A stretch of DNA of 44,812 bases from Bryobacterales bacterium (GTDB taxonomy: Bacteria > Acidobacteriota > Terriglobia > Bryobacterales > Bryobacteraceae), in contig CANFEY010000040.1 of assembly GCA_947446025.1 (NCBI GenBank), forward strand, positions 1 to 44,812. Direction: 5' to 3'. Shown here piece after piece: positions 1 through 44,812 of the stretch. Each line of letters opens with the position of its first letter. Position 1 is the first letter of the stretch. The position numbers were made by a program, and so were the translations under genes. The notes beneath the pieces were generated by a model that saw only the letters and a program-made list of their open reading frames with translations, was not told where the DNA came from and searched no databases.

Positions 1-131
1 ACGGTGCGGCCAAGGTTCATCCCTCATGGTGTCAGCCTCGTGTTTCGTCTTCTGGTATTTCAAATCGCGGCAACTCAAAAGAGGCCTCAACCGCCTACTC
101 TTCAGTTAGTTGCCGTCGGCGTGTCGCGCGT

Positions 132-150
132 TAGCCGGACACTACTGGTC
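132..150. repeat. Left copy of a 19-base repeat found inverted at the right edge
   Basis: The sequence tagccggacactactggtc occurs here and, exactly reverse-complemented, at 44665-44683. Similarity continues a few bases further on the window-inner side (YGRGATATRC in both). Both copies are oriented so that the gaccagtagtgtccgg end faces into the window. This pattern fits the end of an insertion sequence or other dispersed repeat, but no transposase gene is visible beside this copy. The 131 bases to its left show no gene I can recognise. Confidence 0.6.
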
Positions 151-167
151 TGGGATATACTCAAGCC

Positions 168-359
168 ATGAGTACGAGTATGGCCTCGCTTAACGTCTCC
201 CTTCCGTAGTCGTTCAAGGAGTTTGTCGAAACACAGGTAGAGAAGAGCGGCTACAGCACACCGAGCGAGTACGTGCGTCAGCTGCTCCGCGAAGATCAGA
301 AGCGCCGGGCCGAAGAAAAGCTGGAGACGCTTCTGTCCTCCCGCGAGCAGATCGTGATA
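168..359 (+). pseudogene. ParD-family antitoxin relic with an early amber codon
   Basis: Translating from ATG 168 gives MSTSMASLNVSLP, a TAG at 207-209, then in the same frame SFKEFVETQVEKSGYSTPSE, YVRQLLREDQKRRAEEKLE and LLSSREQ. This is the usual layout of ParD/CopG-type antitoxins: a short ribbon strand (SLNVSLP), a helix ending in SGYSTPSEYVR, and a Glu/Arg-rich C-terminal helix that binds the toxin. The early stop removes everything after residue 13. The gene runs straight into a degraded ParE-like frame, so the pair looks like a dead parDE module. A restart downstream of the stop cannot be excluded, but no good ATG is present. Confidence 0.75.
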
Positions 360-536
360 TCGACGAAATCGCGGACTACCTGGCCGACGAGGCAGGTGTG
401 GACACGGCTCTAGCCTTTCTCGCGGCATGAAGCCTACATGCTCGACGTCAGTCAATATACCGCTTCTCGCTTTGGCGGGCCGATTCAAATGAAAGGCTTC
501 GACGCGTAAGCCTCATCTATTCCGCCTAGGAAGGTT
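356..536 (+). pseudogene. ParE/RelE-superfamily toxin relic, several frameshifts
   Basis: In the frame starting at 356 the sequence reads DIDEIADYLADEAGVDTALA then FLAA and a stop at 428-430. The DLDEIADYIA start helix and the 'A.RFL.A' helix are typical of ParE toxins. After a one-base shift the reading resumes from 429 as EAYMLDV...GGPIQMKGFDA with a stop. After another shift it continues as RKPHLFRLGRF, which corresponds to the 'KGF..HLIFYR.G' strand of ParE. The middle of the domain is shortened and at least two frameshifts are needed. It follows the ParD relic directly, as expected for a parDE operon. Not functional as it stands. Confidence 0.6.
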
Positions 537-551
537 CGTGGCCCACCCCCC

Positions 552-1742
552 TCATCCCTCCACCACCTCGAAATCCCCCATGCACTTGCGGAACACTACC
601 CAAGCAACCAAGTAGAAGCAGCTCATCGTCATCAAGATCGGGGCGTAGCCGATGGGGCCGAGCAAATAGCCTGGAATCAGGCCGCTGAACAGAGCGCCGG
701 ACATGGAACCGGAGAAAACGCCGCAGGCGTTGGCGGTTGCGGTGGTCCGCGCGGGGAAGACGTCGGAAGGCGTGGTCAGGAGCGTGGTGCTCCAGGCTTG
801 GTGCGCGGCCATGGCCACGGCGAACAGTGCGATGGCCAGGGTGGTGTTCTCCACCACCATGCCGAACGCGGAGAAGGGCATGATGGCGGCGCAGATCAGC
901 ATGACGGTCTTGCGGGCCTTGCCGACTGGCCAGCCGCGCCCTATGAGATAGCTCGACGCCGCGCCGCCGGCTAGTCCACCGACGCCTGAAACCGCATAAA
1001 TGATGCTGAGCGTGTAGCCGCGCTGCGTGGGCGTCAGGCCGCGTTCCGTGGTCAGATACGTGGGGAGCCAGAAGAGGTAGAACCACCACACCGGGTCGGT
1101 CAGGAATTTTCCCCAGATGTAACCCCACCCTTTGTTCTGGCGGAGGACGGAGCGGAAGTCCGCTCCCGTGTGGTCATTGCTCGGTAGAGATGGCGTGGAC
1201 TTCGGCGTGGTGAGCAGCCAAAGCGGGAGCCACAGGAACCCTAGCGCGCCCATGACGGCGAAGCAGGCTTGCCAGCTCCAGCTCGCGGCGATCCAGATGA
1301 ACAGCGGCGGTCCGATCACGCTGGCGAAGTTCACGCCGGAGTTGACGAAGCCCATCGCCAGCGCTTTCTGGTTGGCGGGGAACCATTCTGCCAGGGCTTT
1401 GTTGATGGCTGGGAAGTTGGGGGATTCGCCCAGTCCCAGCGCCAGTCGCAGCGCTCCGAAGTGAAGCGGTGTGGTGGCAAGGGCCGTGAGCATGCCGGCC
1501 GTGCTCCAAAATCCGGCGGCGAGGCCGAAGCCGACGCGGGTTCCATAGGTATTGAGGAGACGGGCACCGAAGAGAGCGCCGATGCCGTAGGCGAATTGGA
1601 ACCAGAAGGTGATTTCTCCGTAAGCGGCTTGGGAGAAATTCAGCTCCTTCTGGATTTCAGGCAGCAGGACGCCGAGGATGCCCCGGTCCAAATAGTTGAT
1701 GGTGGTGGCGACGAACAGCAGCGCGATGATCCACCAGCGCAC
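552..1742 (-). CDS. MFS transporter, hexuronate/anion-cation symporter-like (ACS family)
   Basis: A 396-residue inner-membrane protein with the hydrophobic pattern of a 12-helix major facilitator. The N-terminus (NYLDRGILGVLLPEI) and the motif LGLGESPNFPAINKALAEWF are characteristic of the anion:cation symporter group that includes ExuT-like hexuronate and sugar-acid transporters. It probably imports an organic acid with protons; the substrate cannot be read from sequence. It starts three bases after the stop of the upstream transporter gene at 1746, so the two are almost certainly co-transcribed. Length is at the short end of the family (usually 420-450), with a compact central loop around residues 190-205. 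Family assignment is firm; the substrate is inference. Confidence 0.85.
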   Translation of the reverse strand: MRWWIIALLFVATTINYLDRGILGVLLPEIQKELNFSQAAYGEITFWFQFAYGIGALFGARLLNTYGTRVGFGLAAGFWSTAGMLTALATTPLHFGALRLALGLGESPNFPAINKALAEWFPANQKALAMGFVNSGVNFASVIGPPLFIWIAASWSWQACFAVMGALGFLWLPLWLLTTPKSTPSLPSNDHTGADFRSVLRQNKGWGYIWGKFLTDPVWWFYLFWLPTYLTTERGLTPTQRGYTLSIIYAVSGVGGLAGGAASSYLIGRGWPVGKARKTVMLICAAIMPFSAFGMVVENTTLAIALFAVAMAAHQAWSTTLLTTPSDVFPARTTATANACGVFSGSMSGALFSGLIPGYLLGPIGYAPILMTMSCFYLVAWVVFRKCMGDFEVVEG

Positions 1743-1745
1743 GGC

Positions 1746-3071
1746 CTACGCTTTGCCCTTGAGGGTGGGCTGAGAGCTGCCCATCTTCAGGGTCATCAGC
1801 ACAAACGCGGCCAGCAGGGAGCCGATGCCCATGATAAGCGCGACCGTGGGCAGGCCCATTTCGGCCTCCAGCAAATACCCGGCGAGGATCGGGGACAGTA
1901 CCGCTCCGCCGCGGCCGACGCCGACGACGAAGCCGGTTCCGGTGGCCTTCACGTGGGTCGGGAAGGCGTAGGCGACGATGGAGTACAGTCCAGAGATCGC
2001 GGCGTTGCCGCAGAAGCCCACGATGATGGCGAGCCACGTCAATGTGGTCAGGTCCGCGGGGCTGCGGCCAAAGGTGGCTACGGCAACCGCGTTCAGCAGA
2101 AGGATGGTGACGGTGAGCGGCTTCAGCCCAAAGCGCGCTGTGAGCACGCCGAAGACGGCTCCACCCGCGGCTCCGCCGAGGTTGGCCAGGGCTAGCACCG
2201 TGCCCGCGCCGGCTGGGGAGAACTTCATCATCGTCAGGATCTGCGGGGTCCATTTCACCAGGAAGTAGAACGTGAGGATGTGCAGGAAGTACACCGCGGT
2301 CACGGTCACGGTGGTAGCGATGAGGGCGGGCGAGAAAATGTCCCCGATGGACTTCTTCTTATCGTCCGCCGTGATGACGGGCAGCGAAGTTACGGTGGGC
2401 AGGCCCAACTTCGACAGCGAGTTATTGACCAAGCCCAGCGCGCCTTCCGGCTGTTTGCGGGTCAGCCAATGCACGGATTCGGGAACCGTAAAGTACAGCA
2501 GCGGCAGCAGCAGGCCGGTGGCCGTCGCGCCCAGGTAGAAGACCGAGCGCCATCCGTAGGGGCCGATGAGGCTGGAGGCATACAAGCCGCCGAAGCCCGC
2601 GCCCAGCGGGTAGCCGATCACCATGATGGAGATGCACAGCGCCCGCGCTTTCTTGCTGGTGAATTCGCCCACCACCGCGTTGGTCGCGGAGAGCATGCCG
2701 CCGATGCCGAGGCCGGTGAATACGCGCCAGGCGGAGAGGATCACCGGGCTGGACGCCGAGGTCGCGCCGAGCATACCCGCCGCCATCACGATGAGGCATC
2801 CGAGGAGCGTGGGCCGCCGGCCGATCTTGTCGGCGACGCCTCCAAGGAAGATGGACCCGAATGCCATGCCGATCAATTCCATCGAAAGCACGATGCCAAG
2901 CTCAGCCCGGTCAATGCCCCATTCCGCGGCGATTCCGGGCGAGGCGAAGGCGATGGAGAGCACATCGAAGCCGTCCATGGCATTGAGTAAGACGGTAAGG
3001 ACAACCACCACGATCTGGGCCGTGGTCATCTTGGACTGGTCAATTATTTCGCGGGGGTCTGTAGCGGTCAT
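1746..3071 (-). CDS. MFS transporter, aromatic acid:H+ symporter-like (AAHS family)
   Basis: A 441-residue inner-membrane transporter. The start is placed at ATG 3071, preceded by AGGAGA at a good distance, rather than at the upstream extension of the open frame, which has no membrane or signal character. First-helix motif NAMDGFDVLSIAFASPGI contains the DGFD signature of aromatic-acid symporters (PcaK/BenK group). The loop 2-3 motif GGVADKIGRRPTLL and the PES.HWL motif after helix 6 also match. It likely imports benzoate-like or similar carboxylates with protons. It is first gene of a two-transporter operon with the gene at 552. No catabolic genes lie nearby, so the substrate stays open. Confidence 0.85.
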   Translation of the reverse strand: MTATDPREIIDQSKMTTAQIVVVVLTVLLNAMDGFDVLSIAFASPGIAAEWGIDRAELGIVLSMELIGMAFGSIFLGGVADKIGRRPTLLGCLIVMAAGMLGATSASSPVILSAWRVFTGLGIGGMLSATNAVVGEFTSKKARALCISIMVIGYPLGAGFGGLYASSLIGPYGWRSVFYLGATATGLLLPLLYFTVPESVHWLTRKQPEGALGLVNNSLSKLGLPTVTSLPVITADDKKKSIGDIFSPALIATTVTVTAVYFLHILTFYFLVKWTPQILTMMKFSPAGAGTVLALANLGGAAGGAVFGVLTARFGLKPLTVTILLLNAVAVATFGRSPADLTTLTWLAIIVGFCGNAAISGLYSIVAYAFPTHVKATGTGFVVGVGRGGAVLSPILAGYLLEAEMGLPTVALIMGIGSLLAAFVLMTLKMGSSQPTLKGKA

Positions 3072-3135
3072 TCGGTTCGGTATCTCCTCTTCCTGCGGCG
3101 CAACTACAGTATCATAGCGCGGACCAAGCACGTGG

Positions 3136-3164
3136 GGCAGGTTCCCGACTGTTCCCGACCTGCC
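3136..3164. terminator. Stem-loop downstream of the STAS gene
   Basis: GGCAGGT (3136-3142) pairs with ACCTGCC (3158-3164) around a 15-base loop. It lies just past the stop codon of the STAS gene and upstream of the transporter operon, both read on the minus strand. There is no clear T-run after the stem, so it could be a weak or Rho-assisted terminator. Its role is inference. Confidence 0.35.
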
Positions 3165-3165
3165 A

Positions 3166-3510
3166 CTAAAAACCGCCGCAGGCAGCGTCGGCGTCCGGGT
3201 GGAAGGAAAGAATGCGCTCCAGATGCCCGACAGCGAAAGAGGAGGCGACCATCCCCTTGGCTCCCGCGATGCGCATGCGGCCACCTGCCTGTTCGATGCG
3301 CCCGTTGCAGCCGATCAGCATCCCCATTCCGGCGCTATCGATGTAAGTGAGCGAGGCGAGGTCGATGACCAACTTTCGGGCCCCCTCGTCAATCAGCTTG
3401 TGAATGGCGCTTTCGATGGATTGCAGCGTATTGCCCAGGTTCAGGCGCCCGGAGAGTTCGACGACGGTGATATCCGGCTCGACGGCGCGCGTTTGGATGG
3501 CGGGATGCAC
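3166..3510 (-). CDS. STAS-domain anti-sigma factor antagonist
   Basis: A 114-residue single-domain protein with the SpoIIAA/RsbV fold signature: an N-terminal strand ITVVELSGRLNLGN, then KLVIDLASLTYIDSAGMGML with the conserved phosphoacceptor serine at residue 59. Such proteins bind an anti-sigma factor kinase and release a sigma factor when unphosphorylated. No partner kinase or sigma factor gene lies beside it. The gene starts 12 bases downstream of the end of the broken Uma2 gene. Stand-alone STAS antagonists are common in acidobacteria. The final stop is followed by a stem-loop at 3136-3164. Confidence 0.85.
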   Translation of the reverse strand: MHPAIQTRAVEPDITVVELSGRLNLGNTLQSIESAIHKLIDEGARKLVIDLASLTYIDSAGMGMLIGCNGRIEQAGGRMRIAGAKGMVASSFAVGHLERILSFHPDADAACGGF

Positions 3511-3522
3511 TCTGCGATTTTA

Positions 3523-3821
3523 TCAGGACAGCGCCGCGAAAAGTTCGGAGACGCTAATGGAAATTTCCCCTGCGCGAAGGTGTCTGTGTCGCGGACCGGC
3601 TCGCCATCCGCGGCGTATTCCCAGCGGCTCGCTTGACCGGGTCGATGACCTACGTAAAGGGCACGCCCCACGCGTGGTATTCCTCACACTTGGCGAGCGT
3701 CGCGCCCAGGCGGTCTTCGGGGGAGAGAATTTCGCAACAGAGTAGGACGAGATCGGTGGGGTAGGGGTCTTGGTGCTTCCGGTCCGCAATGACGTCAGCA
3801 CCAAACATTTGGTAGGCGACA
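3523..3821 (-). pseudogene. Uma2-family endonuclease relic (C-terminal half, frameshifted)
   Basis: Three frames are needed to follow the protein. The first gives YPTDLVLLCCEILSPEDRL then KCEEYHAWGVPFT (down to about 3653), the second gives WEYAADGEPVRDTDT, and the third gives LRAGEISISVSELFAAL ending at the TGA at 3523. Joined, they make the C-terminal half of a Uma2 (DUF820) protein, with its I-E-[IV]-L-S-P-[ED]-D core and 'GVPYVW.IDP' strand, the latter visible only as remnants. The N-terminal half is missing and is replaced by a kinase fragment on the same strand. Uma2 proteins are PD-(D/E)XK nuclease-fold proteins that occur in many copies in acidobacteria; this copy is dead. Confidence 0.75.
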
Positions 3822-4040
3822 TCCGGAGCCAAGCAATCCAAGCACGCGGTATCGTCCCGCAAGCACGGTGCCCGCGGGGAAGCGGCCTTCGTCGGCGGTG
3901 GTGCTGGAACGAACCGGAGAGTTGGCGAAGGGGGTTTCGGTAGCCACCTCATTCGCCGCGGCGGGAAGCTTGCTGAGGCAGGCGGGGCAGACTAGCCAGT
4001 CGGGTTCCACGGCTCGGGAGCATTGGGGCAGGCAGACAAG
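3822..4040 (-). pseudogene. N-terminal fragment of a zinc-ribbon Ser/Thr protein kinase
   Basis: The translation reads CSRAVEPDWLVCPACLSKL, a linker rich in Thr/Ser, then FPAGTVLAGRYRVLGLLGSG, where it breaks off at about 3822. A double-cysteine ribbon followed by 'F.pGt.lagRYr.lg.LG.GG' is the start of the PknB-like cytoplasmic kinases abundant in acidobacteria. The last visible part is the beginning of the glycine-rich ATP loop; the catalytic lobe is absent and the Uma2 remnant begins at the same point. I read this as a deletion scar joining two genes. No product is expected. Confidence 0.7.
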
Positions 4041-4084
4041 ATAGAGACAAGATAGGGACAGTATACTCAATCCCCGATCTAGAG

Positions 4085-4109
4085 AGCCCCAGGCTGAACG
4101 CATGGGGTT
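4085..4109. repeat. Palindromic dispersed repeat, copy 1
   Basis: AGCCCCA, a short variable centre, then ACGCATGGGGTT. The outer arms pair (AGCCCCA with TGGGGTT). The same arms recur at 39766-39790 and, with a nearly identical centre, at 39803-39827. It lies just upstream of the infC promoter candidate. Confidence 0.6.
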
Positions 4110-4135
4110 GCAGCGGGCGCAAATTCTGGTACTAT
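4108..4135 (+). promoter_or_regulatory. Candidate infC promoter
   Basis: TTGCAG (4108-4113) and TACTAT (4130-4135) are separated by 16 bases, close to the sigma-70 consensus. Transcription would start near 4142, one base before the ATG of the short leader frame at 4143. The -35 element overlaps the right arm of the palindromic repeat. Assigned by consensus only. Confidence 0.45.
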
Positions 4136-4142
4136 CAGAAAC

Positions 4143-4175
4143 ATGACGATCTTTATCCTCGAGTCACGTTCTTAA
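4143..4175 (+). CDS. Ten-codon leader frame overlapping infC
   Basis: ATG at 4143 opens a frame encoding MTIFILESRS and ends in TAA at 4173-4175. The last A is shared with the ATG of infC (TAATG). The predicted transcription start lies at about its first base, so it could be translated as a leaderless minigene and hand ribosomes to infC, which lacks a clear Shine-Dalgarno sequence. There is no homology to lean on; it may be chance. Confidence 0.3.
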   Translation: MTIFILESRS

Positions 4176-4780
4176 TGGGTGGTTTTTCGAGAGGCATGCC
4201 GCCTCGCAGACCTCGAATTCGCGAGAACGTCAATGAAGCCATCCGTGCACGCGAAGTGCGCGCGGTGTTTCCCGACGGGTCGGTTGAGATTCTTCCGACG
4301 CTAGTCGCTGTCCGCAAAGCCAAGGATTTGGGGCTGGATCTGATCGTGGTGTCCCCCACGGCGGAGCCGCCCGTTGCCAAGGCCATGGACTACGGCCAGT
4401 GGCAGTACGAGAACAAGAAGAAGCAGCACGAGGCCAAGCGCAAGCAGCACATCATCCTTGTTAAAGAGCTGAAGTTCCGCCCCAACACCGATGATCACGA
4501 CTACGACTTCAAGCTGAAGCACGCCGTCCGCTTCCTGCAAGAGGGCAACCGCGTCAAGGCGGTGGTGCAGTTCCGTGGACGCGAAATCGCCCACGTGGAT
4601 CTGGGCAAGAAACTGCTGCTCCGGTTCGCTGAGGATCTGAAAGAGTACGGCACCATCGAAGGCCAGCCGCGCCTGGAGGGCCGCAACGCCCACGTCATCT
4701 TCAGTCCGGTGAAGGTGGCGGTGCCGGCCAAGGAAGCCAAACCGAAGGATCCGTCCGCGGCCGACCCCCAAACCAACTAA
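4175..4780 (+). CDS. infC: Translation initiation factor IF-3
   Basis: A 201-residue cytoplasmic protein that binds the 30S subunit, blocks premature 50S joining and checks start codon pairing. The N-domain (RENVNEAIRAREVRAVFPDG, about residues 15-85) is followed by the linker MDYGQWQYENKKKQHEAKRK and the C-domain with ELKFRPNTDDHDYDFKLKHA and VQFRGREIAH. A Lys/Pro-rich tail of about 20 residues is added. The start at 4175 (ATG, not the AUU used by several bacteria) has no good Shine-Dalgarno; ATG 4196 is an alternative that would trim seven residues. Unlike the common order, rpmI and rplT do not follow; a PspC gene does. Confidence 0.95.
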   Translation: MGGFSRGMPPRRPRIRENVNEAIRAREVRAVFPDGSVEILPTLVAVRKAKDLGLDLIVVSPTAEPPVAKAMDYGQWQYENKKKQHEAKRKQHIILVKELKFRPNTDDHDYDFKLKHAVRFLQEGNRVKAVVQFRGREIAHVDLGKKLLLRFAEDLKEYGTIEGQPRLEGRNAHVIFSPVKVAVPAKEAKPKDPSAADPQTN

Positions 4781-4795
4781 CGGAACTTTTGCAAA

Positions 4796-4831
4796 GCCTC
4801 CGGCGTATACTCTTACGCACGGAGGCTTTTT
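4796..4831 (+). terminator. Intrinsic terminator of infC that covers the next gene's ribosome binding site
   Basis: GCCTCCG (4796-4802) pairs with CGGAGGC (4820-4826). An inner stem GCGTA (4803-4807) with TACGC (4814-4818) extends it around a six-base loop, leaving A4819 bulged. Five T follow (4827-4831). The 3' arm contains GGAGG (4821-4825), the apparent Shine-Dalgarno of the ATG at 4833. The loop side also contains TATACT (4806-4811), a -10-like hexamer. Confidence 0.7.
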
Positions 4832-4832
4832 C

Positions 4833-5150
4833 ATGTTTTGCACACAATGTGGCGTTTCGCTGGGTGAGCAGGGGTCGAACTTCTGCCCCGGCTGCGGGAA
4901 ATCGACGCGCGGGGAGCAGCCCAACTACCGGCCCACGCGGAAGGTTCTCGAGCGCCCCCGGCAAGGCCGGCGGATCGCCGGAGTGTGTGCGGGACTCGCG
5001 AACTATCTAGAAGTGGACGTAAGGTTGATCCGCATCCTGGCGGTGATCGGCTTCTTCTGCTATGGCGTCGGCTTCATGGCCTACATCGCAGCGGTCTTTG
5101 TCATGCCGAACGAAGAATACGGCGCTCCCAGCAGCGTCTCCGCCCGCTAG
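4833..5150 (+). CDS. Zinc-ribbon and PspC-domain membrane protein
   Basis: A 105-residue protein. Residues 1-24 form a zinc ribbon (CTQCG ... CPGCG). Residues about 40-92 form a PspC domain: GRRIAGVCAGLANYLEVD, then a hydrophobic stretch LAVIGFFCYGVGFMAYIAAV ending in the typical VMPNEE. PspC domains belong to envelope-stress proteins that sense or stabilise the inner membrane; the N-terminal ribbon is probably cytoplasmic. The gene follows infC by 52 bases, and a terminator hairpin in this gap hides the GGAGG before its ATG, so expression from infC readthrough would be low unless the hairpin opens. No other psp genes are present. Confidence 0.85.
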   Translation: MFCTQCGVSLGEQGSNFCPGCGKSTRGEQPNYRPTRKVLERPRQGRRIAGVCAGLANYLEVDVRLIRILAVIGFFCYGVGFMAYIAAVFVMPNEEYGAPSSVSAR

Positions 5151-5152
5151 CT

Positions 5153-5887
5153 CTAGCGAAGGGTGGTGTCCATGAAGCCGCTGGCGAATTCGCCACGCAC
5201 GTTGAAGTCGAACGCGCGGACGCCGAATTGCGAGTAGCTGTTGCCCTGAATCAGTTTGCCGATCTTGCTGGAACTGCGCGTGTGAATCGTGCCCTGCGCG
5301 AACTTGAACGTGATAGAAGGGATGTTGGTCGACATCTTGGCGATCCCCTTGTCACTCTTTGACCACCAGTTGGCCAGGAACGGGATCGTCAGAAATGCGT
5401 TGTCCGTCTGGGTTCCGGTAATGCTCCAGCCCGCCTTGCCGTCAGGTGAGACCTCCACATACAGGGCCGGGGTGTTGTTCTCTTTCACCAGATCCGCATC
5501 CAGCAACGCGGGGATTCCGGCTCGCTCCAGGCGTTGCGCCAGCCGGTCCGAGTCTGTTGCGTAGGCGACCGTGTAGTTGTTGATGTCACCTGTTCCGTCC
5601 GGCGAAACCACCATCACGCCGATGTGGGAAACAATTCCAGGAACCGCTTCGAAACCATCCAGCTTAACCGAAGTGCAACGCGCGGCGCGGACGACTACCG
5701 TTGCGTCACCGTTTGCGTCGGTCGCAATCACGAAAGGTGCGGGTACAAGCGCCTGTGCTTTTGCTAGCGACACGGGGCCCGTCCCGACGTATTCCACGCA
5801 ATTCTGAAACTGAACCGGGAACCCACGGTTGTCGGCGGCGAGAGCGAAGCCCGCGCAGAGGAAAAGAGGAAGAAGCTGCTTGTGCAT
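5153..5887 (-). CDS. Secreted protein of unknown function
   Basis: A 244-residue protein with a clear signal peptide (MHKQLLPLFLCAGFALA, cleavage before ADNRG). The mature part is rich in beta strands. It contains FVIATDANGDATVVVRAARC, VSHIGVMVVSPDGTGDINNY and a late LANWWSKSDKGIAKMSTNIP. The 'hIG.M..PDGTGDINNY' and 'FLANWW' blocks look like conserved motifs of a family I have no firm name for. A distant relation to acetoacetate-decarboxylase-like beta barrels is possible but not shown. Two cysteines remain in the mature chain. It is a single gene, convergent with the PspC gene (the stop codons are two bases apart) and downstream of obgE on the same strand. Confidence 0.7.
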   Translation of the reverse strand: MHKQLLPLFLCAGFALAADNRGFPVQFQNCVEYVGTGPVSLAKAQALVPAPFVIATDANGDATVVVRAARCTSVKLDGFEAVPGIVSHIGVMVVSPDGTGDINNYTVAYATDSDRLAQRLERAGIPALLDADLVKENNTPALYVEVSPDGKAGWSITGTQTDNAFLTIPFLANWWSKSDKGIAKMSTNIPSITFKFAQGTIHTRSSSKIGKLIQGNSYSQFGVRAFDFNVRGEFASGFMDTTLR

Positions 5888-5950
5888 GAGTCTCTATCGG
5901 CGACGCGGAGATCTCCCTGCATAAGGGATCTTGTCGTAGTACCCTGTACG

Positions 5951-6967
5951 CTATTCGTCGTTGACGGGCGGCAGGATCAGCTTCGCCATGGCTTGCTTCA
6001 GTTCTTCAATCCCTTCGCCGGTGGCGGAAGAGATCTTAAAGAACGGCAAGTTGCGGCGCTTCGCCACCGCCCGCAGGGAGGCAATGCGCTTAGCGTCCTG
6101 CGCGGCGTCGATTTTCGTGGCGACCAGGATCATGGGCTTGGCTGCGAGTTCCGCGGAGAACTTCTCCAGCTCCTTCATCACGATCTTGAAGTCGTCCGCC
6201 GGCTTGCGGGTGGAAAATTCGGAAACATCCACCAGATGCGCCAGCAAGCGAGTGCGCTCCACGTGACGCAGGAACTGGATGCCCAGGCCGTGGCCTTCGG
6301 ACGCGCCTTCGATAAGGCCGGGAATGTCGGCGACGATGAAGGTGCGGTAGTTGTCGGCGTCCGGTGAGACAACGCCGAGGTTGGGTTCGAGCGTGGTGAA
6401 GGGATAGTCAGCGATCTTCGGCTTCGCGGCGGAGATGCGGGAGATGAGCGTCGACTTGCCGGCGTTCGGGAAACCCACTAAGCCAACGTCGGCCAGCAAC
6501 TTCAATTCGAGCTGCAGGCGACGCTCCTGACCAGGCTTGCCGTCTTCGTGTTCGGTGGGAGCTTGATGCGTGGACGACATAAAGCGCGCGTTGCCGCGTC
6601 CGCCGCGTCCGCCCTTGGCGACGATGAAGCGGTCGCCCTCTACGGCGAAGTCATGGATGAGGCCGCCTGTCTCGGCGTCCGTGACCACGGTACCCACGGG
6701 CACGCCGATTTCCACGTCCGTGCCGTCGTGGCCCTTCTTGTTGCTGCCCTCGCCGTGGCGTCCGCGCTGGGCCTTATGCTCCGGGTTGTAGCGCAAGTGC
6801 AACAGAGTGTTGTAGCCGGAAGTGGCCACCATGATGACGTCACCGCCGCGTCCGCCATCGCCGCCGCTGGGGCCGCCCTTGGGGACGAACTTTTCGCGCC
6901 GGAACGCCAGGATGCCGTTGCCGCCGTCGCCGCCTTTGACTGAGATGATAACTTCGTCTATGAACAT
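5951..6967 (-). CDS. obgE: Obg-family GTPase
   Basis: A 338-residue GTPase that associates with the 50S subunit and links ribosome assembly to growth control. The glycine-rich Obg fold occupies residues 1-158 ([31 protein letters not shown]). The G domain follows with G1 GFPNAGKST at 165-173, switch [11 protein letters not shown] at 214-222, G4 ATKID near 283-287 and G5 SSATGEG. It ends soon after the G domain, so the C-terminal OCT domain of some homologues is absent. It forms an operon with rplU and rpmA upstream, the widespread order. A stem-loop lies in the 118-base gap after rpmA. Confidence 0.95.
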
Positions 6968-7036
6968 TTTGCCGTCTGTCCGCTTCCTTTACAGTCGCGG
7001 TTCGGTGCTGGGGGAGGTAAGGCCAGACACACGAAA

Positions 7037-7076
7037 GGCCAGGGAGTCCGCTACAACCACGCGGTGGCCCCTGGCC
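7037..7076 (-). terminator. Stem-loop between rpmA and obgE
   Basis: GGCCAGGG (7037-7044) pairs with CCCTGGCC (7069-7076), with an inner CCGC/GCGG pairing (7048-7051 with 7061-7064). On the minus strand it is followed by TTTCGTG, only a short T stretch. It may reduce obgE expression relative to the ribosomal protein genes rather than terminate fully. Confidence 0.4.
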
Positions 7077-7085
7077 CTAGTGTAA

Positions 7086-7343
7086 TTACTCTGCTGCGGC
7101 GACGCTGACGAACTTGCCCATGCGCCCGCGGTCACGGAAGGCGATGACGCCGGTGACCTTGGCGAACAAGGTGTCGTCCTTGCCCACGCCCACGTTCAAG
7201 CCGGGCTTGATCTTGGTGCCGCGTTGACGGACGATGATCGACCCGCCGGAAACTAATTGACCGCCGAACGCCTTGACGCCCAGCCGTTGGGCATTAGAAT
7301 CGCGACCGTTTTTTGAACTGCCTAAGCCTTTTTTATGTGCCAT
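7086..7343 (-). CDS. rpmA: 50S ribosomal protein L27
   Basis: An 85-residue basic protein that reaches towards the peptidyl transferase centre. The start [17 protein letters not shown] and the block [20 protein letters not shown] are nearly invariant in L27, and the sequence runs to the usual length. It has no N-terminal extension of the Firmicutes type that needs cleavage. It sits nine bases after rplU and upstream of obgE on the same strand. Confidence 0.97.
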
Positions 7344-7352
7344 TGGTGCTGA

Positions 7353-7661
7353 CTAAGCGAGGATCTCGCTGACCTCCACGCGGGTGAAATTCTGGCGGTG
7401 GCCCTGGGTGCGCCGGTACTGCTTTTTGCGCTTGAACTTGAAGACGATGGTCTTTTCACCGCGGCCGTGAGCCTTGATGGTGGCCGTGACGCGGGCGCTG
7501 CCCACTGCCGAACCGGCCTTCACCGCATCGCCATCAGCAATCGCCAACACGCGGCTGAATTCGACCTGCGCGCCCACGTCGCCGGGGAGCGTTTCTACTT
7601 CCAGAGACTGACCTGGCGTGACTCGATACTGCTTCCCGCCGGTTTCGATGACTGCGTACAT
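7353..7661 (-). CDS. rplU: 50S ribosomal protein L21
   Basis: A 102-residue ribosomal protein. MYAVIETGGKQYRV at the N-terminus and FKFKRKKQYRRTQGHRQNFT near the C-terminus are the family hallmarks. The open frame extends much further upstream, but only the ATG at 7661, preceded by AGGA, gives the standard L21 start; the extension has no L21 homologue. It is first gene of the rplU-rpmA-obgE operon. A stable hairpin lies 28 bases upstream of the start, in the likely 5' untranslated region. Confidence 0.97.
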   Translation of the reverse strand: MYAVIETGGKQYRVTPGQSLEVETLPGDVGAQVEFSRVLAIADGDAVKAGSAVGSARVTATIKAHGRGEKTIVFKFKRKKQYRRTQGHRQNFTRVEVSEILA

Positions 7662-7688
7662 AGGAATCCTTTTCGAGAGAACCTGAGG

Positions 7689-7710
7689 CCTGACGCGGCT
7701 GTGCGTCAGG
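7689..7710 (-). promoter_or_regulatory. Hairpin in the rplU leader
   Basis: CCTGACGC (7689-7696) and GCGTCAGG (7703-7710) form a perfect eight-pair stem with a six-base loop, in the presumed leader of rplU mRNA. Ribosomal protein operons are often controlled by leader structures that bind the protein product, and an L21 leader is known in some bacteria. Whether this hairpin does that is inference. Confidence 0.4.
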
Positions 7711-7842
7711 GACAGAACTTTTAGAGTACTACACTCGGTGCGGCATTTGCCACTCAAAGTTCGAGAGTGCTTTTGGAGCACCCGCAAACGCGGGACCCGC
7801 ATATTTGTACTAGTACGAATAGTACTCTCCGTGCTAGCGTGA

Positions 7843-8622
7843 ATGCTGTGTCTCATGGAAAATTTGGTGCGTTCGTTGGGGTTGTTTTTGGCTTTGGGAG
7901 CATTTCCCGCGTCGGCCTCCACCATTAGTGGGGCTGCCGACTTGATTGGAACGACGTACGACGTGACGATCGGAAACCAGGGACAAAATGCAGGGGAACT
8001 GGCAGGCATGACAGTTACGGCCTTGTTTGCCTCGGGTCCGCAGGTAGTTTGCACGTTCGCCATAGTGGGTGCGGATTCAATGTGCGCCGGCGTGGGATTC
8101 AACGTCTTTATTTCGCCGGCTACGTCGGAAACACACTCGGCCACCTGGGTGATCTCGAATCTGCGCACGGCAGGGGCGGGTAACCAGCTGCTGTCCGTGG
8201 AATTCAACGGAATCCCGGGGAACACCGCGTTCAACCCGGACGTGGATGACTCTAAGGGCGGGAATCCCGGTCATCCTAATGTGAACGCCACGTGCGGACA
8301 GACCCAGACAAAAGGGTTCGGCAACTGCCGCTCAGCCGAAACCACTAGTGGCGGGACAACGCTGGCGGAGGCGCAGGTGTTGTACTTCAACGCGCTACAG
8401 CTGTCTGGTTCAAGCCCCAATCTGGACCTTTGGGCAGGTCTGCGGTTGACATTCACCAACAACGCGGTGACCTTCGGCGGCGGGCAGGTTTTCGAATTCA
8501 AGATCGACACCGACTTTTTGGGCAGCGCATCGATTTCGACGCCTGAGCCCAGCACGTTCGGCATGGCCGGACTCGCGCTGGCCTTTCTGGCCGCGCGGCG
8601 GCACCTTACGAAGAATTCGTAA
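7843..8622 (+). CDS. PEP-CTERM domain exported protein
   Basis: A 259-residue exported protein. It has an N-terminal signal peptide (core LVRSLGLFLALGAFPASAS) and a C-terminal sorting signal: TPEPSTFGMAGLALAF, a hydrophobic helix, then the basic end AARRHLTK. PEP-CTERM proteins are processed by exosortase (EpsH/XrtA type) and usually go to the surface or extracellular matrix. The central domain is beta-rich with four cysteines and no family I can name. ATG 7855 (residue 5) is an alternative start. No exosortase is present in the window. The upstream 180 bases are a divergent intergenic region shared with rplU. Confidence 0.8.
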   Translation: MLCLMENLVRSLGLFLALGAFPASASTISGAADLIGTTYDVTIGNQGQNAGELAGMTVTALFASGPQVVCTFAIVGADSMCAGVGFNVFISPATSETHSATWVISNLRTAGAGNQLLSVEFNGIPGNTAFNPDVDDSKGGNPGHPNVNATCGQTQTKGFGNCRSAETTSGGTTLAEAQVLYFNALQLSGSSPNLDLWAGLRLTFTNNAVTFGGGQVFEFKIDTDFLGSASISTPEPSTFGMAGLALAFLAARRHLTKNS

Positions 8623-8690
8623 CGATTCTGTTTCCACCTCTCTCCCCTGCGTAGTAGTATGTAGAGACAGTCACGGAAGGAGGCGTCCCG

Positions 8691-9245
8691 ATGTCCTTGT
8701 GGAAGAGCCGAAAAAAAGAAGAGCAACCCGTCGTAAAGCCTGTTTCGGCCCCGCCTCAGCACCGTTCGGAACCCGCCAAGGAAGGAATCCCTATGTCGAC
8801 CATGCCCACGCGCCCTATGGAAACACCAGAACCTGTTTCGCGGGGAGGGACGGCGGTTTTGGGCAAGTCCGTCATCGTCAAGGGGCAGATTTTCAGCCGT
8901 GAGGACCTGACCATTGACGGCGAAGTGGAGGGCACGGTGGAGTTGCAGGAACACCGGTTGACCGTTGGCCCCAACGGAAAGGTTTCCGCCACGATCAAGG
9001 CGAAGGAAATTTGCGTGATCGGGTCGGTGACGGGCAATGTGGAGGCGTCAGACAAGATCGACATCCGCAAGGAAGCGAAACTGGTCGGCGACATCCGTAC
9101 CGCGCGCATTGTGATCGAAGACGGCGCGTACTTCAAGGGCAACATCGACATCATCCGGACGCCGGCGGCGGCTCCGGCTAAGCCTCAGGCGGTGGCGGCG
9201 GCTGCCCCCGTGGCCAAGCCCGCAACCGCGGAAGGTTCGCACTAA
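8691..9245 (+). CDS. Bactofilin (polymer-forming cytoskeletal protein)
   Basis: A 184-residue protein. A proline-rich, charged N-terminal tail (about residues 1-50) precedes the beta-helical bactofilin core (about 52-155): GKSVIVKGQIFSREDLTIDG, EVEGTV, VGPNGKVSATIKAKEICVIG, SVTGNVEASDKIDIR and GDIRTARIVIEDGAYFKGNI. The C-terminus is an Ala/Pro-rich tail. Bactofilins polymerise without nucleotide and help place envelope or division proteins. The start has a strong GGAAGGAGG site. The methyltransferase-like gene follows after nine bases, so the two are probably in one transcript. Confidence 0.92.
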   Translation: MSLWKSRKKEEQPVVKPVSAPPQHRSEPAKEGIPMSTMPTRPMETPEPVSRGGTAVLGKSVIVKGQIFSREDLTIDGEVEGTVELQEHRLTVGPNGKVSATIKAKEICVIGSVTGNVEASDKIDIRKEAKLVGDIRTARIVIEDGAYFKGNIDIIRTPAAAPAKPQAVAAAAPVAKPATAEGSH

Positions 9246-9254
9246 GTCTCCGCA

Positions 9255-9836
9255 GTGCAAACACGGACCAGCAGTGGCCTAGACCAGTTCTGCGCGTCTC
9301 TAGAAGACCGCGCGGGGATGACCATTCTGGACCTGGCCGGCGCGAACCAGGGCACCGTCAGCTTTATCACGGGCTACGGGCATGGCTTGTACTCGGACGA
9401 CCTGTTACTGCAAATGGATGGCTGCTTCGGCGGGCCGGATTTCTTTGAGAACCAGTCCAGCCCGCGCAAGGTGGAAGAATTTCTGGAGCGCGCGCTGACT
9501 TTCCCCGACGAGCATTTCGACGGGGCGCTGCTGTGGGACTCCTTGCAGTACTTGTCGGGGCCATTGCTGGAGGCCGTGATTGAGCGCCTGTGGCGGATGC
9601 TGCGTCCGGGCAGTCATATGCTGGCTATGTTCAACGCCAATGAGCAGGCCCAGATGGTCGAGTCTTACTCTTACCGGATTGTAGATCATCGCACCATTGG
9701 GATGCAGACACGCGGGATGCGCAGGCCCTCGCAGCCTTTCAACAACCGGACACTGGAGAGGCTCTTTCAGAATTTTCACTCCGTGAAATTCTTTCTGACG
9801 AGGGATAGTTTGCGCGAAGTTATCGTCCGCCGCTAG
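9255..9836 (+). CDS. Class I SAM-dependent methyltransferase-like protein
   Basis: A 193-residue protein starting at GTG 9255. It shows the layout of a short class I methyltransferase: [20 protein letters not shown] as motif I (with A-G-A-N in place of the usual G.G.G), [13 protein letters not shown] as motif IV, and [16 protein letters not shown] as the post-II region. Motif I is degenerate, so binding of SAM is uncertain and it could be an inactive relative. It is tightly linked to the bactofilin gene upstream and lysS downstream (13-base gap). The substrate is unknown. Confidence 0.65.
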
Positions 9837-9837
9837 T

Positions 9838-9843
9838 TATACT
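9838..9843 (+). promoter_or_regulatory. -10-like hexamer seven bases before the lysS start
   Basis: TATACT ends at 9843 and the ATG begins at 9850, so a transcript started at the normal distance would begin at the start codon. No good -35 is visible. The same spacing occurs before the genes at 20455 and 22762. Confidence 0.35.
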
Positions 9844-9849
9844 GCATCT

Positions 9850-11268
9850 ATGTCCCTTGAAGATGAAATGTTTGCGCAACGCCGCAGCCGTGTGGCTGAG
9901 GTGGAGGCGCTGGGGTTCCGCGGCTACGGGCAGCGGTTCGATTTCACGCACACTGTAACTCAGGTGTTGGCCGAATATAGCCCGAAGACGGCGGAGGAGT
10001 TGGTGGACCGGCCACGGGTGAAGCTGGCGGGCCGCATCATGACGATCCGGCGCATGGGCAAGGCCGGGTTCATGCACCTGATGCAGGCGGGCGAGCGTTT
10101 GCAAGTCTATGTACGCAAGGACGGGGTTTCCGAGCGCGACTACAAGCTGTACGAGATTCTCGACATGGGCGACATCGTCGGCGTGGAAGGCTACGTCTTC
10201 CGCACTCGCACGGGCGAGTTATCGATTCACGTGGATACGCTGACGTTCTTGTCAAAGATTTTGATGACGCTCCCGGAGAAGTTTCACGGGCTGGAAGATG
10301 TGGAACTCCGGTATCGGCAACGCTACTTGGACTTGATTGCGAACGCGGACTCACAGAAGGTGTTCATGACGCGGGCGAAGATCGTCTCGTCACTGAGGCG
10401 GCAACTGGAAGAGCGCGGCTTCGTCGAAGTGGAGACGCCGATGATGCAGGCGGTGTACGGTGGCGCGACGGCCCGGCCGTTTGTCACGCACCACAACACG
10501 CTCGACATCGACCTCTATATGCGCATCGCGCCGGAACTGTATTTGAAGCGCTTGATCGTAGGCGGGTTGGATCGCGTGTATGAGATTAACCGCAACTTCC
10601 GCAACGAAGGCATCTCGACGCACCACAATCCGGAGTTCACGATGCTGGAGTTTTATCAGGCCTACACCGATTACCGCGGCTTGATGGACCTGACTGTGGA
10701 GATGCTGAAGCGAACGGCGCTGGATGCCACGGGTTCGACGGTGGTCCAGTATCAGGGCCAGGAACTTGATTTCGGCAACGTGCGGCGTATGTCGATGCAA
10801 GAAGCAGTAGGCGACATGACGCTGTTCGGCGACGCGTTGGTGCATGCGTTCGAGGCGAAGGTGGAGCCGATGTTGTTCCAGCCGACCATCATTTACGACT
10901 ATCCCGTGGAAGTGTCGCCGCTCTCTAAGCGCCGCGAAGACGACCCGCGCTTTGTGGAGCGCTTCGAGATCTACGCCGCCGGCATGGAGATCGGCAACGC
11001 GTACACGGAGTTGAACGATCCAGCGGAGCAGTGCAGCCGCTTCCTGATGCAACTGGACCGCAAGGCCGCGGGCGACGAAGAAGCGCACCAGATGGACGAA
11101 GACTATCTGCGAGCCATGAGCTACGGCATGCCCCCCACGGGCGGCGAAGGCATCGGGATCGACCGGCTGACAATGATTCTCACGGATTGCAAGTCGATTC
11201 GCGACGTGATTCTGTTTCCCTTGTTGCGGCCTGAGGGGGGGATTGGGATGGTGGAGAAGTTGCGGTAA
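9850..11268 (+). CDS. lysS: Lysyl-tRNA synthetase, class II
   Basis: A 472-residue cytoplasmic enzyme that charges tRNA-Lys. The OB-fold anticodon-binding domain spans about residues 50-150 ([20 protein letters not shown]). The catalytic domain contains motif 1 ([19 protein letters not shown]), motif 2 ([20 protein letters not shown]) and motif 3 ([14 protein letters not shown]). Length is normal to slightly short. ATG 9850 has no Shine-Dalgarno but a -10-like TATACT seven bases upstream. The stop TAA (11266-11268) overlaps the first bases of the left inverted repeat of the four-helix-bundle element, so that element begins exactly at the gene end. Confidence 0.96.
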
Positions 11269-11311
11269 AGAAGAATTCAGAATTCAGAATTCAGGAGTCA
11301 GAATTCAGAAT
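11267..11311 (+). repeat. Left inverted repeat of the four-helix-bundle cassette
   Basis: Begins AAAGAAGAATTCAG, continues with AATTCAG units, then GAGTCAGAATTCAGAAT. It overlaps the last two bases of the lysS stop codon and contributes the A and T of the ATG at 11310. Confidence 0.9.
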
Positions 11312-11681
11312 GGCTGCTCAACGGGGCGCGAAGACGTTTCAGGATTTGGTGGTGTGGCAGAAGGCGCACCAACTGGTTTTGGGCGTCTACAGATATTCGG
11401 CGGCGTTCCCGAAGTCTGAGGTCTACGGGCTGTCGTCGCAGTTGAGGCGGGCGGCGGTATCGGTTCCGGCCAACATCTCCGAGGGGTTCCGAAGGCGGGG
11501 GAAAGCGGACAAGCCGCGGTTCCTAAACATCGCGCAGGCGTCGCTTGAGGAATGCCGCTACTATCTAATCTTGGCTCAGGATCTGGAATACGGTCCAAGC
11601 ACCGAATTCACGGAGCGACTAGAGGAGGTGAGCCGCATGCTAACGCGCTACACCGACACCATTCTGAATTCTGACTCCTGA
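11310..11681 (+). CDS. Four-helix-bundle protein, S23/IVP family
   Basis: A 123-residue protein. It has the family pattern: FQDLVVWQKAHQLVLGVYRY, then F.K.E.YGLSSQLRRAAVSVPA, NISEGFRR and FLNIAQASLEECRYYLILAQ. Relatives include proteins encoded by 23S rRNA intervening sequences and the Avd accessory proteins of diversity-generating retroelements; the fold is a four-helix bundle that forms pentamers and binds nucleic acid in studied cases. The ATG lies in the left inverted repeat, and the last residues (TILNSDS and stop) are encoded by the right inverted repeat. No reverse transcriptase or variable repeat is nearby, so this is not a DGR. The job at this locus is unknown. Confidence 0.9.
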   Translation: MAAQRGAKTFQDLVVWQKAHQLVLGVYRYSAAFPKSEVYGLSSQLRRAAVSVPANISEGFRRRGKADKPRFLNIAQASLEECRYYLILAQDLEYGPSTEFTERLEEVSRMLTRYTDTILNSDS

Positions 11682-11698
11682 ATTCTGAATTCTTCTTT
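11661..11698 (-). repeat. Right inverted repeat of the four-helix-bundle cassette
   Basis: Reverse complement begins AAAGAAGAATTCAG and ends GAGTCAGAATTCAGAAT, matching the left arm apart from seven missing bases. It encodes the protein's last residues and the stop, and ends three bases before the permease ATG. Confidence 0.9.
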
Positions 11699-11701
11699 CT
11701 T

Positions 11702-12922
11702 ATGTTTGAACTCTTCATCGCCGGCCGCTACCTTCGCGCCAAGCGCAAGCAGGTGATGATTTCTGTCATTTCGGTCATCTCGGTCATCGGGGTGGCGACG
11801 GGGGTCATGGCCCTGGTGATTGCGCTGGCGGTGACCAACGGCTTGCGGAACACCACGCAGCGGACGTTTCTTGCGGCCACTGCGCATGTGATGGTGATGG
11901 AGAAGCAACGTGGGCCGGGGATTGAGGGTTGGCAGGCTGTGGCGGGGCGGCTGGCGAAGTTACCGGGCGTGCAAGCGGCGTCGCCGGCGCTGTATGACGC
12001 TACGCAGATCAGTACTCCGCTGAACAACCTGGGGATGAGCATCAAGGGGCTCTCCTTTGCCCAGGGCGGGTTCCTGCCCGACATTTTGTTGCACTTGAGG
12101 GCCGGGTCGCTGGAGCCAATGCGTGGGAATGACGGGATTCCGGGGATCTTGTTGGGTGTTGAGGCGGCCAAGCAGTTGGGGGCAGAAGTTGGCACGCGGG
12201 TAAACCTGCTGATCATGGATGCGACGCCGCTGGGGCCTCGGCCTACATTTGAGACGGCGCGGGTGGCGGGGCTGTTTGAATCCGGAATGTATAACTACGA
12301 CAACGGGCTCGCGTTCATGGCGCTGGGGGATGTGCAGCGGCTGTGGAAATACCCGGACATCGTCAACAGCATTGAACTGAATCTGAGCGACATCTACGCC
12401 GCGCCGGAGGTGGCCAAGGCGGCGGAGGCGGTGATCGGCAAGGAACTGGCCGCGCAGACCTGGCAGGAGCAGAACCGGTCGATTCTAGATGCGTTCCAAC
12501 TGGAGCGGATGGTCTCGGTGATCACGATCAGCCTGATCCAACTGGTGGCCGCGCTAAACATTCTGACCACGCTGGTCATGATGGTCATGGAGAAGCACCG
12601 GGACATCGCGATCCTGATGGCGATGGGGGCCAAGGTGGGGCAGATCCGGCGGATTTTTGTGTACAAGGGCGCGATCATCGGGGGGATCGGGATTGTGCTC
12701 GGGTTGGCGCTGGGCTATGGGATCAGCTATTTCGCGGACCGCTATCAGTGGCTGCAGTTGGATCAGACGGTGTATTCGCTGAAGTATCTTCCGCTGGAGG
12801 CGAATTGGTCCGACGCGATCTGGATTTCCGCGGCGGCGATGGCGGTGAGCTTGCTGGCGACGATTTACCCGGCCTGGAGCGCGACGAAGATTACTCCGGT
12901 GGAGTCGATGCGGTACGAGTAG
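11702..12922 (+). CDS. LolC/LolE-type ABC transporter permease
   Basis: A 406-residue inner-membrane protein of the FtsX/MacB-like permease family. Residues about 1-50 give the first helix (KRKQVMISVISVISVIGVAT). A periplasmic domain of about 200 residues follows, then three helices near the C-terminus (including LIQLVAALNILTTLVMMVME and GGIGIVLGLALGYGISYFA), ending WSATKITPVESMRYE, the usual end of LolC/E. It probably extracts lipoproteins for transport to the outer membrane. The partner ATPase LolD is not next door. The base stretch before the ATG is the right arm of the cassette and offers no Shine-Dalgarno. It converges with the antitoxin gene with no spacer between stop codons. Confidence 0.9.
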   Translation: MFELFIAGRYLRAKRKQVMISVISVISVIGVATGVMALVIALAVTNGLRNTTQRTFLAATAHVMVMEKQRGPGIEGWQAVAGRLAKLPGVQAASPALYDATQISTPLNNLGMSIKGLSFAQGGFLPDILLHLRAGSLEPMRGNDGIPGILLGVEAAKQLGAEVGTRVNLLIMDATPLGPRPTFETARVAGLFESGMYNYDNGLAFMALGDVQRLWKYPDIVNSIELNLSDIYAAPEVAKAAEAVIGKELAAQTWQEQNRSILDAFQLERMVSVITISLIQLVAALNILTTLVMMVMEKHRDIAILMAMGAKVGQIRRIFVYKGAIIGGIGIVLGLALGYGISYFADRYQWLQLDQTVYSLKYLPLEANWSDAIWISAAAMAVSLLATIYPAWSATKITPVESMRYE

Positions 12923-13225
12923 CTATGCAGCCCTACGGGTGACCGTGACCTTTACGCGGTAGCCTAGCGCGGCCAGCATGCGGATGAGCAGGTCTGTGGA
13001 GACGTGTCCGAGGTTGTCGTTCAGCACAGCGGTGACTCGCGACCGGGAGGTCATCGCCCGGCGGGCCAACTCGGCGTGCGTCAGGTTTTTCTGCTGAACA
13101 ATGCGCCGCAGCCGCTTGGAGAGATCGTGCGGGACCTTCCACTCCTGGGCATCCGCCGCGGAGAGTCCCAGGGCTTTTGCCAGCTCTTCGGGTGTGTGGG
13201 CGGCAAATGTTCTTGGCGTGCTCAT
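12923..13225 (-). CDS. HigA-like XRE-family antitoxin
   Basis: A 100-residue DNA-binding protein. Residues about 34-90 form a helix-turn-helix domain (LRRIVQQKNLTHAELARRAM, then SRSRVTAVLNDNLGHVSTDL). The N-terminal 33 residues include a short EELAKALGLSAADAQEW segment typical of antitoxins paired with phage-Gp49/HigB-type toxins. Its ATG overlaps the toxin's TGA (ATGA), so translation is coupled. As an antitoxin it should neutralise the toxin and repress the operon. The toxin carries an amber codon, so this may now be an orphan regulator. Confidence 0.85.
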   Translation of the reverse strand: MSTPRTFAAHTPEELAKALGLSAADAQEWKVPHDLSKRLRRIVQQKNLTHAELARRAMTSRSRVTAVLNDNLGHVSTDLLIRMLAALGYRVKVTVTRRAA

Positions 13226-13557
13226 AGCATCACTTTCAGCCGTTTTCCAGCAAGCCTGATCTCCGCGACCGACGTTGCTTGCGACTTCGTCTCGAACGCG
13301 TGGAACACGAATACCCCTTGCACGGACGCGACGTAGTAGAACCCCCGGTAGATCCCATGCACGTCTCGTACTCGAAGCTCCCAGACGCCTGCCGCCACGT
13401 CGGGCATTGGCCTGGCTGCCGGTAAACTGAGATGCTCTCCTAACTGGAGGCGCTATAAGCCTCGTCCGATCACGTTCCGCGCTTCTTCCGGTAAGGTTTG
13501 AATCACCGCTCGCGCCTTCGGATGAAAAATGACCGGCCTAACTACGGGATGTCTCAT
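13222..13557 (-). pseudogene. HigB-like (phage Gp49 type) toxin interrupted by one amber codon
   Basis: Reading from ATG 13557 gives MRHPVVRPVIFHPKARAVIQ, TLPEEARNVIGRGL, a TAG at 13453-13455, then RLQLGEHLSLPAARPMPDVA, WELRVRDVHGIYRGFYYVAS and VFVFHAFETKSQATSVAEIR up to the stop at 13222. Apart from the amber the frame is open and the length (111 residues) is right for a RelE-superfamily HigB toxin: 'ELR..d..g.yRgfY' and 'v.vLHAF.KK' are its core. One substitution in a tyrosine codon (TAC or TAT to TAG) would explain the stop. ATG 13407 could restart a 61-residue C-terminal piece. The start overlaps the stop of the small upstream gene. Confidence 0.75.
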
Positions 13558-13567
13558 ATTTGGGACA
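13550..13567. promoter_or_regulatory. Imperfect dyad at the toxin start, possible operator
   Basis: TGTCTCATATTTGGGACA is symmetric at 14 of 18 positions and spans the start codon of the toxin gene. Antitoxins of the HigA type bind such dyads, but usually upstream of the operon; the role here is inference. Confidence 0.3.
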
Positions 13568-13733
13568 TGGCGGTGGGGTGACCCCCTCTATTGAGACAAA
13601 CTGCATTGTCACACTTGCCGTTTGCGGTATATTTCTTCACCTCGGCATCGATCACGTTTTCGCACACGGAGGCATACGCCGAATTGAACCCACTGAACAG
13701 CGCAAGAAATACAATCGTTTTGCGAACGAACAT
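13554..13733 (-). CDS. Small secreted protein, unknown function
   Basis: A 59-residue protein starting at ATG 13733, which has a strong AGGGAGG site. It has a signal peptide (MFVRKTIVFLALFSGFNSAYA) and a mature part of about 38 residues with three cysteines (VCENV, GKCDNAVC). No family recognised. The open frame extends upstream, but the signal peptide and ribosome site define this start. It lies 13 bases after the gene at 13747, and its TGA overlaps the toxin's ATG (ATGA), which suggests one transcript and coupled translation through the small-gene run. Confidence 0.6.
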   Translation of the reverse strand: MFVRKTIVFLALFSGFNSAYASVCENVIDAEVKKYTANGKCDNAVCLNRGGHPTAMSQI

Positions 13734-13746
13734 CTGATGCCTCCCT

Positions 13747-14157
13747 TTAACCGTTCTTCTTTTTCCCTGCCGGCTTTTTCTTTTTTGCATTCTTCTTTGC
13801 AGGCTGTACAGTATCGAAGAAATAGGGGACCGAAAGATTCGAGAACCCCTCGATGACTCGCACACGAAAGGGCCCGTCCACTACCCCACCACTTTCGACG
13901 GTGCGCAGGTAGTGTGCTCCATCGGCGGGAGCCGGGCCGAAACCGTAGGTGATCTCAAATCGTCCGTCAGACTTGGGCACGGTGAATTCTTGAATCTGCT
14001 TCGGAATTTGAGCCGTAGCGTGCTGAGTAATCGTCCACAACGCGCCGTTCGTATGAGGCCCGTAGGATGCGTTGTAGGGGATGCCCACCGCTTCCACAGT
14101 GACGCGAATGACCTCGCCATCCACGACTTCATATTGATTTGGGCCGGTTATTTTCAC
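13747..14157 (-). CDS. Hypothetical protein with lysine-rich tail
   Basis: A 136-residue protein starting at GTG 14157, with GGGAGG eight bases upstream. The first 110 residues look like a small beta domain (YEVVDGEVIRVTVEAVGIPY, TNGALWTITQ, DGRFEITYGFGPAPADGAHY). The C-terminus PAKKNAKKKKPAGKKKNG is very basic and probably disordered; it could bind nucleic acid or acidic surfaces. There is no signal peptide and no family I recognise. First of four closely packed minus-strand genes ending in the higBA-like pair. Confidence 0.6.
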   Translation of the reverse strand: MKITGPNQYEVVDGEVIRVTVEAVGIPYNASYGPHTNGALWTITQHATAQIPKQIQEFTVPKSDGRFEITYGFGPAPADGAHYLRTVESGGVVDGPFRVRVIEGFSNLSVPYFFDTVQPAKKNAKKKKPAGKKKNG

Positions 14158-14242
14158 GATAAAGTCCTCCCAACGGAAATCTTCCCGGGTGGTATTACAC
14201 AGTTTCCGTGTCAGTGGCGCTACAATTCGCTAACTTCCACGA

Positions 14243-16081
14243 CTATTCCATTTGTCTGTGCAGCGCGGCGCGGAGTTTGCGGGCGGCGCCGCGGCCTACG
14301 TGAGCGGCGAGGTCGTCTTCGCTGGCTTGTTTGACGCGCTCGAAGCTGCCGAATTCGCGTAACAGCTTGGTCGATGTTTTGTCGCCGATGCCGGGGATCA
14401 GCGCCAGCTCGCCCTTGAGGCGCGACTGGTTGCGGCGCGTACGGTGGAATGTCACCGCAAAACGATGCGCTTCGTCGCGGACCTGCTGGACCAGGTGCAG
14501 TACCGGCGAGAACTTGTCCAGGATGACGGGCTCGTCCTCCTGGCCGTAGACGTAAATCCACTCTTCGCGTTTCGCGATTGAGGCTAGCGGCTGATCGGTA
14601 ATGCCGAGCTCTTCCAGCGCGGCCGCGGCGGCGTGGAGCTGGCCTAGTCCTCCGTCGACGAACACCAAGCCTGGGAACTTCGAGCCCTCCTCCTTCAACC
14701 GACCATAGCGGCGCGTGATGACCTCGGCCATGCTGGCGAAGTCGTTGTTGCCTTCCACCGTGCGGATGATGAACTTCCGGTAGTCGGACTTTTTCATCTT
14801 GCCGTCCTCCCACACCACCATGCTCGCGACCTTGTCGGTGCCTTGGATGTGGGAGATGTCGAAGCATTCGATGCGGCTGGGCGCGGTTTCCAGATTCAGT
14901 GCGTCGGCGAGCGCCTGCTGGATCGCGTCCGACGACGGCTTCAGGACGCGGAAGCGCTGCTCGAAGCTGTGGCGGGCGTTCGACTCCACCAGTGACAGCA
15001 TTGCTTTCTTGGACCCGCGCTGCGGCGTGTGGATCTCCACCTTGCGGCCGCGGCGTTCGCTTAACGCTTCTTCGAGCACGTCGCGGTCTTCGAACTCGAC
15101 GGGCACGTGGATGATGGCGGGGACGTAGGGCTCGTTCAGGTAGAGCTGTTTGATGAGCGACGAGAAAAACTCCGGCGCATCGAGCTCGTGCTGGTCTTCC
15201 CAGTAGAACTCGCGGCGGTCCACGATGTGGCCTCCGCGGAGGTGGAACAGGTTCACGGCGACTAGGGGCAGCTCGGCGTAGTAGGCGAAGATATCGGTGT
15301 CGTCGCCTTCCGCCGTCGCCATTTTCTGCTTCTCGCTGACTTCTTCCACGGTGCGTTGCAGCTCATGCAGCGCGGCGGCTTCCTCATAGCGCATAGCGGC
15401 GCTGGCGGCTTCGATGCGAGTCTTCAGCAATGCGCTCAAATCCTTATGGCGGCCTTCGAGGAACAGTCGCGTGTCGCGCGCGGCCTCGGCGTAACGCTCG
15501 TCTGTGACCAGGCCTTCGACGCACGGGCCGTGGCAGCGGTGGATGTGGAACTCCAGGCACGCGTGCGAGTGTTTCTTGGTCAGGTCCACCTTGCAGGACG
15601 GGACCTTGAAGCTGCGGTGGATCAGGTTCACGATGCGGTACGCCAGGTTGCCTGGGAAGTACGGTCCGTAATAGGTGGACCCGTCTTTCTTCAGACGCCG
15701 CGTGACATACACGCGCGGATACTTCTCGCCGGTGAGCTTGATGTAAGGATAGGTCTTGTCGTCCCGCAGCAGGATGTTGAAGCGCGGCTTCCACTGCTTG
15801 ATGAGATTGTTCTCCAGCGCCAGCGCTTCCTTCTCGTTATCGACGTGGATGTAGTCGATCTGCCGCGCGGTGTGGATCAGCGTGCCGGTCTTGGTGTCAT
15901 TGAGCCGGTCCTCATTGAAATAACTGCGGACGCGGTTGCGCAGGTTCTTCGCCTTGCCCACGTAGAGCACGGTGCCGTGTTCGTCTTTGTAGAGGTACAC
16001 GCCGGGCAGCGAGGGAAGCTCGGCTGCACGTTCGCGGAGGTCTGGGTAGAGAGGGCTTATACCTGCATTGTACGGGGGCAC
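14243..16081 (-). CDS. uvrC: Excinuclease ABC subunit C
   Basis: A 612-residue DNA repair nuclease that makes both incisions around a lesion bound by UvrB. The GIY-YIG domain is at about residues 22-100 (LPGVYLYKDEHGTVLYVGKA, NLRNRVRSYF). A cysteine cluster follows (CLEFHIHRCHGPC), then a UVR helix pair near 205-240 and the RNase H-like endonuclease domain (RIECFDISHIQGTDKVASMV). Tandem helix-hairpin-helix motifs lie near the C-terminus (LALIPGIGDKTSTKLLREFG). The start is GTG 16081, three bases after the stop of the 80-residue gene upstream, so the two are probably co-translated. Confidence 0.96.
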   Translation of the reverse strand: MPPYNAGISPLYPDLRERAAELPSLPGVYLYKDEHGTVLYVGKAKNLRNRVRSYFNEDRLNDTKTGTLIHTARQIDYIHVDNEKEALALENNLIKQWKPRFNILLRDDKTYPYIKLTGEKYPRVYVTRRLKKDGSTYYGPYFPGNLAYRIVNLIHRSFKVPSCKVDLTKKHSHACLEFHIHRCHGPCVEGLVTDERYAEAARDTRLFLEGRHKDLSALLKTRIEAASAAMRYEEAAALHELQRTVEEVSEKQKMATAEGDDTDIFAYYAELPLVAVNLFHLRGGHIVDRREFYWEDQHELDAPEFFSSLIKQLYLNEPYVPAIIHVPVEFEDRDVLEEALSERRGRKVEIHTPQRGSKKAMLSLVESNARHSFEQRFRVLKPSSDAIQQALADALNLETAPSRIECFDISHIQGTDKVASMVVWEDGKMKKSDYRKFIIRTVEGNNDFASMAEVITRRYGRLKEEGSKFPGLVFVDGGLGQLHAAAAALEELGITDQPLASIAKREEWIYVYGQEDEPVILDKFSPVLHLVQQVRDEAHRFAVTFHRTRRNQSRLKGELALIPGIGDKTSTKLLREFGSFERVKQASEDDLAAHVGRGAARKLRAALHRQME

Positions 16082-16084
16082 AGC

Positions 16085-16327
16085 CTACAGCCGCTTCCCG
16101 TGGGCGACCTGGGCCGCCGTCAGGAACGTGGACGGCAGCGTTCCTTTGCCGCATAGTTTGAAGGATCCGAAGTCTTTGAACCACTCGTCTTCAGGAACAT
16201 CGGGATGGAGAGCCTTTCGTTCCGCAACTGCGAAAAGATCGTCCTGTGAAATCTGCCGCTCCTGTGCGCGTTGACGCAGATGCTGCCACATCGCACGAGG
16301 CAGCTTCTCCCACTGGATCTTGGGCAT
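16085..16327 (-). CDS. Small protein next to an RHH-like gene, possible toxin partner
   Basis: An 80-residue protein: MPKIQWEKLPRAMWQHLRQR, then ERQISQDDLFAVAERKAL, EDEWFKDFGSFKLCGKG and LPSTFLTAAQVAHGKRL. I have a recollection of similar small proteins with a 'KDFGSFK.CG.G.lP.TFL' block, often beside small regulators, but no established activity. It starts three bases after the stop of the gene at 16331 and ends three bases before uvrC. The tight pair of small genes suggests a toxin-antitoxin or regulator module. Function unproven. Confidence 0.6.
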   Translation of the reverse strand: MPKIQWEKLPRAMWQHLRQRAQERQISQDDLFAVAERKALHPDVPEDEWFKDFGSFKLCGKGTLPSTFLTAAQVAHGKRL

Positions 16328-16330
16328 GGG

Positions 16331-16582
16331 TTACTGCCCGAGGATTAGGTCCCGGAATTCATCCACCATCCGGTTTTGTGCTCGCGCGTCTGTGTTGGCC
16401 AGATTTTGGCTCAGCTTGGTGACGAACTTGCGCTTGCGGGCGCGCTCGTCGAGGCCCGATGTGATCAGTGACTCGATTGCCTTGCTGATGCTGAGGTCTT
16501 CTCCGACCGCCAGCTTTTGAACGCGGGCGGCGACTCGGTTGTTCAGCTCTACTCGAAAGCGGGTCCGTGTAGCGGTGGGCAT
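16331..16582 (-). CDS. Small ribbon-helix-helix-like protein, candidate antitoxin
   Basis: An 83-residue protein from ATG 16582, which is preceded by AAGGGGG; the open frame extends further upstream but without a ribosome site. The N-terminal part TRFRVELNNRVAARVQKLAV, then ISKAIESLITSGLDERARKR, fits a short strand followed by two helices, as in ribbon-helix-helix repressors. A charged C-terminal helix (about 50-83) could bind a partner. It is the first gene of a tight three-gene run with the 80-residue protein and uvrC. The RHH call is from pattern only. Confidence 0.55.
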   Translation of the reverse strand: MPTATRTRFRVELNNRVAARVQKLAVGEDLSISKAIESLITSGLDERARKRKFVTKLSQNLANTDARAQNRMVDEFRDLILGQ

Positions 16583-16704
16583 GGCAACCCCCTTATCCCT
16601 CACCTCGGCCTCCATTTCGGCCTTCCTTTCCGCCGCCAACGGGACTATACTGTCTCAGATCTGTTCGCTTCACCGCGTCCAATTCAGTCCAGGAGAATAC
16701 CTCA

Positions 16705-19700
16705 ATGACGATCAAACTGGTTGCATGTCTGGCGATGGCAGCGGCGTTGATGTTCGGGCAAGGAGGCAACGGCACCATCACCGGCACCGTTTCCGATCCT
16801 GCCGGGGCGGTTGTGCCAGGCGCGTCAGTAGAGATTCAGAACACGGCCACAGGAGGCATCTTCCGCGGCGAATCGACCAACACCGGGAACTACTCGGTGT
16901 CCGGCCTGCCGATCGGTTCCTACGTGGTGACGGTGCAGGCACCTGGATTCAAGACCTACACGCACACCAACCTCGCCGTCGCGGCGACGCAAGTCGTTAA
17001 GGAAGACGTCACGCTGCAAGTTGGCAGCACTACGGAAACGGTCACGGTCACCGCCGAGGCCACGCTGCTGAAGACCGAGACGGGCGACTTCACGCACAGC
17101 GTCACGCTGAAGCAGATGAACAATCTACCGCTGCTGGGCGTCGGCCTGGCGGGCAATGGACCCACCGCCATCCGCAACCCGTTCAACGTGATTCAATCTC
17201 TGCCGGGTTCTTCCGGCTACAACTTGCCGGGCTATAACGTGGGCACGTTCAACGGTTCCAGCGCGCAGGCATCCATCCGCATCGAAGGCATGGACGCGAC
17301 GCCCAAGGCGCTGGCCTACGAAGCGATGGCGCAGCCCGGTGTGGACGCGATTGAAGAAGTCGCGTTCCAGACCAGCAACTACGCCGCCGAATTCGGCACC
17401 ACAGGCTCCGTGCTGATGAACTTCATTATGAAGTCCGGCACCAATCAGTATCACGGCACGGGCTATGACTACTTTGTCAACGAATTCCTGAACGCGGGCA
17501 ACGCCTACAGCCAGAACCTTTCGGGAGGCGGGAAGGTCCGGCCGACGGCCCGCCGCAATGATTTCGGCGGCACGCTGGGCGGCCCACTCAGTATTCCCAA
17601 AATCTATGACGGGAAAAATAGAACCTTCTTCTTCTTCAACTACGAGCAGTATCTGGAAACCTCCAAGATTATTCAGAACGTGACGGTCCCCGCGCCGGCC
17701 TATTTGCGCGGCGATTTCTCGGCGATCTCACCCAACGGCAACTGCAGCCTGTGCGCCGGCCTCGGAATTCCGTCAACGCCACTGGGCGGCACGCAGTTGG
17801 ACCCTCTTGGCCGCCAGATTTTTGCCAACACGATCTACGATCCGGCTTCGCGCGCCGCGGCCACGTCCGGCCCTCTAACCGGCCAAGGTTATGCGAATCC
17901 GTTCCCTGGGAACATCATTCCTGTGTCCCGCTTCGATCCCACGACGGTCAAGTTCCTGAATCTCGTCGACTCGCTGGGAGTGAAGGCGCAGAACTCCAAT
18001 CTCATTGGCAACTACCTCGGCGTCGTCCCCAGCCAACGCTATTCGGTGATCCCATCGGCGAAGATCGATCACTCGATTACCAGTAAGGACAAGTTGTCCT
18101 TCTACATCCAGGAGACCAATCTGGAGAATCAGGTTTCCCCAGGCGGGCCGCAGGGTGCCGACGGTCTTCCGCTGATGATCGGCGGGTACCGCGGGAATTT
18201 CATCAAGGGCTGGGTGGAGCGGTTGAACTACGACCGCACGGTATCGCCGACCATTCTGCTGCACCTCGGCGTGGGCTATTACTACACCACGTTCAGTGAC
18301 CGCGCAGCATTCCTCGATTTCAAGCCTGCGGATTTCGGTCTCACCGGCTTTGTGCAGAATCGCCAGTTTCCCTCTCTTACCGGCATGTCGAACGCGCTCT
18401 TCGGCGGCATGCAAAACATGGGGACCAACGGTCAAATCCAGAGCGTGTACCACGATAACAAGCCCACCTACAACGCCAACGCGACGTGGGTTCACGGCCA
18501 GCACACCACCAAACTCGGTGCCGAAGTCTACTACCAGGGAACACCCATCCAGAACTATGCCGGCGTTACGCTAGCCAGCGGAGTGAATGCGACCTCGGTG
18601 CCCTTCACTCCGGCCAATGCGTTCCTCGGATTCAACACCGGTTTCGGATTCGCCAGCTGGCTGCTGGGCGACTATAATTCCACCAACCAGTCCGCGCCGA
18701 ATTCCACCCGCAGGGGCTATCAACAGTGGGGTCTGTTCCTGCAAGACACTTGGAAGGTGACGCGCAAACTCACACTGGATTACGGCTTGCGCTGGGATAT
18801 GGCCACGCAGAACCGTGAACAATACGGGCGCTTAGGACGGTTTGATCCCACCGCCCCGAACGCCAATGCCGGCGGCCACCCCGGCGCCACGTTGTTCGCC
18901 ACCACCTGCAAATGCGACTTCTATCAAAAGACCTATCCTTTAGCGTTTGGGCCGCGGCTGGGTGTCGCCTATCAGCTCGACTCCAAGACTGTGCTCCGCG
19001 GTGGATGGGGCATCGTCTACACAGCTGTGTTCGGAGCGGGAGGCGGTCTGGTGAGCACCAACGGAACCTATCCTGTGTCCGCCAACAGCCCTGGTTATGT
19101 CCCGGCGGCGGCGCAATTCGTGAACATTCAGACCCCCGGCTCCATCGCGACGCCGGCTTTCCCCGTGACCGATCCGAACCGCTTCCCGGTTCTGGGTACA
19201 ATCGCCGCGCCGAATATGGCCGACGCGAACCAAAATCGCCCGCCGCGCGCCAACCAGTTCAGCTTCGGCATTCAGCGCGAGATTACGCCGAGCTTTGTCA
19301 TGGAAGCGTCCTACGTGGGTAACCGGGTCGTGTGGCTGAGCGGTCCGCTCGGCTTCTTGAGCCAAATCTCCCCGCAACGGTATGCAGCCAACGGCTTGTT
19401 CCCTTACCCGGGAACCGGCCCGTGCGCGAGCGGCGGCGGCGTGTGTGCCAGTTCCAGCTACAACAACAACAACGACCGCGTTCTGTTAGGCACGCCGATC
19501 AGTAGTGCTGCGGTGATCCAGAATGCGGCGTTGCGCGGCTTTCCCAACCTTCTCCCGTATTCCGGCTTTCCCACCAACACCACATTGCAGGGCAGCCTTT
19601 ACCCCTTCCCGCAGTTCGGGAATCTGCTCCCGCAGGGTTCGGCCACCGGGAACACCAGTTACGATTCGCTGCAAATGAAGGCCACCAAGCGCTTCTCGCA

Positions 19701-20427
19701 CGGCTTGCAGGCCAGCGGGGCGTATACCTTCGCCAAGGGCTTTACGCGGGCCAGCCGGCAGGACTTCTTCAATCCCAACAGCAGCGAAAATTCATTGCAG
19801 AACATTCCTCCGCACGCGCTGACCTTCAACTTCGTCTACACCACTCCCAAGGCAAACTTCCTCAATAAAGTTGCGAACACCATCCTGGCGGATTGGCAGA
19901 TCGGCGGCTTTGCAATCTACCAAAGCGGCCAGTTCCTCACGCCTCCTGCCAGCCCCACGGCGAATTTCCTGACCAGCCAGAACACGCGTGTTGCGGGTCA
20001 GCCTCTGTACAACGTGGACATCAATGACATCCACAGCTACAGCCCGGGTACGCAACAGGTGCTGAATCCGAACGCCTGGGCTGCCTGCCCCGCGAACGCG
20101 ACCTGTACTGCTCCGGGGACGCTCTACACCGATTTCCGCGGTCCGCGCCGTCCCGTGGAGAATGCGAACTTTGGCCGCAACTTCCGGATCAACGAGCGAA
20201 TGAATTTCCAGATCCGCGCCGAGTTCGTCAACATCTTCAACCGCACGCTGCTGCCGAACCCCATCACGACGAACCCGCAGAACCCGGTGACCAAGACCGC
20301 CGGGATCAATTCCGGCGGATTCGGCGTCATCAACACCTTTGCCACGCTGGGCAGCCAGCCGACTACCGCGATTGCGCCCATCCTTACGGGAAGGACCGGA
20401 ACCATGATCGCCCGGTTCACGTTCTGA
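16705..20427 (+). CDS. TonB-dependent receptor, Oar-like, with carboxypeptidase-regulatory-like domain
   Basis: A 1240-residue outer-membrane protein. A signal peptide (LVACLAMAAALMFGQ) precedes a carboxypeptidase-regulatory-like domain (about 22-105: GTITGTVSDPAGAVVPGASV, GNYSVSGLPIGSYVVTVQAP). A plug domain follows (about 120-290), then a beta barrel ending in TGRTGTMIARFTF. Barrel-extending motifs such as LGGPLSIPKIYDGKNRTFFF and WKVTRKLTLDYGLRWD are typical of the Oar-like receptors expanded in acidobacteria. It has a paralogue at 35346. A CKC triplet (18906-18914) is shared with it. CAGGAG and an upstream TATACT serve as likely start signals. Probably takes up a polymer fragment; ligand unknown. 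Confidence 0.9.
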   Translation: MTIKLVACLAMAAALMFGQGGNGTITGTVSDPAGAVVPGASVEIQNTATGGIFRGESTNTGNYSVSGLPIGSYVVTVQAPGFKTYTHTNLAVAATQVVKEDVTLQVGSTTETVTVTAEATLLKTETGDFTHSVTLKQMNNLPLLGVGLAGNGPTAIRNPFNVIQSLPGSSGYNLPGYNVGTFNGSSAQASIRIEGMDATPKALAYEAMAQPGVDAIEEVAFQTSNYAAEFGTTGSVLMNFIMKSGTNQYHGTGYDYFVNEFLNAGNAYSQNLSGGGKVRPTARRNDFGGTLGGPLSIPKIYDGKNRTFFFFNYEQYLETSKIIQNVTVPAPAYLRGDFSAISPNGNCSLCAGLGIPSTPLGGTQLDPLGRQIFANTIYDPASRAAATSGPLTGQGYANPFPGNIIPVSRFDPTTVKFLNLVDSLGVKAQNSNLIGNYLGVVPSQRYSVIPSAKIDHSITSKDKLSFYIQETNLENQVSPGGPQGADGLPLMIGGYRGNFIKGWVERLNYDRTVSPTILLHLGVGYYYTTFSDRAAFLDFKPADFGLTGFVQNRQFPSLTGMSNALFGGMQNMGTNGQIQSVYHDNKPTYNANATWVHGQHTTKLGAEVYYQGTPIQNYAGVTLASGVNATSVPFTPANAFLGFNTGFGFASWLLGDYNSTNQSAPNSTRRGYQQWGLFLQDTWKVTRKLTLDYGLRWDMATQNREQYGRLGRFDPTAPNANAGGHPGATLFATTCKCDFYQKTYPLAFGPRLGVAYQLDSKTVLRGGWGIVYTAVFGAGGGLVSTNGTYPVSANSPGYVPAAAQFVNIQTPGSIATPAFPVTDPNRFPVLGTIAAPNMADANQNRPPRANQFSFGIQREITPSFVMEASYVGNRVVWLSGPLGFLSQISPQRYAANGLFPYPGTGPCASGGGVCASSSYNNNNDRVLLGTPISSAAVIQNAALRGFPNLLPYSGFPTNTTLQGSLYPFPQFGNLLPQGSATGNTSYDSLQMKATKRFSHGLQASGAYTFAKGFTRASRQDFFNPNSSENSLQNIPPHALTFNFVYTTPKANFLNKVANTILADWQIGGFAIYQSGQFLTPPASPTANFLTSQNTRVAGQPLYNVDINDIHSYSPGTQQVLNPNAWAACPANATCTAPGTLYTDFRGPRRPVENANFGRNFRINERMNFQIRAEFVNIFNRTLLPNPITTNPQNPVTKTAGINSGGFGVINTFATLGSQPTTAIAPILTGRTGTMIARFTF

Positions 20428-20442
20428 GGCGGGCAAGCCGCT

Positions 20443-20448
20443 TATACT
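20443..20448 (+). promoter_or_regulatory. -10-like hexamer seven bases before the TPR gene start
   Basis: TATACT ends at 20448 and the GTG begins at 20455, the same distance as before lysS. No convincing -35. Confidence 0.35.
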
Positions 20449-20454
20449 GAAGTC

Positions 20455-20970
20455 GTGAGACGTGCGGCTCTAGTGGTTCTGATTGGCGCGGGGTGCGCGT
20501 GGGCGCAGTTGCTGCCGCCCCCACCGCCGGACCCGAATCCGCCCAAATACGCCGAGCCGCCAGAGGAAGACGAATCGCTGGCCACGCCGAAGGTATACAG
20601 CTTCAATCCGCTGCAGGCCAAGAAGGAAATCTCCACCGGCGACTTTTACATGAAGCGCGGGAACTTCAAGGGCGCGGCCTACCGTTATCGCGAAGCTACG
20701 TTGTGGGACGACGGCAACGCGGACGGCTTCTTCAAGCTAGGTGAGGCGAATGAGAAGCTGAAAAATTTCGCCGCCGCTCGCGAAGCCTTCGAGAAGTTCG
20801 CGGGGATGGCCGCGGACAAGAAGAAAGCCGCCGATGCACGGAAGCGTGTGGCAAAATACCCCGCCGAAGTCCCCCGCGCGGACAAAAAGGACGGCGTAGG
20901 CCTTAAAGACGCGATTAAGGAAGATCGCGGCGCAACCGCGGACGCTCGGGCGAAGGGAATCCTGAGGTGA
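20455..20970 (+). CDS. Exported tetratricopeptide-repeat protein
   Basis: A 171-residue protein starting at GTG 20455. It has a signal peptide (MRRAALVVLIGAGCAWA), where the cysteine at 14 does not sit in a standard lipobox. A proline-rich segment follows (LLPPPPPDPNPP), then about two TPR-like helix pairs (STGDFYMKRGNFKGAAYRYR, FFKLGEANEKLKNFAAAREA), and a charged tail. It resembles a short BamD-like or TPR periplasmic protein and probably scaffolds envelope proteins. Its last bases overlap the cutA start (GTGA), so the two are coupled. Confidence 0.75.
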   Translation: MRRAALVVLIGAGCAWAQLLPPPPPDPNPPKYAEPPEEDESLATPKVYSFNPLQAKKEISTGDFYMKRGNFKGAAYRYREATLWDDGNADGFFKLGEANEKLKNFAAAREAFEKFAGMAADKKKAADARKRVAKYPAEVPRADKKDGVGLKDAIKEDRGATADARAKGILR

Positions 20971-21287
20971 CCGGCAAGATCGTCGTGCTCTCGGCATGCG
21001 GCACGGAGGAAAGTGCCGCGGCTCTGGCCCGCGCGTTAGTCGAACAGAACTTGGCCGCCTGCGTCAACATCGTGCCGGGTGCGCGCAGCGTCTACCGCTG
21101 GCAGGGAAAGATCGAAGAAGCCGGAGAGTGGCTGCTGATCATCAAGTCCCGCCGTGATTTGTTCGATCGGCTGCGGGACGCCATCGTGAACGCGCATTCC
21201 TACGAAGTGCCCGAGGTGATCGCGCTGCCGGTGGTGGATGGCAGCGAGGCGTATTTGGCCTGGCTCGACCGGGTTCTCTGTGTTTGA
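20967..21287 (+). CDS. cutA: Divalent cation tolerance protein CutA
   Basis: A 106-residue protein with the CutA1 fold, which forms very stable trimers. Family motifs are LVEQNLAACVNIVPGARSVY, WQGKIEEAGEWLLIIKSRRD and HSYEVPEVIALPVVDGSEAY. It is linked to copper and other metal tolerance in E. coli, though its exact biochemical role is still unclear. It starts at GTG 20967, overlapping the TPR gene stop, and its end overlaps the start of the GMC oxidoreductase by eight bases, so the three form one operon. Confidence 0.93.
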   Translation: MTGKIVVLSACGTEESAAALARALVEQNLAACVNIVPGARSVYRWQGKIEEAGEWLLIIKSRRDLFDRLRDAIVNAHSYEVPEVIALPVVDGSEAYLAWLDRVLCV

Positions 21288-22743
21288 TTACGTCGTCATT
21301 GGCGCAGGCACGGCGGGGTGCGCGCTGGCGGCACGATTATCCGAGGATCCAGCGGTCCGGGTCTTGCTGATGGAGGCCGGGCCGCCCGACCGCGCCCGCC
21401 TGATCCGCACGCCGCTGGCGTTTCCGAAGATGTTCCAGACCCCGCTCGATTGGAACTTCTGGACCGAGCCGCAAGTCGGCTTGGCGAATCGCCATCTCTA
21501 TTGGCCGCGTGGCAAGATGCTGGGGGGCAGCGGGTCGATAAACGGCATGGTCCACATGCAGGCCTGCGCCGCGGATTTCGCCGAGTGGGATGCTCCCGGC
21601 TGGGAGGCGATGCCCGCGGATCTGCTGCACTCCGAGCCGGTGGCGGAGTTGAATCCGCTCTCCGCCGCATTCCTGGACGCCTGCGAAGCCGCCGGACTGC
21701 CGGGCGCGGCGGCGATTACCGACGCGTCCCAGCCCGTTGCCGCGCCCTTCCGCCTGAACATCAAAAACGGCAAACGCTGGAGCGCGGCGGACGCTTACTT
21801 GCGGCCTGCCCTGCAGCGCGGCAACCTTACTGTGTGGACCAGCGTCCACGTGCGGCGCGTGTTGTGCGAAGGGACACGCGCCAGCGGCGTGGAATATTCG
21901 CGCGCGGGAGTGGTGCAGACCGTCGCGGTCACGCGCGAGATCGTGTTGTGCGCGGGGGCGGTCGGGTCCCCGCACTTGTTGCTGCTCTCCGGCATCGGCC
22001 CAGCAGCGGATCTGGAAGCATGCGGCGTGGCGGTGGTGGCCGACGTGGCAGGCGTGGGCAGGAATTTGCAGGATCATCTGGCTGCTCCCGTATCGTACTT
22101 CTGCCTGGAGCCCGTGTCCTTCAGCGGCGCGGCCACGTTCGCCAATGAGTGGAAATACCGGCTGACGGGTACCGGTCCCTTGGCGTCAAACGGCGCGGAA
22201 GTGGGCGCAATGGTGCAGTCGAAAGCTGGCCTGGCGGCATGCGACCTTGAGATCGTCTTTGCAGCGGGGCACTACGTGGACCACGGGTTCGCCGCGCCGG
22301 GCGGGCACGGGTTCAGCTTGATCCCGGTGTTGCTCACGCCGAAGAGCCGGGGGCGGATTCGCTTGGCCTCCGCCAATCCCGACGATGCGCCGCGGATCGA
22401 CCCGGGGTACCTATCGGACGCAACCGACCTGGAGCGGCTCAGCGAAGGTGTCCGCTTCGCGCGGCGTTTGCTGGAGCAGGCGGCGCTGGCGAAGTATCGC
22501 GGCGCTCCGGTGAATGGGCAGGTGTTGGACGCTGAAGAGCACGTCCGGCAGTGGGGGCAGACGCTCTATCACCCCACGGGGTCGTGCGGAATGGGTTCGG
22601 TTGTGGATGCCGGCTTGCGCGTGCTTGGGGTGGCCGGGCTGCGCGTCGCGGACGCATCGGTGATGCCGCAAGTGCCGCGCGCGCATCCCAACGCGGCCAC
22701 GTTGTGGATCGCGGAGCGGGCGGCGCAACTGCTACGGGCCTAG
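21280..22743 (+). CDS. GMC-family FAD oxidoreductase (choline/alcohol dehydrogenase-like)
   Basis: A 487-residue flavoenzyme. GTG 21280 is chosen because FDYVVIGAGTAGCALAARL follows at once, placing the FAD-binding glycine motif at the usual N-terminal position; an ATG at 21238 would add 14 unrelated residues and overlap cutA more. Other family signatures are WPRGKMLGGSGSINGMVHMQ (GMC signature 1), LCAGAVGSPHLLLLSGIG (signature 2), YHPTGSCGMG and HPNAATLWIAERAA, with the two active-site histidines. It oxidises an alcohol with FAD as cofactor. The cap region is short, so the enzyme is compact (typical members 530-560). Substrate unknown. Confidence 0.9.
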   Translation: MFDYVVIGAGTAGCALAARLSEDPAVRVLLMEAGPPDRARLIRTPLAFPKMFQTPLDWNFWTEPQVGLANRHLYWPRGKMLGGSGSINGMVHMQACAADFAEWDAPGWEAMPADLLHSEPVAELNPLSAAFLDACEAAGLPGAAAITDASQPVAAPFRLNIKNGKRWSAADAYLRPALQRGNLTVWTSVHVRRVLCEGTRASGVEYSRAGVVQTVAVTREIVLCAGAVGSPHLLLLSGIGPAADLEACGVAVVADVAGVGRNLQDHLAAPVSYFCLEPVSFSGAATFANEWKYRLTGTGPLASNGAEVGAMVQSKAGLAACDLEIVFAAGHYVDHGFAAPGGHGFSLIPVLLTPKSRGRIRLASANPDDAPRIDPGYLSDATDLERLSEGVRFARRLLEQAALAKYRGAPVNGQVLDAEEHVRQWGQTLYHPTGSCGMGSVVDAGLRVLGVAGLRVADASVMPQVPRAHPNAATLWIAERAAQLLRA

Positions 22744-22749
22744 GCCGAA

Positions 22750-22755
22750 TACAAT
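22750..22755 (+). promoter_or_regulatory. -10-like hexamer seven bases before the hydrolase start
   Basis: TACAAT ends at 22755 and ATG begins at 22762, the third case of this exact spacing. No clear -35 element. Confidence 0.35.
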
Positions 22756-22761
22756 ACGCAG

Positions 22762-23628
22762 ATGGCCTCTTCTGATCTGAAAAGTTTGCTTCCAGAGATC
22801 GAGCCGGAGAACCGGCGTCAGTTTCTGGTGACGAAATTGGCCGTCGGCTTTGCGATGGCAGTGAGTCCAGCGGGCGCGCAGACCATCACGACGGACGCGG
22901 CTGGCCTGACGGCGGGCGAGGTGCAAATCCCGGTTGCAGGCGGCCAGATTCCGGGCTACCGGGCCATGCCCTCGCGCGGCGGCAATTTCCCCATCGTGCT
23001 GGTGGTGCAGGAAATTTTCGGCGTCCATGAGCACATCAAGGATGTGTGCCGCCGCTTCGCGAAGGCCGGCTATTGCGCCGTCGCGCCCGAGCTGTTTGCG
23101 CGCCAGGGCGACGTTTCTAAGATCACTGATGTGCAGCAGATCATCAGCACGGTTGTGTCGAAAGTGCCAGATGCGCAAGTAATCAGCGACCTAGATGCCG
23201 CGGTCATGTGGGCGGGCCGCAGTTCGCGCGGCAATGCCCAGCGCGTGGCGATTACAGGGTTCTGCTGGGGCGGGCGGATCGTGTGGATGTATGCGGCGCT
23301 GAGCGGCAACGTCAAGGCGGGTGCGGCGTTTTATGGGCGGCTGGAAGGCGATTCAAACGCGATGACGCCGAAGAATCCCATCGACTACGCAGGCGGCCTG
23401 CGCGCGCCTGTCATCGGATTCTACGGTGCCAAAGATACCGGCATTCCCCAGAGTTCGGTGACCAAAATGAAGACTTCGCTGAGCGTCGTGGACAGCAAGT
23501 CTGAGATCAACGTCTATCCCAACGCCGAACATGGGTTCCACGCCGACTATCGTCCCAGCTACAACAAGGAAGCTGCCCAGGACGCGTGGGCGAAGCTGCT
23601 GGTTTGGTTCAAGAAGAACGGGGCCTGA
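22762..23628 (+). CDS. Dienelactone hydrolase family protein, exported
   Basis: A 288-residue alpha/beta hydrolase. [20 protein letters not shown] near the start looks like a twin-arginine signal, so the enzyme probably works in the periplasm. The catalytic set is visible: nucleophile Cys168 in GFCWGG, Asp225 in GAKDTGIP and His257 in NAEHGFH. Upstream [20 protein letters not shown] is another family block. Members hydrolyse dienelactones or other esters; the substrate here cannot be named. It converges with and overlaps by 20 bases the cation exchanger gene. ATG 22762 follows a -10-like TACAAT at leaderless spacing. Confidence 0.92.
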
Positions 23629-24808
23629 CGTGCGTGCGCCAAACTTCGCCGAAGTAGACCAGCGCCTCAGGTAACCGGCCGCGGGCTATCATGCGGATCA
23701 CCTGCATGCCCACCCACGCAAACTGGAGCACCGCGACCGGCTGCGCAAGTCTTGCGTCCGCGAACGGGATGGCGAAGAAGACCAGCATGAGCGCTGCTTC
23801 CCACCAGGCCAGACGCATGTTCACCAGGAACAGCAGGCCGATGACGGCTTGCCCAAGAGTGAGAATCAGCTCCAGTTGCTGATGCTCATCGAACGGGATC
23901 GGCTGGATGCTGCCCACGCTCCACACGTAGACCACGGAAAGCATCGCGGGCAACAGAGTCCACTGGTTAATGTTGCTGGATACCATGTTCATCAGCGCCA
24001 TGGGGGCTTTTTCCACTGTGCGCGCCCAGTAGAAGGTCGACGCCATTTCGGGGAATTCGGAGACCAGGGGTGCCACCCATTGAATGAAGATGAACGACGG
24101 GATGCCCACCATGGTGGAGATGGAGAGCAGGCTGGCAAGGAACGGCTCGGCTGAAAAGTAGATGAGCAGCCCGCCCGCGGTGAAGAGCGAAGAGATGTAG
24201 AAAATCCGTCGCAAGCGGGGGGCGGTGACAATGGTGCGCGGAACAACTTCGAGTTCGTGAATTTCGTCGGGATCTTGCGGCGGCATCCTGCTGAGCACCA
24301 GCAGGTAGGCGACGTAGATGGCGGTGAGGACGCCTGCGTCGTAGACCGTGAGGCTCGACTTGGCGGTGATGACCGCAATGTAGAGCAGCGGGCCGATCAA
24401 GCCGACCACTTCCACGCACTGTTCCTTTTCCAGCTGGATGAAGTGCAATTGTCCTTCGCCGCGGCGGCGCTTCGCCAGGGATGCCGTGAGGTAGATCACC
24501 GGCCAGCCGAAACCTGTGAGCAGGCGCAGCGCGCCCGTAAGGTTTGCGAGCAAGAGCGGGACTTGCTGTTTCCACGCCAGCACGGCTTCGACGGCGAACT
24601 CCGGCAGCGTTTGCAGCCACGCCAGGATGGCCAGCGCGAAGCCTTGGGCGATAAAAAACTGCGCCGATTCCGCCGCCCAAGCGATCATCACCGAGGCAAT
24701 CAGGATCGCCGGCGCGGCCATCAACACCGTGGCCGGATGCACGCTGTCAAGGGGGATCGCGAAGAAAAGGAGCAGTAGAAAATAAGGCGGAGTGCGTTGC
24801 TTCAACAC
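23609..24808 (-). CDS. Cation/Ca2+ exchanger-like membrane protein (CaCA superfamily)
   Basis: A 399-residue inner-membrane protein with about 10-11 helices. Two inverted half-repeats contain the exchanger motifs in altered form: [18 protein letters not shown] in the first half (usually G.S.PE) and [20 protein letters not shown] in the second. Both keep the key acidic P-E pair. A hydrophilic loop around residues 175-200 separates the halves. It likely exchanges Ca2+ or another cation for Na+ or H+. The start is GTG 24808, 22 bases from the divergent aroB start. The 3' end overlaps the hydrolase gene on the other strand. Confidence 0.75.
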
Positions 24809-24830
24809 TGCTCATGGTACAACGAACTAT

Positions 24831-25907
24831 ATGCCCAGTTTTCGCGTCGACACGCCGCAGCGTGCCTATGACGCCATCGTGGAGCGCGGCTGTGTGGGCC
24901 GCGTGGCCGAATTTATCCCTGCGCGCGCCGGAATCGTCTTCGTCGTCACCACGGCGGATGTGTGGGAATTGCACGGGGAGCGGTTGAAGCGCGCTCTTGG
25001 AACGCGTCCGCATTGCGTGTTATTTTTCCCCGGCGGAGAGCCGAACAAGCGGCTCACGCAGGTAGAAGCGCTGGCGGACCAGATGGTGGAGGCCGGCGGC
25101 GACCGCTCCAGCATCGTCATCGCGTTCGGCGGAGGCATCGTCGGCGATCTTGGCGGATTCCTGGCCGCGATTTTCATGCGCGGCATTCCGGTGATCCAAG
25201 TCCCGACTACACTACTTGCGCAAGTGGACGCGGCGGTGGGCGGCAAGACCGGAGCGAATCTGGTCAACGGGAAAAACCTCATCGGGAGCTTCCATCAGCC
25301 ACTGGCCGTGTTGATCGACCCCGACGTTTTGAAGACGCTGCCAGAGCGCGAATACCGGGCGGGCCTGTATGAGATCGTCAAGAGCGGAATTATCCGTGAC
25401 GCGGAGCTGTTCCGCACCTTGGACGAGCAGTCCGCCGCGGTGTTGCGGCAGGATGCCGCGGTGGTGGAAGCCGTGATCGCGGGCGCGGTGCGCATCAAAG
25501 CCGAAGTCGTCACCGCCGATGAACGCGAAGGCGACCTGCGGCGCATCCTCAATTTTGGCCACACCTTCGGGCATTCGCTGGAAGCGGAGACCAAGTACGC
25601 ACGCTTTCTGCACGGCGAAGCCGTCGCCTGGGGCATGCACGCGGCGACGCACTTGGCGGAGAAGCTGGGACGCGTTTCGTCTGTGGACGCGGACGCGATT
25701 CATGCGGTGGTCTCGAAGTACGGACCCATTCCCGCGACCGAAGGCATCGCGGCGGAGCGGCTGGCTGCGCGGCTCAGGAGCGACAAGAAAACTGTGCAAG
25801 GCAAAATTCACTTCGTGCTGCCGGTGAAGATCGGCGAAGTGGCGATTGTCTCCGGCGTGGACGACGCGCTGGTGCTGGAATCCATCCACATGGCGCTGCG
25901 CGCATGA
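24831..25907 (+). CDS. aroB: 3-dehydroquinate synthase
   Basis: A 358-residue enzyme of the shikimate pathway that converts DAHP to 3-dehydroquinate using NAD and a divalent metal. Signatures: IAFGGGIVGDLGGFLAAIFM (NAD site), QVPTTLLAQVDAAVGGKTG, NLVNGKNLIGSFHQP, and the metal ligands in LNFGHTFGHSLE and HGEAVAWGMH. ATG 24831 is preferred to a start 39 bases upstream, which would overlap the divergent exchanger gene. The stop overlaps the ubiE start by four bases. The pairing of aroB with ubiE ties chorismate supply to quinone synthesis. Confidence 0.95.
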   Translation: MPSFRVDTPQRAYDAIVERGCVGRVAEFIPARAGIVFVVTTADVWELHGERLKRALGTRPHCVLFFPGGEPNKRLTQVEALADQMVEAGGDRSSIVIAFGGGIVGDLGGFLAAIFMRGIPVIQVPTTLLAQVDAAVGGKTGANLVNGKNLIGSFHQPLAVLIDPDVLKTLPEREYRAGLYEIVKSGIIRDAELFRTLDEQSAAVLRQDAAVVEAVIAGAVRIKAEVVTADEREGDLRRILNFGHTFGHSLEAETKYARFLHGEAVAWGMHAATHLAEKLGRVSSVDADAIHAVVSKYGPIPATEGIAAERLAARLRSDKKTVQGKIHFVLPVKIGEVAIVSGVDDALVLESIHMALRA

Positions 25908-26638
25908 CCACCGGCACCACTCCGCGCGGCGCGGCCAGTGAGCAGGAGGCTTCGCGTTGGGTCCGGGGCATGTTCGGGCGCATCGCCGGACGTTATGACC
26001 TGCTCAACCACGTGTTGTCGTTCAACTTGGATAAGCGTTGGCGCGCCCGCACGGTGGATCGTGTGGCGGAAATTCTCACGCGTCCCAACGTCCGTGTGCT
26101 CGATTTGTGCTGCGGCACGGGCGACGTATTTCTGGCGATGGAGGAGCGCAGCGGCAAGGCCGTGATCGGCAGCGACTTCTGTCATCCCATGCTGGTGGAA
26201 GCCAACCGCAAAGTTGCCGCCAAGCGGTTCCGCACACCGCTGTTTGAAGCCGACGCGTTGGCGCTGCCGCTGGCTGACGCGTCACTCGACCTCATCACCG
26301 TAGCCTTCGGCTTCCGTAACCTCGCCAACTATGAGCGCGGGATGAAAGAAATGCTGCGCGTGCTCAAACCCGGCGGGGTGGCGGCGGTGCTGGAATTTTC
26401 GCAGCCCACCAACGCGGCCTTCGGTGCGCTGTACGGATTCTTCTCGACGCGCGTGCTGCCATGGGTGGGCGGCATGGTGTCCGGCTCACAGGATGCGTAT
26501 TCTTACCTGCCGGAATCCATCGGCCGCTTTCCCGGAGCCGATGAACTAGCGTCGCAGATGCGGAGCGCCGGGTTCGCGCACGTAGAATTTGAACGCATGA
26601 CCGGCGGTGCCGTGGCGCTGCACTTGGCGCGCAAGTAG
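25904..26638 (+). CDS. ubiE: Demethylmenaquinone methyltransferase
   Basis: A 244-residue class I methyltransferase for the last step of menaquinone (and, where present, ubiquinone) synthesis. Motifs: VRGMFGRIAGRYDLLNHVLS at the start, VLDLCCGTGDVFLAM (motif I), DLITVAFGFRNLANYERGMK and MLRVLKPGGVAAVLEFSQP. These are the UbiE/MenG family signatures. It overlaps aroB by four bases (ATGA). Its end abuts the end of the convergent TamB-like gene with no gap. Acidobacteria mainly use menaquinone, so the MenG role is the more likely. Confidence 0.93.
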   Translation: MTTGTTPRGAASEQEASRWVRGMFGRIAGRYDLLNHVLSFNLDKRWRARTVDRVAEILTRPNVRVLDLCCGTGDVFLAMEERSGKAVIGSDFCHPMLVEANRKVAAKRFRTPLFEADALALPLADASLDLITVAFGFRNLANYERGMKEMLRVLKPGGVAAVLEFSQPTNAAFGALYGFFSTRVLPWVGGMVSGSQDAYSYLPESIGRFPGADELASQMRSAGFAHVEFERMTGGAVALHLARK

Positions 26639-29600
26639 TCAGAACCGCTTGCGGAACTGGAAGTCGATCCCGAACAACCCGTTCGGATCGCGCACGGCCA
26701 CGGCCGACCAATTCCGGCTCACGTCCCACTGCACGCGCACGATCTGCTCCTGCGTGCGGTTGAGGTTCGTGATGTAAGTGAGCGTGATGTCCTTGGATAC
26801 CTGCTGCTCCAGCGTGAGCCGCGCTTGCGGGATGTTGTCGACGCCGGTCAGTGTAGGGTCGATCTTCACGCGGCTCGCGCCGAAGAAGCGCTGCACCTGA
26901 TTCGACAGCTGCGCGGACAGCGCCTGGCCCATCAGATTCGCGCCCGCGCCCATCGCGCTATTAGCGGAGTTGCTGACCACGCCGGGAGCCGTTTGGCTGG
27001 ACGAAAGCGACGGATCGCGTCCCACGGCCAGCAGCGCGATGATCTCAGAGGACTGTAGCGGCGGGTCGGAACTGTAGTTTGATTTGAAAGCGTTCATCGT
27101 GCCCGATACGCTGATGTTCACCGTGACGCCGCGCGCGCGTGTGCTCAGGTCCAAGTCCATGGTGGATTCGATCTTCACCGGATTCAGGAACCGGATATCG
27201 CCGCGTTCCAGCGTGTATTGGTTGCCGAATACTTGCACCAGGCCGCGGTTGATGGTGATCAACCCGCGCAGTCCCGGCCGCGACGGCGTGCCCCGCAGTT
27301 GCAGATCCACGTCGGCTTCGACGCCTGAGGCGAGCGACGTCTCCAGCTGGAAATTCGAGCCGTTCACGATCCGCACATCCAGCTGCATGCCCGTGAGGTA
27401 CTCATTGCCCGTGTCGACGGTGGCCGCAGGCTGCGAAGAATCCGCCAGCAGTTGCCCAAGGTCGGCGCTCACCGTGAAAGCCGAGCGGCTCAACGTGACC
27501 GCGCCGGAAAGCGTGCTGGCCTCCGAGGTGCCGTTGAGCGCGAGCTCCGCGTCGAAGGTGGTGCTGACGTCCTGCGGGTAGCGCACGCGAACACGGCGGG
27601 CGTGGGCTTGCAGGCGATAGACCAGGGCGTCACCGAATTCCAGGAAGCCGCCGAAGCTCACTTGGCCACCGCCGGTTTCCGCGGTGAGTTGCTGGACGGT
27701 GGCCCGGCGGCGATCAAACAGAATGGTGCCGGAAGCGTTGTCGACTCCATTCGGCAGGTCTCCCAGATAGAGCGATGCGCCTGCGAGAGTCAGTTGCCCG
27801 CTGACGTTAGGATCCTGCAGGCTGCCTCGGATGTTGGCGTTCACCCCGGCGTTTCCGCGGGCCTGCAAGTCGGAACGCAGCAGTTGCAGAATCACCAGGT
27901 CGATGTTGCCGCGCACCGTGAGATTGGCGCTGGCTTGCGCAGCAAAGGGCACCTCGCCTGCAACATCCATCTGCGTATTGCGTCCTGTGAACCGCGCCGC
28001 CCGCACAGTTGCGCTTTGCGCCGTCACGTCCAACACAACAGGCTGGCTGTTGCGCAGCGTCACATCCTCCGCCGTCAGACTGAGCCGCGGTGCCGGGTCC
28101 TGTTTCGGACTCGCCTGCACGTTGGCTAGGCGCACCTCCGCCCGGAAATCGCGCGGCTTCTGCAACGCGACGTTGATGGTGGCCTCGCCCTCCACAAAGC
28201 CCTCCACCGAAGACGCAGGCGCATTTAGCAAAGACTGCAGCGAGTCAATGCTGATGCGGGAGAAACGAATCGTCGCCGCACCCGGCGCGTCACCCTCAAG
28301 CTTCCAGGTTCCGCTTGCGTCGATGCGCGATTCACGGAGCGAACCGCTGGCGGTGACCGTGAGATCCGAGCCGCGCGTCTGCGCGTTCAGGGCCGCTTCG
28401 CCGATGCTGCGCCCATCCGCCACGATCTGCCGCGCTACGACGTTCGCGCTTGCGGAGGCGAGAGTAAAGGTGCTTCCGCTGATGGACCCGCTGCCTTGCA
28501 CGCGCCCGCTGAGAATCGCCGATACCGGTGCCGTAATGTGCTGAATGCGCGACGTGGGTAGGTTGCCGGTGGAAGCCTCGAACACAGCATCGCCGGCGCG
28601 CCATGCGTTCACCGGATGTTTGTAGGTCCCGCTGAAACGCACCTCGGAGCCTCCATCGTTGAGGATACCGTCGCTGAATTCGATCACCTCCGGCGCATAG
28701 CGGATGTTCGCCCGCAGCCGGTCAGCCTTTTCCCCAACCCCGGCGGGGTTCTGCACGTCCAGAGCCGCTACCGCCTCTGGACGGTCCATGGTGCCGGATA
28801 ATGTCAACATCGCGTTCGCGGTGCCGGAAACAGGCTCCGTTACTCCAGCTTCGCGGGCGGCTTGGGAAAGGTCCACGTTGCGCAGCGTGAGTTGCCCCGC
28901 TAGGCCCGCGTTCGCGAAGTCCCCTGTCAACGTGAGCGATCCGGCAGCGGTCGTTCTGCCGCGAACAGCTTGCAAATCGCGCGCGGACACTTCACCCCGG
29001 CTCGCGTCGATTTCCGCTGCTACGCTGTCGAAGGCGAACTCCCGCACCTGCCCGCTCACGATGGACGCTTGGCCCCGGAAGCGCGGGTCGTCTAGAGGGC
29101 CGGTGACCGTCCCATCCATTGAGACGCTCCCGTTGTTCAACTGAAGCGGCAACTCCACTGGCCCATCCTGCGCGAACTCCAGCGCGGGCAAAACGTCAGC
29201 AAGCCGAGTAGTCCGCGCACGCACCCGAAGTGAGCGTCCCAGCGTTCCGTCGACCTCTAGCCGCGTGGCCGGTGTGGATAGCGAAGAGGAGCCAAGCGCG
29301 ATGGTGCCCTTTGCCTGATCGTAGGTCACGTCGATGTGCCCGGTGAGCGGATCCCCTTCCGCCGCTGGTGTGATCGAAAGATTCGCACTGGTCACCAGGT
29401 TCGGTTGCTGCAGCGTGACGCGCGTCTCAAACGTCCCCGCCAGCATTCCATTCCAAGGGATCGCGCGAGCCGTTGCCATGCTGGCCGCGCGCCGTGCATC
29501 CAGTTGGATCACCTCGCCTTGAAATTGGAAATCCTTCCACGCATCGAAACGCGCATCGCCGGTGACCGTTGCGCCCAGCGCATGCGCAGTGATGCCGCGC

Positions 29601-30589
29601 AACACAGCTCCGGCGCGTGAGACCTCAGCATTCGCCCGCATGTCGGCGTCTTCGATCTTCACTAAGTCCTGCACGTAACGCAGCCCCTGCGCGGCCACCT
29701 GTCCCCGCGCGCTATACGTGAACCCGCCAGCGAAGCCAACCGTCAGATCACCGTTGAAGGTGCCCGAGCCGGAGGGATCGATGGGGATGCGGAACTCCTC
29801 CACCAGGTCACGCAGTGGCGAAGATGCGCGCACCGCCAGTGTGCCATGCGGCGCGCGCAGATCGTCCAGTGTGCCACTCACGTGCGCCGCCATGCCTTGC
29901 GCCGTCCAATGCAGCTTCGCCAAGCGCACGCGATTCTGCTCCAGCACGAAGTCGGTACTCACCGCGGAATCAATCGGCTGGTAGCCCGGGGGCGTCACCC
30001 GCACGCCTTCGGATGCGAATTGCCCGCGGTAGGACGGAGTTGCCGCGTCATAGGTCATCTTGAGGTCAAGATTCCTGCCGCGGAAGTTGAGCGGCACGCG
30101 CTGCTCATCGTATTCCATCATCCCGTCAACGATTTCGTACTCGCCGATCTTCAGATTCAGCAAATCCTCAGACCACAACCGTTGCGGACGCGCCCCCGCG
30201 CCAGGGACGTTGGTCGAGCCATCTGGATACACCACGATGCGGATTTGCGGCGCATCCACGCGCAACGAGAGCAGGTCTATCTTGCGCTCAAACGCAGAGA
30301 TGATCCGGAATCCCACCGTGGCGGAGTTCAGGCGCAGCAACGGATCTTCGCCCGCCGCTTCCTTGCCGTGCAGTACGAAGCGGTCCACCCGCGCCTTCAA
30401 GGTGGACCAGTCGAAGCTCAACCCGCCGATCTCCACCTTCGCGCCCGTCGCCCGCTGCGCTTGATCGATGATGCCCTGGCGCAGTTGGTCCAGGAACCAT
30501 TGGCTGCGCAGTACGAAAATCGCTGCGACGCTCGCCACAATCAGCAGGCCAGCCAGCCCGATCGCAATGCGCTTCAGCCATTTTTTCAT
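26639..30589 (-). CDS. tamB: TamB-like translocation and assembly module protein
   Basis: A 1316-residue protein from ATG 30589, just after a start-stop overlap with the gene upstream. MKKWLKRIAIGLAGLLIVAS plus AAIFVL is a single inner-membrane anchor. An AsmA-like region follows and then a very long repetitive beta-rich part. The C-terminal DUF490 domain contains IDPTLTGVDNIPQARLTLEQ, DITLTYITNLNRTQEQIVRV and FGIDFQFRKRF. TamB-type proteins span the periplasm as a hydrophobic groove for lipids or assist outer-membrane protein insertion. It shares an operon with the SurA-N-like and BamA/TamA-like genes upstream. Length matches TamB homologues. Confidence 0.9.
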   Translation of the reverse strand: MKKWLKRIAIGLAGLLIVASVAAIFVLRSQWFLDQLRQGIIDQAQRATGAKVEIGGLSFDWSTLKARVDRFVLHGKEAAGEDPLLRLNSATVGFRIISAFERKIDLLSLRVDAPQIRIVVYPDGSTNVPGAGARPQRLWSEDLLNLKIGEYEIVDGMMEYDEQRVPLNFRGRNLDLKMTYDAATPSYRGQFASEGVRVTPPGYQPIDSAVSTDFVLEQNRVRLAKLHWTAQGMAAHVSGTLDDLRAPHGTLAVRASSPLRDLVEEFRIPIDPSGSGTFNGDLTVGFAGGFTYSARGQVAAQGLRYVQDLVKIEDADMRANAEVSRAGAVLRGITAHALGATVTGDARFDAWKDFQFQGEVIQLDARRAASMATARAIPWNGMLAGTFETRVTLQQPNLVTSANLSITPAAEGDPLTGHIDVTYDQAKGTIALGSSSLSTPATRLEVDGTLGRSLRVRARTTRLADVLPALEFAQDGPVELPLQLNNGSVSMDGTVTGPLDDPRFRGQASIVSGQVREFAFDSVAAEIDASRGEVSARDLQAVRGRTTAAGSLTLTGDFANAGLAGQLTLRNVDLSQAAREAGVTEPVSGTANAMLTLSGTMDRPEAVAALDVQNPAGVGEKADRLRANIRYAPEVIEFSDGILNDGGSEVRFSGTYKHPVNAWRAGDAVFEASTGNLPTSRIQHITAPVSAILSGRVQGSGSISGSTFTLASASANVVARQIVADGRSIGEAALNAQTRGSDLTVTASGSLRESRIDASGTWKLEGDAPGAATIRFSRISIDSLQSLLNAPASSVEGFVEGEATINVALQKPRDFRAEVRLANVQASPKQDPAPRLSLTAEDVTLRNSQPVVLDVTAQSATVRAARFTGRNTQMDVAGEVPFAAQASANLTVRGNIDLVILQLLRSDLQARGNAGVNANIRGSLQDPNVSGQLTLAGASLYLGDLPNGVDNASGTILFDRRRATVQQLTAETGGGQVSFGGFLEFGDALVYRLQAHARRVRVRYPQDVSTTFDAELALNGTSEASTLSGAVTLSRSAFTVSADLGQLLADSSQPAATVDTGNEYLTGMQLDVRIVNGSNFQLETSLASGVEADVDLQLRGTPSRPGLRGLITINRGLVQVFGNQYTLERGDIRFLNPVKIESTMDLDLSTRARGVTVNISVSGTMNAFKSNYSSDPPLQSSEIIALLAVGRDPSLSSSQTAPGVVSNSANSAMGAGANLMGQALSAQLSNQVQRFFGASRVKIDPTLTGVDNIPQARLTLEQQVSKDITLTYITNLNRTQEQIVRVQWDVSRNWSAVAVRDPNGLFGIDFQFRKRF

Positions 30590-31185
30590 TGGAACACCGC
30601 CTCGCGGAATTGCACACGCGCCGCCGCACGCGCGGTGATCAGCCACTGGTCCAGCGCTTCCAACGTGTGTTGCCGCCGCAGCAGCTCTTCGATCCTGTCT
30701 CGATTCGCTTCAAACGACCCCGCGCCGGGGAGCGTGCCGAAGTATGCCCGCGCTTCTTCCTCGGTAATCTGCACCGCCGGCCGGAAGCGCAGGTCTGTAA
30801 ACGTGAGTCCGATGAGCCCGGCCAGCAACTGCGCGGCAATATCGCTCTCCGTGATGCCGTAGCGCTTCAGCGCCGTGCTGTAATCCGGGCCGTACTGCTC
30901 CCGCAGATCGCTCATCAGCGAAGCCGCGCTGGCCGGCAGCGCCAGATGGCTCTCCGTGGCCTCACGCAGGATGAGAATCTGATCCGCAAGTCTCTCCGCC
31001 GACCGCCGCTTCGTTGCCGCGCTCACGTCGACCGGCAAACGGTCCAAGAACGCACTGACGCGCAGGTCCAGGATCACCGCACTCTCCGTGATCACTTGAT
31101 TACCGACGCTGACGGCGATGCGGTCCAACGGCTCCGCTGCCGCGAATGCGGCCAACAACACGAAGCCAGCGGCAAGGGTTCGCAT
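30586..31185 (-). CDS. SurA N-terminal-like periplasmic protein
   Basis: A 199-residue exported protein with signal peptide (MRTLAAGFVLLAAFAAA). EPLDRIAVSVGNQVITESAV matches the start of SurA/PrsA-type chaperones, and SAERLADQILILREATESHL plus a GITESDI helix continue this pattern. There is no parvulin prolyl isomerase domain; the sequence ends with a helix region (ANRDRIEELLRRQHTLEALD). It lies between the BamA/TamA-like and TamB genes: the gap to the former is one base, and it overlaps the latter in ATGA. It is probably a dedicated chaperone for the outer-membrane proteins of this module. Confidence 0.8.
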   Translation of the reverse strand: MRTLAAGFVLLAAFAAAEPLDRIAVSVGNQVITESAVILDLRVSAFLDRLPVDVSAATKRRSAERLADQILILREATESHLALPASAASLMSDLREQYGPDYSTALKRYGITESDIAAQLLAGLIGLTFTDLRFRPAVQITEEEARAYFGTLPGAGSFEANRDRIEELLRRQHTLEALDQWLITARAAARVQFREAVFQ

Positions 31186-31186
31186 G

Positions 31187-34100
31187 TCAGAACGTCTGCC
31201 CCAAAGAGAAGTGAAACTGCAACCGGCTGATGCGTTGATTCACGCACTGCAGCGAAGCGTCCATGCATAGCGGAGCCGTTCCCGCGTCCAACAACTGGGC
31301 GCGTGTGCCGCCGAAGCCGAAGAAGCGCGGCGAATTCGGTCCGTACGCGATGTCGACGCGCAGCGGACCCACGGGGGTCCGGTAGCGGAAGCCTGTGCCC
31401 ACGGCGTGCACCATATAGTCGAAGTCTTGCAGATTTTTCTGTCGTACGCGGAAGCTCACGTTGTCCACGCTGGAATATACGTTGCCCATGTCGTGGAAAA
31501 CCACGCCGCCCAGGTTGTCTCCGATGAGCGGGAAGCGCAGTTCGGTGGAATGGAATAGCAGCGCCGTGCCGCCCAGAGGAAAGCCGGTGACCAGATCGCG
31601 CGGACCGGCTTGGTTATCCGGGAATGCCCGCTGTGAAGAGGCGCCGCCCGCGAAGAAGCGTTCCGCGAGCGGAATCTCCGGCAACCCGCCCATGCGTCCG
31701 ATGTAGCCGAACTGCACGCTGCGGGCCAGCACCACGTCGCGCCGCAGCGGATGGTAGGTGGAATTGCGCAGCACCAGGCGCGTGAACGATGTCTGCGACC
31801 CAAACGCCGATGCCGCTAGCGCAACGTCAAAGCTGTTGTAAGTACCGCGATGCGAATCCACCGGATCATCGCGCCGGTCGCGGAAAAGCGTGCCGCCCAC
31901 CAACCCCACGCGCACGGGGCGGTTGAGCAGCGGGATCAGCGTGGGCGAAATCTTGAGCGAGTTGGTGTCCAGCGTCACCCGCCGGAAGGTGAAGCGTACC
32001 TGTCCGGTGAGCGACCGCGAGAGCTTCTGCGACATCTGCACGGAGGCTTCCCAGCGCCGCGCCGCGAAGGTGCGCACGTCGCGCGCATTGTTGAACAGAG
32101 CCGAGAACATGAGCGCGAGATTCGGATTGCCTTTGAACTGGGGAGCCAAGTAGTTCAACAGAGCACGCTCCTGTTGCGTGGACTTGAGCGTCTGCAAGCT
32201 CAGCGTGTGTCCCAGCCCCAGGAAATTGATGCGGCTCAAGCCGATGGAAATGCGCGGCGCGAAGCCCGCAGCTCCAGCGGGTGCGTTCAAGCTGGTGGTG
32301 CCGCCCCCGATGCGTGCAAGCTCCGCGCCCACGCCGAAGTTCAGCGAATACTTGCGCGCTTCGTCGGCATTGAACAGAACGTACTTGCTTTCCTCCCTGC
32401 CGTCCGGATTCTGCGTCGCGGTCTGCACCTTGGCGAAGATGCCCAGGTCGTAGAGCCGCTGTTGGCTTTCGCTGATCTGGCTGAGCGAAAGCGCGTCGCC
32501 TTCCTTCAGCGAGATGCGGCTGGCCACCAGTGCCGGATCGGTTGTCTCCAGGCCGCGCAGCAGCACGCCGCGGACATACTGCCTCTCACCCGGCTGGATC
32601 GTGAACTCCAGGTCCGTGAATCCCTCTGAGGGGCCTGCCGCTTGCGTCCATGCGAACCCCGCGTTCGGATAGCCGGTGTTGAAGTAGTAGGTGAGGATGG
32701 CGTCGCGGTCCGCCGCCACGTTCGAGGGGCTGAACGGCTGGCCTTCGGTGGACCGCAACAGGCCTCGCAAGTAGGTCTCGTCTTCCGTGTTCACTCCGGC
32801 CAGCGCCAGCTTGCTCACGAACGACTGCCGGCCTTCGATGATTTGCACGTGAACCGTGATGTCGGTATGCACCAACGGATTCTCCAGCACCTCGCTCGTG
32901 ACCATCACGTCCCGGAAACCGTTGGTCTGGTACAGTCCGCGGATCGCTTCCACATCCTGATTGAGCAGCCGCGGCGAATATCGCCCGGAGCGGTAACGCA
33001 AGCGCCCCGCCGCCTGAACGTACATCCGCTCCCGCAGCGTGGCGGTGTCGAAGTACATGTTGCCTTCAATGACGATGCCGTGCAGTTTGTGCCGCGTGCC
33101 GCGGTCAATTTGATACTCGATGACAGAGCGCCCCGGCTCCGACTCGGACTCGACATAACGCACCGAGGCGTCGAAGTAGCCCTCCGACTGCATGTACTCA
33201 GTCAAGTTGCGCTCGCCTTCCAGCAGCAGACTGCGGTCGACCGTCCGCTCCTGATAAATAGGAACCAGCTGGCGCAGGCGCGACTTGCCGATGTCAGCTC
33301 CGATGGCGCGGACCTCAATGCGGGGTCCGTTTTCGATGCTCAGCACCGGGATCACGCGGTTGGTGACGGGGTCGAAATCTTTGCGCTCCAGCGTGACGCG
33401 GGCCTGCAGCCGGTCATCCTTCTGCAATTGGCGGCGCATTGCGTCGATGCCTTCCAGTAAACGGTTTTCCGTGAACGGACGCCATCCGGGCAAGGGCAAG
33501 GGCAAGAAAGAAATGCCGCGATGCCAGCCCGTGGCCTGCGTCAGACTGCGGCGGGTTTGCTCGGAAAGCGGCTGGGTGCTGGTGAGCTGCATGCCCCCGA
33601 AGTGGGCCCGATCCCCGGCGGTCACATCGAAATACAAGCTTGCTTCCTCGGTGGCAGCGGTTCGATCCACGTGACTTTGCAGGGACGATCCGTAAAGTCC
33701 GTTGGAACGGAGCCGTTCCTGAATACGAGCCGCTGCCGATTCGACGGCGTCTTCCCGAAACGGCGCGCCCAGGTCAAGCTGCGCCGCAGTTGCCAGCTGA
33801 TTACGATTCGGGGGTTCGTTCTCACCCCGAATGCTCGCACGGCTAACGAAGTAAGTTGGCGTGGTGGAAAACACCACCGCCACTTCTTCGCCCACCATGG
33901 ACGCATCCAAGGAGATGTCGCCAAAGCGTCCCGTTGCGTAAAGCTTCTGGATCGCCTCGCGCACGTCAGCCATGCGGAGAGCCGCGCCGGGGCGGACCGG
34001 AAGCATGCGGTCGAGTTCGTCACGCGGCAGGGGCTGCTCGGCGGGCAGGAAGTCCACGCGAGACACGGTACGGCCCTCATAGCGAGAGCTCGGGGGAGCG

Positions 34101-34201
34101 TCAGCACCAGCATCCTGCGCGCGCGCGAGGCTGGCAGCCAGCAGAAACACAAACGTCCGCAATCGCACGTCCTTCAATGATATCCCGTCCAGCGGCGGCA
34201 A
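31187..34201 (-). CDS. BamA/TamA-family outer-membrane protein with POTRA domains
   Basis: A 1004-residue outer-membrane protein. After a signal peptide (LRTFVFLLAASLARAQ) come several POTRA domains (about residues 45-570), for example VREAIQKLYATGRFGDISLD and RGLYQTNGFRDVMVTSEVLE. The C-terminal 16-strand barrel (about 590-1004) contains RFFAGGASSQRAFPDNQAGP, the VRGF-like loop 6 region, and ends in QFHFSLGQTF. Five or so POTRAs and the TamB neighbour point to a TamA- or BamA-like insertase. Start choice: TTG 34201 has AGGG seven bases upstream; GTG 34168 is possible. Divergent from the ThiF-like gene 19 bases away. Confidence 0.88.
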   Translation of the reverse strand: MPPLDGISLKDVRLRTFVFLLAASLARAQDAGADAPPSSRYEGRTVSRVDFLPAEQPLPRDELDRMLPVRPGAALRMADVREAIQKLYATGRFGDISLDASMVGEEVAVVFSTTPTYFVSRASIRGENEPPNRNQLATAAQLDLGAPFREDAVESAAARIQERLRSNGLYGSSLQSHVDRTAATEEASLYFDVTAGDRAHFGGMQLTSTQPLSEQTRRSLTQATGWHRGISFLPLPLPGWRPFTENRLLEGIDAMRRQLQKDDRLQARVTLERKDFDPVTNRVIPVLSIENGPRIEVRAIGADIGKSRLRQLVPIYQERTVDRSLLLEGERNLTEYMQSEGYFDASVRYVESESEPGRSVIEYQIDRGTRHKLHGIVIEGNMYFDTATLRERMYVQAAGRLRYRSGRYSPRLLNQDVEAIRGLYQTNGFRDVMVTSEVLENPLVHTDITVHVQIIEGRQSFVSKLALAGVNTEDETYLRGLLRSTEGQPFSPSNVAADRDAILTYYFNTGYPNAGFAWTQAAGPSEGFTDLEFTIQPGERQYVRGVLLRGLETTDPALVASRISLKEGDALSLSQISESQQRLYDLGIFAKVQTATQNPDGREESKYVLFNADEARKYSLNFGVGAELARIGGGTTSLNAPAGAAGFAPRISIGLSRINFLGLGHTLSLQTLKSTQQERALLNYLAPQFKGNPNLALMFSALFNNARDVRTFAARRWEASVQMSQKLSRSLTGQVRFTFRRVTLDTNSLKISPTLIPLLNRPVRVGLVGGTLFRDRRDDPVDSHRGTYNSFDVALAASAFGSQTSFTRLVLRNSTYHPLRRDVVLARSVQFGYIGRMGGLPEIPLAERFFAGGASSQRAFPDNQAGPRDLVTGFPLGGTALLFHSTELRFPLIGDNLGGVVFHDMGNVYSSVDNVSFRVRQKNLQDFDYMVHAVGTGFRYRTPVGPLRVDIAYGPNSPRFFGFGGTRAQLLDAGTAPLCMDASLQCVNQRISRLQFHFSLGQTF

Positions 34202-34220
34202 ACCGTTACCCTATATAGAA

Positions 34221-35243
34221 GTGACGCATTCCGCTGATTCCCGTTACTCCCGCCAAGCCCGCTTTGTCCCGATCGGCGAAGAAGGACAGCGAAGAATTCG
34301 CGAAGCCTCGGTAGTTGTGGTCGGTTGCGGCGCTCTGGGCACGGTGGAGGCTGAGATCATGGCCCGGGCCGGTGTCGCCAAGCTGCGCCTCATCGATCGC
34401 GACTTTGTCGAATCCAGCAACCTCCAGCGCCAGTTCCTCTACTGCGAATCCGACGCCGAGGCCGCCCTGCCCAAAGCCGTCGCCGCCGCGAAACGACTGG
34501 CGCAGGTGAATTCGGAAGTCGACCTCGACCCGCAGGTTGCCGACCTGACCCCCGCCAGCGCCGAGGACCTACTGGAAGACGCCGACCTCATCCTGGACGG
34601 CACCGACAACTTCGAGGCGCGCTTTCTCATCAACGACTACGCCGTGCGCGAAGACATCCCGTGGATCTACGCCGCCGCCGTCGGCAGCTACGGGCTAAAG
34701 ATGCCTGTGATCCCCGGCGCCACCGCTTGCCTCCGCTGCGTCTACCCGGAGCCTCCGCAAGGCGCACAGCCCACCTGCGAAACCGACGGCGTGATCGCTC
34801 CGGTTACCGCAACCATTGCGGCGCTCGCCTGCGGCGATGCGTTGCGAATCCTGGCGCGGGGCACCGAGTCGATAGCGGCGCGCATGACCACAGTCGATGT
34901 GTGGTCCGGCGAGATCCGCCAGACCAAGCCACCAGCCCGTGACCCCGCCTGCCCCTGCTGCGCCCGCCGCGATTTCGTACACCTCAACGGCCAGCGCCGC
35001 GCCCCCATCAGCCTGTGCGGGCGCAATGCCGTCCAGATCCACGAACGCTCCCGCCCGGTGAACCTGGCCGAACTCGCCCAGCGTCTGGCACCGCTGGCCA
35101 CGGTGCGCTTCAATGAATTCGCCATCCGCGCCATGATTGACTCGTACGAACTCACCGTGTTCCCCGACGGCCGCGCGATCATCAAAGGCACCACCGACCC
35201 CGGCGTCGCCCGCAGCGTCTACGCCCGCTACGTCGGCATGTAG
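34221..35243 (+). CDS. ThiF/MoeB/HesA-family adenylyltransferase
   Basis: A 340-residue E1-like enzyme starting at GTG 34221. The N-terminal Rossmann domain holds SRYSRQARFVPIGEEGQRRI, the ATP loop VVVGCGALGTVEAEIMARAG, RLIDRDFVESSNLQRQFLY and ILDGTDNFEARFLINDY. Zinc-binding pairs are CLRC and CPCC. It adenylates the C-terminal glycine of a sulfur-carrier protein (ThiS or MoaD type). The C-terminal 80 residues (GRNAVQIHERSRPVNLAELA onwards) form the extra domain of ThiF/MoeB proteins of Bacillus type. No thiS, moaD or other thi/moa gene is near, so the pathway (thiamine or molybdopterin) is open. Confidence 0.9.
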   Translation: MTHSADSRYSRQARFVPIGEEGQRRIREASVVVVGCGALGTVEAEIMARAGVAKLRLIDRDFVESSNLQRQFLYCESDAEAALPKAVAAAKRLAQVNSEVDLDPQVADLTPASAEDLLEDADLILDGTDNFEARFLINDYAVREDIPWIYAAAVGSYGLKMPVIPGATACLRCVYPEPPQGAQPTCETDGVIAPVTATIAALACGDALRILARGTESIAARMTTVDVWSGEIRQTKPPARDPACPCCARRDFVHLNGQRRAPISLCGRNAVQIHERSRPVNLAELAQRLAPLATVRFNEFAIRAMIDSYELTVFPDGRAIIKGTTDPGVARSVYARYVGM

Positions 35244-35268
35244 CGAGCCAGAACCGCTTGCTCACGCG

Positions 35269-35304
35269 CGCGGCTCAGTGCTGTGTGGAATGCACGGAGC
35301 CGCG
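35269..35304. terminator. Stem-loop between convergent genes, possible dispersed repeat
   Basis: CGCGGCTC (35269-35276) pairs with GAGCCGCG (35297-35304) around a 20-base loop, between the ends of the ThiF-like gene and the receptor pseudogene. It could terminate both transcripts. The right part (GGAGCCGCGACCGTCAGG) resembles intergenic repeats I associate with Solibacter-type genomes; this is recollection, not shown here. Confidence 0.4.
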
Positions 35305-35345
35305 ACCGTCAGGACCGGTTTCTTACCCCGGCCCTCTAATTTAGC

Positions 35346-38300
35346 CTAGAAGGAAATACGCCCGATGAAGGTCCCCGTGCGGAACCCGCCTGTACCGCTG
35401 GTGGGAAGTATGGTCCCGAATCCCGCGCTATAGAGCCCGGTGTTGTTGCCGGTGGTGAACGTCGTCGGAGCCGCGCTGAAGTTGGCGCCCGCAATCGAAG
35501 GCTGCGGCAGCCGCGTACGGTTGAGCACGTTCTGGAACTCCACGCGGATGTGCAGCGTGATCTTCTCCGCGAAACGGAAATTGCGGCTTACGTTCAGGTT
35601 CTCCTGGGGCTGCGGATGCCCCGGAAGTAGCGGATCCCAGACTGCTGCGCTCCCCACTGCCCGTTCGGAATGCTCTCCCACGCCAACGGATTCAACACGA
35701 CTGTCTTGGTCGGGTCGAAGCAATGGCAGTTGATGTCCAGTGGATCGGTACGGAGCTTGCCGTCATAATCGGTCCAGTTGACTGACCACGGATTCATCGG
35801 CTGTCCGTCGGCTCCGTTGCGCAGTTGCGCCGAGCCGGGTCCGCGGCCCAGGAAGTTGCTGAGCGGGAAGGTCCCCTGGTTCCCAGGCCTTGCCAGAATG
35901 CCGGCGGTCTGATATTGCAAGTACCAGCCGATGCCCCAATTGCCCAGCGCATAGGCGACCGCTTTGTTGGACAGCACCCCAAGGCCGCGGTCGGCCAGGT
36001 TGGGGACCTGATACTCCGCGCTCATGCGGAACTGCTGCGGCTGGTCATTCGCACTGAGGTTCTTGCCCAGTTGGCGGTTGAAAATATCGGGCGAACTCAT
36101 CAGGTCCAGATTCTTGGCCAGCGTGTAGTTTACGTTGGCGGAGATACCGTGGCTGAAGCGCTGCGTCACACTCACTTGCAGCGCGTCATACCAGGTCTTG
36201 CCCAGCGGAGCCTGCGACGGGCTTATGTTGCCCGTGTACTGCGGAAACGGCAAAATCGACTGGCGCGCGGTAAGCGTAGTGGGGAAGTTCGAATACGGCA
36301 GCACGATCCCCCGGGTGGCCAGCGTCGAACGCTGCGCGGCGCTCAGCGTGGCAATCGGCGTGGTCATCAGCGCACTTTCGGCGGCGCTGGTGAAATCGGT
36401 GAAGCCCCGGCCTGTAAGGTCAGACTGTTTCAGAACGTTCACCGCCGCCAGCGCGTTTGCTGTCCACCAGACTCCGCGGTTGGCCACGTAGGATGCCTCG
36501 ACCACCGTATTGCGCGTGATCTCCCGTTGCAGGCCTACCGACCACTGATATTGCCGCGCGGGCCGTCCGGCGTTGGGGTCCAGGTAGGTGGGCGCGGCGA
36601 TGACGGCTCCAACGGGCTGTCCGGCGTTGACGTTGAAGTTAGGCCAAATCGGCTGCACGTTGGCCGGAATTCCGTCCTTGAACAGGCCCACCGTCTGGCC
36701 GAATCCGGGCGTTCCGGCGTTGGCGGAGTTTACGGACGCGCCGGTCGCCGTGCCCGTGGCGCTGTAGACAACTCCAAAGCCGCCGCGCAGCACCGTCTTG
36801 CTGTTGATCTGATAGGCCAGACCCACGCGGGGGCCGACGGCGTAGGGATAGTTCGCGGCGAAGTTGCACTTGCACGTCGCCTCAAAGATCTGGCCTCCGG
36901 GATGCCCGCCCGCCGAAGGATTCGGCACCGTGAAGCCGAAGTTTCCGTTGCGTCCGTACATCTCTTTCGCGTAGGTCCCGTAGTCCCACCGCAGGCCGTA
37001 GTCTACCGTCAATTTCCGAGTCACCTTCCACGCGTCCTGCACGTAAAGGCTCCACTGGGTCTTGATGGTGTTCGAGGAAGTCGGCTGATTTAAGGCCACG
37101 GCACTGAGGTCGCCCATCATGAAGGAGGCGAAGTTGAATCCATGGAAACCCTGGGAAACCGTTGCGCCCTGTAGCGACGTTTGCAGCGTGGAGTTTCCGA
37201 ACGTGTAGTTTCCCGCAGTCGCCGAGAGGTTGTACGCCGGATACTTCTCCAACCTGTACTCGGCACCCATCTTGTAAGTGTGGTTGCCTTTCACCCAATT
37301 GAGCGTGACGTTGCCCATCGGGCGGCGCTCGTATTGGGGACCCTGAATGGCAGGACCCAGCTGCGTCAATCCTCCCACGGCCGCACTCACCGAACCCACG
37401 TTCATCTGCGGGAAGTTGCGGTTCAGCGTCGCGCCGCGCAGGCCCAGCGAGGTAAGCGGGTTGTAATCCAGCACCGGCGCTTGGTCGCCGAAGAACAGTG
37501 AGTTCCAGCCCGCGCCCAAGTGCAGCAACATGGTGGGCGTCAACGTGTGATCGTAGTTGACGCGCATCACTTTCGCGTAGACAAAGGTGCCGCGCGAAGC
37601 GGAGATGGGCAGCGGGAAACCTTCCGCCGCTCCTGGACCCGCCGCGTACTGCGACTCGGTAGATGTGGTCTGCCAGTATCCCGAGAGCCGGCCCTTGGCT
37701 CCCACCGTCTGGTCAATCTTGATCGACGGGATCATGGAAATCCGGTCACTGGTGAACGGATTCTGGTAGTTGTTGCCGAACTGCCCACGGTCCGCGTTGA
37801 TGCCCAACGGCAGCGGAATCATCGCCAGCACCTTCGCCGAGACAGGATCGAAGCGGGCGGCCGGAATCCGGTTGCCCGGGAACTGATCGCGAATCGTGCC
37901 GCTCCCGTTGGGTGCCGGCCTGGTGGTCGCCGCATCGAAAATCATGCCGCTGATGACAGGGCGGCCCAAGGGGTCCACGTAATTGACCGCCGCCGCGCCG
38001 CTGCCGGTTCGCAGCGGCCGGTTGTTTTCCGCCGTCAGCAGCGGCGAAAAGTCGCCGATGCGGTACGCCGGAATGGGCACCGTAGGAGTCTGCGAGGTCA
38101 CCAGCGTCTTTTCCTTGTAGGCCTCGAAGCTCCAGAAGAAGAACGTGCGGTTGCTGCCGTCATAGAGCTTGGGAATCCGCACCGGACCGCCCACCGTGAA
38201 TCCAAAATCGTGCCGCCGCTGTGGTCCCTTGAGCGCCGTGTAGGGTTGCGAGGCGTTCAGGATTTCGTTCACTGCGTAGTCGTAGACCGTGCCGCTGTAC

Positions 38301-39031
38301 TTGTTGGTCCCGCTCTTCATCACCATGTTCAGCACGGCTCCGCCGGCGGTTCCGTACTCGGCCGCATAGTTGCTGGTCTGTACGGCCACCTCTTGCACGG
38401 CGTCGGCGCTGGCCTGGGTTTGTTGCGTGTACTGGCGCAGGAAGCCGGTGTTGGCGTTCGTCATGCCTTCCAGCCGGATCTGCACGGTATCATCCGGATT
38501 GCCGTTGACCACCATCGTTGCGCCAGCCCCGTAGTCCACTCCGGGGATCATTCGCACCAGCGAAAACGGATCGCGGAAGCCCGCGCCTGTGCTCCCGATG
38601 GGCAGGATAGGAAGGTTGTTCATTTGCGAGATGGTGACGTTGTGTACCAACTCGCTCGATTCCGTCTTCAGCAGCGACGTCTCAGCCGTCACCGTAACCG
38701 TCTCAGCCGCGGTGCCCACCTCCAGGCGCACGTCCTCGCGCATGGTCTGCTGCGCGGCCAGACTGAAGCCGCTGTGCGTGTAGGTCTTGAACCCGGACAT
38801 GGAGATGACCATGTCATAGTTGCCCACCGGCAACTGCAACACCGTGTAGTTGCCTGTTTCCGTGCTGGCGCTCTGGTACACCTGCCCTGTGCCCAGGTTG
38901 CGCACCTCAATGGGCGCATTGGCGACCACCGCACCGCTAGGATCGGAAATGGTGCCAGTGATGGCCGCAAGCCCAGCCTGCCCCCAGGCGGACATAGCAG
39001 CCAGCAGTATCACGACGCACAGCTTCTTCAT
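35346..39031 (-). pseudogene. Second Oar-like TonB-dependent receptor, frameshifted near the C-terminus
   Basis: From ATG 39031 (MKKLCVVILLAAMSAWGQAG, signal peptide) the frame runs about 1145 residues with carboxypeptidase-regulatory-like domain (ITGTISDPSGAVVANAPIEV), plug and barrel, then breaks at about 35605-35625. One frame ends GIRYFRGIRSPRRT and stops, while the neighbouring frame continues HPQPQENLNVSRNFRF, RVEFQNVLNRTRLPQP and GGFRTGTFIGRISF to 35346. The lost part holds the last barrel strands and the terminal aromatic residue needed for membrane insertion. It is a paralogue of the receptor at 16705, sharing MNNLP, CKC (36866-36874) and NSKTVLRGGFGVVY-type blocks. Could be a true mutation or an assembly error in a GGGG run. 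Confidence 0.85.
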
Positions 39032-39084
39032 AAGTGGAGACCCCCCGAGGATGTTACTCGAGGAGTGCGCCGGATGCAAGCGGG

Positions 39085-39713
39085 TCAGCGGGTCTGCGCC
39101 GTAGAGTAATCCGCGAGTGCGCGCACGGCCTGAGCCAGACCCCGCCGGTCCCGGATCACTTGCATCGCAGGTTCCGCCCACAACACGTAGTGTGCCCGCC
39201 GCAACGCCGCCGACTGCATCGCCACTGCGCGCGCCCCGGACCCTTCAGGGAAAGGGCAGTCGAGGTACGCCTCGCGCCGGAACGCTACATTGTTCGCCGC
39301 GCCGGATCGCACCCGCCCAGCCTTCCGCCACTCCCACCAGCTTGCGGGAGTAGACCCTCGCAGCACGGCCACTTCCGGATAGAAGTGAAATGTCTCGAGC
39401 AACGCGGTCATCCAACCGGGCTGCAGAATGCAGTCGCCATCGACGAACGCGATCAACGGAGCCTGCGCCTCGCGCGCTCCCGCAGTCTTCCGCGCCCACG
39501 GGTCGCGATTCGCGCACTCCACCTGCCGCAACCCCGGCACCGCGTCCCGTACTCTTCGGAAACCTCCCCGGCCAACCCTGCCCGCTCCACCAGCACGGCT
39601 TCCACGGGTCCACCATCCTGCCGGGCGATGCTCTCCAAGCAGCTCCGCAACCTGGCCCAGGATGCCTCGCGCACGGCGAAGCCCGAAACGACGATGCTGA
39701 CCAGCGGTCGCAT
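39085..39713 (-). pseudogene. Glycosyltransferase family 2, frameshifted
   Basis: Starting at ATG 39713, MRPLVSIVVSGFAVREASWA is followed by RLRSCLESIARQDGGPVEAV as in a GT-A family 2 glycosyltransferase. At about 39540 the frame must shift: one frame reads into nonsense after EVSEEYGTR, the next continues PGLRQVECANRDPWARKTAG, PLIAFVDGDCILQPGWM (the DXD-like GDGDC site) and ends near ALADYSTAQTR at 39085. Both halves are in good condition, so the break is a single one-base event. It would have transferred sugar to an unknown acceptor. It lies between the two disrupted or exported genes and close to the palindromic repeats. Confidence 0.8.
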
Positions 39714-39716
39714 AGG

Positions 39717-39731
39717 ACTATATCGTATAGT
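39717..39731. promoter_or_regulatory. Perfect dyad upstream of the glycosyltransferase start
   Basis: ACTATA-TCG-TATAGT is a 6-3-6 palindrome that ends four bases before the ATG at 39713 on the minus strand. It could be an operator or part of a promoter; nothing more can be shown. Confidence 0.3.
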
Positions 39732-39765
39732 ACTTGCGCGCCAAAATACAGCGAAAAGTCGTTGT

Positions 39766-39790
39766 AGCCCCATGGCGTAAGACTGGGGCT
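39766..39790. repeat. Palindromic dispersed repeat, copy 2
   Basis: AGCCCCA ... TGGGGCT, a 25-base palindrome with a variable centre (GGCGTAAGAC region). It shares arms with the copy at 39803-39827 and with 4085-4109. Confidence 0.6.
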
Positions 39791-39802
39791 TCCAAGAAAC
39801 TT

Positions 39803-39827
39803 AAGCCCCAAGCTCACGCATGGGGTT
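39803..39827. repeat. Palindromic dispersed repeat, copy 3, at the PQQ dehydrogenase stop
   Basis: AAGCCCCA, centre AGCTC, then ACGCATGGGGTT. It overlaps the stop codon of the dehydrogenase gene and could act as its terminator on the minus strand. Centre and right arm nearly match the copy at 4085-4109 (AGCCCCAGGCTGAACGCATG there). Confidence 0.6.
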
Positions 39828-41850
39828 AATTCACCCCAGCCGGCAGCCGGTACGCCACGTACTCCCCCGAATACCCCCCGCCGCTGATGGCGACCACGAT
39901 GTACTGCCGCCCGTCGAGCATATACGTCATCGGCGTGCCGCTCTGCTGCGCGGCCATATACACCGCACCGGCCTCCTGCCCGCTAGCCTTGTTGTAAGCT
40001 CGCAGCATCGCGCCCTTCTGGCCCTGAGGCGTAGTGAACGTGCCCGCCTCCCCCGCGATCACCAGCGTCTTCGTTACCAGCACCCCAAAGTTGCCGGCCC
40101 GCCCCGTACGCGGGATCGTCAACCCTTTGAGCAGCGGGTGATTGCGGATCTCATCCGGCGTCTCGCCATGCGCCACCTGCCACTGAATCTCGCCGCGATC
40201 CATGTCAATTGCCGTGATGCTCCCATACGGAGGCTTGATGATCGGCAGGCCGTCAATCACCAAGCTGCCCGCCGCCAATTCCGCCGCGGGCCCGCCAGTG
40301 GAACGGTCCTGTGCCGCCTCCGAACCCGCGCCGCCGGTACGCCGGATGCCCGTCAACGCCGAGCCTTGGACGAAATTCATATCCGTCATATCGGGCGTCC
40401 CCGGCACCAGTCCCATCACGCTCACGGAACGCTGCGACGGCGCATAGAGCACGTGCGTCTCAGGATCGTAAGACCCGCCCTGCCAGTTGGTGCCGCCCGA
40501 AGTCGCCGCCAGCGCGATGGTCGCCAGCGGACCCTCCACCTTGCTCAGCACGGGTGGCGTGAAAATCGGCCCGATCTGGTAACGCGAGACGCGCTTAACC
40601 GCTTCCTCACGCAACGCCGGCGTCCAATCGATCAAGTCTTCCATCGACAACCCCTGCCGGTCGTAGGCAGGCGGCTTGGTGGGATACGGCTGCGTCGGCG
40701 AATACCACTCGCCCGGCACCGCGCCTTTCGGCACCGCGCGCTCTTCAATCGGCCACACCGGCTCGCCCGTTTCGCGATTCAGCACGTACACCCACGCCTG
40801 CTTGGTGGGCTGCGCCACCGCCTTGATCGCCCGCCCATTCACGTTGATGTCGATCAGAATCGGCGCGCACGGAATGTCGAAATCCCAGATCCCGTGATGC
40901 ACCAGCTGGTAATGCCACTTACGCGCGCCGGTCTGGAGGTCCACCGCGACCAGGCTTTCGCCGAACAAATTGTTCCCCGGTCGATGCCCGCCGTAGTAGT
41001 CGCCCGTGGGCAACTCAATGGGCAGATACGCCAAGCCCAGCTGCTCATCCACCGAAACTTGCCCCCACGATCCGGCGTTGCCCGTGAAGCCAGCCGAGTC
41101 CTTGTCCCAGGTGTTGAACCCCGCCTCGCCCGGCCGCGGAATCGTGTGGAAAATCCACAGCCGCTTGCCTGTCCGCACATCGAACCCACGCACGAACCCG
41201 CGCACATTGTTCTTCACCCGAGGCACGCCACCCGACTTGTGCGCCGCCCCCACGATCACGACGTTGCGCGCCACCACCGGCGTCGAATGCAGACCCACCT
41301 CGCCGGTGACCAAGTCGATCTCCTGGTCGTCATCCAGCTTCAAATCCACCACGCCATCCTTGCCGAACCCCGGCACCCGAGCACCCGTCTTCGCATCCAG
41401 CGCGATCATCCGGTACCCCGGCGTGACGTAGAGAATGCTCTCCTGCCGCCCGTCGGTCCAGTAAGCCAGCCCGCGCCCCGAAAGCTGCCGAGGAGCATTC
41501 GCCCCGCGCTCGCCCTCGTCTTCGGAATGGATCCACTTCAGCTCGCCCGTCTTCGCGTCCAGCGCCACTACCGCCCGCCGCGTGCCGCCCGTGGTGTAGA
41601 GCATCCCGCCAATCATCAGCGGCGTGCCTTCCAGCTGCCCCTCGCGGCTGGGTCCCAAGTTGTCCGTCTTGAAGCGCCAGGCCACCTGCAATCGGTTGAA
41701 GTTGCCCGCATTGACCTGCTCCAGCGGCGAATAATGCGTGTTCGCCAGGTCCGCCCCGTAGTGCCGCCATTCCCCCGTCTTTACCTGCGTCTGAGCTGTC
41801 AGGGACAGTCCGACGTACAGCGTCCAAACTACGGTTCTCACCAAGCGCAT
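39826..41850 (-). CDS. PQQ-dependent dehydrogenase, secreted quinoprotein
   Basis: A 674-residue protein from ATG 41850, which has GGAGGT six bases upstream; a GTG two codons earlier is less likely. After a signal peptide (LVRTVVWTLYVGLSLTAQ) the chain forms an eight-bladed PQQ propeller: GEWRHYGADLANTHYSPLEQ is the usual N-terminus, and tryptophan-docking repeats such as VVALDAKTGELKWIH and YRMIALDAKTGARV recur. It probably oxidises a sugar or alcohol in the periplasm and passes electrons to the membrane. There is no N-terminal membrane domain of the mGDH type and no C-terminal cytochrome. PQQ synthesis genes are not in the window. Confidence 0.9.
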   Translation of the reverse strand: MRLVRTVVWTLYVGLSLTAQTQVKTGEWRHYGADLANTHYSPLEQVNAGNFNRLQVAWRFKTDNLGPSREGQLEGTPLMIGGMLYTTGGTRRAVVALDAKTGELKWIHSEDEGERGANAPRQLSGRGLAYWTDGRQESILYVTPGYRMIALDAKTGARVPGFGKDGVVDLKLDDDQEIDLVTGEVGLHSTPVVARNVVIVGAAHKSGGVPRVKNNVRGFVRGFDVRTGKRLWIFHTIPRPGEAGFNTWDKDSAGFTGNAGSWGQVSVDEQLGLAYLPIELPTGDYYGGHRPGNNLFGESLVAVDLQTGARKWHYQLVHHGIWDFDIPCAPILIDINVNGRAIKAVAQPTKQAWVYVLNRETGEPVWPIEERAVPKGAVPGEWYSPTQPYPTKPPAYDRQGLSMEDLIDWTPALREEAVKRVSRYQIGPIFTPPVLSKVEGPLATIALAATSGGTNWQGGSYDPETHVLYAPSQRSVSVMGLVPGTPDMTDMNFVQGSALTGIRRTGGAGSEAAQDRSTGGPAAELAAGSLVIDGLPIIKPPYGSITAIDMDRGEIQWQVAHGETPDEIRNHPLLKGLTIPRTGRAGNFGVLVTKTLVIAGEAGTFTTPQGQKGAMLRAYNKASGQEAGAVYMAAQQSGTPMTYMLDGRQYIVVAISGGGYSGEYVAYRLPAGVN

Positions 41851-41930
41851 TCTCACACCTCCACCTCCATGGAGTGTACTTCAAACCTAGTCCCGCAGGT
41901 GCCGCCTTGGCTATACTCGTGAGAACCTGC

Positions 41931-43406
41931 ATGCCTGAAGATCGCTTGCAAGACGACAGCCTGGACGCGCGCATCGAAGCCCTGACGGCCAGACTCGATC
42001 AGTCATTACGGGACCGCCTGGACTTCTTCCGGGAGCAAACCCCTCGTCCCGTGGGCGCACCAGCCCTATGGGTGCACGTGATTCATGGCACCTGGGCGAA
42101 TCCAGAAGATTCCCGTGAGCGCCCCACATGGTCCGAGCCAGGCGGGCGCTTAGAGCAAAACCTCCGCAAGTTCATAAGCCCTTCCGATGCCGCGAGGATT
42201 CGCTTTGCACCGGTTCCTCCCTGGTCCGGAAACAACTCCTTCACCGCCCGCGCTGAGGCCATAGGGCAACTACGGCGGTATCTTGAAGACACTCTCTTTG
42301 ACAAAAACAAAACCCATGCCATTCATCTGCTGATTGCCCACAGTCACGGCGGCACGGTTGCCGTAGGCGCACTGACTCAATTGGGTCCGCCCTGCGCCCG
42401 CGAATTTGCCGGGTTGCTCACCATGGGAACGCCGTTTCTTCAGCGCGTCACGTTGTACGAGCAGCCAGGTAGCACGTCGTTCAATGGCTTCACCGGGTTT
42501 GCCGTTGGCCCGCTAAGCTTAGGCTTAGGCTGCGCAGTGGCTCTATCATGGTGGACCCAAGGCCACGGCGGCGTTGCCGCGATGCTGGCCCTGCTGGCCG
42601 TTCTCCCCATCGTACTCGCGCGCCTGCCGCGTACCCCACTGGCTGCCTGGATATCGGCTTCCCTGGTCCTTGTCCTCGAACCTTTGTCGTTGTTCCTCTT
42701 GGGACTCGAAGGTCTTGCGGATTTCCTGCTGTATTCCATCCCCGCCCTGTTCCTGGGCCTGTGGCTGAACAGCGAGCTGCCCGTTTGGAGGGCCACCCCG
42801 CTCGACCGCGGAGATTTGCAACGGGAAGACAAGATGCCGCCCGCGCTTGGTCTCCCCCTGCTTGCCCTGCGTGCCCCCGAGGATGAGGCCAGCCACGCGA
42901 TCTCCGCAGCCAGTGCCCTGGTTGGACTGAACGCGCTCCTATGGCCAGACCTTCTCGCCAAGGCCCGGGCCGGAACCAAGACGATCGTGGCCTGCACTGT
43001 TGCGGCCGCGGCTGTCGTGGTCATCTACTTGCTGGTCACTGGCACGCGCTCCGATCTCGCCCTGCAAGTTTTGGCATTCCCCGTGCTGCTGGTCATCGCC
43101 GCGCTGCTGCTTTCCTTAGTGGCCAAGTTCGCCGCCACCTGCTGGCTGGCCCTCGCGTGCGGCCTGGAGGTCTTTGAAGCCCCCGGCGCCATCAAAGTCT
43201 ACGCCGAGCCGCTCCCCCGCGTCCGCGACTCTCTGAATCAGAACATGGTCCTGCGCATGGTGGTGCCCACCCAGGACGACCTGGCGTCCTTGACCACTCC
43301 CGGCACCCTTCGCCACTCTCTGTACGACTACCCCTCCGTCCAACGGTTCATAGCGGAGTGGATCGTGTCTCATTTGCCGGATGACCCGGTGGGGAAGGCG
43401 GAATAG
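41931..43406 (+). CDS. Membrane-anchored alpha/beta-hydrolase-like protein, unknown role
   Basis: A 491-residue protein from ATG 41931. The N-terminal 180 residues look like a cytoplasmic hydrolase: PALWVHVIHGTWAN suggests the oxyanion strand, and IHLLIAHSHGGTVAVGAL contains a nucleophile elbow H-S-H-G-G. A following LLTMGTPF is typical of lipase-like folds. Then come about six hydrophobic segments (for example GVAAMLALLAVLPIVLARLP and LADFLLYSIPALFLGLWLN), and a C-terminal soluble segment (NMVLRMVVPTQDDLASL) where an acid or His could complete the triad. The combination of a hydrolase domain with many helices is not one I recognise. A TATACT lies at 41912-41917. Convergent with nothing; tRNA-Pro follows. 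Confidence 0.65.
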   Translation: MPEDRLQDDSLDARIEALTARLDQSLRDRLDFFREQTPRPVGAPALWVHVIHGTWANPEDSRERPTWSEPGGRLEQNLRKFISPSDAARIRFAPVPPWSGNNSFTARAEAIGQLRRYLEDTLFDKNKTHAIHLLIAHSHGGTVAVGALTQLGPPCAREFAGLLTMGTPFLQRVTLYEQPGSTSFNGFTGFAVGPLSLGLGCAVALSWWTQGHGGVAAMLALLAVLPIVLARLPRTPLAAWISASLVLVLEPLSLFLLGLEGLADFLLYSIPALFLGLWLNSELPVWRATPLDRGDLQREDKMPPALGLPLLALRAPEDEASHAISAASALVGLNALLWPDLLAKARAGTKTIVACTVAAAAVVVIYLLVTGTRSDLALQVLAFPVLLVIAALLLSLVAKFAATCWLALACGLEVFEAPGAIKVYAEPLPRVRDSLNQNMVLRMVVPTQDDLASLTTPGTLRHSLYDYPSVQRFIAEWIVSHLPDDPVGKAE

Positions 43407-43415
43407 GAAGGAATA

Positions 43416-43492
43416 TGGTCGGGGCGAGAGGATTCGAACCTCCGGCCTCCTGGTCCCGAACCAGGCGCTCTACCAGGCTGAGCCACGCCCCG
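43416..43492 (-). tRNA. tRNA-Pro (anticodon CGG)
   Basis: Reads CGGGGCG TG GCTC AGCCTGGTA GAGC G CCTGG TTCGGGA CCAGG on the minus strand, followed by a five-base variable arm, the T arm GGAGG TTCGAAT CCTCT and acceptor strand CGCCCCG, discriminator A and an encoded CCA. All stems pair. The anticodon CGG (43456-43458) decodes CCG. Length 77 with CCA. Confidence 0.97.
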
Positions 43493-43500
43493 ACGAAAAA

Positions 43501-43520
43501 GGCCCCAAACGGGTGGGGCC
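43501..43520 (-). terminator. Terminator-like hairpin just upstream of tRNA-Pro
   Basis: GGCCCC (43501-43506) pairs with GGGGCC (43515-43520) around an eight-base loop. On the minus strand it is followed by TTTTT (43496-43500) and then, three bases on, the tRNA. A -10-like TATACT lies further upstream on the same strand. It may be a leader element or attenuator of the tRNA, or the terminator of a lost gene. Confidence 0.5.
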
Positions 43521-43587
43521 CTCAGAAACAGTATAGCACCGGCGCAGGAAGTGGGAGAAAATTTCCGCCGCCGGGGCACTACGGTCT

Positions 43588-44637
43588 GTGTCCACGCAAT
43601 TCCATCGCCCCGAACTCGACGCGCTCAGGTTCGGGGCGTTCTTCCTGGTCTTCCTACACCACGCGCTGCCGCACGCCTCGGCGGACTACCCCTTCGCGGG
43701 TCCGGCGGCGCAGGCGCTGGCGGCTTTGGCCCGAGCCGGGGCGCTCGGCGTGGACCTCTTCTTCACCCTCAGCGCCTACCTGATCACCGAACTCCTGCTG
43801 CGGGAGCATACCTCCACCGGCACGCTCAACATCCCGGCGTTCTACGCGCGCCGCGTCCTGCGCATCTGGCCGCTCTACTACTTCGCGCTGTTCGTGTTGG
43901 CTCCCGCGATGGTGTACTTCCGTCCGGGGGACGCGCTGCCGGCGAACTACGTGGCCGGATTCGCTCTGCTCAGCGGCAACTGGATTTGCGCCTTCCGCGG
44001 CTACCCTGCCAGTTCGTTCACGCTGCTGTGGTCGGTCTCGATTGAGGAACAGTTCTATTTGGTGTGGCCGTGGTTGATCCGCGGCAACGTCCAGCGGATC
44101 GCCGTGTGCGCCGTCGCGATGCTGGTCATCGCCACGGCAACCCGCGTGGTCTTGGCCGCAACCGGCACACTCCACCCCGGCGTTTGGTGCAACACACTCG
44201 CGCGCCTGGATTCCATAGCAGGGGGCGCACTGCTAGCCGTCTGGTGCAAACAGCCTCACCCCCGGCTATGGCTCGTCGCCAGCGGACTGCTCGGTCTGCT
44301 CGCGATAGGCGGCTTCGCCGATCACGCCGGCTGGATCACCGTTCTGACCTACCCCCTAGCGGCGCTAGCATCCGTAAGCATCCTCCACGGCACAATCGGA
44401 CAAAGGTGGGGCAGTCGTTTCCGCCTGCCAACCTACTTAGGCAAGATCAGCTTCGGACTCTATGTCTTCCACGTAGCCATCATCGAACTCACAGGCCCGC
44501 TCTTCGCGCTCCCCTTCACCATCGCAGCCGCGTCACTCTCCTATCATTTCCTCGAAGCCCCGTTCCTCCGTTTCAAGCAACGCTATGGCTCCAAGAGAGT
44601 GAGCGCGCCCGCACTCCGAACGTTACCGCGAATTTGA
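43588..44637 (+). CDS. Acyltransferase 3 family membrane protein
   Basis: A 349-residue inner-membrane protein starting at GTG 43588. RPELDALRFGAFFLVFLHHA carries the R-P-E-[LI]-D-.-L-R and HH signature of OafA/NodX-type acyltransferases. PAFYARRVLRIWPLYYFALF and LLWSVSIEEQFYLVWPWLI are further family blocks, and about ten helices are expected. It transfers acetyl or longer acyl groups to a sugar of a surface polysaccharide or antibiotic-like molecule. It lies downstream of and divergent from the tRNA. The C-terminus is normal (SYHFLEAPFLRFKQRY). No clear polysaccharide cluster is around it. Confidence 0.88.
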   Translation: MSTQFHRPELDALRFGAFFLVFLHHALPHASADYPFAGPAAQALAALARAGALGVDLFFTLSAYLITELLLREHTSTGTLNIPAFYARRVLRIWPLYYFALFVLAPAMVYFRPGDALPANYVAGFALLSGNWICAFRGYPASSFTLLWSVSIEEQFYLVWPWLIRGNVQRIAVCAVAMLVIATATRVVLAATGTLHPGVWCNTLARLDSIAGGALLAVWCKQPHPRLWLVASGLLGLLAIGGFADHAGWITVLTYPLAALASVSILHGTIGQRWGSRFRLPTYLGKISFGLYVFHVAIIELTGPLFALPFTIAAASLSYHFLEAPFLRFKQRYGSKRVSAPALRTLPRI

Positions 44638-44664
44638 AACGCAGCGCGCGTCCGGCATATCTCG

Positions 44665-44683
44665 GACCAGTAGTGTCCGGCTA
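44665..44683. repeat. Right copy of the 19-base repeat, inverted
   Basis: gaccagtagtgtccggcta, exact reverse complement of 132-150. Beyond it 44684-44812 contains no gene I can recognise; it could be the first part of an insertion sequence continuing outside the window. Confidence 0.6.
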
Positions 44684-44812
44684 TAAGTCGAACAGATTCA
44701 GCTGGTTGAAAAATGGGTCTGATTTTTCTCCGGTATGTTGTAGCTGAAGGGCCTGTAGAATGGGCGTCCGCTCGAAAATGGTGACGCTGACAACCTGTAG
44801 GATTTGGTAGAG

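Follow-up and report, generated by a model that had tools for sequence, protein, structure and literature searches.

S23 genes between unit-specific inverted heptamer arrays, a probable minimal mobile unit akin to 23S rRNA intervening sequences

Introduction

How does an S23 gene enclosed by inverted repeats come to lie exactly between a lysyl-tRNA synthetase gene and a permease gene? S23 intervening-sequence proteins are encoded in 23S rRNA inserts with complementary ends, and their Avd relatives work with retroelements. The origin and role both of S23 intervening sequences (IVS) and of heptanucleotide repeats are left open in the available text of the studies devoted to them (PMC4990558, PMC4679880, PMC4692102). 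A preliminary description of the window (the whole 44,812-nt stretch of DNA analysed here) had proposed a discrete S23 unit that inserts between protein genes, lacks a recombinase of its own and perhaps moves as RNA.

Architecture of the unit

The whole unit, delimited by repeat search and arm comparison, spans 432 nt (11267..11698, + strand), with outer ends AAAGAAGAATTC and GAATTCTTCTTT. Its 5′ arm of 45 nt (11267..11311, +) is composed of about five tandem heptamers (TCAGAAT, TCAGGAG) and its 3′ arm of 38 nt (11661..11698, +) of their reverse complements. The near-perfect match between arms of 45 and 38 nt with one 7-base difference, reported earlier, was confirmed by arm comparison: once a single 7-mer is taken out, the left arm is identical with the reverse complement of the right arm, and an inverted-repeat search returned 43 nt at 93% complementarity. 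The tandem-heptamer make-up goes beyond that first description, and turned out to be the key feature. The placement of the ends and the building of start and stop codons from the arms were likewise as first described: the left arm begins inside the TAA (11266-11268) of lysS (lysyl-tRNA synthetase, PF00152 9.7e-89; 9850..11268, +), 3 nt separate the right arm from the ATG (11702) of a LolC/FtsX-type permease gene (PF02687 2.3e-21, PF12704 3.1e-14; 11702..12922, +), the left arm supplies, at its inner end, the first bases of the S23 ATG, and the S23 stop codon TGA (11679-11681) falls inside the 3′ arm. The 5′ arm also holds a Shine-Dalgarno-like AGGAG stretch. As RNA, the unit is predicted to close on a long stem of its two paired arms (-195.6 kcal/mol, z -6.9), and none of 100 dinucleotide shuffles folded as low.

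The 123-aa product of the enclosed gene (11310..11681, +) belongs to the S23 or 23S-rRNA-IVP four-helix-bundle family. It passes both curated cut-offs, for PF05635 (23S_rRNA_IVP; E 4.8e-36, 123.6 bits, cut-off 33.8) and for TIGR02436 (7.5e-34, 116.2 bits, cut-off 24), matches the profile of PDB 2gsc (1.5e-36), the S23 protein XCC0516 of Xanthomonas campestris ATCC 33913, and is modelled by AlphaFold2 as four helices (mean pLDDT 93.8). In a Pfam scan of the unit S23 was the sole ORF with a match, with no recombinase or transposase and no match for a 97-aa antisense ORF; the view of an element without its own recombinase thus stands.

Kinship with rRNA IVS, also proposed at the outset, is apt because the IVS of Coxiella burnetii, in the available part of PMC4990558, measures 428 nt (444 nt as first predicted), carries its S23p ORF in sense and has tandem heptamers ahead of the S23p ATG. 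The unit in the window likewise has complementary ends closing a long, predicted stem around a sense ORF of the S23 family preceded by heptamers, and the three units sized here (413, 423 and 432 nt) are similar in length to the Coxiella IVS as given there. Unlike rRNA IVS, its host is a protein operon, it sits between lysS and the permease gene instead of inside a 23S rRNA gene, the repeats differ by unit, and related gene-less arrays are dispersed in some genomes. An Rfam gathering scan of the window returned one tRNA only. An exact search for ten 23S motifs found none in the S23 loci, whose flanks were often short, and a 23S rRNA location was set aside for the loci so examined.

Avd of diversity-generating retroelements is a distant relative of S23: the match of the window protein to DivGenRetAVD is weak and far under the Avd cut-off (1.4e-5, 25.4 versus 80), and its match to bAvd is also below cut-off. 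These matches, the mostly sense placement of units in operons and an Avd-like gene adjoining a reverse transcriptase in the window genome would suit a unit that spreads through an RNA stage and a reverse transcriptase, in the manner of Avd in its retroelements. This we consider improbable. The window unit has no reverse transcriptase with Avd beside it, the sole PF00078 match of its genome lying on another contig. PF00078 was not found in 7 of 16 genomes searched, including G324, G209, G241 and G357, each with at least five S23 units whose flanks were examined, and the unit at plasmid site B (see below) has neither tail nor truncation. A reverse transcriptase as a requirement, and with it the earlier suggestion of movement as RNA, is unsupported, although the lack of a PF00078 match in seven genomes does not formally exclude an RNA step.

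Inverted arms are a general feature of S23 genes

The tie between inverted arms and S23 genes extends well beyond the window, as had been supposed: arms were present at 141 of 163 S23 genes (S23 domain of about 80 or more residues, enough flank, duplicates merged), the other 22 having none at the threshold. Among the 73 of 80 named S23 loci with sufficient flank (7 were dropped), 59 had arms, compared with 10 of 293 control ORFs (Fisher 9e-44), and 7 of those 10 were themselves S23, PDDEXK_3 or DUF559 genes. At an arm score of at least 14, own arms paired in 59/73 loci and arms combined from two different loci did so in 153 of 2000 draws, so that arm pairing is not due to chance. A common intergenic repeat unrelated to S23 was rejected as sole explanation by the control ORFs and the arm pairing. 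For PDDEXK_3, 24 of 30 loci were used after removal of 6 weak or partial matches.

An S23 relative also occurs on 29 IMG/VR contigs. After 5 apparent duplicates were dropped, 20 of the 24 remaining viral loci had arms, three of those kept (L386-L388) also sharing identical arms. A collection of phage records yielded no S23 at E 1e-5.

Occurrence is patchy, with S23 above the cut-off in 176 of 396 genomes (counts per genome being lower bounds, as several first-look searches scored no more than 11 candidates in each), and relatives of the window protein are spread across many phyla in the S23 tree. Units lie mostly in the direction of their neighbours: 49 were sense to both and 4 antisense to both among the 65 of 80 loci with ORF neighbours within 800 nt (p 7e-11; neighbours being uncurated ORFs of at least 100 aa).

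The arms are nevertheless private to each unit. Own arms paired in 37 of 39 S23 loci (from 40 regions, L188 being a placeholder), versus 2 of 178 pairings between arms of two different units in one genome; the repeat type is alike within a unit and different between units of one genome. A single arm sequence common to S23 genes can thus be dismissed, and the 38-base arm that the preliminary description offered as a search handle could not work, because units carry different repeats. Conserved terminal inverted repeats shared with a transposase-bearing parent, as in insertion sequences and MITEs, are likewise not what is seen, given the 2/178 between-unit matches and the lack of any transposase found in the unit. 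Protein identity and arm 4-mer similarity were correlated (Mantel r 0.37; between phyla only, r 0.33; each 0 of 1000 permutations), the gene thus travelling with its arms. A nearest-neighbour test of arm similarity across phyla gave a weak result (mean percentile 0.59; 64 loci under 17 phylum labels assigned from record titles).

Presence and absence of units at orthologous sites

The claim that S23 units insert between protein genes gains backing from empty sites, in G014 (see below) and on plasmids. The best is site B, where 3 filled and 6 empty plasmids are about 97% identical; two plasmids of each kind were examined in sequence. The empty site reads GTAATTAAC and the filled one GTAAT-[423 nt]-GTAATTAAC, a gain of 428 nt including a 5-bp repeat. 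The right outer end of this unit is about the same as that of the window unit. A type III-B CRISPR operon has a unit between cmr2 and cmr3 in PCC 7003 and none there in PCC 7002, and sites C and D are further plasmid pairs with and without a unit. Homologous units also occur in unrelated surroundings, and the similarity then stops at the unit: between sites C and B it covers 419 nt only (77.8%), and between sites C and F 416 nt only (81.0%). No near-identical units were found at two places of one genome. A clean short duplication (GTAAT) occurs at site B only; the TTCT repeated at site C may itself belong to the arms, and at sites A, D and F and the window site the sequence is too diverged for a duplication to be seen or has none.

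Arms also occur as an insertion without a gene. On the Nostoc plasmid pNPM1 a 182-nt TCAGAAT/TCAGGAG arm pair lies within the S23 gene of site C, the same gene in ATCC 53789 being free of it, and no target duplication accompanies it. Insertion without target duplication is expected of Y1 elements, and this observation raised somewhat the standing of a reading in which a Y1 transposase (IS200/IS605, RAYT type) acts in trans on the hairpin arms, the unit being REPIN-like with a passenger gene; it slightly lowered that of a mobile S23 unit as favoured below, and reduced further that of an immobile gene. PF01797 is found in 15 of 16 genomes searched, and gene-less inverted array pairs with short spacers, also present here, resemble REPINs as far as PMC3116915 was available. 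Against a Y1 transposase stand the 5-bp repeat at the ends of site B, arms that differ per S23 unit, the lack of any Y1 gene found in the unit, and G007 (95% complete), where no PF01797 was found despite a unit and 28 array hits. We regard it as an unlikely alternative, though one of some weight. In the accessible text of PMC3116915, REPIN/RAYT systems are alike in that a gene is flanked by its own short repeats, which are also dispersed singly and as inverted pairs (here in some genomes only); they differ in their central Y1 tyrosine transposase, the S23 unit encoding a four-helix-bundle protein (PF05635), and in their repeat, which in S23 units is a tandem array of a roughly 7-nt motif.

The lysS-permease site and dispersed arrays in the genus

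In G014, the closest relative of the window genome, the lysS TAA directly abuts the permease ATG and no unit is present, so the comparison of lysS-lolC spacing proposed in the first description does reveal an empty site. The TAAATG junction could also represent precise loss instead of the original state, since the more distant G007 has the unit. Several species of the genus retain this location, and the S23 tree does not decide for a single origin at lysS-lolC (3 changes). Within-unit arm scores exceed all between-genome values in G000 (35.5) and G015 (34.0) and not in G007 (10.5), G019 (21.0), G001 (21.0) and G020 (18.0); mirror evolution of both arms in orthologous units is thus clear in 2 of 6 genomes only, the between-genome values being inflated by some S23 coding sequence in the scored windows. 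The possibility that relatives keep the gene with non-complementary flanks therefore holds weakly for G007 and fails for G000 and G015, whose arms are strongly matched and differ in composition.

Retention of the place in several species, together with a Shine-Dalgarno-like sequence and start codon that lie in the arms and can pair in the stem, would also be compatible with an immobile old operon gene whose hairpin flanks regulate translation or process mRNA, its arms being matched by selection or template-switch repair. The clean presence/absence at 97% identity, the gene-less insertion lying within an S23 gene, the homologous units at plasmid sites unrelated to each other, the patchy occurrence and the spread of relatives across phyla make this very improbable.

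Arrays of the window type are dispersed in the genus. The seven genomes with the unit or a remnant had 25, 24, 53, 19, 28, 5 and 6 hits and the other 16 a median of 0.5, where hits overlap, so that one array gives several, and include the units' own arms (p 0.0013 as counted; 0.010 without the units' own arms; 0.033 when G004, with a unit of another repeat, was also moved). G001 has no hit besides its unit's own arms and G019 two only; G011 has 107 with no S23 gene found. Elsewhere (3 units with arms below 21 nt being dropped from the comparison), the most widely dispersed repeat of G324 belongs to a unit with an in-frame stop, and 80 hits in G256 and 31 in G181 are of a repeat absent from the units examined there. 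Array families that share a resident unit's repeat thus exist in some genomes. The concern that the arms might be a common repeat unlinked to S23 is justified in that arms-only arrays exist, and not in that those of the window genome are of the resident unit's repeat type.

Heptameric repeats are over-represented in bacterial genomes, according to the available part of PMC4692102, and of 68 period-7 arrays in 400 kb of G324 only 4 are found 70 nt or less from the two S23 genes there. Both points could be taken to mean that the arrays are ordinary simple sequence repeats made by slippage, in or beside which S23 genes merely land. Slippage alone does not produce inverted matched arms, however, the plasmid empty sites examined contain no heptamer array, and in solo arrays of the AGTACTC family the repeats follow one another in the order seen in the arm of a resident unit, which leaves this reading the most improbable of those considered.

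A proposed mode of spread

We favour as the probable explanation that the S23 unit, about 0.42 kb long, is a minimal mobile element borne on host transcripts, of which the 23S rRNA IVS would be the known special case. One S23 gene stands between two inverted arrays of a unit-specific tandem repeat, usually of 7 nt. The unit would insert as DNA, for the most part in the sense direction and frequently in or close to the stop/start junction between two operon genes; presumably lacking its own promoter, it would travel on the host transcript. In that RNA the arms may form a long hairpin like that of rRNA IVS, whose stem is cut by RNase III; a similar cut in the mRNA between lysS and the permease gene might yield separate messages for the two neighbours. 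The S23 protein would in all likelihood bind the arms of its own unit and may recruit a putative cutting-and-joining enzyme acting in trans. Gene-less arms, as single arrays or inverted pairs, would be remnants and non-autonomous copies.

Two orphan heptanucleotide repeats are, like S23 arms, tandem 7-mers. In the parts of the reports available, TAACTGA is mostly intergenic and forward-oriented just before start codons (PMC4679880), and GGGAATC mostly intergenic and often in inverted pairs (PMC4692102); in the main texts of these two reports, as available, the terms S23 and four-helix do not occur. The architecture of the unit suggests a link between S23 IVS and heptanucleotide repeats. It is plausible, if somewhat less assured than the mobile unit itself, that a single unrecognised mobile class has two branches, the S23 units and the PDDEXK_3 (GxxExxY) units, each unit consisting of one small gene between inverted, unit-specific repeat arms recognised by the encoded protein. 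Gene-less arms of this class would be a main source of the long-noted heptanucleotide repeats of bacteria and could there also supply ribosome-binding sites and start codons, and 23S IVS would be units that landed in rRNA.

A gene best known from inserts in rRNA genes is thus present between other genes in many bacterial genomes, and the unit, with its 0.42 kb, its known empty sites and a single candidate protein, lends itself to direct testing. If the protein recognises its own repeat, the pairing of protein and repeat would have diversified unit by unit inside single genomes, and such units would be selfish DNA of a new kind, from which many orthogonal nucleic-acid binders could be drawn.

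Architecture of S23 units

The S23 gene of the window (11310-11681, plus strand, 123 residues) lies between the two inverted arms of a unit at 11267-11698, the first base of which is within the lysS stop codon and the last base 3 nt before the start of the LolC-like permease gene. The arms are built of tandem heptamers (type TCAGAAT/TCAGGAG). The left arm measures 45 nt and the right arm 38 nt; read as reverse complement, the right arm differs from the left only in lacking one heptamer. A long arm-arm stem is predicted to close the unit as RNA (z -6.9). The protein matches the profile of the S23 or 23S-rRNA-intervening-sequence family (PF05635/TIGR02436), has relatives of solved structure (2gsc, 2rld), and is predicted to form a four-helix bundle (mean pLDDT 93.8). 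This was the only S23 gene over the cut-off found in its genome (G000). That genome probably belongs to Bryobacterales (Acidobacteriota), as an identical S23 protein is shared by G034, a genome from its family, and a contig named as Bryobacterales (L031 and L084). Rfam at gathering thresholds gives a single match in the window, a minus-strand tRNA gene (43419-43492).

Inverted arms of repeats of about 7 nt, with differing heptamers, were seen in many of the 31 S23 loci examined from this genome and 60 relatives. In a set of named genomes (the best 80 S23 loci of 576, 73 of them with sufficient flank), an inverted-arm score of at least 14 was reached by 59 of 73 S23 loci vs 10 of 293 other ORFs from the same DNA; these ten comprised three more S23 genes, three PDDEXK_3 genes, one DUF559 gene, one gene adjoining a PDDEXK_3 gene, and two ORFs without family. 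A larger S23 set gave 141 passing genes out of 163, with a best repeat period of 7 nt in 94, 8 nt in 16, 9 nt in 11, 10 nt in 6 and 6 nt in 2, no clear periodicity in 12, and a purine-rich 5′ arm in 111. S23 relatives are also present on 29 IMG/VR viral contigs (L381-L409), where 20 of 24 tested loci pass for inverted arms; GenBank phage records held no match to the window protein at E 1e-5.

A single 38-base arm common to S23 genes, as envisaged in the preliminary description, is not what these loci display, since different units carry different repeats. Among 39 S23 loci, all but one of them from seven genomes that each have multiple S23 genes and the last from an eighth genome, a unit's own left and right arms match in 37, whereas the left arm of one unit matches the right arm of another from the same genome in only 2 of 178 comparisons. 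Repeats in genome G181, for example, change from unit to unit (AGTGGTC, GGTTTTA, CGGTTAT, AGTCGTC, AGTTTC, AGTTGTT, AGCTCTC). Arm similarity increases with S23 protein identity (Mantel r 0.37, 0/1000 permutations), and the correlation holds for between-phylum pairs alone (r 0.33, 0/1000 permutations, 64 loci), a nearest-neighbour form of the between-phylum test being weak (0.59).

Units are preferentially oriented with their surroundings. Where ORFs lie close on either side (65 loci), 49 S23 genes share the orientation of both neighbours, 4 oppose both and 12 are mixed (49 vs 4, p 7e-11). Annotated plasmid loci are sense to both neighbours in 10 of 13 cases, corresponding to 6 of 9 independent sites, an example being the unit that lies between cmr2 and cmr3 in a type III-B CRISPR operon.

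Insertion at plasmid sites

The proposal that the S23 unit is a discrete insert between genes is borne out by plasmids, among which empty sites exist. At site B, in a cyanobacterial plasmid family, 3 filled and 6 empty forms at about 97% identity were found among the best 12 of 48 records. Comparison of 2 filled and 2 empty sequences gave AAAAAGTAATTAACAAAT for the empty site and AAAAAGTAAT-[423 nt]-GTAATTAACAAAT for the filled site, i.e. a gain of 428 nt with a 5-bp direct repeat, GTAAT. Both forms also occur at site A, where a unit separates cmr2 and cmr3 in the type III-B CRISPR operon of a Picosynechococcus PCC 7003 plasmid (L327) and is lacking in PCC 7002 (88%), at site C (3 filled and 5 empty examined), at site D (2 filled, 3 empty) and at site F (1 filled, 2 empty). 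At sites G and H the unit runs antisense to the adjacent genes, and the empty relatives are diverged. The site C unit is related to those of site B (419 nt, 77.8%) and site F (416 nt, 81.0%), and this homology ends at the unit boundaries. On one plasmid, the site C operon carries an additional S23 unit one gene along, distinct from the first and differing in its arms.

The S23 gene of site C is itself split in Nostoc N6 plasmid pNPM1 (L333, approx. 1414-1595), where a 182-nt pair of TCAGAAT/TCAGGAG arms with no gene between them interrupts it. The corresponding gene of ATCC 53789 aligns otherwise but lacks this pair. Gene-less pairs therefore also insert. No target duplication was seen at this insertion. 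TTCT is repeated at site C, possibly as part of the arm, and duplications are not clear at sites A, D and F, which are diverged, so that a duplication of constant form is not established.

The preliminary description had considered movement as RNA. Not every host needs a reverse transcriptase, since 7 of 16 genomes searched gave no match to PF00078. In the window's genome, an Avd-like gene lies immediately upstream of a reverse transcriptase gene (C27:69-362 and C27:604-1242, L006), possibly as a diversity-generating retroelement. A serious candidate for the helper moving S23 units is a Y1 transposase (IS200/IS605, RAYT type, PF01797), the gene for which was found in 15 of the 16 genomes; the 182-nt insertion without duplication strengthens this candidate. 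The observations cover the architecture, the unit-specific arms, the orientation bias, insertion and loss of units, and insertion of gene-less pairs; beyond these, in the preferred mechanism the S23 protein would bind its own arms and an enzyme acting in trans would cut and join the unit. The unit would have no promoter of its own, and the arm hairpin would be cut in mRNA by RNase III, as reported for rRNA inserts.

The lysS-lolC site in the genus

Comparison of 23 genomes of the window's genus identified a full-length S23 gene between lysS and the permease gene in four (G000, G015, G019, G007) and a truncated one in two (G001, G020). Genome G004 retains a scar in which the 3′ arm is preserved; this arm has the repeat of a different S23 unit located some 20 kb away. 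In 9 others the two genes adjoin without a unit, with gaps of 3 to 92 nt, and in the closest relative, G014 (lysS 91.5% identical), the lysS TAA directly abuts the permease ATG. For the other 7, no lysS was found ahead of the permease within the stretch examined. Gain in G000 is not distinguished from precise loss in G014, since the unit is also present in G007, a more distant genome; nor does the S23 tree resolve this point. In G015 (L018), G019 (L019) and G020 (L153), lysS appears by eye to run through the left arm and to end at an AATGA that overlaps the S23 start codon, which would couple translation of lysS and S23.

Gene-less arrays

The heptamers of the window unit are arrayed at about 8 other places in its genome (up to 3 mismatches, weaker matches aside). 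Of the four arrays whose context was assigned, C28, C33 and C45 lie in sense orientation in the gap from a stop codon to the following start, and C2 lies within an ORF. Five of the 8 arrays end in TCAGAATG. Arrays with this ending (C45:2148-2182 and C33:40550-40591 in G000; L252, L229) seem to supply the ribosome-binding site of the next gene, and perhaps its start codon. At the C45 place, G014 is 29 nt shorter and carries just an SD and ATG, and G007 has an array. The sequence at C2 is unrelated in G014 and an array in G007, and both genomes lack an array at C28. Alignment to relatives was one-sided for C33, C55 and C97, and C50 yielded nothing.

Array hits, which overlap and take in the units' own arms, number 25 (G000), 24 (G004), 53 (G015), 19 (G020), 28 (G007), 5 (G001) and 6 (G019) in the genus genomes with a unit or remnant, vs 6, 0, 1, 2, 6, 1, 0, 6, 0, 0, 2, 0, 107, 0, 0 and 0 in the other sixteen (p 0.0013 as counted). 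The difference persists with own arms removed (p 0.010, assuming at most 3 own hits in G007) and with G004, whose unit has another repeat, also moved (p 0.033). G001 has no hit besides its unit's own arms. The 107 hits are those of G011, with long TCAGRAG arrays at contig ends (C41:1-133, C24:3-30), and no S23 gene was found in this genome.

For five units examined from genome G324, arrays resembling their arms number 4, 20, 0, 0 and 2 in 400 kb of that genome, vs 12 in total for 31 units of other genomes. AGTACTC forms the largest array family in G324, often with heptamers in fixed order and also as inverted pairs with short spacers. Against a link between arrays and units stand the in-frame stop in the G324 S23 gene with AGTACTC arms, and the many AGTACTC hits in G256 and G181, where none of the units examined has such arms.

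Related systems and a second gene family

The closest known counterpart of S23 units is the S23-bearing intervening sequence of 23S rRNA, and the nearest in logic is REPIN/RAYT (PMC3116915). An element of 428 nt described from Coxiella is in sense orientation, with heptamers ahead of the ATG (PMC4990558). The orphan heptamers TAACTGA (PMC4679880) and GGGAATC (PMC4692102) resemble S23-type arrays; the main texts of these two papers draw no link to S23. No paper joining S23 genes to heptamer arrays was found in the literature searched, which took in few subscription papers.

A DUF559 (PF04480) gene at L128:582-956 has strong inverted flanks of palindromic type. Nuclease genes of the PDDEXK_3 (GxxExxY, PF13366) family are likewise bounded by inverted short-repeat arms, in 19 of 24 tested loci (PF13366 loci L351-L367 and L373-L379; also L088:2536-2922, L141:7260-7649 and L114:607-966), the repeat being about 8-10 nt long, for example CACAGAGG. 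The class may thus be defined by its architecture rather than by the S23 protein.
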